From positions 1-39,206 of the forward strand of contig JBBDRM010000056.1 in the NCBI GenBank assembly GCA_040905475.1: a stretch of 39,206 nt of DNA, in the 5' to 3' direction. Made by a program: the position numbers and the translations under genes. Below are positions 1-39,206 of this stretch, piece after piece; the stretch's first letter is position 1, and each line of letters begins with the position of its first letter. The stretch comes from Actinomycetota bacterium. Lineage in GTDB: Bacteria > Actinomycetota > AC-67. Below the pieces are notes generated by a model. The model was not told where the DNA came from. It saw nothing but the letters and a program-made list of their open reading frames with translations, and made no database searches.

Positions 1-254
1 TGCACGTCTGCATCGAGGGGATCGACGGCGAGCCGCTGATCTTGCTGCTCGACGCGGAAGGGATCGCGGCCTCGCAAGGATCGGCCTGCTCGTCGGGAGC
101 GGCCGAGCCGAGCTACGTCCTCGCCGCGCTCGGTGTCCAGAGCGAGGTGGCGCGCGGGACGGTTCGGCTCACGCTCGGCAGAAGCACGACCGAGGCCGAG
201 ATCGACCGGGCGGCCGACGTCATCGTCGACGCCGTCGTGAGGCTCCGCCGATGA
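1..254 (+). CDS. Cysteine desulfurase (NifS/IscS family), C-terminal fragment
   Basis: The window opens inside this gene; the reading frame is open from base 3. The visible 83 residues are the small C-terminal domain of a class V PLP enzyme that removes sulfur from cysteine and passes it on as an enzyme-bound persulfide. The active-site loop GSACSSG, holding the persulfide cysteine, is present, followed by PSYVLAALG and the family-typical RLTLGR and TTEAEID segments. The stop overlaps the mnmA start by 4 bases (ATGA), so the pair is probably translationally coupled. This fits a dedicated sulfur donor for MnmA, as often seen with mnmA-linked desulfurases. The PLP lysine lies upstream and is not visible. 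Whether it is IscS- or NifS-like cannot be decided from the fragment. Confidence 0.9.
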   Translation, partial: HVCIEGIDGEPLILLLDAEGIAASQGSACSSGAAEPSYVLAALGVQSEVARGTVRLTLGRSTTEAEIDRAADVIVDAVVRLRR

Positions 255-1330
255 AGCTCCTCGTTGCGATGTCGGGAGGCGTCGACTCTTCGGTGGCGGC
301 GGCGCTGCTCACGCGCGAGGGACACGACGTGACGGGCGTGCACATGAAGCTGTCGTCGTACGCGACGTCGAGCGAGTCGGACGGCCGTGTCCACGGGTGC
401 TGCACGGTCGAGGCCGCAGACGACGCGCGCCGCGTCGCGCAGATGCTCGACATCCCGTTCTACGTCTGGAACCTGACCGAGGAGTTCTCACGCGGGGTGC
501 TCGACGATTTCGTCGCGGAGTACGCGGGCGGGCGGACGCCCAACCCGTGCGTGCGCTGCAACGAGACGGTCAAGTTCGGTGCGTTGCTCGACCGTGGACG
601 AAGCGCCGGCTTCGACGCGGTCGCGACCGGGCATTACGCGATCTCGCGCTTCGAGCGCAGGGCTTGGCGCCTGTTTCGCAGCGCCGACCGGGCGAAGGAT
701 CAATCCTACGTTCTGTCGACGCTCGGACAGGAGGCGCTCGCGATGGCGCGGTTCCCGGTGGGCGCGCAAACGAAGGAGCAGACCCGCGAGCTGGCCCGCT
801 CACTCGAGCTGCGCACCGCCGACAAGCCTGACTCCTACGAGATCTGCTTCGTGCCCGACGGCGACGCGGCCGGATTCGTCGAGCGCCTCGCCGGGGACGA
901 CGCGCTCCCGGGCGGCGAGATCGTCGACGCCGACGGCGCGGTGCTCGGCGAGCACGGCGGCGTTCATCGGTACACCGTCGGCCAGCGCCGAGGCCTTGGG
1001 CTCGGTTTGGCCAAGAAGCGGTACGTGATCGAGGTCGACGCGCCGTCGCGCCGGGTGGTCGTCGGGCCCGGCGAGCTCCTCGCGCGTGGCGGCCTCGAGG
1101 CCGAGCGCATCCGTTGGTTCGCCGGCCGGCCCCCGAGCGGATCGGCGCTTACCGTCCAGATCCGCGCGCACGGCGACCCGATCGCTGCGACGGTCGACCC
1201 GGTCGGGAACGACGGCGCGATCGTCCGTTTCAACGCACCCGAGCGCGGCATCGCCCCGGGTCAACTGGCCGCTTTCTACGACGGCGACGAAACGCTTGGC
1301 GGCGGTACGATCGCCCGATCACTGCGCTAA
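251..1330 (+). CDS. mnmA: tRNA-uridine 2-sulfurtransferase MnmA
   Basis: This enzyme installs the 2-thio group on U34 of Lys, Glu and Gln tRNAs in the cytoplasm, activating the uridine with ATP and taking sulfur from a desulfurase relay. The PP-loop SGGVDSS is at residues 8-14. The two catalytic cysteines are Cys100 (in NPCVRCN) and Cys199 (in DSYEICFVPDG), the same spacing as the E. coli enzyme. GQRRGLGL marks the start of the C-terminal beta-barrel region. The length of 359 residues is normal. The ATG overlaps the desulfurase stop, which fixes the start. No clear terminator follows; the 153-base gap downstream holds the next promoter. Confidence 0.97.
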   Translation: MKLLVAMSGGVDSSVAAALLTREGHDVTGVHMKLSSYATSSESDGRVHGCCTVEAADDARRVAQMLDIPFYVWNLTEEFSRGVLDDFVAEYAGGRTPNPCVRCNETVKFGALLDRGRSAGFDAVATGHYAISRFERRAWRLFRSADRAKDQSYVLSTLGQEALAMARFPVGAQTKEQTRELARSLELRTADKPDSYEICFVPDGDAAGFVERLAGDDALPGGEIVDADGAVLGEHGGVHRYTVGQRRGLGLGLAKKRYVIEVDAPSRRVVVGPGELLARGGLEAERIRWFAGRPPSGSALTVQIRAHGDPIAATVDPVGNDGAIVRFNAPERGIAPGQLAAFYDGDETLGGGTIARSLR

Positions 1331-1357
1331 CGACGGGCCTGGACCGTCTTTCGAGGA

Positions 1358-1389
1358 TGTCTGACAAATTGACGTCGCTTTGTCTGACA
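1358..1389. repeat. Two copies of the palindrome TGTCTGACA, possible operator pair
   Basis: The 9-base sequence TGTCTGACA occurs at 1358-1366 and again at 1381-1389. Each copy is itself a palindrome (TGTC-T-GACA), and the centres are 23 bases apart, about two helical turns. They lie 57-88 bases upstream of a TATAAT hexamer and so could be binding sites for a dimeric regulator of the small gene and ligA. The GACAAA and TTTGTC parts also form a 6-base inverted repeat, so a hairpin at the end of the mnmA transcript is an alternative reading. There is no T-run. Confidence 0.4.
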
Positions 1390-1445
1390 CGCTCCGAGAG
1401 GCCTCCACGCTTCCCCGCGAGACAGGGAAAACCGCACCACGGACG

Positions 1446-1451
1446 TATAAT
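1446..1451 (+). promoter_or_regulatory. Promoter -10 element TATAAT for the small gene and ligA
   Basis: A perfect TATAAT lies 32 bases upstream of the ATG at 1484, leaving room for a short leader with the GAGGAG ribosome site at 1471-1476. No good -35 box is visible 16-18 bases upstream. Confidence 0.6.
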
Positions 1452-1479
1452 CTGGTGGTTCCCCCGACGCGAGGAGTAG

Positions 1480-3702
<2,223 letters not shown>

Positions 3703-3714
3703 ACTCTGGCAGTC

Positions 3715-4008
3715 ATGGCGCTCACCAGGGAAGAGGTCCTCCACGTCGCGCGGCTCGCGCGCTTGGCGATGTCCGACGACGAGGTCGATCGGTTCCGCGG
3801 TCAGCTGTCCGCGATCCTCGAGCACGCCGCGCGCGTGACCGAGGTCGCGACCGACGACGTGCCGCCGACCTCCCACCCGCTGCCCCTCGCGAACGTGTTC
3901 CGCGACGACATCGTCGAGCCGAGCCTCCCGCCGGAGAAGGCGCTGTCCACCGCGCCCGAGACCGAGGACGGGCGCTTCAAGGTTCCTCGGATCATCGAGG
4001 AGGCGTAG
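3715..4008 (+). CDS. gatC: Asp-tRNA(Asn)/Glu-tRNA(Gln) amidotransferase subunit C
   Basis: The small GatCAB subunit that wraps around GatA and holds the complex together. This complex converts misacylated Glu-tRNA(Gln) and Asp-tRNA(Asn) to the correct amide forms. The 97 residues show the family pattern: LTREEVLHVARLARLAMSDDE at the N-terminus, a central FRGQLSAILEHAARV helix, and a C-terminal RDDIVEPSLPPEKAL segment followed by an FKVPRIIEE end. Two bases separate it from gatA. Confidence 0.96.
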   Translation: MALTREEVLHVARLARLAMSDDEVDRFRGQLSAILEHAARVTEVATDDVPPTSHPLPLANVFRDDIVEPSLPPEKALSTAPETEDGRFKVPRIIEEA

Positions 4009-4010
4009 CC

Positions 4011-5483
4011 GTGCCCGAGCTGTGGCAGCTCGATGCGGTGGCCCTCGCGAAGGCCGTGCGCGACGGTGAGGCGAGCGCGCGCGAGGTCGTCGACGCCCAC
4101 CTCACCCGGATCGAGGCGCTGGAGCCGGACGTCCACGCGTTCATCACGCTGACCCCCGAGCTGGCGCGAGAGCAGGCCGATGCGGTCGACCGCGCCCGCG
4201 CGAACAAGGAGCCCCTCGGCCCGCTGGCCGGCGTCCCGACGGCGGTCAAGGACATCTTCTGCACCGACGGCGTCCGCACGACGGCCGGCTCGCGCATCCT
4301 CGAGGAGTACGTTCCGCCCTACGATGCCACCGCCGTCATCAAGATCCGCGAGGCCGGTATGCCGCTCCTCGGTAAGACGAACCAGGACGAGTTCGCGATG
4401 GGCTCCTCGACGGAGAACTCGGCGTTCGGCGTGAGCAAGAATCCGTGGGACCTGGCGCGGGTGCCCGGCGGATCGAGCGGAGGCAGCTCGGCGGCCGTCG
4501 CCGCCGGGATGGCGCCGATCACCTACGGCACCGACACCGGCGGCTCGATCCGGCAGCCCGCGTCGTTGTGCGGGGTCGTCGGCGTGCGGCCGACGTACGG
4601 GCTGGTGTCGCGGTACGGGATCATCGCGTTCGCGTCCTCGCTCGACCAGGTCGGACCGTTCGCGCGGACCGTCCGCGACGCGGCTGCAGGTCTTCAGGCA
4701 GTCGCCGGGCACGATCCGCGCGACTCGACGAGCATCGCGAACTCGGTGCCCGACTACTTGGCGGCGCTCGATCGTGGCGTCGAAGGCTTACGGGTCGGCG
4801 TCGTCCGGGAAGGGATGGGGGAGGGGGCGCAGTCCTCGGTCAAGGCCCGCGTCGTGGAGGCGGCCGAGCGCTTCGGCAAGCTTGGGTGCTCGGTCGACGA
4901 GGTGTCGCTCCCGTCGTTCGACCTCGCGCTGTCTGCCTACTACCTGATCGCGCCGGCCGAATGCTCCTCGAATCTCGCGCGCTACGACGGCGTGCGCTAC
5001 GGCTACCGCGCGCCGGATCCCCGGGACGTCATGGACATGAACATGCGCAGCCGCGCGCACGGCTTCGGCGACGAGGTGAAGCGCCGGATCATGCTCGGCA
5101 CCTACGCGCTGTCGGCCGGCTACTACGACGCCTACTACGGCAAGGCGCAGAAAGTCCGGACGCTCGTGATCCGCGACTTCGAAGCCGCGTACGAGCGGTT
5201 CGACTTCCTGATCTGCCCGACGAGCCCGACGACGGCCTTCAAGATCGGCGAGAAGGCCGACGACCCGCTCGCGATGTACCTCTCCGACCTGTTCACGATC
5301 CCGACGAACCTCGCGGGGTCGACCGCGATCAGCGTGCCGTGCGGCCTGGCCGACGACGGCCTGCCGGTCGGGCTGCAGCTGCTCGGCCCGCCGCTGTCCG
5401 AGGAGCTCTTGTTCCGGGCGGGCCACGCCTTCGAGCGCGACCTCGGCCCGCTCCCGGCGCCGCCTCTGTGGGAATCCCGATGA
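4011..5483 (+). CDS. gatA: Asp-tRNA(Asn)/Glu-tRNA(Gln) amidotransferase subunit A
   Basis: The glutaminase subunit of GatCAB: it releases ammonia from glutamine for tunnelling to GatB. It is an amidase-signature protein with the Ser-cisSer-Lys triad at Lys80 (AVKDIF), Ser155 (GGSSGGSS) and Ser179 (TDTGGSI), nearly the same numbering as characterised GatA. The length of 490 residues is normal. The GTG start lies 2 bases after gatC. The stop overlaps the next start in an ATGA junction, so the small membrane protein that follows is co-translated. The amidase at the right edge of the window is a different member of the same superfamily. Confidence 0.97.
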   Translation: MPELWQLDAVALAKAVRDGEASAREVVDAHLTRIEALEPDVHAFITLTPELAREQADAVDRARANKEPLGPLAGVPTAVKDIFCTDGVRTTAGSRILEEYVPPYDATAVIKIREAGMPLLGKTNQDEFAMGSSTENSAFGVSKNPWDLARVPGGSSGGSSAAVAAGMAPITYGTDTGGSIRQPASLCGVVGVRPTYGLVSRYGIIAFASSLDQVGPFARTVRDAAAGLQAVAGHDPRDSTSIANSVPDYLAALDRGVEGLRVGVVREGMGEGAQSSVKARVVEAAERFGKLGCSVDEVSLPSFDLALSAYYLIAPAECSSNLARYDGVRYGYRAPDPRDVMDMNMRSRAHGFGDEVKRRIMLGTYALSAGYYDAYYGKAQKVRTLVIRDFEAAYERFDFLICPTSPTTAFKIGEKADDPLAMYLSDLFTIPTNLAGSTAISVPCGLADDGLPVGLQLLGPPLSEELLFRAGHAFERDLGPLPAPPLWESR

Positions 5484-5851
5484 CCGACGTCGTTCACGCC
5501 AGACCTCGGGCCCCGCTCGTTACTCGCGTGATCCAAGTGTTCGGCCTCGCAGCGCTGGTGTTCGGCGGGCTGATCCTGTTCGATGCCCGCGATTGCCAGG
5601 AGCTCGACTGCCTCGCCGGGCCCATCGGGATCGCCATCATGGTCTGGGGCGCGGTCGCGCTCCTCAGCGGCTTGCGGGGACCGGCCGGCTTCGCATTCCT
5701 CATTGGGGCGATCGTGCTGGGGCTCGCGTTCACCTGGGTCAAAGCCCTCTGGGGAGTGATCGGCCTGCTGGTTCTGAGCATGCTCGTGACCGCGAGCAAA
5801 GATCGGCTTGCGCCGTACTACCGGCGGAAGTCGAAGAGCGAGTCGTCGTGA
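5480..5851 (+). CDS. Small membrane protein between gatA and gatB (first)
   Basis: 123 residues, not recognised as a named family. After a short basic N-terminus there are four hydrophobic segments at about residues 15-35, 45-65, 68-85 and 88-105, then a basic tail (DRLAPYYRRKSKSESS). A DARDCQELDC stretch with two cysteines follows the first segment. The ATG overlaps the gatA stop, and the TGA stop overlaps the GTG of the following gene (GTGA). It is thus locked into the gat operon. Small integral membrane proteins of this kind have no known role in GatCAB; co-expression is all the sequence shows. Confidence 0.8.
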   Translation: MTDVVHARPRAPLVTRVIQVFGLAALVFGGLILFDARDCQELDCLAGPIGIAIMVWGAVALLSGLRGPAGFAFLIGAIVLGLAFTWVKALWGVIGLLVLSMLVTASKDRLAPYYRRKSKSESS

Positions 5852-6192
5852 CCGAGTCGGAGCGGCCGCTCCCGGTGCGCGTGTTGAGGCTCGCCGGATG
5901 GGCGATGCTTGGGTTCGCGGCGGTGGCGTTCGGCATCGGCGCGATCCTCAAGTTCGACGAGCTCGCGAAGATCTGGGCCGCGATCGGCGGGATCCTGCTC
6001 GTCACCGCCGCGCTGGCGTTCCTCGGCAGCCGCCCGACGATCGGTGGGATGACGGCAGCGATGGTCGCCTGCACGCTGCTGCTGCTCTTCCCGCCGGTCG
6101 GAACCATCATCACCATCGTGATCGCGGTCATCGCGAGCCAGAGCTGGCCGCAGCTCCGCGAGTACTACGGCCTCAGACGGAGGGCGGCATGA
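5848..6192 (+). CDS. Small membrane protein between gatA and gatB (second)
   Basis: 114 residues with three to four hydrophobic segments (about 15-37, 45-60 and 65-95), ending in the basic sequence REYYGLRRRAA. It resembles its upstream neighbour in size, in the helical run followed by a tyrosine- and arginine-rich tail (APYYRRK versus REYYGLRRR), and in operon position. The two may be diverged duplicates. The GTG start overlaps the previous stop and the TGA stop overlaps the gatB ATG. The frame is open further upstream, but an earlier start would lie inside the previous gene. Function unknown. Confidence 0.78.
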   Translation: MTESERPLPVRVLRLAGWAMLGFAAVAFGIGAILKFDELAKIWAAIGGILLVTAALAFLGSRPTIGGMTAAMVACTLLLLFPPVGTIITIVIAVIASQSWPQLREYYGLRRRAA

Positions 6193-7643
6193 CCGCAAAC
6201 GGTTACGAGACGGTGATCGGGCTCGAGTGCCACGTCGAGCTGGCCACCGCTTCGAAGATGTTCTGCGGCTGCCGGACGACTTTCGGCGGCGAGCCGAACA
6301 CGCGCACTTGTCCCGTGTGTCTCGGGGAGCCGGGATCGCTGCCCGTCGCCAACCGCAAGGCGATCGAGTACACGATGATGATCGGACTCGCGCTCGGCTG
6401 CGAGATCGCCCCGCATTCGCTGTTCCATCGGAAGAACTACTTCTATCCCGACATGCCGAAGAACTATCAGATCTCGCAGTACGACCTTCCGCTGTGCATC
6501 GCCGGGGCGGTGGACGTCGAGGTCGATGGCCGGTCTCGACGCATCGGGATCACCCGCGTGCACCTCGAGGAGGACACCGGCAAGAGCTTCCACGTCGGCG
6601 CGACGGGCCGCATCGCCGACTCGCGCTACTCGCTGGTCGACTACAACCGCGCCGGGATCCCGCTCGTCGAGGTCGTCTCGGAGCCGGACATGCGATCGTC
6701 GGTCGAGGCGCAGCGCTACGTCTCCGAGCTGCGTGGGATCCTCGAGGCGCTCGGCGTCTCCGACGTCCGCATGGAGGAAGGCTCGCTCCGGTGCGACGCG
6801 AACGTTTCGCTGCGACGCCCCGGCGAAGGATTCGGCGTCAAGGTCGAGATCAAGAACCTCAACTCGATCCGCTCGGTCGGCCGCGCGCTCAACTATGAGG
6901 TCGAACGGCAACGCACGGCGCTCGACGCCGGCGAGCCGCTGGTGCAGGAGACCCGTCATTTCGACGAGAGCACCGGCGTGACGAAGACGCTCCGCTCGAA
7001 GGAAGAAGCCTTCGACTATCGCTACTTCCCGGAGCCGGACCTCGTCCCGATCGAACCGGAAGCGGCGTGGATCCGGCAGATCCGAGCCGGCCTCCCCGAG
7101 CTGCCGGGCACCCGGCGCTCCCGCCTGGCCGACGATCACGGCCTCACCGTCGAACAGTCGGCGATCGTCGGGGCGTCGACGACGAGCCTCCGTTACTTCG
7201 ACGACCTGATCGCTGCGGGGATCCCTCCGCGAGACGCCGCCGTGTGGATGGCCGGCGAGCTCGCGCGGGCGCTGAACACGGCGGGGCTCGGGCTCGAGGA
7301 GTCGCGCATCGGGCCGGCCGGGCTCGCCGGGCTGATCCGTCTGGTCGCCGACGGAACGATCAACCTCAACAGCGCGAAGAAGGTCTTCCAGGACGCCTTC
7401 GAGTCGGGGGCGGATCCGAGCGCGCTGGTCGCCGAGCGCGGCCTCGCGCAGGTCTCCGATGAAGGGCCGATCAAGGCGGCGATCGCCGAGGTCCTCGCCG
7501 GGAACGCGGCCGAGGTCGAACGGTTCCGCGCCGGCGAGGAGAAGGTCCTCGGCTTCCTCATGGGTCAGACGATGAAGGCGCTGAAAGGCCAAGGAAAGCC
7601 CGACGTCGTGCAGCGTCTGCTGCGCGAGACGCTCGCCGGATAG
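6189..7643 (+). CDS. gatB: Asp-tRNA(Asn)/Glu-tRNA(Gln) amidotransferase subunit B
   Basis: The kinase/transamidase subunit of GatCAB: it binds the misacylated tRNA, phosphorylates the side-chain carboxylate with ATP and amidates it. The family start YETVIGLECHVEL is present. A zinc site follows (CGC and CPVC, with the family-typical NTRTCPVCLGEPGSLPV), then HRKNYFYPDMPKNYQISQYD and LEEDTGKSFH. The C-terminal helical and YqeY-like tail runs to about residue 484, with GQTMKALKGQGKPDVVQRLL. The start is the ATG overlapping the preceding stop; the open frame upstream of it encodes no conserved sequence. Confidence 0.97.
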   Translation: MTANGYETVIGLECHVELATASKMFCGCRTTFGGEPNTRTCPVCLGEPGSLPVANRKAIEYTMMIGLALGCEIAPHSLFHRKNYFYPDMPKNYQISQYDLPLCIAGAVDVEVDGRSRRIGITRVHLEEDTGKSFHVGATGRIADSRYSLVDYNRAGIPLVEVVSEPDMRSSVEAQRYVSELRGILEALGVSDVRMEEGSLRCDANVSLRRPGEGFGVKVEIKNLNSIRSVGRALNYEVERQRTALDAGEPLVQETRHFDESTGVTKTLRSKEEAFDYRYFPEPDLVPIEPEAAWIRQIRAGLPELPGTRRSRLADDHGLTVEQSAIVGASTTSLRYFDDLIAAGIPPRDAAVWMAGELARALNTAGLGLEESRIGPAGLAGLIRLVADGTINLNSAKKVFQDAFESGADPSALVAERGLAQVSDEGPIKAAIAEVLAGNAAEVERFRAGEEKVLGFLMGQTMKALKGQGKPDVVQRLLRETLAG

Positions 7644-7651
7644 CCTCTGCG

Positions 7652-8905
7652 GTGCGGGCCCGACGGTGGTTGGCTGCCGCCGGGATCATCTCGGCCATCG
7701 GCGCGCTCTCCGTGCCGCCGGCGAACGCCCATCCGCAAGGAACCAAACCCGTCGCTTTGATCCGCGGTGTCACCCGCGCCCAGCTCGAGATCCTGTGGGT
7801 GGTGGCGCTCGACGACTTCAGTGCTTTGCTCCGGGCACAAGGACTGGTCGATGAGACGTACGACCCCGAGGTGCTCCACCCGAACGCGGCGGCCGCGTCG
7901 CTCCGCTCTTACTTCGCCGCGCGCGCTTCGGTCTCGACCGACGGACAGAGTTGCATCCAACGGGTCGCCGGGGCAGGGCTCGCCGGCCCGGGTGTCGCGG
8001 TCTCGATGCGGTTCACCTGCCCGGCCGATCTCACGCGCCTGGAGATCACGCTCACGCTGCTCCAGGACATCTCGACCGACTACGTGACGATCGCCCAGGC
8101 GGGAACCCCGGCCGGGCCGGCTCGCGGCGTATTCAGCGCGGCCGTTCCGACCATCCGTCTCGATTTCAACGCCGCAGAGCCGTCGGTCGAGCCGGTCGCG
8201 ACCGGAACCGCGGTCCCCGCCGGGCGCAACGGACGGATCCTTTCGGCGCTTCAAGGCGGGGCCGGCGGTACCTCGCTCGTCGTAGCGCTGGGCCTCGCGT
8301 TCGTGCTGGGAGCGTTGCACGCGCTGACCCCCGGGCACGGCAAGACGCTCACGGCCGCGTACGTGGTCGGAGCCGGGGGCAGCACTCGCCAAGCGCTTGC
8401 CCTCGGCGGGATCGTGTCTGTGACGCACGCGCTCTCGGTGGCGCTCCTGGGGGCGCTTGCCGTCTCGCTCGACCGGCTGTTCCTGCCGAACGACTGGATC
8501 CCATGGACCGAGGTCGTGGCCGGCGTCCTCATGCTCCTCGTCGGCGTGGCTCTGTTCCGCGGCAACCGGCGCGATCACCATCACGCCGGGCCGGCGGAGA
8601 TGCCGTGGCGGCGGCTGGCGGTGATCGGTCTGGTGGGGGGCTTGATCCCGAGCCCTGAGGCGCTCGGCGTCTTGCTCGTCGCGCTGTCGATCGGTCGCAT
8701 GGCGGCTGGAATGGCGCTGGTGGGAGCGTTCAGCCTCGGCTTGGCGATGGTCGTTCTTGTCGTGGCCGTGACCGCGGTAGGCGGAGGCCGCATCGCGCGA
8801 CGGCTCGGCGGGGCCACGTGGACCCGGTGGCTCCCGCGCGCCGCCGCGCTGATCGTCATCGGGCTTGGACTGCTGGTCGCCGTGCGAGGAGCTATTCGCT
8901 TGTAG
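7652..8905 (+). CDS. NicO-family nickel/cobalt transporter with exported N-terminal region
   Basis: 417 residues. Residues 1-26 are a likely signal peptide or anchor ending PANA. Residues 27-190 form an extracytoplasmic region with two cysteines (SCIQR, FTCPA). The C-terminal half has about six membrane segments. The signature HALTPGHGKT near residue 225 is diagnostic of the NicO/RcnA family, which moves Ni or Co across the membrane. A loop with DHHHAGP suggests metal binding. Direction of transport cannot be told; RcnA-type members export and others import. The GTG start is 8 bases after gatB. A TAGCCT hexamer made from the gatB stop lies 5 bases upstream of the GTG, so a leaderless transcript is possible. 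Confidence 0.85.
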   Translation: MRARRWLAAAGIISAIGALSVPPANAHPQGTKPVALIRGVTRAQLEILWVVALDDFSALLRAQGLVDETYDPEVLHPNAAAASLRSYFAARASVSTDGQSCIQRVAGAGLAGPGVAVSMRFTCPADLTRLEITLTLLQDISTDYVTIAQAGTPAGPARGVFSAAVPTIRLDFNAAEPSVEPVATGTAVPAGRNGRILSALQGGAGGTSLVVALGLAFVLGALHALTPGHGKTLTAAYVVGAGGSTRQALALGGIVSVTHALSVALLGALAVSLDRLFLPNDWIPWTEVVAGVLMLLVGVALFRGNRRDHHHAGPAEMPWRRLAVIGLVGGLIPSPEALGVLLVALSIGRMAAGMALVGAFSLGLAMVVLVVAVTAVGGGRIARRLGGATWTRWLPRAAALIVIGLGLLVAVRGAIRL

Positions 8906-8964
8906 ATCGTCGCAGGTGATTTCATTTCGCCTCTCGCGGGGGATAGTGTGCGTTGGGGGTGTTG

Positions 8965-9171
8965 ATGGGGATTTTTCGTAAACGGCAGGAAACGCAGGAA
9001 CCGGAGCTGGAGCTCGGCAGGCTCCTCGATGGGTATACGGCGTCGCGCCCGCCCACCACCATGCGCTCGAGGGTCGAGAACGTGCTTTGCTGGCGGTGTC
9101 ACCGAGCGAACGTCTACGACGCCAGGCTGCATCGCCCCAAGACCTGTAGTTGGTGCCGGGCGCTGATCTGA
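8965..9171 (+). CDS. Zinc-ribbon microprotein
   Basis: 68 residues with a basic N-terminus (MGIFRKRQ), an acidic stretch, and a C-terminal pair of CxxC motifs (CWRCHRAN and CSWC, 16 residues between them) forming a probable zinc ribbon. I do not recognise the family. The ATG at 8965 is preferred over the upstream TTG at 8953 because GGGGGT lies 4 bases before it. GATAGT at 8942-8947 could be its -10 element. The next gene starts 12 bases downstream behind a strong GGAGGAG, so the two are probably one transcript. Confidence 0.6.
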   Translation: MGIFRKRQETQEPELELGRLLDGYTASRPPTTMRSRVENVLCWRCHRANVYDARLHRPKTCSWCRALI

Positions 9172-9182
9172 TCGGAGGAGCG

Positions 9183-9899
9183 GTGAGCCAGCAGGTTTCC
9201 TACGAGCAGCTCGTGCTGGCTGAGGTTCAGCGTCGCGACGCCACCGACTACCGCTACAGCTACGGGAGCTATCTCGGCTGGACGATCCTCACCTTCGGCA
9301 TCTACTCGCACTACGCGACCTACAAGCTCGTCGAGCGCCGCCATCTCCACGCACAGCGCAAGCTCGCGTTCCAGTCGTACCTGTGGCACGCATTGAACGC
9401 GCGCGCGGAATCATTGGGGAAGAAGGAAGAGGTCGCGGAAGGGCTCGACAACCTGTCGCGGATCTACCAGCAGATGGAGGCGTTCGAGCGCCGAAACAAG
9501 CGCGAGCCCGTGCTGTGGATGCTTCTGCGTCTGGTGTTCGGCGTCGTCGGCGCGTACATCAACCACTTCCTGAACAAAGATCTCCGCTTCTACGACGAAT
9601 GGGAGTCCTCGTTCGCGGCGAACGCGGAGTGGGTCATGAGCCGTCTGGGCTATCCGGTTGCGCTGCCCCAGCGCTCGAAGCCGATCCCCGGCCGGAGCAC
9701 CGGCCTCTACGTGCTGCTGTCGGTCGTCACCTTCGGGATCTACTCTCTGTACTGGCGGTACACGGTGATGAACGACGGCAACGGCCACTTCGACGACGAC
9801 GCGGCTGTCGAGGACGCGCTGCTTCGCGGGCTCGGGGTCCAGGGCGGCGCGATGCCGCCTCCGTCCGGCGCGATCCCGCCGCCGACACCCGCCGTCTAG
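9183..9899 (+). CDS. DUF4234-like membrane protein with two repeats
   Basis: 238 residues. Two related membrane segments carry the same core: LTFGIYSHYATYK near residue 40 and VTFGIYSLYWRYT near residue 190. This layout of aromatic TFGIYxxYW/Y helices is typical of DUF4234-type proteins. A charged helical region with possible coiled coil (about 60-110) and a further hydrophobic helix near 115-130 lie between. The tail is proline-rich (PPPSGAIPPPTP). The GTG at 9183 is chosen because GGAGGAG ends 2 bases upstream, close but strong; the frame upstream of it is inside the microprotein. No function is known for the family. Confidence 0.7.
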   Translation: MSQQVSYEQLVLAEVQRRDATDYRYSYGSYLGWTILTFGIYSHYATYKLVERRHLHAQRKLAFQSYLWHALNARAESLGKKEEVAEGLDNLSRIYQQMEAFERRNKREPVLWMLLRLVFGVVGAYINHFLNKDLRFYDEWESSFAANAEWVMSRLGYPVALPQRSKPIPGRSTGLYVLLSVVTFGIYSLYWRYTVMNDGNGHFDDDAAVEDALLRGLGVQGGAMPPPSGAIPPPTPAV

Positions 9900-9904
9900 G
9901 GGCT

Positions 9905-10918
9905 TCAACCGGCGTTCCAGGGAAGCGGCGGAGGACTCGGGCCGTCTGGGGGAGAGGGCGGCGCGATCCCCGGACCGATCGCTCCCTCGGCGTCATCGGA
10001 CGGTCGCCGGCGCACGAGCATCATCGCGAACAGGATGCCCGGAGCCGACGCCACCAACGCGGGGAAGAGCAGCGACGACGCGTAACCGCCGACGGCGAGG
10101 TCCCGCGCGAGCGCGAGATTATCGGCCGGCCCGGCCAGCGCACCGGCGCCGGCCGCCGCAGCGGCGAGCCCGATCGTCGCGATGCCGCCCGCGATCAGCC
10201 CGATCGCGACTGAGGCCGCCGAGCGACGCCGGAACGGCCCGTTGCGTAGCTTGGTCGCGAGCCACCACGCGAAGGCGCCGAGCAGAACGGTTCCGAGCAG
10301 AACGCCCGCCGCATACGCGAGGTAATACGCGGGATCCGGCAGCAACGTGATCCGGATCCTCGGCTGTCCGGCGTCGAACGTGCGGATCGTCCATCCCCGT
10401 CCGCTCAGCTCGCAGACGGTCTCGAGCGCATCGAGATCGGATGGTTCCGACGCGCGGATCCTCGTCTCCACGACCGGGGTGCAGATCACAAGCGTCCCGG
10501 CTTCGTAGCCGGTCGTGACGAGCACACGCGCAAGTCCCGCGGCGTCCAGGTCGAGCACCCAGTCGTCGGCCGCGCCGGGCTCGATCAACCGGCCGTCGAT
10601 CTGGACCGTCGAGGTGTCGGGATAGTTATCGTGCTCGTGAGCGATGACGCCCGGGAAGCCGAGCCATGCCGCGACGGCTTCCGCGATGCGGCGCCGGTCC
10701 GACGAGCGGCCGTCCAGGAACACGTCGATGGCATCGTTGCCCGCCGCGTTGATCCAAAGGTCGATCTCGGGCCGACCCGTCGGCTCGGCAGTCTGGCTGA
10801 GCCGATCGCCGGCGTCGAGGGCGAAGAGGCCGGGCAGGCACGCGGGGACGAGCAAAAATACCGCGATCGCCGGAAGCATCCGCAGAGCCCGTCGCCGCGC
10901 GTTCACAACGCTCAGCAT
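9905..10918 (-). CDS. Membrane-anchored protein with extracytoplasmic domain, unknown
   Basis: 337 residues, unrecognised. There is a hydrophobic N-terminal segment (about 13-35, MLPAIAVFLLVPACLPGLF). An extracytoplasmic region of about 160 residues follows with paired cysteines (LVICTP, ETVCELSG). Three further membrane segments lie at about 195-217, 233-262 and 272-298, and the cytoplasmic tail is proline-rich (PPSPPDGPSPPPLP). The ATPAC context could be a lipobox-like signal, but the cysteine sits inside the hydrophobic segment, so a transmembrane anchor is more likely. It converges with the DUF4234-like gene (5 bases between stops) and diverges from the gene at 10961. Confidence 0.65.
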   Translation of the reverse strand: MLSVVNARRRALRMLPAIAVFLLVPACLPGLFALDAGDRLSQTAEPTGRPEIDLWINAAGNDAIDVFLDGRSSDRRRIAEAVAAWLGFPGVIAHEHDNYPDTSTVQIDGRLIEPGAADDWVLDLDAAGLARVLVTTGYEAGTLVICTPVVETRIRASEPSDLDALETVCELSGRGWTIRTFDAGQPRIRITLLPDPAYYLAYAAGVLLGTVLLGAFAWWLATKLRNGPFRRRSAASVAIGLIAGGIATIGLAAAAAGAGALAGPADNLALARDLAVGGYASSLLFPALVASAPGILFAMMLVRRRPSDDAEGAIGPGIAPPSPPDGPSPPPLPWNAG

Positions 10919-10946
10919 ATTTCACGGGTACGCACTCCCTCCCCGG

Positions 10947-10952
10947 TACAGT
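10947..10952 (+). promoter_or_regulatory. Candidate leaderless -10 hexamer (TACAGT)
   Basis: TACAGT ends 8 bases before the ATG at 10961 and lies in the 42-base divergent gap, where a promoter is required. No ribosome site is present between hexamer and ATG. Confidence 0.4.
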
Positions 10953-10960
10953 TTGAGACG

Positions 10961-11503
10961 ATGATCCGCAGCCGATCGGTACGAGCGTCGGACGGAACTG
11001 TTTGGAGCATCCGCCGGCGCTGGGCGCCGAGGCCGCGCTGGCGGGGTCCCGTGCGGTTCTGGGGACCCCGACGCGACGGAAAGGGCAAGTCCGAGGCGCC
11101 GACCACGATCGTCGACTGGCTCGAGCTTCCCTTCCGGTTGCTGGGCGATGCGCTCAGCTTCGCCGACGACGGCTTCGGCCCAGCTCTCCTAGCGATAGTC
11201 GCCTTGGCGGCTTTCGTTGTGTTCATGATCTTCGTCGGCGGACCGCTCTTGGTCCTCCTCGTCGAGACGCTGCTGATCGTGCCGATCGTCGTGATCGTAG
11301 GCGTCCTCGTGCGGATCATGTTCCGGCGGCCGTGGACGATCGAGGCGACCGACGGATCGCGGCGAGTCGAGTGGAAGGTGGTCGGCTGGGGAGCGTCGTC
11401 GCGGGCCGCGGACCGGATGGCTTCCGAGATCGCCGCTACGGGAGCTCCCGAGAGGGTCCCATCCCTCGATTCGCCGCGGGCTCACCGCAGGCACACCCGC
11501 TGA
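10961..11503 (+). CDS. Two-helix membrane protein, unknown
   Basis: 180 residues. The N-terminus is strongly basic and tryptophan-rich (about 1-45), followed by an amphipathic stretch and two closely spaced membrane helices at about 78-97 and 100-122. A soluble C-terminal part (about 125-180) begins with RRPWTIEAT and continues WKVVGWG. Small actinobacterial membrane proteins with an RPWxxEA motif after a transmembrane pair are common, but I cannot name a function. The frame is open further upstream, but that region overlaps the divergent gene; the ATG at 10961 has a candidate -10 just before it. Confidence 0.65.
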
Positions 11504-11507
11504 GCGG

Positions 11508-11513
11508 TATCCT
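11508..11513 (+). promoter_or_regulatory. Candidate -10 hexamer (TATCCT) for ilvD
   Basis: TATCCT ends 10 bases upstream of the ilvD ATG at 11524, with no purine-rich ribosome site between. It fits the leaderless pattern seen elsewhere in the window. No leader peptide or terminator precedes ilvD, so it seems not to share the ilvB attenuator. Confidence 0.35.
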
Positions 11514-11523
11514 TTCGCGCGCC

Positions 11524-13209
11524 ATGGCTCAGCGAACGAAAGCCGACCCCCGGCATCGCAGTCGCGACGTCACCGAGGGGCCCCAGCGCGCCCCGGCACG
11601 CGCGATGCTCCGCGCGGTCGGCTTCACCGAAGAGGACTTCAACAAGCCGCAGGTCGGCGTCGCCTCGTCGTGGAACGAGGTCACGCCGTGCAACTTCCAC
11701 CTCGACCGGCTCGCCGCCGCGGCGAAGGTGGGCGCACGGGCGGCCGGGGCGGTGCCGGTCGAGTTCACCACGATCGCCGTGTCGGACGGGATCGCGATGG
11801 GGCACGAGGGCATGCGCGCGTCGCTCGTCTCGCGCGAGATCATCGCCGACTCGGTCGAGCTGGTCGCACACGCCGAGCGCTTCGACGGACTCGTGACGAT
11901 CGCCGGCTGCGACAAGTCCCTGCCGGGCATGGTGATGGGCGCAGCCCGCCTGAACCTGCCGAGCGTGTTCCTCTACGGCGGCACCATCCTCCCTGGTCAG
12001 TTCCAGGGTCGCGACGTGACGATCCAAGACGTCTTCGAGGCCGTGGGTGCGCACGCGGCCGGCACGATGACCGACGACGAGCTGCTGGAGCTGGAGCGCC
12101 GTGCCTGCCCGGGTGCGGGCTCGTGCGGTGGGATGTTCACCGCGAACACGATGGCGACCGCGCTCGAGGCGCTCGGCGTGTCGCTGCCGGGGAGCGCCTC
12201 GCCGCCGGGCATGGACGCCCGACGCGACGAGTTCGCGCGCGCGAGCGGTGAGGCCGTGCTGAATCTGTTGGAGCAAGGCATCACACCGCGCGACATCATC
12301 ACCAAGCCCGCCCTCGAGAACGCGATCGCGACCGTCGTCGCATGCGGCGGCTCGACGAACGCCGTGCTGCATCTCCTGGCGATCGCGAACGAGGTCGGCG
12401 CCGAGCTCGAGATCGACGACTTCGATCGCATCGCGCGCCGCACGCCGATCATCGCCGACATGAAGCCGTGGGGCCGGTTCGTGATGCTCGACATCGACCG
12501 ATGCGGCGGGATCCCGGCGATCATGCGCGAACTGCTCGACGCCGGGCTGCTCGACGGCGACGCGCTCACCGTGACGGGCAAGACGGTGGCGGCGAACCTC
12601 GAGGGCGTCGGCGAGCCCACAAACCGCGACGTCGTGAAGCCGATCTCCGAGCCGATCTCACCGACAGGGGGATTCGCGATCCTGCGCGGCTCGCTCGCGC
12701 CCGAGGGCTGCGTCGCCAAGATGGCCGGCCTGCACGACTCGGCCTTCAAGGGCCCGGCGCGTGTCTTCGATCGCGAGGAGGACGCGTTCGACGCCGTTAC
12801 CCACGGACGCATCGTCGCCGGCGATGTGATCGTCATCCGCTATGAAGGGCCGCGCGGCGGGCCCGGGATGCGCGAGATGCTGGCGTGCACGGCCGCGGTG
12901 AACGGCGCCGGGCTCGGCGACACGGTATGCCTGATCACCGACGGCCGGTTCTCCGGCGCGACGCACGGCAACATGGTCGCTCACATCGCTCCCGAGGCAA
13001 GCGACGGGGGGCCGATCGCGCTGGTTCGCGAAGGCGACACGATCGTGCTCGACATCCCGAACCGACGCCTCGAGGTGGATGTCCCCGCCGACGAGCTCGC
13101 GCGCCGGCTCAAGGACTGGACCCCGCCGCCGCCTCGCTACACGAAGGGCGCGCTTGCGAAATACGCGCGCCTGGTCTCGAGCGCCAGCCAAGGCGCCGTC
13201 TGCGGCTAG
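11524..13209 (+). CDS. ilvD: Dihydroxy-acid dehydratase IlvD
   Basis: Dehydrates 2,3-dihydroxy-3-methylbutanoate and 2,3-dihydroxy-3-methylpentanoate to the 2-keto acids of valine/leucine and isoleucine synthesis. Probable iron-sulfur ligands are Cys56 (NEVTPCN), Cys129 ([10 protein letters not shown]) and Cys201 ([15 protein letters not shown]). The lysine after the second cysteine matches the active-site lysine of the family. The 561-residue length matches the shorter actinobacterial and plant class, many of which carry a [2Fe-2S] cluster, rather than the longer E. coli type; the cluster type itself is inferred. It is separated from ilvB by two unrelated units and faces a convergent gene 1 base beyond its stop. 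Confidence 0.97.
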
Positions 13210-13210
13210 C

Positions 13211-13762
13211 TCAATCCGAGGTTGCCTGCAGCAATTTGCGATTCAGATCGTTGAGGATCTCGGCTTGGCTGGCTTGGTCGAGCTTGAAGTAAGCCACGCT
13301 GCTGCTCAAGGAGAAGATCGGGCGGCGACGCTCTCGCCTCGTGATCAACGCGATGATCTCTGACTTGGGAAGAAACGACTCGTCGCCTTTGATGATCTCG
13401 AAGCGGTGGATCCGGTCCCATGGGTACCAGTAGGTCAGCATCGGATTGCAGATCCTGACGCCCCATCGACTTGTGTAGAGGCCGAGTCGGAAGAAACGCC
13501 ATGCTACGAAGAGCCAAATGCCCGACCAGAAGTACGAATCGCCCTCGAGCGGCCCACTCGAAGTAACGCTCACCGTGAAGGTCGCGCCGCCGACGATCAA
13601 AGGCAGGAGGGACAACGCTCCCCGGATCGCCACCTCGCGCCGAGACAACTTTACGCGCGTCCAAGCTCCGAACGGCTTCCAACTGATCACCCGCCAGAGC
13701 CAGAAAGGGGCGGGCTGCGCGTGTGGAGAGGGCGAACCTGCGGACTGCGCCACGGGCTTCAC
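13211..13762 (-). CDS. Bacterial PH-like membrane protein
   Basis: 183 residues. Two hydrophobic segments (about 47-67 and 80-95) are followed by GVRICNPMLTYWYPWDRIHRFEI. That matches the start of the bacterial PH fold found in small actinobacterial membrane proteins (bPH6-like, G-V-R-V-x-N then a PW-D-x-I strand). The remainder is a basic region and an amphipathic C-terminal helix. The GTG at 13762 is the first start after an in-frame stop, and GAGGG lies 2 bases upstream on the minus strand. Function is unknown; such domains may bind lipids or proteins at the membrane. The family call is from motif memory. Confidence 0.6.
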   Translation of the reverse strand: MKPVAQSAGSPSPHAQPAPFWLWRVISWKPFGAWTRVKLSRREVAIRGALSLLPLIVGGATFTVSVTSSGPLEGDSYFWSGIWLFVAWRFFRLGLYTSRWGVRICNPMLTYWYPWDRIHRFEIIKGDESFLPKSEIIALITRRERRRPIFSLSSSVAYFKLDQASQAEILNDLNRKLLQATSD

Positions 13763-13942
13763 GACCCTCTATTTCGAGGTCTTCGCTGCCGCGCCCTGCC
13801 CGTCTCGACCATCCATCAACCCGACGAGCATGCGGCCCCATGCCGGCTGGGTCCAGGGTCCGCTCGGCCTGTCCGCCATGCTCGCACGGTACGCCTGATC
13901 GGGCGTACTTGGAACTGCGGGATGAATCCGGGCGTTTAGGGC

Positions 13943-13986
13943 TTGACAGATCCCGCTTTGTATTATTGTATCGAGACGTTGATACA
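13943..13986 (+). promoter_or_regulatory. Promoter with palindromic operator for the membrane protein/GntR operon
   Basis: A perfect TTGACA at 13943-13948 stands 17 bases before TTGTAT (13966-13971), a weak -10. Overlapping that -10 is the perfect inverted repeat TGTATC-N8-GATACA (13967-13986). A GTATC/GATAC dyad on the -10 region, followed by a two-gene unit ending in a GntR regulator, is what autorepression would look like. The region between 13763 and 13942 holds no other convincing element. Confidence 0.6.
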
Positions 13987-14010
13987 TAGGCTGCTTCGGG
14001 GGTGGCCGGG

Positions 14011-15009
14011 ATGAGGATTCCGAAGATGAAGCCAACGGGCTGGAAACGCTGGGCCGTACTTTGGGTCGTAGTCCCCGTGCTGACGGCTGCGGTCATGTTG
14101 GGGATCGTGGTCTTCCTCCCGGACGGGTGGGGCATCGACGTGATCTTGATGCTGCCGCCGGCGCTCTTCGCCGCGCTCGTCATCGTCCATCTGTTCTCGA
14201 TGCCGAACGAGTACATGGCCCGATGGATCAAATCCCATAAGGTCGTCGTGGACGACGAGAATCGGGCCGTCATCCGCCGTTATCTGCTGCACGGCAGGAG
14301 GATCCGCACGAGCGGAGCGCTCAGCGGGCTAATCGCCTACGTCATCTACACGTCGGTGTCCTCCAATGATCTGCCGTTCGGCTGGATCGCCGCGACGTTC
14401 GGCGGCTACCTGCTTGGCGCCGCCGCGGCCGAGGTCTGGGCGCTCCGACCGCAGCGCGGATCGGTGCGATCGGCGTCGCTCTCTCCGCGAAGTATCAACG
14501 ACTACGTGCCTCGGCTGGCCGTGCTCTTCGTGCGACTCGTTCCCGTGATGACCGTCGCGGCGCTCGTCATCGCGCCCACCATGACCTATCAGTTCGGCCC
14601 AGGCCCCGAGTTCGGCGGCCCCGACGCGGCGCGCGAATGGGGAGCGCTGATCGGTTGGACGATCGGATCGATCGTGCTCGCGATCCTCGTCGAGGTGACG
14701 GCGCGACGCATCGTTCGTAGGCCGCAACCCATCACGTCTGAGAACCTCGTCGCGGCGGACGATGCCATCCGTTCGACTTCGCTGCATTGTTTGATCGGTG
14801 CAGGCCTGGCGATGATGTTGGGGATACTCTCACGGAACCTCGGAGACATCCTGAACGAGAGCGCGTACGGCTCCGATCAGCTTCGGGCCGTGTTCTCGAG
14901 CGTCATGCTCATCAGCGGCGTCTTCGTTCCGTTCGTGTGGCTACGGCTCGGGGTCGATCAGCCCTGGGTTGTTCGTCGCAGCCGTCCTCGAGAGCCGGTG
15001 GCCGCGTGA
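14011..15009 (+). CDS. Multi-pass membrane protein, operon partner of GntR
   Basis: 332 residues with about eight to nine hydrophobic segments. Two lie at the N-terminus (about 12-32 and 41-62), two near 95-135, two at 165-185 and 205-230, and two at 260-280 and 295-315. No transporter signature was recognised, and no ATP-binding subunit is adjacent. The ATG at 14011 follows GGGGG with 8-base spacing; a GTG at 14002 is possible and would add three residues. The stop overlaps the GntR start (GTGA), so the regulator is translated with it. YtrA-type regulators commonly control their own membrane-protein partners; a role in envelope stress or export is plausible but not shown. Confidence 0.7.
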   Translation: MRIPKMKPTGWKRWAVLWVVVPVLTAAVMLGIVVFLPDGWGIDVILMLPPALFAALVIVHLFSMPNEYMARWIKSHKVVVDDENRAVIRRYLLHGRRIRTSGALSGLIAYVIYTSVSSNDLPFGWIAATFGGYLLGAAAAEVWALRPQRGSVRSASLSPRSINDYVPRLAVLFVRLVPVMTVAALVIAPTMTYQFGPGPEFGGPDAAREWGALIGWTIGSIVLAILVEVTARRIVRRPQPITSENLVAADDAIRSTSLHCLIGAGLAMMLGILSRNLGDILNESAYGSDQLRAVFSSVMLISGVFVPFVWLRLGVDQPWVVRRSRPREPVAA

Positions 15010-15401
15010 TCCTGAGCGTCGACCCCGACTTGCCGGTCCCGCCTTACGAGCAGATCCGCTCCCAGATCTCGAGCATGGTGGCGAGCGGCGTCCTCCCGAG
15101 CGGAACGCGGTTGCCGCCGATCCGCCAGCTCGCCGACGACCTCGGTCTCGCCGGAGGCACCGTTGCCCGGGCCTATCACGAGCTCGAAGATTCCGGCGTG
15201 CTTGTGACGCGCGGGCGGCACGGCTCCTTCGTCGACGGATCTACGCCTAAGAGCTCGTCGAAGGAGTCGCTCGGGCTTCTCGACCAAGCGGCGCACGCGT
15301 TCGCCGTGCGCGCCAGTCAGCTGGGATACGACGTGCGCGATGCCCTCGGCGCAGCAGAACGTGCGCTCAAGGAGCTCCCGCCGGCCCGTCACACGGCCTG
15401 A
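15006..15401 (+). CDS. GntR-family transcriptional regulator, YtrA type
   Basis: 131 residues. The N-terminal GntR winged helix spans about residues 8-78 (PPYEQIRSQISSMVASG, then LPPIRQLADDLGL and GTVARAYHELEDSGVLVTRGRHGSFV). After it there is only a short helical region of about 50 residues instead of a large effector domain, which defines the YtrA subgroup. Those regulators dimerise through the short helical tail. The GTG start overlaps the stop of the membrane protein gene. The probable target is the palindrome at 13967-13986 in front of the operon. No ligand can be inferred. Confidence 0.85.
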   Translation: MILSVDPDLPVPPYEQIRSQISSMVASGVLPSGTRLPPIRQLADDLGLAGGTVARAYHELEDSGVLVTRGRHGSFVDGSTPKSSSKESLGLLDQAAHAFAVRASQLGYDVRDALGAAERALKELPPARHTA

Positions 15402-15417
15402 CCTGCGTCGATGCAGG

Positions 15418-15446
15418 TTGACACTGCCTACCGGCGCTGGCAGAAT
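15418..15446 (+). promoter_or_regulatory. ilv leader promoter, TTGACA-17-CAGAAT
   Basis: TTGACA at 15418-15423, a 17-base spacer, and CAGAAT at 15441-15446. The leader peptide ATG begins 9 bases after the -10 hexamer, so the transcript would start at or within a few bases of the start codon. The same boxes, the same spacer and the same GGCAGAATCGC context occur in front of the leuA leader at 24319. Confidence 0.85.
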
Positions 15447-15455
15447 CGCGCCACT

Positions 15456-15503
15456 ATGCTTTCTAGGGAGGCCTTTTCGGCGAGCGTCCTCGTAGTTATC
15501 TGA
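15456..15503 (+). CDS. ilv operon leader peptide (MLSREAFSASVLVVI)
   Basis: A 15-residue reading frame directly after a consensus promoter. It ends in the codons for Ser-Val-Leu-Val-Val-Ile, so five of the last five residues are branched-chain amino acids, the products of the pathway downstream. It is followed by a GC-rich hairpin and an intrinsic terminator. This is the standard layout of a ribosome-mediated attenuation leader: stalling at Val/Leu/Ile codons under starvation would favour readthrough into the structural genes. The start has no ribosome site and would be read from a near-leaderless transcript. Confidence 0.85.
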   Translation: MLSREAFSASVLVVI

Positions 15504-15504
15504 C

Positions 15505-15533
15505 CACGCGCGGCCCCGCGGGGCATGCGCGTG
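15505..15533 (+). promoter_or_regulatory. ilv leader hairpin upstream of terminator
   Basis: CACGCGC (15505-15511) pairs perfectly with GCGCGTG (15527-15533), and the inner GCCCC/GGGGC arms extend the stem. It begins 1 base after the leader stop codon. In an attenuator this would be the pause or protector hairpin that a stalled ribosome leaves intact or alters. No clear antiterminator pairing was worked out. Confidence 0.65.
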
Positions 15534-15535
15534 AA

Positions 15536-15560
15536 CCTCTCGGCCGCCGAGGGGTTTTTT
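15536..15560 (+). terminator. ilv attenuator terminator
   Basis: CCTCTCGG (15536-15543) pairs with CCGAGGGG (15547-15554) around a three-base loop, with one G-U pair, and is followed at once by six T (15555-15560). It is an intrinsic terminator placed between the leader peptide and the first structural gene. Confidence 0.85.
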
Positions 15561-15607
15561 GTTAGGTCGATCCTTTCACCCGCCGAGGGTGAAATGTGGA
15601 GGTTGTG

Positions 15608-16204
15608 ATGGGCAGGACGGCACTGGTGATCGTGGACATGCAGAACGACATGGCGCACGCCGACGGCCGGGCACCCATCATCGACGCCGTCCATAAAGCC
15701 CCGGTGATGAACGCGATCCTCGACGCGTTTCGGGAAGCGAAAGAGCCGGTTATCCATGTCGTGCGCTCCTACCGGGCCGACACCTGGGACGTCGAGCGCT
15801 TCCGCGTCCCGTTCTTCCAGAACGACCGCGGCTTCCTGGTCGAGCGCACCTGGGGTGCACAGATCATCGACCGCCTGGTTCCCGAGCCCGGCGAGCCCGT
15901 CGTGGTGAAGCAGCGCTTCAGCGGCTTCGCGTTCACCGAGCTCGACCTTCTGCTCCGCCGCGCCGGGGTCACCAAGATCGTCGTCGTCGGCGTCAACCTG
16001 CCGAACTGCCCGCGCACCACGATGTACGACGCGGTCGGGCTCGACTACGACGTCGTCGCGGTGGCCGATGCGCTCGCAACCACTAGTGACGAGACGCATC
16101 GCATCAACCTGCAGGACCTCAGCGCCATCGGCGTGCGGATCGCGACCGCGGACGAGGTCATCCGCGAGATCGCACGCGCGTCGGACCGGATCTCGAACAA
16201 CTAA
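15608..16204 (+). CDS. Isochorismatase-family cysteine hydrolase
   Basis: 198 residues. The family triad is visible: Asp10 (VIVDMQNDM), Lys101 ([10 protein letters not shown]) and Cys134 ([15 protein letters not shown]). Members hydrolyse amides or vinyl ethers, for example nicotinamidase, N-carbamoylsarcosine amidase or isochorismatase; the substrate here is not deducible. The ATG at 15608 has GGAGG 5 bases upstream; an in-frame GTG at 15596 would place the ribosome site inside the gene. It lies between the ilv attenuator and ilvB, with 17 bases to ilvB, and would thus be expressed with the ilv genes. It has no known role in branched-chain amino acid synthesis. Confidence 0.88.
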
Positions 16205-16221
16205 TCCAGGGGAGTGGTGTC

Positions 16222-17976
16222 GTGAAGATCACCGGAGCACAGGCAATGGTCCGCTCGCTCGAGCAGGAGGGCGTCGAGGTGATCTTCGGCATCCCGGGCG
16301 GCGCCATCCTGCCCGCGTACGATCCGATCCTCGACTCGCCGATCCGCCACATCCTGTGTCGGCACGAGCAGGGTGCCGCGCACGCCGCCGACGGATACGC
16401 GCAGGCGACCGGCGAGCCCGGCGTCTGCATGGCGACCTCGGGGCCCGGTGTGACGAACCTCGTCACCGGCCTCGCGAGCGCCTACATGGACTCGATCCCG
16501 ATGGTGGCGATCTCGGGTCAGGTCCCGACGTGGGCGGTCGGTGGCGACGCGTTCCAGGAGTGCGACGCGACCGGGATCACGATGCCGGTCACCAAGCACA
16601 ACTTCCTGGTGATGGACGCGCAAGAGATTCCCAAGACCATCGCGGAGGCGTTCCATATCGCGCGAACCGGTCGGCCGGGCCCGGTTCTGGTCGACATCCC
16701 CAAGGACGTCCTCCAAGCGGAGATGGCGTGGTGGTACCCGGAAGAGGTCGACCTCCCCGGATACCGGCCCGTCACCAAGGGCAACCCCAAGCAGATCCGC
16801 GAGGCGGCCAAGCTGATCCTGTCCGCTCGGCAGCCGATCCTCTATACGGGCGGCGGGATCATCCGCGCCGGGGCGGCCGACGAGCTTCGCCGGCTTGTCG
16901 AGCTCACCGGCATACCGACCGTGACGACGCTGATGGGCCGCGGCGGGATCCCCGACGACCACGAGCTGTGTCTCGGCATGCCGGGCATGCACGGCAACTA
17001 CACGGCGGTCACGGCGATGCAGAAGGCCGACCTGCTGGTGTCGCTCGGCGTGCGCTTCGACGACCGCGTCACCGGCAAGCTCGCCACGTTCGCGCCCGAC
17101 GCCAAGATCATCCACGCCGACATCGACCCGGCCGAGATCGGCAAGAACAGAGCGGTCGATGTGCCGATCGTCGGCGACGCGCGCTCGGTCATCCACGAGC
17201 TCAACGAGATCCTCGAGGCCATGATCGAGGAGCGCGGCCTCCCCGACTACTCGGCGTGGGTCAAGACGGTCCAGGGCTGGCAGAAGAAGTACCCCTACAA
17301 GTACTCGCAGACCGCCGACGGTCCGCTCAAGCCCGAGTACGTGATCGAGCAGATCGGCAAGATCACCAAGGGCGACGGGGTCTACGTCGCCGGCGTCGGC
17401 CAGCATCAGATGTGGGCGTCGCAGTATCTGCGCTTCAAGCGCCCGAACACGTGGCTGAACTCCGGTGGGCTCGGCACGATGGGGTACGCGGTGCCCGCCG
17501 CGATGGGTGCCAAGGTCGGACGTCCCGACGAGCAGGTCTGGGCCATCGACGGCGACGGCTGCTTCCAGATGACCTGCCAGGAGCTCGCGACGATGACGAC
17601 CGAGAACATCCCCGTCAAGATCGCGATCATCAACAACGCGTTCCTCGGTATGGTGCGGCAGTGGCAGGAGCTGTTCTACGACAACCGCTTCTCGGCGGTT
17701 GAGTTCGGCTACGACGTGCCCGACTACGTGAAGCTCGCCGAGGCCTACGGCGCGATCGGGCTGCGCTGTGAGACGCCGGAGGAGGTCGAGTCGACCATAC
17801 GCAAGGCGGCCGAGATCGACGACCGGACCGTCGTCATGGACTTCCGCGTCGACCCGACGGAGAAGTGCTACCCGATGGTGCCGGCCGGTGCGTCGAACGA
17901 CGAGATCATCCTCGGGCCGGAATTCGAGAAGGACCACGCCGACATCCTCCACGACACCCCGGAGGCGATCATCTGA
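16222..17976 (+). CDS. ilvB: Acetolactate synthase large (catalytic) subunit
   Basis: The ThDP- and FAD-dependent enzyme that condenses pyruvate with pyruvate or 2-ketobutyrate, the first shared step of Val/Leu/Ile synthesis. The ThDP glutamate is Glu49 ([15 protein letters not shown]). The Mg/ThDP motif runs from GDG at 444-446 to the NN at about 471-472. The family-typical GIPGGAILP at the N-terminus and [16 protein letters not shown] near the C-terminus are present. The 584-residue length is normal. The GTG start follows GGGGAG at 16209-16214. The stop shares one base with the ilvN start. Confidence 0.97.
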
Positions 17977-18500
17977 TGGCCAAACACACGCTGTCCGTCC
18001 TGGTGGAGAACAAGCCGGGCGTGCTCGCCCGCATATCGGGGTTGTTCGCCCGCCGTGGCTTCAACATCGAGTCGCTGGCGGTCGGCCCGACCGAGATCCC
18101 CGACGTCTCGCGTATGACGATCGTGGTCAACGTCGAGACCAAGCCGCTCGAGCAGGTCGTGAAGCAGCTCAACAAGCTGGTGCCGGTGCTCAAGATCGTC
18201 GAGCTCGACAAGGATCAGTCGGTCGAGCGCGAGCTGCTGCTGATCAAGGTGAAGGCGAGTCCCGAGACCCGAGCGCAGATCGTCGAGATCGCCGACATCT
18301 TCCGTTCGAAGATCGTCGACGTCGCACCCGGCGCGCTCACGATCGAGGCGACGGGTTCACCCGACAAGCTCCTGGCCATGACCGACATGCTGCGTCCCTA
18401 CGGCGTGCGCGAGTTCGTGCGTACCGGGCTCGTCGCATTGGCGCGCGGCGACCGGGGGATCGCGGACAAGGCGCTCCGCCTGGCGGAGAAGGGGGCGTAA
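17976..18500 (+). CDS. ilvN: Acetolactate synthase small (regulatory) subunit
   Basis: 174 residues. The N-terminal ACT domain is clear ([37 protein letters not shown]); this is where valine binds to inhibit the enzyme. The second half matches the C-terminal ALS small-subunit domain ([28 protein letters not shown]). It activates the IlvB catalytic subunit and makes it feedback sensitive. The ATG overlaps the ilvB stop; a longer frame exists upstream but lies inside ilvB. Four bases separate it from ilvC. Confidence 0.97.
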
Positions 18501-18504
18501 CCGG

Positions 18505-19500
18505 ATGGCGAACATCTTCTACGACGACGACGCGGATCTCTCTGTTCTGGACGGCCGCAAGGTCGCGATCATCGGCTACGGGTCGCAGGGACACGCGCAC
18601 GCGTTGAACCTTCAAGACTCCGGCGTCGACGTCCGGGTCGGGCTCTATGAGGGCTCGAAGTCGTGGGCAAAATGCGAAGCCGAAGGGTTGCGCGTCCTGC
18701 CGGTCGCCGAGGCGGCCAAGGAAGCGAACCTCATCATGATGCTGCTGCCCGACACCGTTCAGAAGAAGGTCTACGACGAGTCGGTCAAGCCGAACCTCAA
18801 GAAGGGCAAGGCGCTGTTCTTCGCACACGGCTTCAACATCCACTTCAAGCAGATAAAGCCGTCGAAGACCGTCGACGTCGCGATGGTCGCGCCGAAGGGG
18901 CCGGGCCATCTCGTGCGCCGGACCTTCACCGAGAAGATCGGCACGCCGGCGCTGCTCGCCGTCCATCAAGACGCCACCGGCAACGCGCACGCGATCGCGA
19001 AGGCCTACGCGAAAGGGATCGGCGCGACGCGCGCCGGGCTGATCGAGACGACGTTCCAGGAAGAGACCGAGACCGATCTGTTCGGCGAGCAGGTCGTGCT
19101 CTGCGGCGGGACGTCGGAGCTCGTTCACGCAGGCTTCGAGACGCTGGTCGCGGCCGGGTATCAGCCCGAGGTCGCCTACTTCGAGTGCCTCCACGAGCTG
19201 AAGCTGATCGTGGACCTGCTCTACGAGGGTGGGTTCAAGTACATGCGGTACTCGATCTCCGACACCGCCGAATACGGTGACTACTCCCGCGGTAAGCGCA
19301 TCGTCAACGAGCGGACGCGCAAGGAGATGCAGAAGATCCTGAAGGAGATCACTTCGGGCCGGTTCGCGCGCGAATGGATCAAGGAGAACGCCGAAGGCGC
19401 GACCAACTTCAACGCGATGCGCAAGGAGCAGGCGGATCACCAGATCGAACAGGTGGGGGAGAAGCTCCGCGCGATGATGCCCTGGATCGAAAAGAAGTAA
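18505..19500 (+). CDS. ilvC: Ketol-acid reductoisomerase (class I)
   Basis: Isomerises and reduces acetolactate or acetohydroxybutyrate, the second step of branched-chain synthesis. The 331 residues fit the short class I form. The Rossmann motif [13 protein letters not shown] is at residues 30-42. The cofactor loop reads [10 protein letters not shown]; the two serines usually contact the NADP phosphate, while the position often held by Arg is Tyr. Metal-binding acidic residues lie in [16 protein letters not shown] and [12 protein letters not shown]. It is the last gene of the hydrolase-ilvBNC unit; no terminator was found before the convergent CsbD-like gene 6 bases later. Confidence 0.97.
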
Positions 19501-19506
19501 GCCGGG

Positions 19507-20031
19507 TCAGTCCTCCTTCTCGACCTCCTGCTTGACGTTCTCGAGCGCTGCGGCCGCTTCCCGGCGACCGCGCGCCGTCGCCCTGCGCGCGCCGGCGCGC
19601 TCCTGCGCCTGCTTCTGAGCGCCCACGGCCTGCCTTTCCTTGCGGTCGGCCGCGTGCTGCCGGCTCGTGGCGTGCTTCACGACCGCCTGCTTTCGCTTCT
19701 GCCCGCGCTCCTGCGCGGCGGTCTTCCGTTTGGCCGCTGCTCGCTCGACCGCTTCCTCGCGGATCTCTTCCTCCGCTCGCACTTTGGCGCGTTCCTGCTC
19801 GAGCTCCTGCTGGGTCTCGAAGAACCGCTCGGTCGCGGCGTCGCGAAGTTCGTCGGCTCGGACCTTCCGCTCGGCCGCCTCCACGTGCTTGTCGGCGGCG
19901 ACCTCGTGGAGCTCGCCCGAGGCGATCAGACCCTCGCTACCCGTCGCGGCTCCGGCGACCTTCTTCGTCTTGCCCTTGATGCGCTCCCACAGACCTCTGC
20001 GGACTTCTTTCGTCGGTTCGATCGGCGTCAT
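19507..20031 (-). CDS. CsbD-like domain protein with long charged helix
   Basis: 174 residues. Residues 15-50 match the CsbD-like stress protein pattern (WERIKGKTKKVAG, then a G-E-G-L-x-x-x-G-E core at 31-40). Residues 50-170 are almost entirely Ala, Glu, Arg, Lys and Gln, and would form one long charged helix or coiled coil. CsbD-family proteins are small general-stress proteins of unknown mechanism. The start has a strong GAGGAGGAA on the minus strand. It is the second gene of a two-gene unit, 18 bases after its paralog, and converges on ilvC. Confidence 0.7.
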   Translation of the reverse strand: MTPIEPTKEVRRGLWERIKGKTKKVAGAATGSEGLIASGELHEVAADKHVEAAERKVRADELRDAATERFFETQQELEQERAKVRAEEEIREEAVERAAAKRKTAAQERGQKRKQAVVKHATSRQHAADRKERQAVGAQKQAQERAGARRATARGRREAAAALENVKQEVEKED

Positions 20032-20049
20032 GTATTCCTCCTCGATCTC

Positions 20050-20658
20050 TTACTTAGCGCCACGCGCGGCTTCGATCGCCTCGGCTTCGAGGCGGGCTTG
20101 CTCGGCGGCGGCTTCCTCTTCGGCGGCCGCATCGAGTACGAGCGCGGCTTCGATCCGAGAGACGGAATCGGTTGCATCGATCACGAGCTCTTCCTTTGCG
20201 GCTTCGAACTCGACCGCGCGGGCCGCCCTCTCTGCCTCGCCCGCGATCCGCTGCTGGTCCTGTTCGGTCTCGCGGGCGATGGCCGCAGTGCGTCGCGCCT
20301 TCTTGCGCGCAGCTTCGGCGCGCTCTTCCTTGACCTCGGCGATCTGAGCGCCGGTTTTCTCCGCGGCCTTACGCTCGATGGCATCGGCCGCCGCTTCCTC
20401 CGCTACGGCGCTCATGCGCTCGGCCGCCTGGGTCCGCTCGATCTGGCCCGTCGTGATCAGGCGTTCGTCGCCGAGGAGGAAGCCTGCGAGGGCTTTCGCG
20501 CGTCCGGTCAGGTCCTCCACGAATGCGCGGCGAGACTGACCGACGACGCCGCGGTCGTTCACCATGTCGCGGAGCTGTCGAGCCACAGTGAACGGTGCGC
20601 GCATCAAGCGGAGTGGGATCACCGCGATCTGGCGTGAACGGTCGAGGATGCTTGCCAT
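20050..20658 (-). CDS. CsbD-related charged helical protein (paralog of neighbour)
   Basis: 202 residues. Residues 51-72 align with the CsbD-like core of the next gene: 9 of 22 positions are identical, including the G, AG, G, E, LI and G positions. It is followed by about 120 residues of Ala/Glu/Arg/Lys-rich helix. The first 45 residues (MASILDRSRQIAVIPLRLMRAP) are different and amphipathic, perhaps for membrane association. The ATG at 20658 is preceded by GGGAGGG; a longer frame to 20754 lacks such a site. It is probably the first gene of a stress-induced pair. The 203 bases between it and the aminotransferase gene must carry divergent promoters, but only the aminotransferase -10 is convincing. 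Confidence 0.65.
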   Translation of the reverse strand: MASILDRSRQIAVIPLRLMRAPFTVARQLRDMVNDRGVVGQSRRAFVEDLTGRAKALAGFLLGDERLITTGQIERTQAAERMSAVAEEAAADAIERKAAEKTGAQIAEVKEERAEAARKKARRTAAIARETEQDQQRIAGEAERAARAVEFEAAKEELVIDATDSVSRIEAALVLDAAAEEEAAAEQARLEAEAIEAARGAK

Positions 20659-20810
20659 GTCTAGCCCTCCCGGAGCATGTGAAAACTTCATCACAGACGG
20701 ATATTGAGTACCTTCCCTTGTGCGAGGGGTGGAAACGTCGCCGCTCGGCCGCACACCGGCCGACCGGGCCGGCTCACTCGATATCGCGAGGACGTGACGT
20801 CGTGAACGCC

Positions 20811-20816
20811 TAGAAT
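20811..20816 (+). promoter_or_regulatory. Candidate -10 element TAGAAT for the aminotransferase-serA unit
   Basis: TAGAAT lies 45 bases upstream of the GTG at 20862, leaving a leader with GGAAGCGAGG as ribosome site. No good -35 box is seen. Confidence 0.45.
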
Positions 20817-20861
20817 GGCATCGAGCGAACCGACCGGACTTCCCGGAAGCGAGGCAATGAC

Positions 20862-22010
20862 GTGCGGAAACCCGAGATACTCATGACCCCCGGCCCGACC
20901 CCGGTCCCGGCCGAGGTCCTGCTTGCCCAGGGCAGCCCGATCGTCTACCACCGCGGGCCGGGCTACGCGGCGGTCCTGCGTGAGTGCACCGAGGGGCTCC
21001 AGTGGCTCATGAACACCTCGAACGACGTACTCACCTACACGGCCAGCGGCTCCGGCGGCATGGAGTCTGCGGTCGTGAACCTGTTCAGCCCGGGCGACCG
21101 TGTCCTCGTCGTGTCGGTAGGCAACTTCGGCGAGCGGTTCGTCAAGATCGCCACCGCCTACGGCCTGGACGTGAAGCTCCTCGAGTACGACTGGGGCAAA
21201 GTCGCTCAGGCTGCCGATGTCGCCGCCGCACTCGAGCCGGGCATCAAAGGCGTGCTCATCCAGCACTCCGAGACCTCGACCGGCGTGGTCAACGACATCG
21301 AGGCGATCGGCGCCGTGGTCAAGGATCACCCGGCGCTGTTGGTGGTCGACACGATCTCGGGACTCGGCGCGACGCCGCTCATGGTCGACGAGTGGGGCAT
21401 CGACGTCGCGGTCGGCGGAGTGCAGAAGGGTCTCATGATGTCTCCCGGGATCGCGTTCGTGAGCGTCAGCGACGCCGCGTGGAAGGCGAACGAGACCGCC
21501 AAGTGCCCGCGGTTCTATCTCGACTGGGGCCCGGTCCGCGACGCCTACAACCGCAAGGAGCCGGAGAACCCGTATACGCCTGCCGTGTCGCTGTACCTCG
21601 GTCTGCGTGAGGCGGTCCGCCTGCTGCGCGAGGAGGGCATCGACAACGTCTTCGCGCGCCACCGCCGCAATTCACGCGCCGTGAAGGAAGCGGTGAAGGC
21701 GCTCGGGCTCGATCTGGTCGGTGAGGCCCTCGATCGCGCGGTGTGCGTGACGGCGATCCGCGCGCCCGAGGGGATCGACGGCGACGAGCTGACCGCGCTG
21801 GTGCGGTCGCGGTTCGGGATCGTGTTCGCGCCGGGCCAGGGGAAGTGGAAGGGCAAGGTGTTCCGCATCGGGCACCTCGGCTACATCGACGCAGGCGACG
21901 TGCTGCAGGCGATGGCCGCGCTCGAGTCATGCCTGAGCGAGATGGGATACCCCGCGAAGCCGGGCGCCGCGGTCGCGGCGGCCGAAGAGGTCTACGCGCA
22001 GAAAGGCTGA
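20862..22010 (+). CDS. Class V PLP aminotransferase (serine-glyoxylate/phosphoserine type)
   Basis: 382 residues, fold type I, class V. It shows LMTPGPTPVPAEVL at the N-terminus, SGSGGMES for phosphate binding, HSETSTGVVNDI, VVDTISGLGATPL and the PLP lysine Lys189 in GGVQKGLM. Close relatives are alanine/serine-glyoxylate and purine-catabolic aminotransferases. Because it heads a unit that includes serA, and no serC is visible, the likely role is transamination of 3-phosphohydroxypyruvate to phosphoserine, as reported for class V enzymes standing in for SerC. That role is inferred from context. The GTG is chosen because the family starts at MRKP; an ATG 5 bases upstream is out of frame. Confidence 0.88.
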   Translation: MRKPEILMTPGPTPVPAEVLLAQGSPIVYHRGPGYAAVLRECTEGLQWLMNTSNDVLTYTASGSGGMESAVVNLFSPGDRVLVVSVGNFGERFVKIATAYGLDVKLLEYDWGKVAQAADVAAALEPGIKGVLIQHSETSTGVVNDIEAIGAVVKDHPALLVVDTISGLGATPLMVDEWGIDVAVGGVQKGLMMSPGIAFVSVSDAAWKANETAKCPRFYLDWGPVRDAYNRKEPENPYTPAVSLYLGLREAVRLLREEGIDNVFARHRRNSRAVKEAVKALGLDLVGEALDRAVCVTAIRAPEGIDGDELTALVRSRFGIVFAPGQGKWKGKVFRIGHLGYIDAGDVLQAMAALESCLSEMGYPAKPGAAVAAAEEVYAQKG

Positions 22011-22016
22011 TGCCGT

Positions 22017-22544
22017 ATGACCGTCGTCGCTCCCGAGCGGGTCGTTGCGAGTGGTGGTCCCCCGAAGAGGCGCTCGCTGTTGTTGGCGGTCGCCCTTCTG
22101 GTGGGCGTGATCTTCGGCGCGGGGATCGTGGGGCTGGCAATGCGAGGCGTGCTGCCGAACGCACCCTGGCAACGGATCGCTTCGTGGCCCGAGCTTCAGC
22201 GTGAGGAGATCCTGACCGTCGACGGCTCGGGCGTGATCCTTGTGCTCGACGGCGATGAACCTGTTGCGCTTTCCTCTCTGGATGGGCGCGGCCAGCCCGT
22301 AACCTACTGCGAGACCTCCGGGTGGTTCGACGACCTGAACCACGGTTCGAAGTTCGATCGTCTCGGCCACTACGCGCTAGGTCCGGCTCCGCGTGGACTC
22401 GATCGGTTCGCCGTGGCGGTGGTAGGCGACGACGTCTTCGTTGACACGACACAGGTCATCCCGGGCCCGCCGCGTTTCGAGCCGCGTGCCGAGGAGCGGA
22501 CAGGGCCGTTCTGCGGTGAGATCTTGCGAGAGAGCCACGGATGA
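22017..22544 (+). CDS. Degenerate Rieske-like membrane-anchored protein
   Basis: 175 residues. One membrane helix at about 20-41 is followed by an extracytoplasmic beta-rich domain. Residues 98-128 resemble the cluster-binding end of a Rieske domain: HGSKFD at 109-114 and GPAPRGL at 122-128 are the classic pattern. The ligands are broken, however. The first box has Cys98 but no CxH, and the second has only His109, with no cysteine three residues before it. It probably keeps the Rieske fold without the 2Fe-2S cluster. It sits 6 bases after the aminotransferase and its stop overlaps the serA start. A link to serine synthesis is not evident. The Rieske relation is a motif-level judgement. Confidence 0.65.
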   Translation: MTVVAPERVVASGGPPKRRSLLLAVALLVGVIFGAGIVGLAMRGVLPNAPWQRIASWPELQREEILTVDGSGVILVLDGDEPVALSSLDGRGQPVTYCETSGWFDDLNHGSKFDRLGHYALGPAPRGLDRFAVAVVGDDVFVDTTQVIPGPPRFEPRAEERTGPFCGEILRESHG

Positions 22545-24112
22545 AGGTGCTCGTCACCGAGCCGATCGCTGAGGCGGGGATCGAGTCCCTCCGGGCCGAG
22601 GCGACCGTCGACCTCCGGACCGATCTCACGCGCGCGCAGCTGCTCGAGATCATCGGCGATTACGACGCGCTCATCGTGCGCTCGCAAACGGTCGCCGACG
22701 CCGAGCTGATCGAGAAAGGCCGCAACCTCAAGGTGATCGGCCGGGCGGGGATCGGGCTCGACAACGTCGACGTCGACGCGGCCACGCGGCACGGGATCGT
22801 CGTCGTCAACGCACCGACCTCGAACGTCCTGTCCGCCGCCGAGCACGCGATGGCGCTGATGCTCTCGCAGGCGCGGAACATCCCGGCGGCGAATGCGTCG
22901 GTCAAGAGCGGGAAGTGGGAGCGTGGCAAGTTCGAGGGCGTCGAGCTGCACGGCAAGACGCTGGCCATCCTCGGGCTCGGGCGCATCGGGACGCTCGTGG
23001 CGCAGCGCGCGCTGGCGTTCGGGATGCGGGTCGTCGCCTACGACCCCTACGTCGCGAAGCAGCGCGCCGGGCAGATGGGCGTCGAGCTGGCAGATCTCGA
23101 CGAGGCCTTGCGCGTCGCCGACTTCGTCACGATCCACCTGCCGAAGACGACCGAGACCTCGGCGTTGATCGGCGCGCGGGAGCTCGGGCTGATGAAGCCC
23201 GGAGCGCGGCTGGTGAACACCTCGCGCGGCGGGATCGTGGACGAGGACGCGCTGGCCGCCGCGGTCGCCGACGGGCGGCTGGGCGGGGGAGCGCTGGACG
23301 TTTTCGCCCAAGAACCGCCGGACGCGGGATCGCCCTTGTTCGGCCTCGACACCGTGGTGCTGACGCCGCATCTCGGCGCCTCGACCGAGGAAGCGCAGGA
23401 GAAGGCCGGCGCCGCGATCGCCGAGCAGGTGGGCCTGGCGCTGCGCGGCGAGCTGGCCCCGTACGCGGTGAACGTCGACGCCGGCCGCGAGCTGTCCGAT
23501 GTGGTACGGGCGTTCCTGCCGCTCGCGGAGAAGCTCGGCCGCATCCTCACCGCGCTGTCCGGCGGCCACGCGCACGAAGTGCGGTTCTCGTACCAGGGGC
23601 AGATCGCCGATCACGACACCCGCGTTCTGACGCTCGCCGGGCTGAAGGGGATGTTCGCCGCGATCATGCACGAGCCGGTGACCTTCGTGAACGCGCCGCT
23701 GATGGCGAAGGAACGTGGGATCGAGTACGGCGAGATGAAGAGTGCGATGTCCCGCGACTACGTCAACCTGATCGAGGTGTCGGCCGGCGATGGGATCGCC
23801 GTCGCCGGGACGCTGGTCGGCGTGCGGAACGAGGAGCGGCTCGTGCGGATCTTCGACTTCGAGGTGGACTTCCCGCCGGGCCCGAACATGTGCTTCCTGC
23901 GCTACGACGACCGGCCGGGCGTGATCGGAGCGATCGGCACGATCCTCGGGCGAACGGGTGTGAACATCGCGGACATGCGCGTGGGCCGCCAGGAGAAAGG
24001 CGGCGAGGCGTTGATGTGCATCACGGTCGATCAGCCGATCGAGCCGGATGTGCTGAAGGAGCTCGTCGAAGGCTCGGAAGCCAAGGACGCGAAGGTCGTC
24101 ACGCTGGGTTAG
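22541..24112 (+). CDS. serA: D-3-phosphoglycerate dehydrogenase
   Basis: Oxidises 3-phosphoglycerate with NAD, the first step of serine synthesis. The 523 residues fit the long actinobacterial type. The catalytic/NAD domain carries GLGRIG near residue 146, the substrate arginine in NTSRGGIVDEDAL, and the active-site histidine in LTPHLGAST. An intervening ASB domain spans about 320-450, and a C-terminal ACT domain starting at CFLRYDDRPGVIG probably senses serine. The ATG overlaps the stop of the Rieske-like gene. No attenuator or serine-specific leader precedes this unit. Confidence 0.97.
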   Translation: MKVLVTEPIAEAGIESLRAEATVDLRTDLTRAQLLEIIGDYDALIVRSQTVADAELIEKGRNLKVIGRAGIGLDNVDVDAATRHGIVVVNAPTSNVLSAAEHAMALMLSQARNIPAANASVKSGKWERGKFEGVELHGKTLAILGLGRIGTLVAQRALAFGMRVVAYDPYVAKQRAGQMGVELADLDEALRVADFVTIHLPKTTETSALIGARELGLMKPGARLVNTSRGGIVDEDALAAAVADGRLGGGALDVFAQEPPDAGSPLFGLDTVVLTPHLGASTEEAQEKAGAAIAEQVGLALRGELAPYAVNVDAGRELSDVVRAFLPLAEKLGRILTALSGGHAHEVRFSYQGQIADHDTRVLTLAGLKGMFAAIMHEPVTFVNAPLMAKERGIEYGEMKSAMSRDYVNLIEVSAGDGIAVAGTLVGVRNEERLVRIFDFEVDFPPGPNMCFLRYDDRPGVIGAIGTILGRTGVNIADMRVGRQEKGGEALMCITVDQPIEPDVLKELVEGSEAKDAKVVTLG

Positions 24113-24306
24113 GCATCACTGCCCTGGATGCGTTCAATGTTCTCGGTAAGGCTGAGTTTGCGACCGAGGGCTCGGCCGGGTTCGAAGGGCGCATCCTCGA
24201 TCTCCAGCAGCGGCGCGCCGAGCGATGCCCAATCCGGATCGTCAACGGTCTTTATCTGACCGCGATCCTGCCCGCCATGCCCGGCAGCCCGTGCCCATGA
24301 TGCCAC
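24109..24306 (-). CDS. Possible small protein, unrecognised
   Basis: An open frame of 65 residues from a GTG at 24306, or 67 from a TTG at 24312. The product looks like a soluble protein (VDDPDWASLGAPLLEI, FEPGRALGRKLSLTENIERI) and shows no homology I can name. Its stop overlaps the serA stop from the opposite strand. It lacks a clear ribosome site, and its upstream region coincides with the leuA leader promoter. It could be a real small gene, the remnant of a larger one, or chance. If not coding, this 200-base stretch holds nothing else recognised. Confidence 0.3.
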   Translation of the reverse strand: MASWARAAGHGGQDRGQIKTVDDPDWASLGAPLLEIEDAPFEPGRALGRKLSLTENIERIQGSDA

Positions 24307-24318
24307 CGGCAAAACTCG

Positions 24319-24347
24319 TTGACACCCATCACGGCTCCTGGCAGAAT
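24319..24347 (+). promoter_or_regulatory. leuA leader promoter, TTGACA-17-CAGAAT
   Basis: TTGACA at 24319-24324, a 17-base spacer and CAGAAT at 24342-24347, identical in both boxes and spacing to the ilv leader promoter at 15418. The leader ATG again follows 9 bases after the -10. Confidence 0.85.
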
Positions 24348-24356
24348 CGCCGAACC

Positions 24357-24401
24357 ATGACGTCCACGAGGATCCATCGGTCGGCGCTGCTCCTGCTTTG
24401 A
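24357..24401 (+). CDS. leuA leader peptide (MTSTRIHRSALLLL)
   Basis: A 14-residue frame ending in four consecutive leucine codons (CTG CTC CTG CTT) directly before the stop. It lies between a consensus promoter and a hairpin-terminator pair upstream of leuA. This is the expected sensor of leucyl-tRNA charging in ribosome-mediated attenuation. As with the ilv leader, the start codon has no ribosome site and would sit at the very 5' end of the transcript. Confidence 0.87.
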   Translation: MTSTRIHRSALLLL

Positions 24402-24403
24402 CG

Positions 24404-24429
24404 GCGCGCTCGCCTTTCGGCGTGCGCGC
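24404..24429 (+). promoter_or_regulatory. leuA leader hairpin upstream of terminator
   Basis: GCGCGCTCGCC (24404-24414) pairs with GGCGTGCGCGC (24419-24429) around a TTTC loop, with a single T-T mismatch. It starts 2 bases after the leader stop, the same position as the GC-rich hairpin of the ilv leader. Confidence 0.7.
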
Positions 24430-24431
24430 TA

Positions 24432-24455
24432 CCCCTCGGATACGGGGGGTTTTTT
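24432..24455 (+). terminator. leuA attenuator terminator
   Basis: CCCCTCG (24432-24438) pairs with CGGGGGG (24443-24449) around a GATA loop, with one G-U pair, followed by six T (24450-24455). It is an intrinsic terminator 45 bases upstream of the leuA start. Confidence 0.85.
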
Positions 24456-24500
24456 GTTGGTCCGGATAGGCTAGGCAGAATCCAAAGGGAGGCGTTGAAA

Positions 24501-26042
24501 GTGACGGACAACCGCGTTCGGATCTTCGACACGACGCTACGGGACGGCGAGCAGTCGCCGGGGATCAATCTCAACGTCAAGGAGAAGCTCGAGATCGCGG
24601 AGCAGCTAGCCCGCCTCGGCGTCGACATCATCGAGGCCGGTTTCCCCGTCACGTCGCCCGGGGACTTCGAGTCGGTATCGGCGATCGCCCAGACCGTCAA
24701 GGGCCCGGGCATCGCAGCCCTCGCTCGCGCGCACGACCAGGACATAGATCGAGCCTGGGAGGCCGTCCAGCACGCGCGGCAGCCGCGGATCCACGTCTTC
24801 CTGTCGACCTCCGACATCCACCGCAAGTACATGCTCAACGCGACCGAGGACGAGATCCTCGCCCAGGCGGTCGCCGGCGTCGAGCGTGCGAAAGGCTACT
24901 GCGAAGACGTCGAGTTCTCGCCGCAGGACGCGACGCGAACCGAGCCCGAGTTCTTGTTCAAGATCGTCGACGCGGCGGTCGCGGCCGGCGCGACCACGAT
25001 CAACATCCCCGACACGGTCGGCTACGCGATCCCGTACGACTTCGGCGAGCTGATCCGCGAGTGCTACAAGGCGGTGCCGCGCCTCGCCGATGTGATCGTG
25101 TCGGTGCACTGCCACAACGACCTCGGGCTCGCGGTATCGAACTCGATCGAAGCCGTCCGCGCCGGCGCCCGGCAGGTCGAGGTCGCCATCAACGGCATCG
25201 GCGAGCGGGCCGGGAACTGCTCGCTGGAGGAAGTCGTGATGGCGATCAAGATGCGCCACGACCTGCTCGGGGTCGAGACCGGCGTCAACACGAAGGAGCT
25301 CGCGCGCTCGTCGCGGCTCGTCACGCTGCTGACCGGCTACCAGGTCCAGCGGAACAAAGCGATCGTGGGGGAGAACGCTTTCTCACACGAGTCGGGGATC
25401 CACCAGCACGGCGTGATCCAGGACCGGCTGACCTACGAGATCATCAAAGCCGAGGACATCGGGGTCGAGGGCGGCAAGATCGTGCTCGGGAAGCACTCGG
25501 GACGGCATGCGTTCTCGAAGACGCTCGAGGAGATGGGCTTCCAGCTCGGCAAGGAAGAACTGAATCGCGCCTTCGCGCGGTTCAAGGAGCTGGTGGATCG
25601 CAAGATCCAGATCTCCGACAAGGACCTCGAGGCGATCGTCGCGGACGAGATCCAGACCGTCGAGGAGGTCTACCGCCTGGAAGCCCTACAGGTCACCGGC
25701 GGCACCCACCTCTCGCCGACGGCGACCGTGAAGATCGTGAAGAACGGCGAATCCATCCAGGAGTCCGCGATGGGCGACGGGATGGTAGACGCGGCTTTCG
25801 GCGCGATCATGCGCGCCACGAGCGTCGATGCCAAGCTCTGGTCGTTCAACGTCGCGGCGGTCACCGAAGGCTCCGAAGCACTCGGCGACGTGACCGTTCA
25901 GATCGAGGTCGAGGGCGAGCGCTTCACCGGCCGAGGCATCTCGACGGACATCGTGGAGGCGAGCGCGCGCGCTTTCCTCAACGCGCTGAACCGGGCCGCG
26001 CGACGCGGTCACTCGCCTAGATCGGCGCAGCCGACGCCTTAG
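24501..26042 (+). CDS. leuA: 2-isopropylmalate synthase
   Basis: Condenses acetyl-CoA with 2-ketoisovalerate, the committed step to leucine. The 513 residues show the DRE-TIM barrel: FDTTLRDGEQSPG with the catalytic Arg14-Asp15, the metal ligands in VHCHNDLGLAVSNS, and NGIGERAGNCSLEEVV. HESGIHQHGV and LGKHSGRHAF in the communication region follow, then a C-terminal regulatory domain from about residue 390 that binds leucine. The leucine-codon leader upstream supports leuA rather than citramalate synthase. The GTG at 24501 is chosen because GGGAGG (24487-24492) is 8 bases before it; the TTG at 24495 is too close. The stop overlaps the convergent GNAT-like gene by 4 bases. Confidence 0.96.
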   Translation: MTDNRVRIFDTTLRDGEQSPGINLNVKEKLEIAEQLARLGVDIIEAGFPVTSPGDFESVSAIAQTVKGPGIAALARAHDQDIDRAWEAVQHARQPRIHVFLSTSDIHRKYMLNATEDEILAQAVAGVERAKGYCEDVEFSPQDATRTEPEFLFKIVDAAVAAGATTINIPDTVGYAIPYDFGELIRECYKAVPRLADVIVSVHCHNDLGLAVSNSIEAVRAGARQVEVAINGIGERAGNCSLEEVVMAIKMRHDLLGVETGVNTKELARSSRLVTLLTGYQVQRNKAIVGENAFSHESGIHQHGVIQDRLTYEIIKAEDIGVEGGKIVLGKHSGRHAFSKTLEEMGFQLGKEELNRAFARFKELVDRKIQISDKDLEAIVADEIQTVEEVYRLEALQVTGGTHLSPTATVKIVKNGESIQESAMGDGMVDAAFGAIMRATSVDAKLWSFNVAAVTEGSEALGDVTVQIEVEGERFTGRGISTDIVEASARAFLNALNRAARRGHSPRSAQPTP

Positions 26043-26536
26043 CTAGGAAGTGGTCCAAACCTCGTGACGAGCCCGCCGCGGAGTTCCTCGTCTTGTGTGG
26101 TTAGGCCGATCCGGTCGAGTAACTTCAAGGACCGCCTATTGTCTGGGTGAGCCTTTGCAATAAGCCACGGTGGGAGCGGATCGTCTCTTTCGCGGATGTC
26201 ATTCAGCAAGACGTCAATTAGGGTGTCCGAGGCACGTACCCCTTCGATAGAGGTTCCCTGACGCCCAATCGCAATAGCGCCATAGATCCACGAACGCGCG
26301 GGCTCGCTCCCCAGGTTTGTACGGGCGTGCGCAACAACCCCGAAGTGGTAGTCGTTATGGAACAGAAGTAGGAGCCTCTGGTCAGCCCTTGTATTTAGAT
26401 TCGTGTCAGAGAGGGAGTCCCGCCTGATCCACGTTTGCACGATTCGTTCGTAGTCGGGTCCTTCCGCCCTTGTACACGTGAAAGCTTGGAGCAGAGGTCG
26501 GTCGTTCTTTTCGGCTGCGCGCGCCCAAGTTGCCAC
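26039..26536 (-). CDS. GNAT-like protein, second gene of a two-gene module
   Basis: 165 residues from a GTG one base after the stop of the upstream winged-helix gene, a spacing typical of translational coupling. A longer start at 26593 would overlap that gene by 56 bases. The fold resembles a GNAT acetyltransferase: an N-terminal LLQAFTC strand, a WIRRD helix, a central AHARTNL / YGAIAIG pair of strands, and a C-terminal AKAHPDNRRSLKLLDRIGL that matches the family's last conserved block. The acetyl-CoA loop (usually RGxGxG/A) reads EGVRAS and is degenerate. The base composition is visibly lower in GC than the flanking genes. It may be the effector of a toxin-antitoxin-like pair; that is a hypothesis. 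Confidence 0.65.
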   Translation of the reverse strand: MATWARAAEKNDRPLLQAFTCTRAEGPDYERIVQTWIRRDSLSDTNLNTRADQRLLLLFHNDYHFGVVAHARTNLGSEPARSWIYGAIAIGRQGTSIEGVRASDTLIDVLLNDIRERDDPLPPWLIAKAHPDNRRSLKLLDRIGLTTQDEELRGGLVTRFGPLPS

Positions 26537-26537
26537 A

Positions 26538-27350
26538 CTAGCCGAGAATCCGAATCTTTTGCGTTGGGATTCGAACCGTGTCACCGGCCGCACGTCGTTT
26601 ACGAAGCTCTGCCCAAACCGCAGGCGATGGTTCGACCGGTTCGAGAAGCTCCGTCAGATGCTGGCTGAGGGCAGTCGCTTCTTCCGATGAAGGGAGGTCC
26701 CTGCGAGCATTCGGATCCCACACGGCCGGCACGAGCTCTAGCAGTGACTGACCTTGAAACAGTTCGGAGCGTAGTAGAGCGAAGTCGCCGATTGCTATCG
26801 AGGAGGCTTCGGTAAGGAGGCGCTTGACCTCGACGATTTGATGGGCAGAACTCAGAATCTCGAGTGATGCCCAACTCTCGCTCAACGTCTTCACGATTCC
26901 AAACTGCTCATCAATGAGATCCTTTAACGGCTTGAATGTGTCGCGGACTCGCTCGATCTCCTGCGCTAAAGGAAGGAGCTCATGGACAAGTTGATTACGA
27001 AGATCCTTGAAGGCCTGGAGCGTTTCGAGCGGCAGCTCTAGTGCGACTGCGACGTCGGCCAGCCTGGTTTCCCAACGAGCCTCTTGTTTCTCGGCCTCTG
27101 TGGCGACCCTTACAGCTTCTTCGTCGTCGCCATGGCGCGCTAGAACAGCGGCATCTAAATTCAATGCTGAGTAGACCCAGACTTGTCCGGCCAACCGATT
27201 GCGTCGACGAACCTGAATTCGGAACCCGCGAGAAATAAGGCCGCGCTTCCTCAGCGTACGAAATGTGCGCTCCTTTGGAGTCGTTCCAGGCCGAAACGCG
27301 CGAACGATTTCATCTCGGTCCACAAGGGGAAAGCGCCCTACCCAGTCCAT
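26538..27350 (-). CDS. Winged-helix DNA-binding protein with helical C-terminal part
   Basis: 270 residues. Residues 8-65 look like a winged helix (VDRDEIVRAFRPG, then ERTFRTLRKRGLI and a basic beta-wing ending VWVYSALNLDAAVLARHG). Residues 70-215 are helical and rich in Glu and Leu, with likely coiled coil (DLRNQLVHELLPLAQEIERV); the rest is unassigned. The ATG at 27350 has GGGAG 9 bases upstream; a GTG at 27365 is the alternative. Palindromic DNA at 27368-27401 covers the probable promoter, so it may repress itself. GC content is lower than in the surroundings, which suggests transfer together with the GNAT-like gene. Confidence 0.6.
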   Translation of the reverse strand: MDWVGRFPLVDRDEIVRAFRPGTTPKERTFRTLRKRGLISRGFRIQVRRRNRLAGQVWVYSALNLDAAVLARHGDDEEAVRVATEAEKQEARWETRLADVAVALELPLETLQAFKDLRNQLVHELLPLAQEIERVRDTFKPLKDLIDEQFGIVKTLSESWASLEILSSAHQIVEVKRLLTEASSIAIGDFALLRSELFQGQSLLELVPAVWDPNARRDLPSSEEATALSQHLTELLEPVEPSPAVWAELRKRRAAGDTVRIPTQKIRILG

Positions 27351-27367
27351 GCCTGTCACTCCCACTC

Positions 27368-27401
27368 TCGAGACTGCAAAACGCAGTCTCGATAATTATC
27401 G
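27368..27401 (-). promoter_or_regulatory. Operator-like palindromes at the wHTH-GNAT promoter
   Basis: Two perfect dyads overlap: TCGAGACTGC-AAAAC-GCAGTCTCGA (27368-27392, 10-base arms) and the 12-base palindrome CGATAATTATCG (27390-27401). On the minus strand the second contains GATAAT, a good -10 hexamer for the module at 27350. The first lies between that hexamer and the start codon. The hairpin has no T-run on either strand and so is not an obvious terminator. The rest of 27402-27633 shows nothing I can assign. Confidence 0.6.
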
Positions 27402-27633
27402 GCAGAAGACAGCAAGAGCGCAAGCGTCATTGGAATTACACGACTGTAGTTCGAACCTGACCTATTTGTGACTCCTGAAAGGGGCCGAGCCGCGTCCGGC
27501 TCGTGCTCGGCACCCGTCGCCATCGGGAGCAAGACCAGGAAGGACACGCTTCCACATTCGCTCTCCTGGACTACGCCCCGCCGAACCAACACCGTAGAAA
27601 CCAAACTCACCTGGCCGCTCGGGCCCAACCGAC

Positions 27634-27639
27634 TAACCT
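27634..27639 (+). promoter_or_regulatory. Candidate leaderless -10 hexamer (TAACCT)
   Basis: TAACCT ends 6 bases before the GTG start of the antiporter gene at 27646, the spacing expected when transcription starts at the start codon. No ribosome site is visible upstream of the GTG. Confidence 0.4.
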
Positions 27640-27645
27640 TCCGTC

Positions 27646-28809
27646 GTGGACGCGGCGCGCCTGCTCGAGCTCGGGGGCCTCATCCTCGCCCTCGCCGTCC
27701 TCGCGCGCCTCGCCAGCCAGTTCGCCATCCCGGCCATCCCGTTCTACCTGCTGGCCGGCCTCGCCTTCGGCGAGGGCGGGCTCCTCCCGCTCGGCACCAC
27801 TCACAGCTTCGTCGAGATCGGCAGCGAGATCGGCCTCATCCTCCTGCTGTTCATGCTCGGCCTCGAGTACTCGGCTCGCGACCTCATCACCACGATGCGT
27901 CGCTCGGTCCCCACCGCGCTGTTCGATGTCGTGCTCAACTTCACGCCGGGCTTCCTCGCGGGGTTCTTGCTCGACTTCGGACTGGTGACGTCCCTGTTCC
28001 TCGGCGGCGTGACGCTCGTGACGTCGTCGGGGGTCGCGGCCAAGATCATCTCGGACCTGGGGTGGTCCGGCGGGAGGGGGGCGCAGTTCGTCGTCTCGGT
28101 GTGCGTGATCGAGGACCTCACGATGGCCCTGTACCTGCCGATCCTCGGCGTGCTGGTGGTCGGGGGAGCCACCCTCGCAGGGTTCGGGTCGGCGGCGCTC
28201 GCCGTGCTGGGCGTGATCGTGGTGCTTCTGCTCGCGATGCGCGTCCAGGTCGGCATCAGTCGCCTCGTGTTCAGCACGTCGGAGGAAGCGCTGCTGCTGA
28301 CGATCCTCGGGCTCGCGCTGCTCGTGGCCGGCCTCGCGGAGCTGATCGACGTCTCGGCCGCGGTCGGCGCACTGCTGATCGGCATCGTCCTGTCCGGTCC
28401 GGCTGCGCAAAGCGCCCGCCAGCTCCTCGCCCCGCTTCGCGACCTGTTCTCGGCGTTCTTCTTCGCTTTTATCGGCCTGCAGGTCGACCCGGCGTCCCTG
28501 CCGCCCGTGCTCGGTGCGGCGGCCCTGCTCGGCTTCGTTGGGATCGCGAGCAAGGCTCTGACCGGCTGGCTCGCGACGAGGAACAGCGGGATGGAACGCC
28601 GGGAGCGCGTGCGCGCAGCAACCGGGCTCGTCGCTCGGGGTGAGTTCTCGCTCGCGATTGCCGGGCTCGGCGTGACGTCCGGGCTCACCGTGAAGCTGGC
28701 ATCGGTGACGGTCGCCTACGTGCTGCTGCTCGTCGTGATCGGCCCGATCCTTGCGCGAGTGTCCGACGTGGTGATGCGCCGGAATGAGGCGCTGACGAGC
28801 GAGGACTGA
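27646..28809 (+). CDS. CPA2-type monovalent cation/proton antiporter
   Basis: 387 residues of almost continuous membrane helices (about 11-12), the fold of Kef/NhaA-like cation:proton antiporters. Recognisable family segments are YLLAGLAFGEGG, LLLFMLGLEYS, GGVTLVTSSGVAAKI, VIEDLTMALYLP with the acidic pair in the transport core, and VARGEFSLAIAGLG near the C-terminus. No TrkA-N or TrkA-C domain is attached and none is encoded next to it, so it is the short form. It probably exchanges K or Na for protons for pH or ion homeostasis. Ion specificity is not deducible. Confidence 0.88.
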   Translation: MDAARLLELGGLILALAVLARLASQFAIPAIPFYLLAGLAFGEGGLLPLGTTHSFVEIGSEIGLILLLFMLGLEYSARDLITTMRRSVPTALFDVVLNFTPGFLAGFLLDFGLVTSLFLGGVTLVTSSGVAAKIISDLGWSGGRGAQFVVSVCVIEDLTMALYLPILGVLVVGGATLAGFGSAALAVLGVIVVLLLAMRVQVGISRLVFSTSEEALLLTILGLALLVAGLAELIDVSAAVGALLIGIVLSGPAAQSARQLLAPLRDLFSAFFFAFIGLQVDPASLPPVLGAAALLGFVGIASKALTGWLATRNSGMERRERVRAATGLVARGEFSLAIAGLGVTSGLTVKLASVTVAYVLLLVVIGPILARVSDVVMRRNEALTSED

Positions 28810-28814
28810 CGCCT

Positions 28815-30902
28815 CTAAGCTGCGCCTGCCGCCTCGCCGGGGGAGAGCTCGCCGACCGGAGCCGACGGCAGGAGCACACGGAACGACGCGCCGCCGCCGG
28901 GTCGTTCCTCCAGCCAGGCGCGACCGCCATTCAAGTGTGCGAAGCGGGCGACCAGCGACAGCCCGATCCCGGTGCCCGGCGCGTGTGAAGGGGTGTCTCC
29001 CTGCCGGAACGGCTCGAAGATGACGCTGCGAAGATCGGGCTCGACGCCGGGCCCGGCATCTTCGACGACGAGGACCGTGCCCGAGCCGTTCGGCTCCGCG
29101 CGCACCCAGATCTGCGTGCCGGCCGGCGTGTGTTTCGAGGCGTTGATGAGCAGGTTCTCCAAGATCCGCTCCACGTGCGAGGGATCGGCCAGGAGCACCG
29201 CGCCGTTGAGCTCGAGGTTCACCCGATGCGCGTCTCCCATATCGAGCGACTCCAAGATGCGAAGGGCAAGATCGCGCAGGGGGGTCGGTCGGGGTCGTGG
29301 CTCCAGAACACCCCGGTTGAGGCGATCGAGGTCGAGCAGATCCATCAGCAGCTTGTGCAGGCGCCGGGCGTTCGCGCTCAGGCGGCTCAGCAAGTAGCGG
29401 CCGTCGTCGGTGTTGAGTGGGATGTCGCGACGCTCAAGCGTGTCGGCCACGCCGATGATGACGGTCAGCGGCGTCCGCAGCTCGTGGGACACCGCCGTAA
29501 GCAGCGAGTCCTTCATCTCGTCGAGCGCGAGCAGCCGCCGCGCCACTTCCCTCTCGCTTTCGTATGCGGAACGGAGCGAGTCCTCGACGGCTTTGCGTTG
29601 CGTGATGTCGTGACAGAACCCGGCGAGGCCGACGAGCACACCCGTTCTTTCGTCCTGAACGGCTTCGCCTCGACCGTGAACCCATCGCATGACGCCGTCC
29701 GGCCGCACGATCCGGTATTCGTGGTCGTAGGATCCTGAGGTCGCAACCGACTTCTCTATAGTCGCCTTTATCCGTGGACGGTCGTCGGGGTGCACGATCT
29801 CGAGGTAGCCCTCGAAGGTTGCGGGGAACTCCTGCGGCGTCTGGCCGAAGACCCGGTACATCTCGTCCGTCCACGTGACCCGATCTTCCGCGATGTTCCA
29901 GTGGAAGGAACCGACATGGGAGAGCGCCTGCGCCTCCAGCATCCGTTGTTCGCTGACGCGCAGCTCGGCGGTCCGTCGCTCGACCCGCTCCTCCAGCTCA
30001 TCCGCGGCCTTCTTGAGCGCGATCTGCGCGCGGAGGCGTTCGGACGAGACGGCGGCGAGCGAGAGCGATGTGATCGCTACGGCCACGTTGAATCCGTGCA
30101 GCGCAAGCAGGCGCATGGTCGGGGAGAGACCCGCGAACGGAGAGCCACTGCTCGTCCCTTGGACGAGAGCGACCCCCGCCATCAGAACCGTGAGGGTCGC
30201 GGCGCCTCGCTGATGGAAACGAAGCGCTGCCCACAGCACCAAGGGGAACACGAGATACCGGAGCGGGAGCGCCGTCGTGAACACCAAGAGCGCCATCGTG
30301 AGCGAAACGGCGAGCAATGCCGCGGCCTCGATGGGACGATCCCGCACGAGCTCGGTGCCGGCTCCGCGGGAACCAAAGACCATGATCAAGGGCCCAAGGA
30401 TCATCACGCCGAGCGCGTCCCCGATCCACCAGGTGAGCCACGCCGAGAAGACATGATGCCCGGGCACGATCTGCCCCGTCGCCGAGAGGGAGATCGTCCC
30501 CAGGGTGGCGCTGACGAGCATCGCGCCGAGACCTCCCACGAACATCAGCACCGCCACGTCCTTGAGACGGCTGAGTGTGGGCCGGAAACCCATGTAGCGG
30601 AGCAGGGCCCCCGCCATGAGCGGGGCGATCGTGTTGCCGACGGAGATGGCGAGCGCGGTCTCCAAGGGCGCCCCGTTGATGACGTTTGAAAGGAGGGCCC
30701 CTGCAGCGATGCCGGGCCAGATCCGAGGGCCGAAAAGGACGACCGCGGCGACGGCGATCCCCGTCGGCGGCCATACCGACGTTACGTTCGGATTGTCGAC
30801 CGCCATCTGTAGCCCGGCGATGGCGCCGACCATGTAGGCGGCGGCCACCAGCGCCGTTCTCTTGGCTATGGGGGACACACGTTTGATCATCGTTTCAGTC
30901 AT
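28815..30902 (-). CDS. MASE1-PAS sensor histidine kinase, orphan
   Basis: 695 residues. Residues 10-300 form about eight membrane helices of the MASE1 type (WPPTGIAVAAVVLFGPRIWPGI). A short coiled linker (KKAADELEERVERRTAELRVSEQR) leads to a PAS/PAC domain at about 325-440 (GSFHWNIAEDRVTW, VHPDDRPRI, GLAGFCHDITQRK). The HisKA box has the phosphorylated His473 in SHELRTPL. The ATPase domain has the N box (LENLLINASKHTP), G1 (VEDAGPGVEPD) and G2 (GTGIGLSLV). It is a complete membrane kinase, but no response regulator lies nearby, so its partner is elsewhere. It converges with the antiporter gene (5 bases) without evidence for a functional link. Confidence 0.92.
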   Translation of the reverse strand: MTETMIKRVSPIAKRTALVAAAYMVGAIAGLQMAVDNPNVTSVWPPTGIAVAAVVLFGPRIWPGIAAGALLSNVINGAPLETALAISVGNTIAPLMAGALLRYMGFRPTLSRLKDVAVLMFVGGLGAMLVSATLGTISLSATGQIVPGHHVFSAWLTWWIGDALGVMILGPLIMVFGSRGAGTELVRDRPIEAAALLAVSLTMALLVFTTALPLRYLVFPLVLWAALRFHQRGAATLTVLMAGVALVQGTSSGSPFAGLSPTMRLLALHGFNVAVAITSLSLAAVSSERLRAQIALKKAADELEERVERRTAELRVSEQRMLEAQALSHVGSFHWNIAEDRVTWTDEMYRVFGQTPQEFPATFEGYLEIVHPDDRPRIKATIEKSVATSGSYDHEYRIVRPDGVMRWVHGRGEAVQDERTGVLVGLAGFCHDITQRKAVEDSLRSAYESEREVARRLLALDEMKDSLLTAVSHELRTPLTVIIGVADTLERRDIPLNTDDGRYLLSRLSANARRLHKLLMDLLDLDRLNRGVLEPRPRPTPLRDLALRILESLDMGDAHRVNLELNGAVLLADPSHVERILENLLINASKHTPAGTQIWVRAEPNGSGTVLVVEDAGPGVEPDLRSVIFEPFRQGDTPSHAPGTGIGLSLVARFAHLNGGRAWLEERPGGGASFRVLLPSAPVGELSPGEAAGAA

Positions 30903-30933
30903 CGCCGCCGTATCCCCCGGTAGGTGTAGGGAA

Positions 30934-30991
30934 AATCACCGCCCCTACTAGAAGGTACGTAGGTGATTACCGAGCGGTCCATAGACCTTCT
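30934..30991. repeat. Interlocking inverted repeats in divergent intergenic region
   Basis: AATCACC (30934-30940) pairs with GGTGATT (30962-30968), with CTAC/GTAG nested inside. AGAAGGT (30950-30956) pairs with ACCTTCT (30985-30991). The two stems overlap and exclude each other or would form a pseudoknot. The rest of the 186-base gap, between the kinase gene and the dehydrogenase gene, shows only the TAGACT hexamer at 31076. Confidence 0.35.
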
Positions 30992-31075
30992 GAGTCATCT
31001 GGAAGCGCGAACTTGAGCGGGGTCTGGCCCGAAAGCCGACGGATTCGCCTACCTCGTCCCCGGCACGCGACCCCC

Positions 31076-31081
31076 TAGACT
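31076..31081 (+). promoter_or_regulatory. Candidate leaderless -10 hexamer (TAGACT)
   Basis: TAGACT ends 7 bases before the GTG at 31089. The hexamer is identical to the one before gatC. No ribosome site is present. Confidence 0.45.
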
Positions 31082-31088
31082 CTCGGCG

Positions 31089-32012
31089 GTGACGAGTCCG
31101 AAGATCGCCGTCCTTCCTTCGAACGCCGATATCGAGCAAGCCGTGATCCATGCCGGCGGAGCCTTGGTCGGGGAGGCAGAGGCCGACGGGATCGTCTGGA
31201 CCGATCCGCGTGATCCCGAGGGCATTCGCGAGGTCCTCGGGCGGTCGCCGGCACGCTGGGTTCAGCTCCCGTTCGCCGGCATCGAGTCGTTCGCCAACGC
31301 CGGCGTCATCGATCCCTCCCGCACCTGGACCTGCGCCAAAGGGATCTACGGCCCGGCCACCGCCGAGCACGCTCTCGCGCTGGTGCTCCTCGCCGCTCGG
31401 GAGCTTCACCGGCATGCGCGCACGCGACGCTGGTTGTCGAACAAGGAGTTAACCGCAACGCGGCGGGTGGCCGGTGGGACGGTGCTCATCGTCGGGACCG
31501 GAGGGATCGGGACCGCGCTGGCCGAGATGCTCCGCCCGCTCGGGCCGCGGCTGCTCGCGGTCAACCGTTCCGGCCGGGGGTTGGAAGGCGCCGAACGGAC
31601 CCTGCCGTTCACGCGGATCGCTGAGCTCCTCCCCGAAGCAGACTGGGTCGTGCTCGCGGCCCCGCTCACGGCCGAGACCGCGAAGCTCGTCGACGCGGAG
31701 GCGCTCCGCGCGATGAAGCCGAGCGCGTGGCTCGTTAACGTCGCGCGGGGTGGACTCGTCGACACCGAGGCACTCGTCGAGGCGTTGCGCGACGGGCGGA
31801 TCGCCGGTGCGGCGCTCGACGTCACCGATCCCGAGCCGCTCCCCGACGGTCACCCGCTTTGGGAGATGGAGAACGTGATCATCACCTCGCACGCCGCGAA
31901 CACGTTCGCGATGGCGATCCCCGAGCTGAAGGCGCTCGTCGAACGCAACGTGAAGCACTTCGCCAAAGGGGAGGCGTTGGAAGGGCTGGTGGACGTCAGC
32001 CTGGGGTACTGA
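31089..32012 (+). CDS. D-2-hydroxyacid dehydrogenase family protein
   Basis: 307 residues of the D-isomer-specific 2-hydroxyacid dehydrogenase family. It has a Rossmann motif GTGGIGTALAEML near residue 138, the substrate arginine in NVARGGLVDTEAL, the glutamate in DPEPLPDGHPLW and the catalytic histidine in IITSHAANT. The protein is shorter than SerA and has no ACT domain. An early segment, WVQLPFAGIESF, matches the family's active-site region. The substrate is a 2-keto or D-2-hydroxy acid of unknown identity. It is convergent with aceE, with one base between the stops. Confidence 0.88.
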   Translation: MTSPKIAVLPSNADIEQAVIHAGGALVGEAEADGIVWTDPRDPEGIREVLGRSPARWVQLPFAGIESFANAGVIDPSRTWTCAKGIYGPATAEHALALVLLAARELHRHARTRRWLSNKELTATRRVAGGTVLIVGTGGIGTALAEMLRPLGPRLLAVNRSGRGLEGAERTLPFTRIAELLPEADWVVLAAPLTAETAKLVDAEALRAMKPSAWLVNVARGGLVDTEALVEALRDGRIAGAALDVTDPEPLPDGHPLWEMENVIITSHAANTFAMAIPELKALVERNVKHFAKGEALEGLVDVSLGY

Positions 32013-32013
32013 C

Positions 32014-34710
<2,697 letters not shown>

Positions 34711-34719
34711 GTCATCACC

Positions 34720-34725
34720 ATTATC
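34720..34725 (-). promoter_or_regulatory. Candidate -10 hexamer (GATAAT) for aceE
   Basis: On the minus strand GATAAT is followed after 9 bases by the aceE ATG, again with no clear ribosome site. No convincing -35 box. Confidence 0.45.
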
Positions 34726-34749
34726 CCTATCGGGAGCCGGGGCAACCCT

Positions 34750-34884
34750 ATGAAGTCCGAAACGCCAGGTTATGCGGGGCGGCTCGAGTGCGATCTCGAC
34801 GGCGGACGACGTCCCGACCACGAGGTCGAGGAGCTGCGTCGCCGCCACGGTGACGCAACGGTGCTCGCGTGGGAAGCGCCCTGA
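34750..34884 (+). CDS. Possible 44-residue protein, unrecognised
   Basis: A short frame in the gap between aceE and the SGNH gene. The product is acidic to neutral and hydrophilic (GYAGRLECDLDGGRRPDHEVEELRRRHGDATVLAWEAP in part). It starts at an ATG with only a weak purine stretch (CCGGGG) upstream and ends 17 bases before the next gene. Nothing identifies it, and it may be chance in GC-rich DNA. Confidence 0.25.
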   Translation: MKSETPGYAGRLECDLDGGRRPDHEVEELRRRHGDATVLAWEAP

Positions 34885-34889
34885 ATGAA

Positions 34890-34895
34890 TAGATT
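34890..34895 (+). promoter_or_regulatory. Candidate leaderless -10 hexamer (TAGATT)
   Basis: TAGATT ends 6 bases before the ATG at 34902, the spacing of a leaderless transcript. No ribosome site fits. Confidence 0.4.
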
Positions 34896-34901
34896 TACCG
34901 C

Positions 34902-35534
34902 ATGACTTTGAGGCGGGCTCTCCTCGCAACGTCGATGCTTCTTTCGGCGCTCACGGCCAGCGTGAACGACCAGGGCCCGGACGACACGCCGCTGTCGGCC
35001 GGGGAAGAGAGGCCGGCGGCACTGGGTACATCCACGGCGGCCGGTGGACCGTTGCTCGCGATAGGCGACTCGCTCATGGTCGGGGCGGACCGGCATGGTC
35101 ATCTCGGCGCGATCCTCGCGCTCGACGGATGGGAACTCGAAACCATCGCCGAGAACGGCCGGAGCGTCTCGTGGGCGATCGGCGAGATCGAAGACCGCGA
35201 CGATCCCGTTCCCCGCAACGTCGTGGTCGCGCTCGGCTCGAACCCCGGTTTCTCGAGCGACGGGTTCGCGGAAGACGTTGCGGCGTTGCGCGAGCTGCTC
35301 GTCGAGCGCGGCGCGAGGCGCATCGTGTGGATCCCGCCGTATCACACGGACCCGGACCGCTACCGGGAGAAGATCGCGATCCTGACGGCGACAGACCAAG
35401 CCGACCGGCGCCTCGTTGTGCCCGGTTGGGGGGCGGTGCTCGACGCTCATCCGGAGTGGGTGCGGAGCGACGGCATCCACCTCACGGAGGACGGCTACAC
35501 AGCGATGGCGGCGTTCATCCGGGACGTGCTCTGA
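34902..35534 (+). CDS. Exported SGNH-hydrolase-like protein
   Basis: 210 residues. The N-terminus (RRALLATSMLLSALTASV) is a probable signal peptide. A low-complexity stretch follows, then an SGNH fold: block I is AIGDSLMVG with the nucleophile serine, a GSNPG segment stands in for block III, and DGIHLT near the C-terminus holds the Asp-His pair. Such enzymes remove or transfer acyl groups on polysaccharides or lipids outside the membrane. It ends 6 bases from the convergent acyltransferase gene, which carries its own SGNH domain with the same GDS and DGxHL blocks. A shared role in acylation of a surface polymer is plausible. Confidence 0.75.
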   Translation: MTLRRALLATSMLLSALTASVNDQGPDDTPLSAGEERPAALGTSTAAGGPLLAIGDSLMVGADRHGHLGAILALDGWELETIAENGRSVSWAIGEIEDRDDPVPRNVVVALGSNPGFSSDGFAEDVAALRELLVERGARRIVWIPPYHTDPDRYREKIAILTATDQADRRLVVPGWGAVLDAHPEWVRSDGIHLTEDGYTAMAAFIRDVL

Positions 35535-35540
35535 CCGATA

Positions 35541-37346
35541 TCAGAGGACCGAAGCGTTCGCGATCAGCCGCGAATAGCAACGGGCCCCGATCGCGCTCAG
35601 GTGCGTCCCGTCCTTACCGAAGGTCTTGGCCGGACACGTTCTCCAGAGCTTCTTCCAATTCAACAGCACGGCACGACCCGCGTGCCGTTGAACCCCGGCC
35701 GCAAGGGTTTGGTTGTTGGAGGACTCCCATCGTCGGGGCACGCGAACATTGACGAAAACGACCAGCTCCACGCCGGAGAGGATCCGCATGATGCGGTCCA
35801 CTTGAGCGGACAGCCACCGTCCGTTGTTGCCGAGGTGGATGATCACCACGCGTCCGATCCTGCCCTCGCTCTTCAGCCGCTCGAGTGCCGCGATCCCGTC
35901 CTTCACCTGCCGCGCCACCGCGGCATCGATCAGGATGCGCCCGAAGCGGTTGCGCAGCGCCGACCTGGCGCTGGTCATCACCGAGTCGCCGATCGCGACC
36001 GGCGGCCGGACGTCGACGGGCGCGTGTGGGGTAGGCAGGGCGAAGACCATAGGGTCGGTGCTGTCATCCTGATCGAGGACGCCTACGAGTGAGGACTGAT
36101 CGGCCGCCTCAGCGAGCGGGGGTGCGGCGTTGAGGATGTTTGCGGTCAAGGAGGCGAGCAGAAGCGACGCGATCGCAGTGGTTCCGACGAGCCGCAGCGC
36201 GGTTCGCTGGCGCACGCCGCCCGGGGTTCGCAAGCTTTGCCATATGCGAGCGGATAGGCGGCCGAGCGCGCCGTTCCGGACCGGCTCCTCGATGAATCGA
36301 TAGGAGAGCTCGGCGAGGGTCAGCGTCGCGGCGGTGCGCATCGCGAACGCCGTTCCGAGCGTGATGTCGTAGTCAACGCCCGGCCGGGTCACGACGAAAA
36401 CGGGGAAGTACCAGATGTAGATGCCGTACGAGCGCTTGCCGAGCCACCGCAGCGGCGAGCTGCCGAGGACTTTCGCGACCCGGGCATCGGGATGAACTGC
36501 TGCGCCGACCAGGGTGGCCGTCGCGAGAGCGACGAGCAGCAGGCCGGGGCGATACGTGAACGAGGAGAGATCGTCGAAGCGCATGAACGCGAACACCAAG
36601 AACGCGAGCGAAGTGAGGGTAGCGCCGTCGAGCGCCCACCTCGGCACGCGCGGCCGGTCTTGCGCCGGCTTCGCGAACGGCCGCCACACGACCGCAAGGG
36701 CGGCGCCGATCAGGAGGCCCGCGGCGCGGGTGTCGGTGCCGTAGTACACCCTGGAGGGATCGCCGCCGGCGTAGAGAAGGAACAGCGCCGCGACCGACCC
36801 GGCGGCGCCGGCCGTGATCGCCGCGGCGACACGCTTGGCCCGCCGACGCGCAACCTTCCACAACAGGAACAGGATCGGCGGCCAGAGGAGATAGAACTGC
36901 TCCTCGATCGCCAGAGACCACAGGTGGGCGAATGGAGAAGGGCGTGCGAACGTCGTGAAGTAGGAGTGGTCCGTTCCCACCAGGTACCAGTTCGATGTGT
37001 AGGTGGCCGCGGCGGCCACGTCGCCTCGGATGCGGCCGACTTCGTCGGGGAACCAGAGAACGAACGCGGTCGACGCCAGGGCGAGCATGACGAAGAGCGC
37101 GGGGAAGAGCCGGCGCGCGCGACGCATGAGGAAGGTTCCGATCGCGACCCTGCTCGTATCCAGCAGTTCCGACCAGAGCAGGGACGTGATCAGGTAGCCG
37201 CTGAGGACGAAGAAGACCTCAACGCCGAGGAGCCCGCCGGGCGCCCAGAAGATCTCGCCGTGATAGGTGACGACGGCCGCGATGGCGAGTGCCCTGATCC
37301 CGTCGAGCGCGGGCAGGGTTGGGATACGTGCGTTCGTTCCGTCCAG
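35541..37346 (-). CDS. OafA/YrhL-type membrane acyltransferase with SGNH domain, probable CTG start
   Basis: Family acyltransferase-3 membrane proteins O-acetylate cell-surface sugars; many carry a C-terminal extracytoplasmic SGNH domain, as here (AIGDSVM, HLGNNG, DGTHLS). The membrane part shows RRARRLFPAL and HLWSLAIEEQFYLLWP. Read from the first ATG (37127), the protein would lack the first helices. The frame stays open upstream and encodes the missing family start (LPALDGIRALAIAAVV, then YHGEIFW and GVEVFFVLSGYLITS). No ATG, GTG or TTG exists in that stretch before an in-frame TGA. A CTG at 37346 with AGGGGG 9 bases upstream and TATACT at 37369-37374 is the best start, giving 601 residues. 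A sequencing error or a recent start loss is possible. Confidence 0.75.
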   Translation of the reverse strand: MDGTNARIPTLPALDGIRALAIAAVVTYHGEIFWAPGGLLGVEVFFVLSGYLITSLLWSELLDTSRVAIGTFLMRRARRLFPALFVMLALASTAFVLWFPDEVGRIRGDVAAAATYTSNWYLVGTDHSYFTTFARPSPFAHLWSLAIEEQFYLLWPPILFLLWKVARRRAKRVAAAITAGAAGSVAALFLLYAGGDPSRVYYGTDTRAAGLLIGAALAVVWRPFAKPAQDRPRVPRWALDGATLTSLAFLVFAFMRFDDLSSFTYRPGLLLVALATATLVGAAVHPDARVAKVLGSSPLRWLGKRSYGIYIWYFPVFVVTRPGVDYDITLGTAFAMRTAATLTLAELSYRFIEEPVRNGALGRLSARIWQSLRTPGGVRQRTALRLVGTTAIASLLLASLTANILNAAPPLAEAADQSSLVGVLDQDDSTDPMVFALPTPHAPVDVRPPVAIGDSVMTSARSALRNRFGRILIDAAVARQVKDGIAALERLKSEGRIGRVVIIHLGNNGRWLSAQVDRIMRILSGVELVVFVNVRVPRRWESSNNQTLAAGVQRHAGRAVLLNWKKLWRTCPAKTFGKDGTHLSAIGARCYSRLIANASVL

Positions 37347-37368
37347 GAAACTGCGCCCCCTCGCGCTC

Positions 37369-37374
37369 AGTATA
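37369..37374 (-). promoter_or_regulatory. -10 element TATACT for the acyltransferase gene
   Basis: On the minus strand TATACT lies 22 bases upstream of the proposed CTG start, with AGGGGG between them. It sits just after the mscL stop at 37398. Confidence 0.5.
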
Positions 37375-37397
37375 CGAAGGGGGACAAGTGTCTTTGG

Positions 37398-37808
37398 TCA
37401 GGCAGCGGCTCCCACTTCCGACGTGCAATGCGCGCAGCGCCGCGCGTCTCTCGGGATCTCACTCAGACATTCCGGACAAGGGCGCGTGGTCGGAAGCGTC
37501 TCGGGCTGCGCTCGCGCCCGGCGTTCTTCGAGATGATTCAAGGGCCGAACGACGAGGAAGAAGACGGCAGCCCCGATCAGGATGAATGAGATGACGGCGT
37601 TGATGACGAGTCCGTACTGGAATCTACTGCCGCTGATCACGAAGCTAAGTTCTTCGAAGTTCGTCTTCCCGGGGATCGTCGTGAGCGGGGTAAGCAGGTT
37701 CGTGACAACCGAATTCACGACCGCCCCGAACGCGGCGCCGATCACGACGCCGATCGCGAGGTCGACGGCGTTTCCTCGCAGGATGAATGACTTGAATTCC
37801 TTGAGCAC
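37398..37808 (-). CDS. mscL: Large-conductance mechanosensitive channel with C-terminal zinc ribbon
   Basis: 136 residues. The N-terminal KEFKSFILRGNAVDLAIGVVIGAAFGAVVNSVV segment is the family signature, with TM1 at about 14-40. The second helix is at about 66-88 and ends VVRPLNHLEER. The channel opens under membrane tension to release solutes on osmotic downshock. Instead of the usual short C-terminal helix, residues 111-128 form a four-cysteine ribbon (Cys111, Cys114, Cys125, Cys128; CPECLSEIP and RCAHCTS), a variant known in several phyla. The GTG start has a strong AGGAGGAG directly upstream. The gene is 14 bases downstream of the LLM oxidoreductase. Confidence 0.95.
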   Translation of the reverse strand: MLKEFKSFILRGNAVDLAIGVVIGAAFGAVVNSVVTNLLTPLTTIPGKTNFEELSFVISGSRFQYGLVINAVISFILIGAAVFFLVVRPLNHLEERRARAQPETLPTTRPCPECLSEIPRDARRCAHCTSEVGAAA

Positions 37809-37822
37809 GACTCCTCCTTCGT

Positions 37823-38689
37823 TCAGCCTTTCACGGCACGGATGAACGCTTCGAGCTGCTCGACGTAGTGCTCACGCGAACGGTGGACGAAGCGCAAAGC
37901 GAGTGCGGTGGCGCCGAGCGACCGGTATGCCGTAAGGACTTGATCGACCCCGCTCGGATCGCCGATCGGATCGAGGGGAGGGTCCGGCGGGAACACCAGA
38001 TCGAAGCCCGCATGCGCGTCGATCTCGTCGCGTCGTTCGTCGAGCATCGGCTTCAGCTCCTCGATCGAGAGCTTGAACGGCGACCATCCGTCGGCGAGCT
38101 CCAGCGCCCGGCGGAGCGACCGCTTCGTTCGCCCGCCGATCCAGATCGGGACCCGCTCCTGGACGGCGTGCGGCTCGACGACGAACCCCTCGTAGTCGAA
38201 GTAGGTGCCGTGGTAGACGGGCGTCCGCTTCGAGAGGGACGCCCGCAGCGCTCGCAGCGCGTCGTCGCCCCGAAGGCCGCGGTCCTCGAACGGCGCGCCG
38301 AGCAGCTCGAACTCCTGCTGTAGCGAGCCCACGCCGACGCCGAGGATCAGCCGCCCGCCGGACAGCCGGTCGACGGTGCCGTAAGACTTCGCGATCTGCA
38401 GCGGGTGGTAGTAGCCGAGCACCACGACGTACGAGCAGAGCTTGAGACGTTGTGTCCGCGCTGCGATGTACGACATGGTCGCCACGGGATCCCAGTAGAC
38501 GAGGCCGCGAACGTCGGCAACCTCCTCGGGGATCGCGACGTGCCCTGGGAAGCACATGAAGTCGTACCCGAGCTCGTCCGCGGCCCGGGCGACGAACGCC
38601 AGGTCGTCGATCCCGGCGTCGAACTCCCACCGCGGCGGGGTGAACCGGGGGTTGCGGTGGACGATGGGGGGTACGAGCCCGAATCTCAT
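37823..38689 (-). CDS. LLM-class (luciferase-like) oxidoreductase, probably F420-dependent
   Basis: 288 residues with the luciferase-like TIM barrel: FVARAADELGYDFMCFPGHV, DPVATMSYIAARTQRLKL, GTVDRLSGGRLILGVGVGS and VPIWIGGRTKRSLRRALELADGW. These features are typical of the F420-dependent actinobacterial subgroup, though F420 versus FMN use cannot be proven here. The substrate is unknown. The ATG at 38689 overlaps the stop of the amidase gene (ATGA), which fixes the start; an open frame 10 residues longer lies inside the amidase. The pair is probably one transcript. Confidence 0.87.
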   Translation of the reverse strand: MRFGLVPPIVHRNPRFTPPRWEFDAGIDDLAFVARAADELGYDFMCFPGHVAIPEEVADVRGLVYWDPVATMSYIAARTQRLKLCSYVVVLGYYHPLQIAKSYGTVDRLSGGRLILGVGVGSLQQEFELLGAPFEDRGLRGDDALRALRASLSKRTPVYHGTYFDYEGFVVEPHAVQERVPIWIGGRTKRSLRRALELADGWSPFKLSIEELKPMLDERRDEIDAHAGFDLVFPPDPPLDPIGDPSGVDQVLTAYRSLGATALALRFVHRSREHYVEQLEAFIRAVKG

Positions 38690-39206
38690 GGCGACACGGC
38701 CGGCCACCGATCGGCCCACGGCGTGGCCTGCTCGAGCTGTGACGCGACGCGGATGAGCAGATCCTCACGCCCGTACGCGGCGACGAGCTGGACGCCGACG
38801 GGCAAGCCGTCGCTCGACCGGCCGAGCGGGAGCGTGATCGCCGGCTGGCCGGTCGCGTTGAACGGTGCGCAGAGCATCGCGAAGGACGCGCCGCGAAGAA
38901 GTCCCTCGAGCGGGTTCTCCGGTAAGCCGCGGAAGTGCCCCAGCGGCGGCGGCGGCTCGGGCAGGGTGGGCGTGAGCAGGAGGTCGAAGCCGCCGGTCCA
39001 CCACTCTGCGATCCGGCGGCTGTGCACCAGAACCTGTTCGCGAGCGAGGAAGAACTGCGGCGCGGTGAACGAGCGGCCGAGCTCGGCGATGGCCCACGTC
39101 GCCGCCTCGACGTCGCCGGGCCCGATCTCTTTCCCGGTTCTCTGCGACCAGCTCGCGATGCCCGCGGCGACCGACGTCGCGAAGAACGTCAAGACGCCGC
39201 TCGCGA
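38686..39206 (-). CDS. Amidase-signature family protein, C-terminal fragment
   Basis: The gene runs off the right edge of the window; the visible residues are the C-terminal third. The segment FDLLLTPTLPEPPP matches the family's conserved late motif. FNATGQPAITLPLGRSSDGLPVGVQLVAAYGREDLLIRVASQLE is the standard C-terminal end of amidase-signature enzymes. The Ser-cisSer-Lys triad lies upstream and is not visible. It is distinct from gatA in this window. Substrate unknown; 6-aminohexanoate or other amide hydrolases of this family look alike at this end. Confidence 0.85.
   Translation of the reverse strand, partial: ASGVLTFFATSVAAGIASWSQRTGKEIGPGDVEAATWAIAELGRSFTAPQFFLAREQVLVHSRRIAEWWTGGFDLLLTPTLPEPPPPLGHFRGLPENPLEGLLRGASFAMLCAPFNATGQPAITLPLGRSSDGLPVGVQLVAAYGREDLLIRVASQLEQATPWADRWPAVSP

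Follow-up and report, generated by a model that had tools for sequence, protein, structure and literature searches.

Attenuation of transcription by a leader peptide is a textbook mechanism: in the trp, his, leu and ilv attenuators of enterobacteria, the position of the ribosome on the control codons decides whether transcription terminates. Among actinobacteria, Corynebacterium and Mycobacterium have ilvB leader peptides with an established or proposed role in attenuation, and experiments support the attenuation of ilvB by such upstream ORFs (uORFs) in both Corynebacterium (PMC10272879; PMC11857589) and Mycobacterium tuberculosis (PMC13236596). The ilvBNC attenuator of Corynebacterium (ilvB-II; Narunsky 2023, PMC10272879; Ryabchenko 2025, PMC11857589; also described by Morbach 2000, as cited in PMC11857589) has a 15-codon leader, MTIIRLVVVTARRLP, with internal branched-chain control codons, followed by a terminator; its mRNA starts one base before the start codon (PMC11857589), and its hairpin P1 spans the uORF, with a loop that pairs with the right arm of the terminator as an antiterminator. 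The ilvB1 attenuator of M. tuberculosis (PMC13236596) comprises a uORF with an LVVI motif inside it, a GUA regulatory codon, a terminator and a proposed antiterminator.

Here we describe a leader in a window of 39,206 nucleotides, the whole stretch of actinobacterial DNA that was analysed. We put the probability that this leader attenuates transcription of the ilv operon through a leader peptide at about 0.85; its translation, regulation and sign of response we infer from sequence (Table 1). It has the short ORF, the run of Ile, Val and Leu codons and the poly-U terminator of the actinobacterial ilvB leaders of Seliverstov et al. (2005, PMC1262725); the 15 codons and the nearly absent 5′ UTR of the Corynebacterium leader; and the LVVI and GUA of ilvB1. 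Its control codons, however, form a terminal run, whereas those of the ilvB-II and ilvB1 type are internal, with further coding sequence behind them. In the Mycobacterium- and Streptomyces-type loci that we examined, the peptide likewise continues past the run, and no hairpin adjoins the stop codon (L048, L056, L017 and the streptomycete leaders). Here, by contrast, the run sits directly against the stop codon, where a separate hairpin (P) also begins, and that codon is UAG in nearly every case. In the literature searched, we found no paper on leader-peptide attenuation in Acidimicrobiia, and the variant in this actinobacterial branch seems not to have been described before, although the general type of switch is known.

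Table 1. Features of the probable ilv and leu attenuators and the genes that follow them (positions in the window)
Feature	Position	Strand	Remarks
-35 box TTGACA, leader promoter	15418..15423	+	same distance to ATG in G001, G003 and family f8 leaders
-10 box CAGAAT	15441..15446	+	17-nt spacer from -35; nine bases to ATG
Leader ORF MLSREAFSASVLVVI	15456..15503	+	15 codons plus TGA; ATG at 15456, stop at 15501-15503; terminal branched-chain run kept in relatives
Control codons GTC CTC GTA GTT ATC (Val Leu Val Val Ile)	15486..15500	+	directly 5′ of the stop
Hairpin P	15505..15533	+	begins one base past the stop codon
Intrinsic terminator	15534..15560	+	stem 15534-15556, T6 15555-15560
Isochorismatase-family hydrolase, first gene of the unit	15608..16204	+	PF00857, E 1.4e-37; GGAGG at 15598-15602
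ilvB, acetolactate synthase large subunit	16222..17976	+	NF005860 and TIGR00118 above cut-off
ilvN, acetolactate synthase small subunit	17976..18500	+	annotated
ilvC, ketol-acid reductoisomerase	18505..19500	+	annotated
leu attenuator promoter TTGACA-17-CAGAAT	24319..24347	+
leu leader ORF MTSTRIHRSALLLL	24357..24401	+	14 codons plus TGA; ends CTG CTC CTG CTT, Leu only
Hairpin P of the leu attenuator	24403..24430	+
leu attenuator terminator	24431..24455	+	stem 24431-24450, T6 24450-24455
leuA, 2-isopropylmalate synthase	24495..26042	+	likely start GTG 24501; HMGL-like, LeuA_dimer

An initial annotation of this DNA had described a consensus promoter, a 15-codon frame with five branched-chain codons before its stop, a GC-rich hairpin and a terminator with six T, all upstream of a hydrolase-ilvBNC unit. 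The frame, the hairpin and the terminator are present where it placed them, and the gene order downstream is as it described. For the promoter, the position, the TTGACA and the 17-nt spacer stand, but "consensus" was slightly generous, as the -10 box matches at only 4 of 6 bases. This is the sole promoter-like (sigma-70-like) site between 14000 and 20000, with 10 of 12 matches and a mean of 0.5 in shuffled sequences. Given nine bases between -10 box and ATG, transcription would start near 15453, leaving a 5′ UTR of about 3 nt without room for a Shine-Dalgarno sequence, and the leader frame is predicted to be translated. The same box stands 9-10 nt 5′ of the ATG throughout the window's family and family f8, making their leaders essentially leaderless; an AGGAG resembling a Shine-Dalgarno sequence precedes the start in leaders of other families (L128, L130-L132). 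The folding energy of the 66 nt from the last control codon onward is -38.5 kcal/mol, where shuffled versions give -26.1 (z -4.0).

Is the arrangement maintained in relatives? Five genomes sampled the class, and the two of the window's family in which ilvB was found are G001 and G003. Their ilv leaders, MGFKDRTGLLVVVT and MKTRTFARGTVVVFV, show the same order of promoter, frame, hairpin and terminator, as does the leader MFASYLVVVVT* of BP_122, an Actinomycetota MAG (L031). One gene, of the isochorismatase family, separates the window's leader from ilvB; the BP_122 leader, 157 nt from ilvB, is too close for such a gene to intervene. Loss of the frame or of its terminal codons in close relatives, which the initial annotation had set as a refuting test, is not seen, since G001, G003 and BP_122 keep both. 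It had also suggested looking for compensatory changes: the arms of both hairpins have diverged among relatives and their pairing is preserved. Little of the sequence beyond these hairpins and the codons is conserved. Within the window's family, Val is the constant residue of the leader tails, and Leu and Ile vary; the window's leader may sense charged Val, Leu and Ile tRNAs jointly, as was first proposed.

A wider survey used a detector with three requirements, namely a branched-chain run at the end of the frame, a T-run and a stable stem; it was blind to the identity of the stop codon, to hairpin P and to particular codons. Among 166 regions upstream of ilvB (starts located by tblastn), it yielded 63 leaders of the window's type, mostly actinobacterial and Acidimicrobiia-like. 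This sample includes many MAGs and was cleared of near-duplicates by eye, and its counts overstate independence because the sequences are related. By the detector's own criterion, 0-2 residues follow the last branched-chain codon in these 63 loci; none does in the window. GC-rich DNA abounds in short frames and hairpins, and a chance arrangement has to be weighed on that account, but its probability is negligible: the detector found one site in total in 40 shuffled windows, against two in both strands of the 39-kb window (the ilv and leuA leaders), and all 18 of the sites that it found in 49 ilvB loci (1.1 Mb, both strands) lay upstream of ilvB.

The element before leuA, which the initial annotation did not include, is a second, leucine-only copy. 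Its leader ends in SALLLL where the one before hydrolase-ilvBNC ends in SVLVVI, and its promoter is near-identical, so that the leu attenuator (24319-24455) is apparently a retargeted duplicate of the ilv one. Leu codons before leuA and Val, Leu and Ile codons before ilvB are as amino-acid attenuation predicts, and this match between peptide tail and pathway strongly favours a leader-peptide attenuator. The leuA of G003 also has a leader, MSQNLLLT*, with stop TAG and the same hairpins (L193), and that of G001 has none, the gene standing shortly past the end of serA. Of 30 regions upstream of leuA that were scanned, 28 yielded no such leader (two of these with less than 400 nt available), and scans of the window's own genome for the promoter and terminator patterns returned no leader besides the ilv and leu ones. 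With the same promoter, the same order of hairpins and different amino acids, the two copies in one window amount to a natural codon-swap experiment.

The control codons themselves are biased. In the last six leader codons, compared with the ilvB genes of the same loci, GTA makes up 63% of Val codons, against 2% in the genes (p 6e-66), and CTT 42% of Leu codons, against 5%; CTG, which supplies 43.5% of Leu codons in the genes, falls to 4.5%. Theory predicts that attenuators use codons whose isoacceptors are among the early ones to become uncharged, and the Salmonella leu attenuator grew less sensitive when CUA was replaced by CUG (PMC1183508). The bias here is as expected if these are stalling codons, and recalls the biased control codons of enterobacterial attenuators (CUA in leu; PMC1183508).

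Why should such leaders end in UAG? This stop closes 60 of the 63 leaders and only 31 of 178 long ORFs of the same loci. The answer appears to lie in hairpin P, whose relation to the stop codon was also not part of the initial annotation. In the non-redundant leaders, P starts at the first base past the stop in 46 of 49 and at the second in the other three, and in all 46 leaders where this could be tested the third base of the stop pairs with the base 3′ of P, the pairs being read from predicted folds with own-versus-other tests as their control. Forty-four of these closing pairs are G-C, one is G-U and one is A-U, the last in a leader with stop TGA (L074); the second stop base pairs no more often than chance would have it. 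A closing pair with the last base of the stop accounts for the UAG in 60 of 63. The window's leader, one of three with TGA, has a P that begins one base later, and its leu copy has TGA too; it is an ordinary, slightly derived member of the group. As a clean rule (UAG because its G closes P), the join of stop and hairpin predicts the effects of single-base, compensable mutations.

In the own-versus-other tests, each arm of P matches its own partner far better than it matches a partner taken from another species (z -13.9; 10 permutation standard deviations), the arms of the terminator (T) do likewise, and G-C, C-G and A-U types all occur at stem positions +1 to +3 of P, counted at anchored positions and not from an alignment. 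Against shuffles, the mean fold z is -3.2 for P and -4.0 for T, whereas the last 45 nt of the coding frame are without structure (z 0.1). In Candidatus Actinomarina (L072, L073), the control codons and the P loop share TTTACTAGTATT, a palindromic 8-mer whose two copies could pair.

How might the switch work? Transcription would begin some three bases upstream of the ATG, giving a nearly leaderless mRNA on which a ribosome would initiate and translate the 15-codon frame. With plentiful branched-chain aminoacyl-tRNAs, the ribosome would reach the stop and the terminator would halt transcription before the operon; with scarce ones, it would slow at the Val, Leu and Ile codons and more polymerases would enter hydrolase-ilvBNC. 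Hairpin P, abutting the stop codon, is well placed to read where the ribosome stands. On the assumption that the ribosome edge lies 12 nt beyond the first base in the A site, stalling at the first control codons would leave P closed, and a ribosome whose A site holds the stop codon would have to open P, covering most of its 5′ arm. This geometry suggests that position is read at nearly one-codon resolution.

The step from ribosome position to terminator is where the locus departs from enterobacterial attenuators and from Corynebacterium: no 2:3 antiterminator was detected, nor any pairing like that of the P1 loop, and the sensor hairpin closes on the stop codon itself. When the ensemble was folded with the ribosome edge at every position, terminator formation stayed at 0.87-0.92 throughout and no antiterminator appeared. 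Comparisons of own with other duplexes gave no clear upstream partner for either terminator arm, a comparison that invariant complementarity or kinetic folding would escape. Three candidates were rejected. A classical 2:3 antiterminator between P and the 5′ arm of the terminator has an own complementarity below that of mismatched pairs. One formed from early leader codons (AGGGAGG/CCTCTC in the window) finds no room in 11-codon leaders and shows no own-partner excess. Mimicry of the terminator 5′ arm by the P loop is seen in several sequences, and its signal across the set is weak (p 0.035 for the loop together with the 3′ arm; 0.07 for the whole of P).

A conventional antiterminator that escaped these calculations, with the 3′ arm of P or the leader pairing with a terminator arm in a three-way attenuator, is nevertheless a version of the main reading with a fair, though less than even, chance of being right. 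Corynebacterium has a system of this kind (PMC10272879, PMC11857589), and a hairpin starts past the control codons in two mycobacterial-type leaders, L048 and L017; in L048, this hairpin, past LVVI, pairs its base into the 5′ arm of the terminator before the 3′ arm is made, so that a switch is visible there. In the group studied here, the loop and 3′ arm of P match the terminator 3′ arm weakly above chance (p 0.035, with twelve comparisons made). Their own pairing with the terminator 5′ arm, however, is weaker than that of mismatched species (p 0.013), and P and T are able to fold together. Rather more doubtful is a bolder version, in which the stop codon is a part of the switch, its last base closing the sensor hairpin, and P needs no conventional antiterminator in order to act, working for instance through pausing of the polymerase or its coupling to the ribosome. 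With no antiterminator found, how ribosome position reaches the polymerase becomes a directly testable question.

The same result bears on a different account, in which the leader carries a terminator but its translated frame does not set termination, the codons being a relic or influencing translation or the stability of the mRNA, and control of the operon lies with another factor such as an upstream GntR-type regulator. Besides the missing antiterminator, changes to the candidate control codons of the Streptomyces coelicolor ilvB leader had no effect, as cited in PMC1262725, and a GntR-family gene does lie at 15006-15401. But G003 has ilvD beside its leader, not this gene, and the Leu-only copy before leuA, the codon bias and the coupling of P and stop in 46 of 46 leaders speak for selection on ribosome position, which makes this account unlikely. 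Ribosome-mediated attenuation of ilv, the reading with which the initial annotation began, is supported by the leaders of relatives and by the leuA copy, with the antiterminator not found.

An RNA that senses something other than translation is more improbable still. Other bacteria do have ppGpp riboswitches and further RNA motifs associated with ilvB (PMC10272879), but in these leaders, where little sequence is conserved beyond two hairpins and the codons, a ligand-binding riboswitch, T-box or ppGpp riboswitch is very unlikely. No Rfam family reached its gathering score in the window and 14 homologous loci, in a set from which ilvB-II and ilvB-OMG may be missing; the weak matches were unrelated, none of them to an ilv, T-box or ppGpp family.

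Several features of the neighbourhood deserve mention. The GntR-family gene directly upstream of the leader encodes a protein of 131 aa that is Rv1152-like but below cut-off. A perfect 8-bp inverted repeat, TTTCACCC-GCCGA-GGGTGAAA, lies at 15574-15594, just 5′ of the hydrolase Shine-Dalgarno sequence, and is absent in G001 and G003. An isochorismatase-family gene stands between leader and ilvB in all three genomes of the family in which ilvB was found (the window, L111 and L112). In families f2 and f8, the leader lies 400-530 nt before ilvB (L005, L009, L011, L013, L134-L147), and in several of these loci a small conserved ORF of about 90-140 aa (MRYEFERDGTVVASVLWEGPGQV...RRDWTPWEFERACRNLA) occupies the interval.

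Follow-up and report, generated by a model that had tools for sequence, protein, structure and literature searches.

Two leader regions in the window, by which we mean the whole stretch of 39,206 nucleotides analysed here, are very probably ribosome-mediated transcription attenuators on near-leaderless messages. One (leader and terminator, 15418-15560) is found ahead of the ilv operon (ilvB, ilvC), the other (24319-24455) ahead of leuA. Each consists of a short ORF rich in codons of its pathway and an intrinsic terminator placed before the first gene, and the C-terminal codons of the two encoded peptides, MLSREAFSASVLVVI and MTSTRIHRSALLLL, specify the amino acids of their own pathways. The first-pass annotation had read both sites as attenuators lacking a Shine-Dalgarno sequence, and this reading was borne out in that the parts fit together and the layout is kept in related genomes.

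The ilv promoter (15418-15446, + strand, as are the other leader parts and the genes of both sites) begins 16 bases past the stop codon of an upstream GntR-like ORF (14787-15401), and comprises TTGACA (15418-15423), a 17-base spacer and CAGAAT (15441-15446), with a TG at 15438-15439 before the -10. The leader ATG (15456) follows 9 bases past the -10 without a Shine-Dalgarno sequence and opens the 15-codon peptide MLSREAFSASVLVVI (15456-15503, TGA at 15501-15503). Hairpin A (15505-15533) begins one base past the stop codon and is followed by the intrinsic terminator (15534-15560), with its stem starting at 15534 and a T6 tract at 15555-15560; this geometry is the same in the orthologues. The leu leader repeats the arrangement, with a promoter at 24319-24347 (TTGACA 24319-24324, spacer of 17, CAGAAT 24342-24347, TG before the -10), an ATG at 24357 that is again 9 bases past the -10 and again without a Shine-Dalgarno sequence, the 14-codon peptide MTSTRIHRSALLLL (24357-24401, TGA at 24399-24401), a hairpin A (24403-24430) beginning one base past the stop codon, and a terminator region (24431-24455) made up of the terminator at 24431-24450 and T6 at 24450-24455. 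The common promoter proposed earlier, TTGACA-N17-CAGAAT-N9-ATG, could thus be read directly at both sites, as could the six-T tracts. The earlier description had placed a hairpin 1-2 bases past the stop; a hairpin does start one base past it, but the terminator is a separate second hairpin, which hairpin A directly abuts with no linker between them. Folding z-scores of the two leaders were about -2.5 each.

The string GGCAGAATCGC occurs exactly twice in the window, and in a scanned 9.9-kb stretch (14700-24600) the only promoter-like sites were those of ilv and leu, each carrying a TG ahead of its -10, and no terminators with a clean T6 tail were found apart from those of the two leaders. TTGACA-N15..19-CAGAAT had two matches in the whole 4.24-Mb genome, both at the ilv and leu leaders, against none for the reversed control and a chance expectation of about 0.3 as estimated from base composition. 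Rfam leader families gave no match above the gathering score, RF02837 (anti-hemB) reaching 24.2 bits where its gathering score is 49.5.

Downstream of the ilv leader, the operon is headed by an isochorismatase/amidohydrolase-like gene (15608-16204; GGAGG before the ATG at 15608, with the ORF called from 15596). This gene separates the leader from ilvB, and in two relatives (L003 and L149) the ilv leader is likewise followed by a similar ORF start. The acetolactate synthase large subunit gene ilvB (16222-17976; NF005860 above cut-off) and the ketol-acid reductoisomerase gene ilvC (18505-19500) follow. The 2-isopropylmalate synthase gene leuA lies at 24495-26042, with NF002086 and TIGR00973 both above cut-off.

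We propose that RNA polymerase would begin some 0-3 bases ahead of the leader AUG. The message would then open almost at its start codon, and a ribosome would load on this 5' end without a Shine-Dalgarno site and translate the leader. When charged Leu, Val or Ile tRNA is plentiful, the ribosome would pass the control codons that close the leader and depart, allowing the stop-codon hairpin and the adjoining terminator to fold and transcription to stop. When charged tRNA is scarce, the ribosome would stall at the control codons and mask the 5' arm of hairpin A, and polymerase would presumably continue past the terminator into leuA or the ilv operon. The layout itself, in its parts, geometry and conservation, is observed, and within this lineage the ilv, leu and aroF leaders all share it.

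The switch is the weak point of this mechanism for ilv and leu, since the terminator formed in the folding model at every ribosome position tested (probability 0.93-1.00), and neither constrained folding nor a duplex search for an antiterminator yielded a partner for the terminator 5' arm that beat shuffled sequences. A further candidate, pairing between an early leader-ORF GAGG and the terminator's CCUC arm, was rejected: it could be seen in three of five leaders and, where tested, did not outperform shuffles. When transcripts were cut ahead of the terminator 3' arm, the 5' arm was captured somewhat more when hairpin A was masked, an effect that is weak and partly trivial. Tentatively, the folding suggests that hairpin A keeps the terminator 5' arm free in the terminating state. 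Older work in S. coelicolor, where regulation of ilvB was unaltered by changes to the control codons, counts against an attenuator mechanism.

We then examined gene starts across the genome. A looser pattern (TTGACN, 16-18 bases, NANNNT, 6-10 bases, ATG) gave 38 matches, compared with 9 for the same pattern read backwards, and most of these led into long ORFs. In addition, TANNNT was found 6, 7, 8 and 9 bases before 13, 17, 13 and 7 candidate gene starts, respectively, the baseline being 3.4 (sd 1.9). This count covered about 450 kb of the organism's own genome, including a 400-kb sample. Taken together, these counts indicate that near-leaderless starts are ordinary in this genome. The leader gaps of 9 or 10 fall at the far edge of the TANNNT enrichment peak (6-9), and the position of the -10 in the ilv and leu leaders would place the transcription start within about 5 bases of the ATG. 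A start about 7 bases past the -10 would leave only two or three bases untranslated ahead of the ATG. All five ilv and leu leaders of the family have a purine at base -3, which could be the transcription start.

In the search for His and Trp leaders in this genome, neither hisD nor trpE proved to have a pathway-rich short ORF upstream. Read by eye, the starts of these genes are TAGAAT-N9-GTG (hisD) and TAGACT-N9-ATG (trpE), and the hisD upstream stretch GGCTAGAATCGGCGGACCGTG resembles the leu promoter. Other short ORFs lying 6-10 bases past promoter-like sites in the genome, MFRPSASQIVGCVGA and MLAPIIC, have no obvious pathway.

The first-pass annotation had suggested that its composite pattern might uncover leaders of other amino acid operons. 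The strict CAGAAT form occurred at no other operon in the genome, but the looser pattern did yield a third leader, MQRYYWFFGTSGRPGAEAV, which is one of the 38 matches and lies on contig C139 as TTGACA-N18-TACCAT-N9-ATG upstream of a DAHP synthase gene (aroF, identified from a sequence motif and from relatives rather than by a family scan). Two same-family genomes also have similar aroF leaders, as do genomes from two further families, with N9 in nearly all; an aromatic leader peptide upstream of aroF thus recurs in three families. The control codons of the aroF leaders read YYWFF (MQRYYWFFGTSGRPGAEAV), YFWFY, YFWFF and similar. A segment of the aro leader ORF can pair with the terminator 5' arm at -17 to -22 kcal/mol in five of six leaders, and in three leaders this outperforms at least 97% of shuffles; in most aro leaders the folding model had the 5' arm captured when the ribosome sat on the aromatic codons. 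As modelled, most aro leaders carry a clear antiterminator, in keeping with classical attenuation logic.

Leaders in related genomes helped to separate what is conserved from what is not. Two same-family ilv leaders, MGFKDRTGLLVVVT (TTGACA, N17, CAGACT, N10) and MKTRTFARGTVVVFV (TTGACA, N17, CAGACT, N9), and a same-family leuA leader, MSQNLLLT (TTGACG, N17, CATACT, N9), illustrate that relatives keep a spacer of 17-18 and a gap of 9-10, while the -10 varies (CAGAAT, CAGACT, CATACT, TACCAT). The pattern had been expected to recur in relatives, which holds for its geometry but not for CAGAAT, since the strict form was present in none of the four same-family genomes; among 60 relatives it matched in four distant ones. 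Judged from these sequences, the conserved feature is the geometry and not the CAGAAT hexamer. Control codons match the pathway in every leader, namely VLVVI, LLVVV and VVVFV for ilv, and LLLL and LLL for leuA. In distant Actinobacteria, leaders occur in the same order of stop codon, hairpin and terminator, some with other starts, and the full order of promoter, ATG, stop, hairpin and terminator is common to several genera. The L003 relative has no leuA leader; its leuA comes directly after serA with a gap of about 50 bases (9950-10001), and the ilv leader there may therefore control both.

The similarity of the ilv and leu leaders had earlier been attributed to either duplication or constraint on one design, and of these two, duplication gains some support from our comparisons. 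In alignments scored against shuffles, ilv-leu pairs had z-scores of 7.5-12, at the level of ilv-ilv pairs (8.4-8.8) and above those of ilv or leu with aro (0.8-4.8). In a tree, the two G003 leaders paired at 92% support and the two G000 leaders grouped together at 66%. Similarity at the level of orthologues, combined with clustering by genome, makes a shared origin or concerted evolution plausible. Duplication or sequence exchange, and not functional constraint only, may lie behind the resemblance, although we would put this somewhat below an even chance; it is compatible with the attenuator reading. The comparison involves five sequences of about 140 bases that are dominated by promoter and hairpin constraints, the ilv and leu peptides do not align outside the control codons, and clustering by genome would require two independent duplications or gene conversion. 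A common origin, perhaps with concerted evolution, is thus plausible, but five short, constrained sequences cannot settle the question. We consider it unlikely that the ilv and leu leaders of this lineage are copies of one sensor module that co-evolve within each genome and switch without a classical antiterminator, with hairpin A abutting the terminator and its occupancy by the ribosome serving as the signal.

Transcription could also start further upstream, in which case the leader peptides would be translated by coupling or from an in-frame start ahead of them. There is an in-frame ATG upstream of the ilv leader (MQVDTAYRRWQNRATMLSREAF...), and in-frame starts also precede the leu leader. 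However, the scan of 14700-24600 turned up no promoter-like site besides those of ilv and leu, the upstream gene leaves only 16 bases before the ilv promoter, and the distance of 9-10 bases is maintained in relatives; we therefore regard an upstream start as improbable. Still less credible is a reading of the hairpins as plain intergenic terminators and of the short ORFs as chance occurrences, for although any genome contains plenty of short ORFs and terminators, all leaders found carry pathway-matched codons, stand directly before the matching genes, and show the same order of promoter, ATG, stop, hairpin and terminator in several genera.

Near-leaderless attenuation thus remains our preferred reading of both sites, and what is new here is its occurrence in an uncultured actinobacterial family, with one geometry across three pathways. 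The sites also provide a search rule for leaders missed by gene callers (promoter, 9-10 bases, ATG, pathway codons, stop, hairpin, terminator), and if the similarity within genomes holds up, they would offer a small example of regulatory leaders in concerted evolution. The design had been called distinctive, a description we do not retain, since the same promoter geometry is common in this genome and leaderless leader peptides have been published for Corynebacterium, Streptomyces and mycobacteria, so that the kind is already known. In the leaderless poly-Cys attenuators reportedly found in mycobacteria, the sensor ORF is at the very 5' end of the transcript, as it would be here, the amino acid there being cysteine.

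The transcript of C. glutamicum ilvBNC has no ribosome binding site for its leader and starts a single base ahead of the leader ATG (Morbach 2000; PMC11857589), and resembles the ilv leader described here in having a near-leaderless leader of branched-chain codons before ilvB, followed by hairpins and a terminator (PMC11857589). In C. glutamicum, antiterminator and terminator have a GCC triplet in common, whereas here hairpin A adjoins the terminator without sharing bases with it, and a clear antiterminator was not found. The ilvB1 attenuator of M. tuberculosis likewise combines a BCAA-rich upstream ORF (LVVI) with an intrinsic terminator; in that case both a terminator and an antiterminator fold have been shown, and codon replacement abolishes induction (PMC13236596). 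The aroF leader is comparable to aroR of C. glutamicum, an aromatic leader peptide (Phe-Tyr-Phe) before the DAHP synthase gene aroF (Neshat 2014), but reads YYWFF and belongs to an unrelated lineage. In S. lividans, ilvBHC, leuA, leuS and other leaders are reported to be transcribed leaderless, with hairpins, and the leuA leader there is without a typical terminator (PMC8079986), unlike the leuA leader here with its T6. The LEU element also has a Leu-codon leader ORF before leuA, and a pseudoknot has been proposed for it close to the ribosome binding site of leuA (PMC1262725); that arrangement, which has no terminator and involves pairing with the leuA Shine-Dalgarno sequence, does not describe the leuA leader of the window, where a T6 terminator is present. 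The main difference from the known cases is a terminator-type attenuator at leuA, where many Actinobacteria carry the LEU element.

What the first reader, a model, noticed from the sequence alone, without database searches (positions are those of the whole stretch)
24319..24455. leuA attenuator with four terminal leucine codons
The leader MTSTRIHRSALLLL precedes a hairpin and an intrinsic terminator 45 bases upstream of leuA. The run of Leu codons marks a leucine-specific sensor and supports the leuA assignment over citramalate synthase.
Basis: partly seen in the sequence, partly recalled or inferred. Interest (0 to 1): 0.65.

Follow-up and report, generated by a model that had tools for sequence, protein, structure and literature searches.

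The report
Leucine-sensing attenuator before leuA
A tiny leucine-rich gene followed by an RNA stop signal sits just before the leucine-synthesis gene leuA and most likely switches it on when leucine runs short; it is an unrecorded example of a known kind of bacterial switch and closely matches a second one in the same stretch of DNA before the ilvB genes.

Summary
Window 24319-24456 contains a sigma-70-like promoter, an ORF encoding MTSTRIHRSALLLL* (24357-24401), a GC hairpin that starts just after the stop codon, and an intrinsic terminator ending about 45 nt before leuA (24501). The gene is leuA, not citramalate synthase: 714.8 bits against TIGR00973 (cutoff 598.7), 227.5 against TIGR00977 (cutoff 450), and the genome has a separate cimA. 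A covariance model built without any sequence from the window's family still finds the site (34.6 bits, E 4.6e-7 in the window), and also a second one at 15489-15565, an LVVI* leader before the ilv genes. Both hairpins covary. Best reading: ribosome-mediated transcription attenuation of the actinobacterial ilvB type, carried over to leuA. Published actinobacterial leuA leaders are reported to lack a terminator. Weak point: folding predicts the terminator at probability 0.98 whether the ribosome stalls or not, so the antiterminator step is inferred. No expression data exist. A new member of a known kind.

The parts
24319..24347 (+). sigma-70-like promoter TTGACA-17-CAGAAT with TG before the -10
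   Evidence: same boxes before the ilv leader
24357..24401 (+). leader ORF MTSTRIHRSALLLL*, predicted leaderless
24387..24398 (+). four leucine sensor codons CTG CTC CTG CTT, directly before the stop
24403..24430 (+). hairpin H1, proposed antiterminator; its 5' arm lies under a ribosome at the stop codon
24431..24456 (+). intrinsic terminator: 8-pair stem 24431-24450 and T tract
24484..24492 (+). Shine-Dalgarno-like AAAGGGAGG of leuA
   Evidence: sequence
24501..26042 (+). leuA, 2-isopropylmalate synthase (regulated gene)
15418..15446 (+). promoter TTGACA-17-CAGAAT of the second, ilv attenuator
15456..15503 (+). ilv leader ORF MLSREAFSASVLVVI*
15505..15533 (+). hairpin H1 of the ilv attenuator
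15533..15561 (+). terminator of the ilv attenuator (shares one base with H1)
16222..17976 (+). ilvB, acetolactate synthase large subunit, behind the ilv attenuator
   Evidence: TIGR00118 802 bits, cutoff 538

Best explanation
This is a ribosome-mediated, leucine-responsive transcription attenuator of leuA. Transcription starts at or a few bases before the ATG, and a ribosome translates the 14-codon leader directly from the 5' end (inferred from promoter spacing). When charged leucyl-tRNA is plentiful, the ribosome runs to the TGA. Its footprint then covers the 5' arm of H1, H1 cannot form, the terminator hairpin forms undisturbed and transcription stops before leuA. When leucyl-tRNA is scarce, the ribosome stalls on CTG CTC CTG CTT, its leading edge ends near the stop codon, and H1 folds. 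Because H1 abuts the terminator, it hinders the terminator and RNA polymerase reads on into leuA. Shown here: the parts, their conservation, their covariation and the match between sensor codons and gene. Inferred: leaderless start, stalling, termination, and above all the way H1 opposes the terminator. The element is of the same class as the ilvB attenuator 8.9 kb upstream (LVVI*), and the two probably arose by copying followed by codon change.
For: Parts. Gene identity. A model without the window's family finds the site. Sensor-gene match in the 64 of 72 model hits that could be assigned: 33 of 34 leuA and 3 of 4 leuS read LLL, 24 of 25 ilvB hold Val/Ile, 1 of 1 cimA is Ile-Ile-Ile. Covariation: 94.7% of cells paired against 75.5% in shuffles, all 18 pairs with changes on both sides (the alignment is fitted to the model, so it leans that way). 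Geometry: H1 starts 2-4 nt after the first base of the stop in 43 of 63, and H1 and terminator meet within 1 nt in 36 of 63. Leaderless layout: 31 of 64 have a promoter of 8 or more of 12 with the -10 ending at most 12 nt before the start; shuffles mean 0.7, max 4 (real starts were chosen among candidates, shuffled ones were not). The sensor prefers rare CTT: 42 of 99 codons against 7.8 expected from the host leuA genes, max 18 in 2000 simulations. LVVI-to-AAAA abolished induction of the Mtb ilvB1 attenuator (PMC13236596, section 10 part 1). In E. coli a terminator beyond about 30 bp past a stop codon works fully (PMC4824070, section 9); here the spacing is 29 nt.
Against: Folding gives terminator probability 0.98 for the window both with the ribosome stalled and at the stop, and means of 0.96 and 0.96 over 63 elements, so thermodynamics shows no mutually exclusive antiterminator. 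Same-family G001 has no attenuator before leuA. Mutations in S. coelicolor ilvB and leuA leader codons gave results not consistent with classical attenuation (as cited in PMC1262725). No transcript or ribosome data exist for this organism. Most model hits are Leu partly because the model was trained on Leu leaders; the link to the downstream gene is not affected by that.
Confidence: 0.84

Rival explanations
1. LEU-element type translational control: the leucine codon run pairs with the leuA Shine-Dalgarno, and a ribosome stalled on the run frees it. The terminator would be secondary.
For: The minimum-energy fold pairs CUCC and CUUUG of the leader with GGAG and CAAAG of the leuA SD region. Such a base stem is described for leuA in other Actinobacteria (PMC1262725, parts 1-2 of 3).
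Against: Over the 9 bacterial-type elements, pairing of leader codons with their own SD region is no stronger than with swapped ones: mean -7.2 against -7.5 kcal/mol. The terminator is conserved and covaries, which this model does not need. For some of the nine the 40-nt region may miss the true SD because starts were taken from the alignment.
Confidence: 0.07
2. The ORF is not read and the site is only a constitutive terminator or a small RNA with its own promoter.
For: The hairpins are very stable on their own. No expression data exist. A weak sub-threshold Rfam match to an sRNA (anti-hemB, 24.2 bits, cutoff 49.5) was seen.
Against: The sensor codons track the downstream gene across genomes, stop codon and hairpin keep a fixed register, and the sensor uses rare CTT. 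None of these is expected of an untranslated terminator.
Confidence: 0.04
3. Reverse logic: H1 helps termination or marks a pause, and the ribosome at the stop codon promotes readthrough.
For: Folding does not show H1 opposing the terminator, and ribosomes close to a terminator can repress it (PMC4824070, abstract and section 9).
Against: It would switch leuA off when leucine is short. The stop-to-terminator spacing of 29 nt is about where that repression ends in E. coli. The Mtb ilvB1 attenuator with an LVVI sensor is induced when BCAA synthesis is inhibited.
Confidence: 0.05

Closest known systems
M. tuberculosis ilvB1NC attenuator (PMC13236596)
   Same: Short BCAA leader ORF with sensor LVVI, ribosome at the stop proposed to mask the antiterminator, intrinsic terminator before the gene; the window's own ilv leader also ends LVVI*.
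   Different: Senses several BCAAs and controls ilvB; here the run is Leu only and the gene is leuA. An explicit antiterminator fold is proposed there; none stands out here.
C. glutamicum ilvBNC attenuator (PMC11857589)
   Same: Antiterminator and terminator hairpins sit side by side and share boundary bases; translation starts one nucleotide from the transcript start; CUU is a control codon.
   Different: Three-hairpin model with an antiantiterminator; here two hairpins, with zero overlap in the window.
Actinobacterial leuA leaders / LEU element (PMC1262725; S. lividans leuL1 in PMC8079986)
   Same: Leader peptide with a Leu run before leuA, leaderless in S. lividans.
   Different: Reported to lack a typical intrinsic terminator; here a clear, covarying terminator is present.
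Streptomyces leuS attenuator (leuL2, PMC8079986; PMC1262725)
   Same: Leaderless leader with LLL, hairpin and U stretch. In this set 4 model hits before leuS were found (LLLT, LLLR, LGLM, LLLT).
   Different: Gene is leuS, and in leuL2 the Leu run lies four codons before the stop.
Enterobacterial leu operon attenuator (recalled)
   Same: Four consecutive Leu codons and a terminator before leuA.
   Different: Recalled: long leader, Leu run well before the stop, separate 1:2, 2:3 and 3:4 pairings; those alternative pairings are not evident here.

Membership tests
Ribosome-mediated transcription attenuator (amino acid leader peptide) | Short ORF with a run of codons for the end product of the regulated pathway | tested here: met
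   MTSTRIHRSALLLL* before leuA; sensor-gene match over 64 elements
Ribosome-mediated transcription attenuator (amino acid leader peptide) | Intrinsic terminator between leader ORF and gene | tested here: met
Ribosome-mediated transcription attenuator (amino acid leader peptide) | Antiterminator mutually exclusive with the terminator | tested here: inconclusive
   H1 abuts the terminator but folding gives terminator probability 0.98 in both ribosome states
Ribosome-mediated transcription attenuator (amino acid leader peptide) | Readthrough rises on starvation for the sensed amino acid | not testable with these tools
   needs reporter or RNA data
Actinobacterial ilvB-type attenuator | Leader stop codon at the foot of a hairpin that directly precedes the terminator | tested here: met
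   H1 starts 4 nt after the first base of the stop, zero gap to the terminator; one model finds both leuA and ilv sites
LEU element of actinobacterial leuA | Leu codon run paired with the leuA Shine-Dalgarno as a conserved base stem | tested here: not met
   own pairing -7.2 against swapped -7.5 kcal/mol over 9 elements
LEU element of actinobacterial leuA | Conserved pseudoknot between Leu run and SD | not tested
   the pseudoknot was not modelled; only the base stem was tested
T-box | T-box sequence and specifier stem | tested here: not met
   no Rfam family reached its gathering score in the window

The most novel reading that the evidence does not exclude
One compact RNA chassis (leaderless mini-ORF ending in three sensor codons, hairpin whose foot is the stop codon, abutting terminator) has been re-aimed several times by codon change alone: Leu for leuA and leuS, Val/Ile/Leu for ilvB, Ile for cimA. 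It would work without a classical mutually exclusive antiterminator: a ribosome-gated hairpin flush against the terminator decides the outcome kinetically or sterically.
Probability: 0.3. Interest if true: 0.6.

Novelty: new member of a known kind. Interest (0 to 1): 0.42.

Why it matters
Published work on actinobacterial leuA leaders stresses a missing terminator and ambiguous regulation (PMC1262725, PMC8079986). Here, in a poorly sampled class and in others of the phylum, leuA carries a full terminator-type attenuator of the ilvB build. That gives a natural series in which the sensor codons change and the chassis stays, so the rule linking codons to gene, and the role of a hairpin flush against a terminator, can be tested directly. 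It also shows that leader codons can help assign LeuA-family genes: Leu before leuA, Ile before the one cimA found.

Tried and rejected
Citramalate synthase for the downstream gene: rejected. LEU-element base stem: no own-versus-swapped signal. Classical mutually exclusive antiterminator: searched by folding in stalled and stop states and not found. Extension of H1 into the terminator foot was looked at by eye and by folding: overlaps of 2 or more nt in 12 of 63, not a rule, and zero in the window. Rfam: no hit at gathering score, weak chance-like hits only. Leu-rich mini-ORFs alone: the reverse strand of the same leuA upstream regions gave 32 of 232 against 74 of 232 on the sense strand, so such ORFs alone are weak evidence; the added hairpin, terminator and gene match make the case. 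Named genomes: among 80 named leuA loci, model R1 found only the Acidimicrobiales AG-414-N20 site strongly (itself a training sequence) and one weak planctomycete site. Papers: five searches listed no paper that I recognised as describing a terminator-type leuA attenuator in this group or an isoleucine attenuator before cimA; this covers only the held open-licence library, and most listed papers were seen in the listing only.

Dropped rows: of 78 places listed, the 7 weakest were not followed. Of 72 hits, 8 were left unassigned: L298, L301 and L304 look like T-boxes by a recalled motif, L275 is cut by a contig end, and L281, L300, L306 and L307 have no assigned gene. L266 gave no geometry. L209 could not be oriented and was left out of the 232; L204 is only 62 bases long and was counted there although almost no upstream DNA was available.

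Full report
What is in the window. A promoter TTGACA-17-CAGAAT lies at 24319-24347, the only promoter-like site in 24100-24600, with a shuffle mean of 0.0. The ATG of a 14-codon ORF, MTSTRIHRSALLLL*, follows 9 nt after the -10 box, so the message is probably leaderless or nearly so. The last four codons are CTG CTC CTG CTT, directly before TGA. Hairpin H1 (24403-24430) begins at the second base after the stop codon. The terminator (stem 24431-24450, then TTTTTGTTGG) begins at the very next base. leuA starts at 24501. In the folding of 24352-24500, 1 of 200 shuffles does as well.

The gene. The protein scores 714.8 bits against TIGR00973 leuA_bact (cutoff 598.7) and 227.5 against TIGR00977 citramalate synthase (cutoff 450), and has the HMGL-like and LeuA_dimer domains. 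The genome has a second member, on contig C128, that is the citramalate synthase (679.9 bits). Its upstream DNA shows no such leader; it follows closely on another reading frame, which looks like an aminotransferase (by eye).

The host. It is unnamed. Only 5 genomes of its class are held. Best named relatives by LeuA are Nitriliruptoraceae and Egibacteraceae, so Actinomycetota is inferred.

Conservation. I screened 232 leuA upstream regions: 30 loci, 80 named loci, and 99 of the 100 fetched. A mini-ORF with three Leu in four residues occurs in 74 of 232, against 32 of 232 on the reverse strand. Nine of these also have a hairpin and a terminator in the same layout: the window, L004 (same family, MSQNLLLT*), L020, L079 (Acidimicrobiales AG-414-N20), L149, L205, L207, L215 and L216. 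The same-family G001 has no leader, its leuA following serA by about 37 nt. Other leuA leaders in the set are of other types, without this terminator (for example ...LLIL* followed by CGCCGCGGGGCGG), and some relatives carry what look like T-boxes (recalled motif).

Model tests. A covariance model from the nine (R1) matched 67 of 396 phylum genomes at E <= 0.05. In the window it found the leuA site and, unexpectedly, 15489-15565 (37.9 bits). A second model (R2), built from the seven sequences outside the window's family, finds both: 34.6 bits, E 4.6e-7, and 25.1 bits, E 1.5e-4. In the run with R2 over the 5 genomes of the class the leuA site was not listed, while the ilv site was, at E 0.016; that run scored 150 of 2883 first-look candidates in this genome.

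The sister element. At 15418-15561 there is the same promoter (TTGACA-17-CAGAAT, with GGCAGAATCGC shared), then MLSREAFSASVLVVI*, H1 and a terminator ending TTTTTTGTTAG, before an isochorismatase-domain gene (PF00857), ilvB and ilvC. The alignment score of the two leaders is 118, against a maximum of 82.5 in 1965 random windows. Common descent inside the genome is therefore likely, although independent copies from a shared older class are not excluded. LVVI is the sensor whose change to AAAA abolished induction of the M. tuberculosis ilvB1 attenuator (PMC13236596, section 10 part 1).

Sensor and gene. I followed 71 of the 78 places, plus L079: 72 hits. 64 could be assigned to a gene: 34 leuA (bacterial type, or a type at about 23-30% identity of which one, L263, was checked and is the yeast-type leuA), 4 leuS, 25 ilvB and 1 cimA. 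Val or Ile in the three sensor codons: 0 of 38 for leuA/leuS, 24 of 25 for ilvB (Fisher p 1.6e-16; the exception, L284, reads LLLV), and 1 of 1 for cimA (IIIP*, 667 bits TIGR00977). Nine of the leuA set were used to train the model and were picked for Leu; without them the count is 0 of 29 (subtraction, not a separate call). Leu sensors use CTT in 42 of 99 codons, 7.8 expected from the host leuA genes; the model mildly favours CTT, but in the nine training sequences, chosen on amino acids, it is 13 of 27 (counted by hand).

Structure. Over the 72 hits 94.7% of cells pair (shuffled 75.5%), all 18 pairs change on both sides somewhere, and sliding the partner by 1-3 columns drops pairing to 37-62%. 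The alignment is fitted to the model and includes a few spurious rows. H1 starts 2-4 nt after the first base of the stop in 43 of 63; H1 and terminator meet within 1 nt in 36 of 63 and exactly in 22. The stop codon is TAG in 54 of 64, TGA in 7 and TAA in 3; the G of TAG often starts H1. A promoter of 8 or more of 12 with the -10 ending at most 12 nt before the start is seen in 31 of 64; 6 of 64 gave no start or promoter.

How it works. A ribosome on the first Leu codon has its leading edge near the stop codon (about 12 nt past the first base of the A-site codon; recalled), so H1 is free. A ribosome on the stop codon covers the 5' arm of H1. The 29 nt from stop to terminator is close to the 30 bp beyond which a ribosome at a stop codon no longer represses a terminator in E. 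coli (PMC4824070, section 9). So the geometry lets the ribosome at the stop block H1 but not the terminator, which gives the sensible direction: leucine present, termination; leucine short, H1 and readthrough. This matches the model proposed for Mtb ilvB1 and the side-by-side hairpins of C. glutamicum ilvBNC (PMC11857589, passages). What I could not show is how H1 opposes the terminator: equilibrium folding gives terminator probability 0.98 in both states for the window, and means of 0.96 in both over 63 elements. A kinetic or steric effect is inferred.

Against published leuA leaders. Earlier work describes Leu-run leaders before leuA in Actinobacteria without a typical terminator, with a possible pseudoknot and a Leu-run:SD stem (PMC1262725, parts 1-2 of 3; PMC8079986, passages; C. 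glutamicum four Leu codons, PMC4046766, passages). The window's lowest-energy fold also shows a Leu-run:SD pairing, but it is not a feature of the class. The new point is a leuA leader of the ilvB terminator type. Five paper searches did not show this described; that is a limited library.

Verdict. It is an ordinary kind of regulator with a tidy comparative story and one unsolved mechanical point.

Noticed in passing
window 15418-15561: A second attenuator, MLSREAFSASVLVVI* with hairpin and terminator, before the ilvB-ilvC genes; its promoter is nearly the same as that of the leuA leader.
   Followed up: yes
window 15608-16204: An isochorismatase-domain gene sits between the ilv attenuator and ilvB; in G001 and G003 the ilvB match also begins only about 530-630 nt after the attenuator, so the order may be shared.
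   Followed up: partly
L310 (G033:C1:2700500-2702489): A citramalate synthase gene preceded by a leader ending IIIP* with hairpin and terminator: a candidate isoleucine-specific attenuator of cimA.
   Followed up: partly
L255, L259, L267, L276: Same attenuator chassis with LLLT, LLLR, LGLM and LLLT leaders before leuS.
   Followed up: partly
L024, L026, L031, L038, L040-L051 upstream of leuA: Another leuA leader type: longer peptides ending LLIL or LLLL, mostly followed by CGCCGCGGGGCGG-like and CCCCCCGCGGAG-like stretches, no T tract; likely a translational element.
   Followed up: no
L071, L073, L074, L202, L212, L219, L220, L221: leuA leaders ending in a Leu run plus PLRGE or PPRGE before a GGCGGC hairpin, in Conexibacter and relatives; the conserved tail after the Leu run is unexplained.
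   Followed up: no
L007, L018 upstream of leuA: A conserved stretch encoding LLILRCRGA or SLLILRCRGA overlapping a long hairpin in f13 genomes.
   Followed up: no
sensor codons of 33 leuA elements: The rare codon CTT is used 42 of 99 times, above all as the third sensor codon (22 of 33), and the stop is TAG in 54 of 64 elements.
   Followed up: partly
G002 (same family): No LeuA match at E <= 0.001 in a 94% complete genome; possible loss of leucine synthesis.
   Followed up: no
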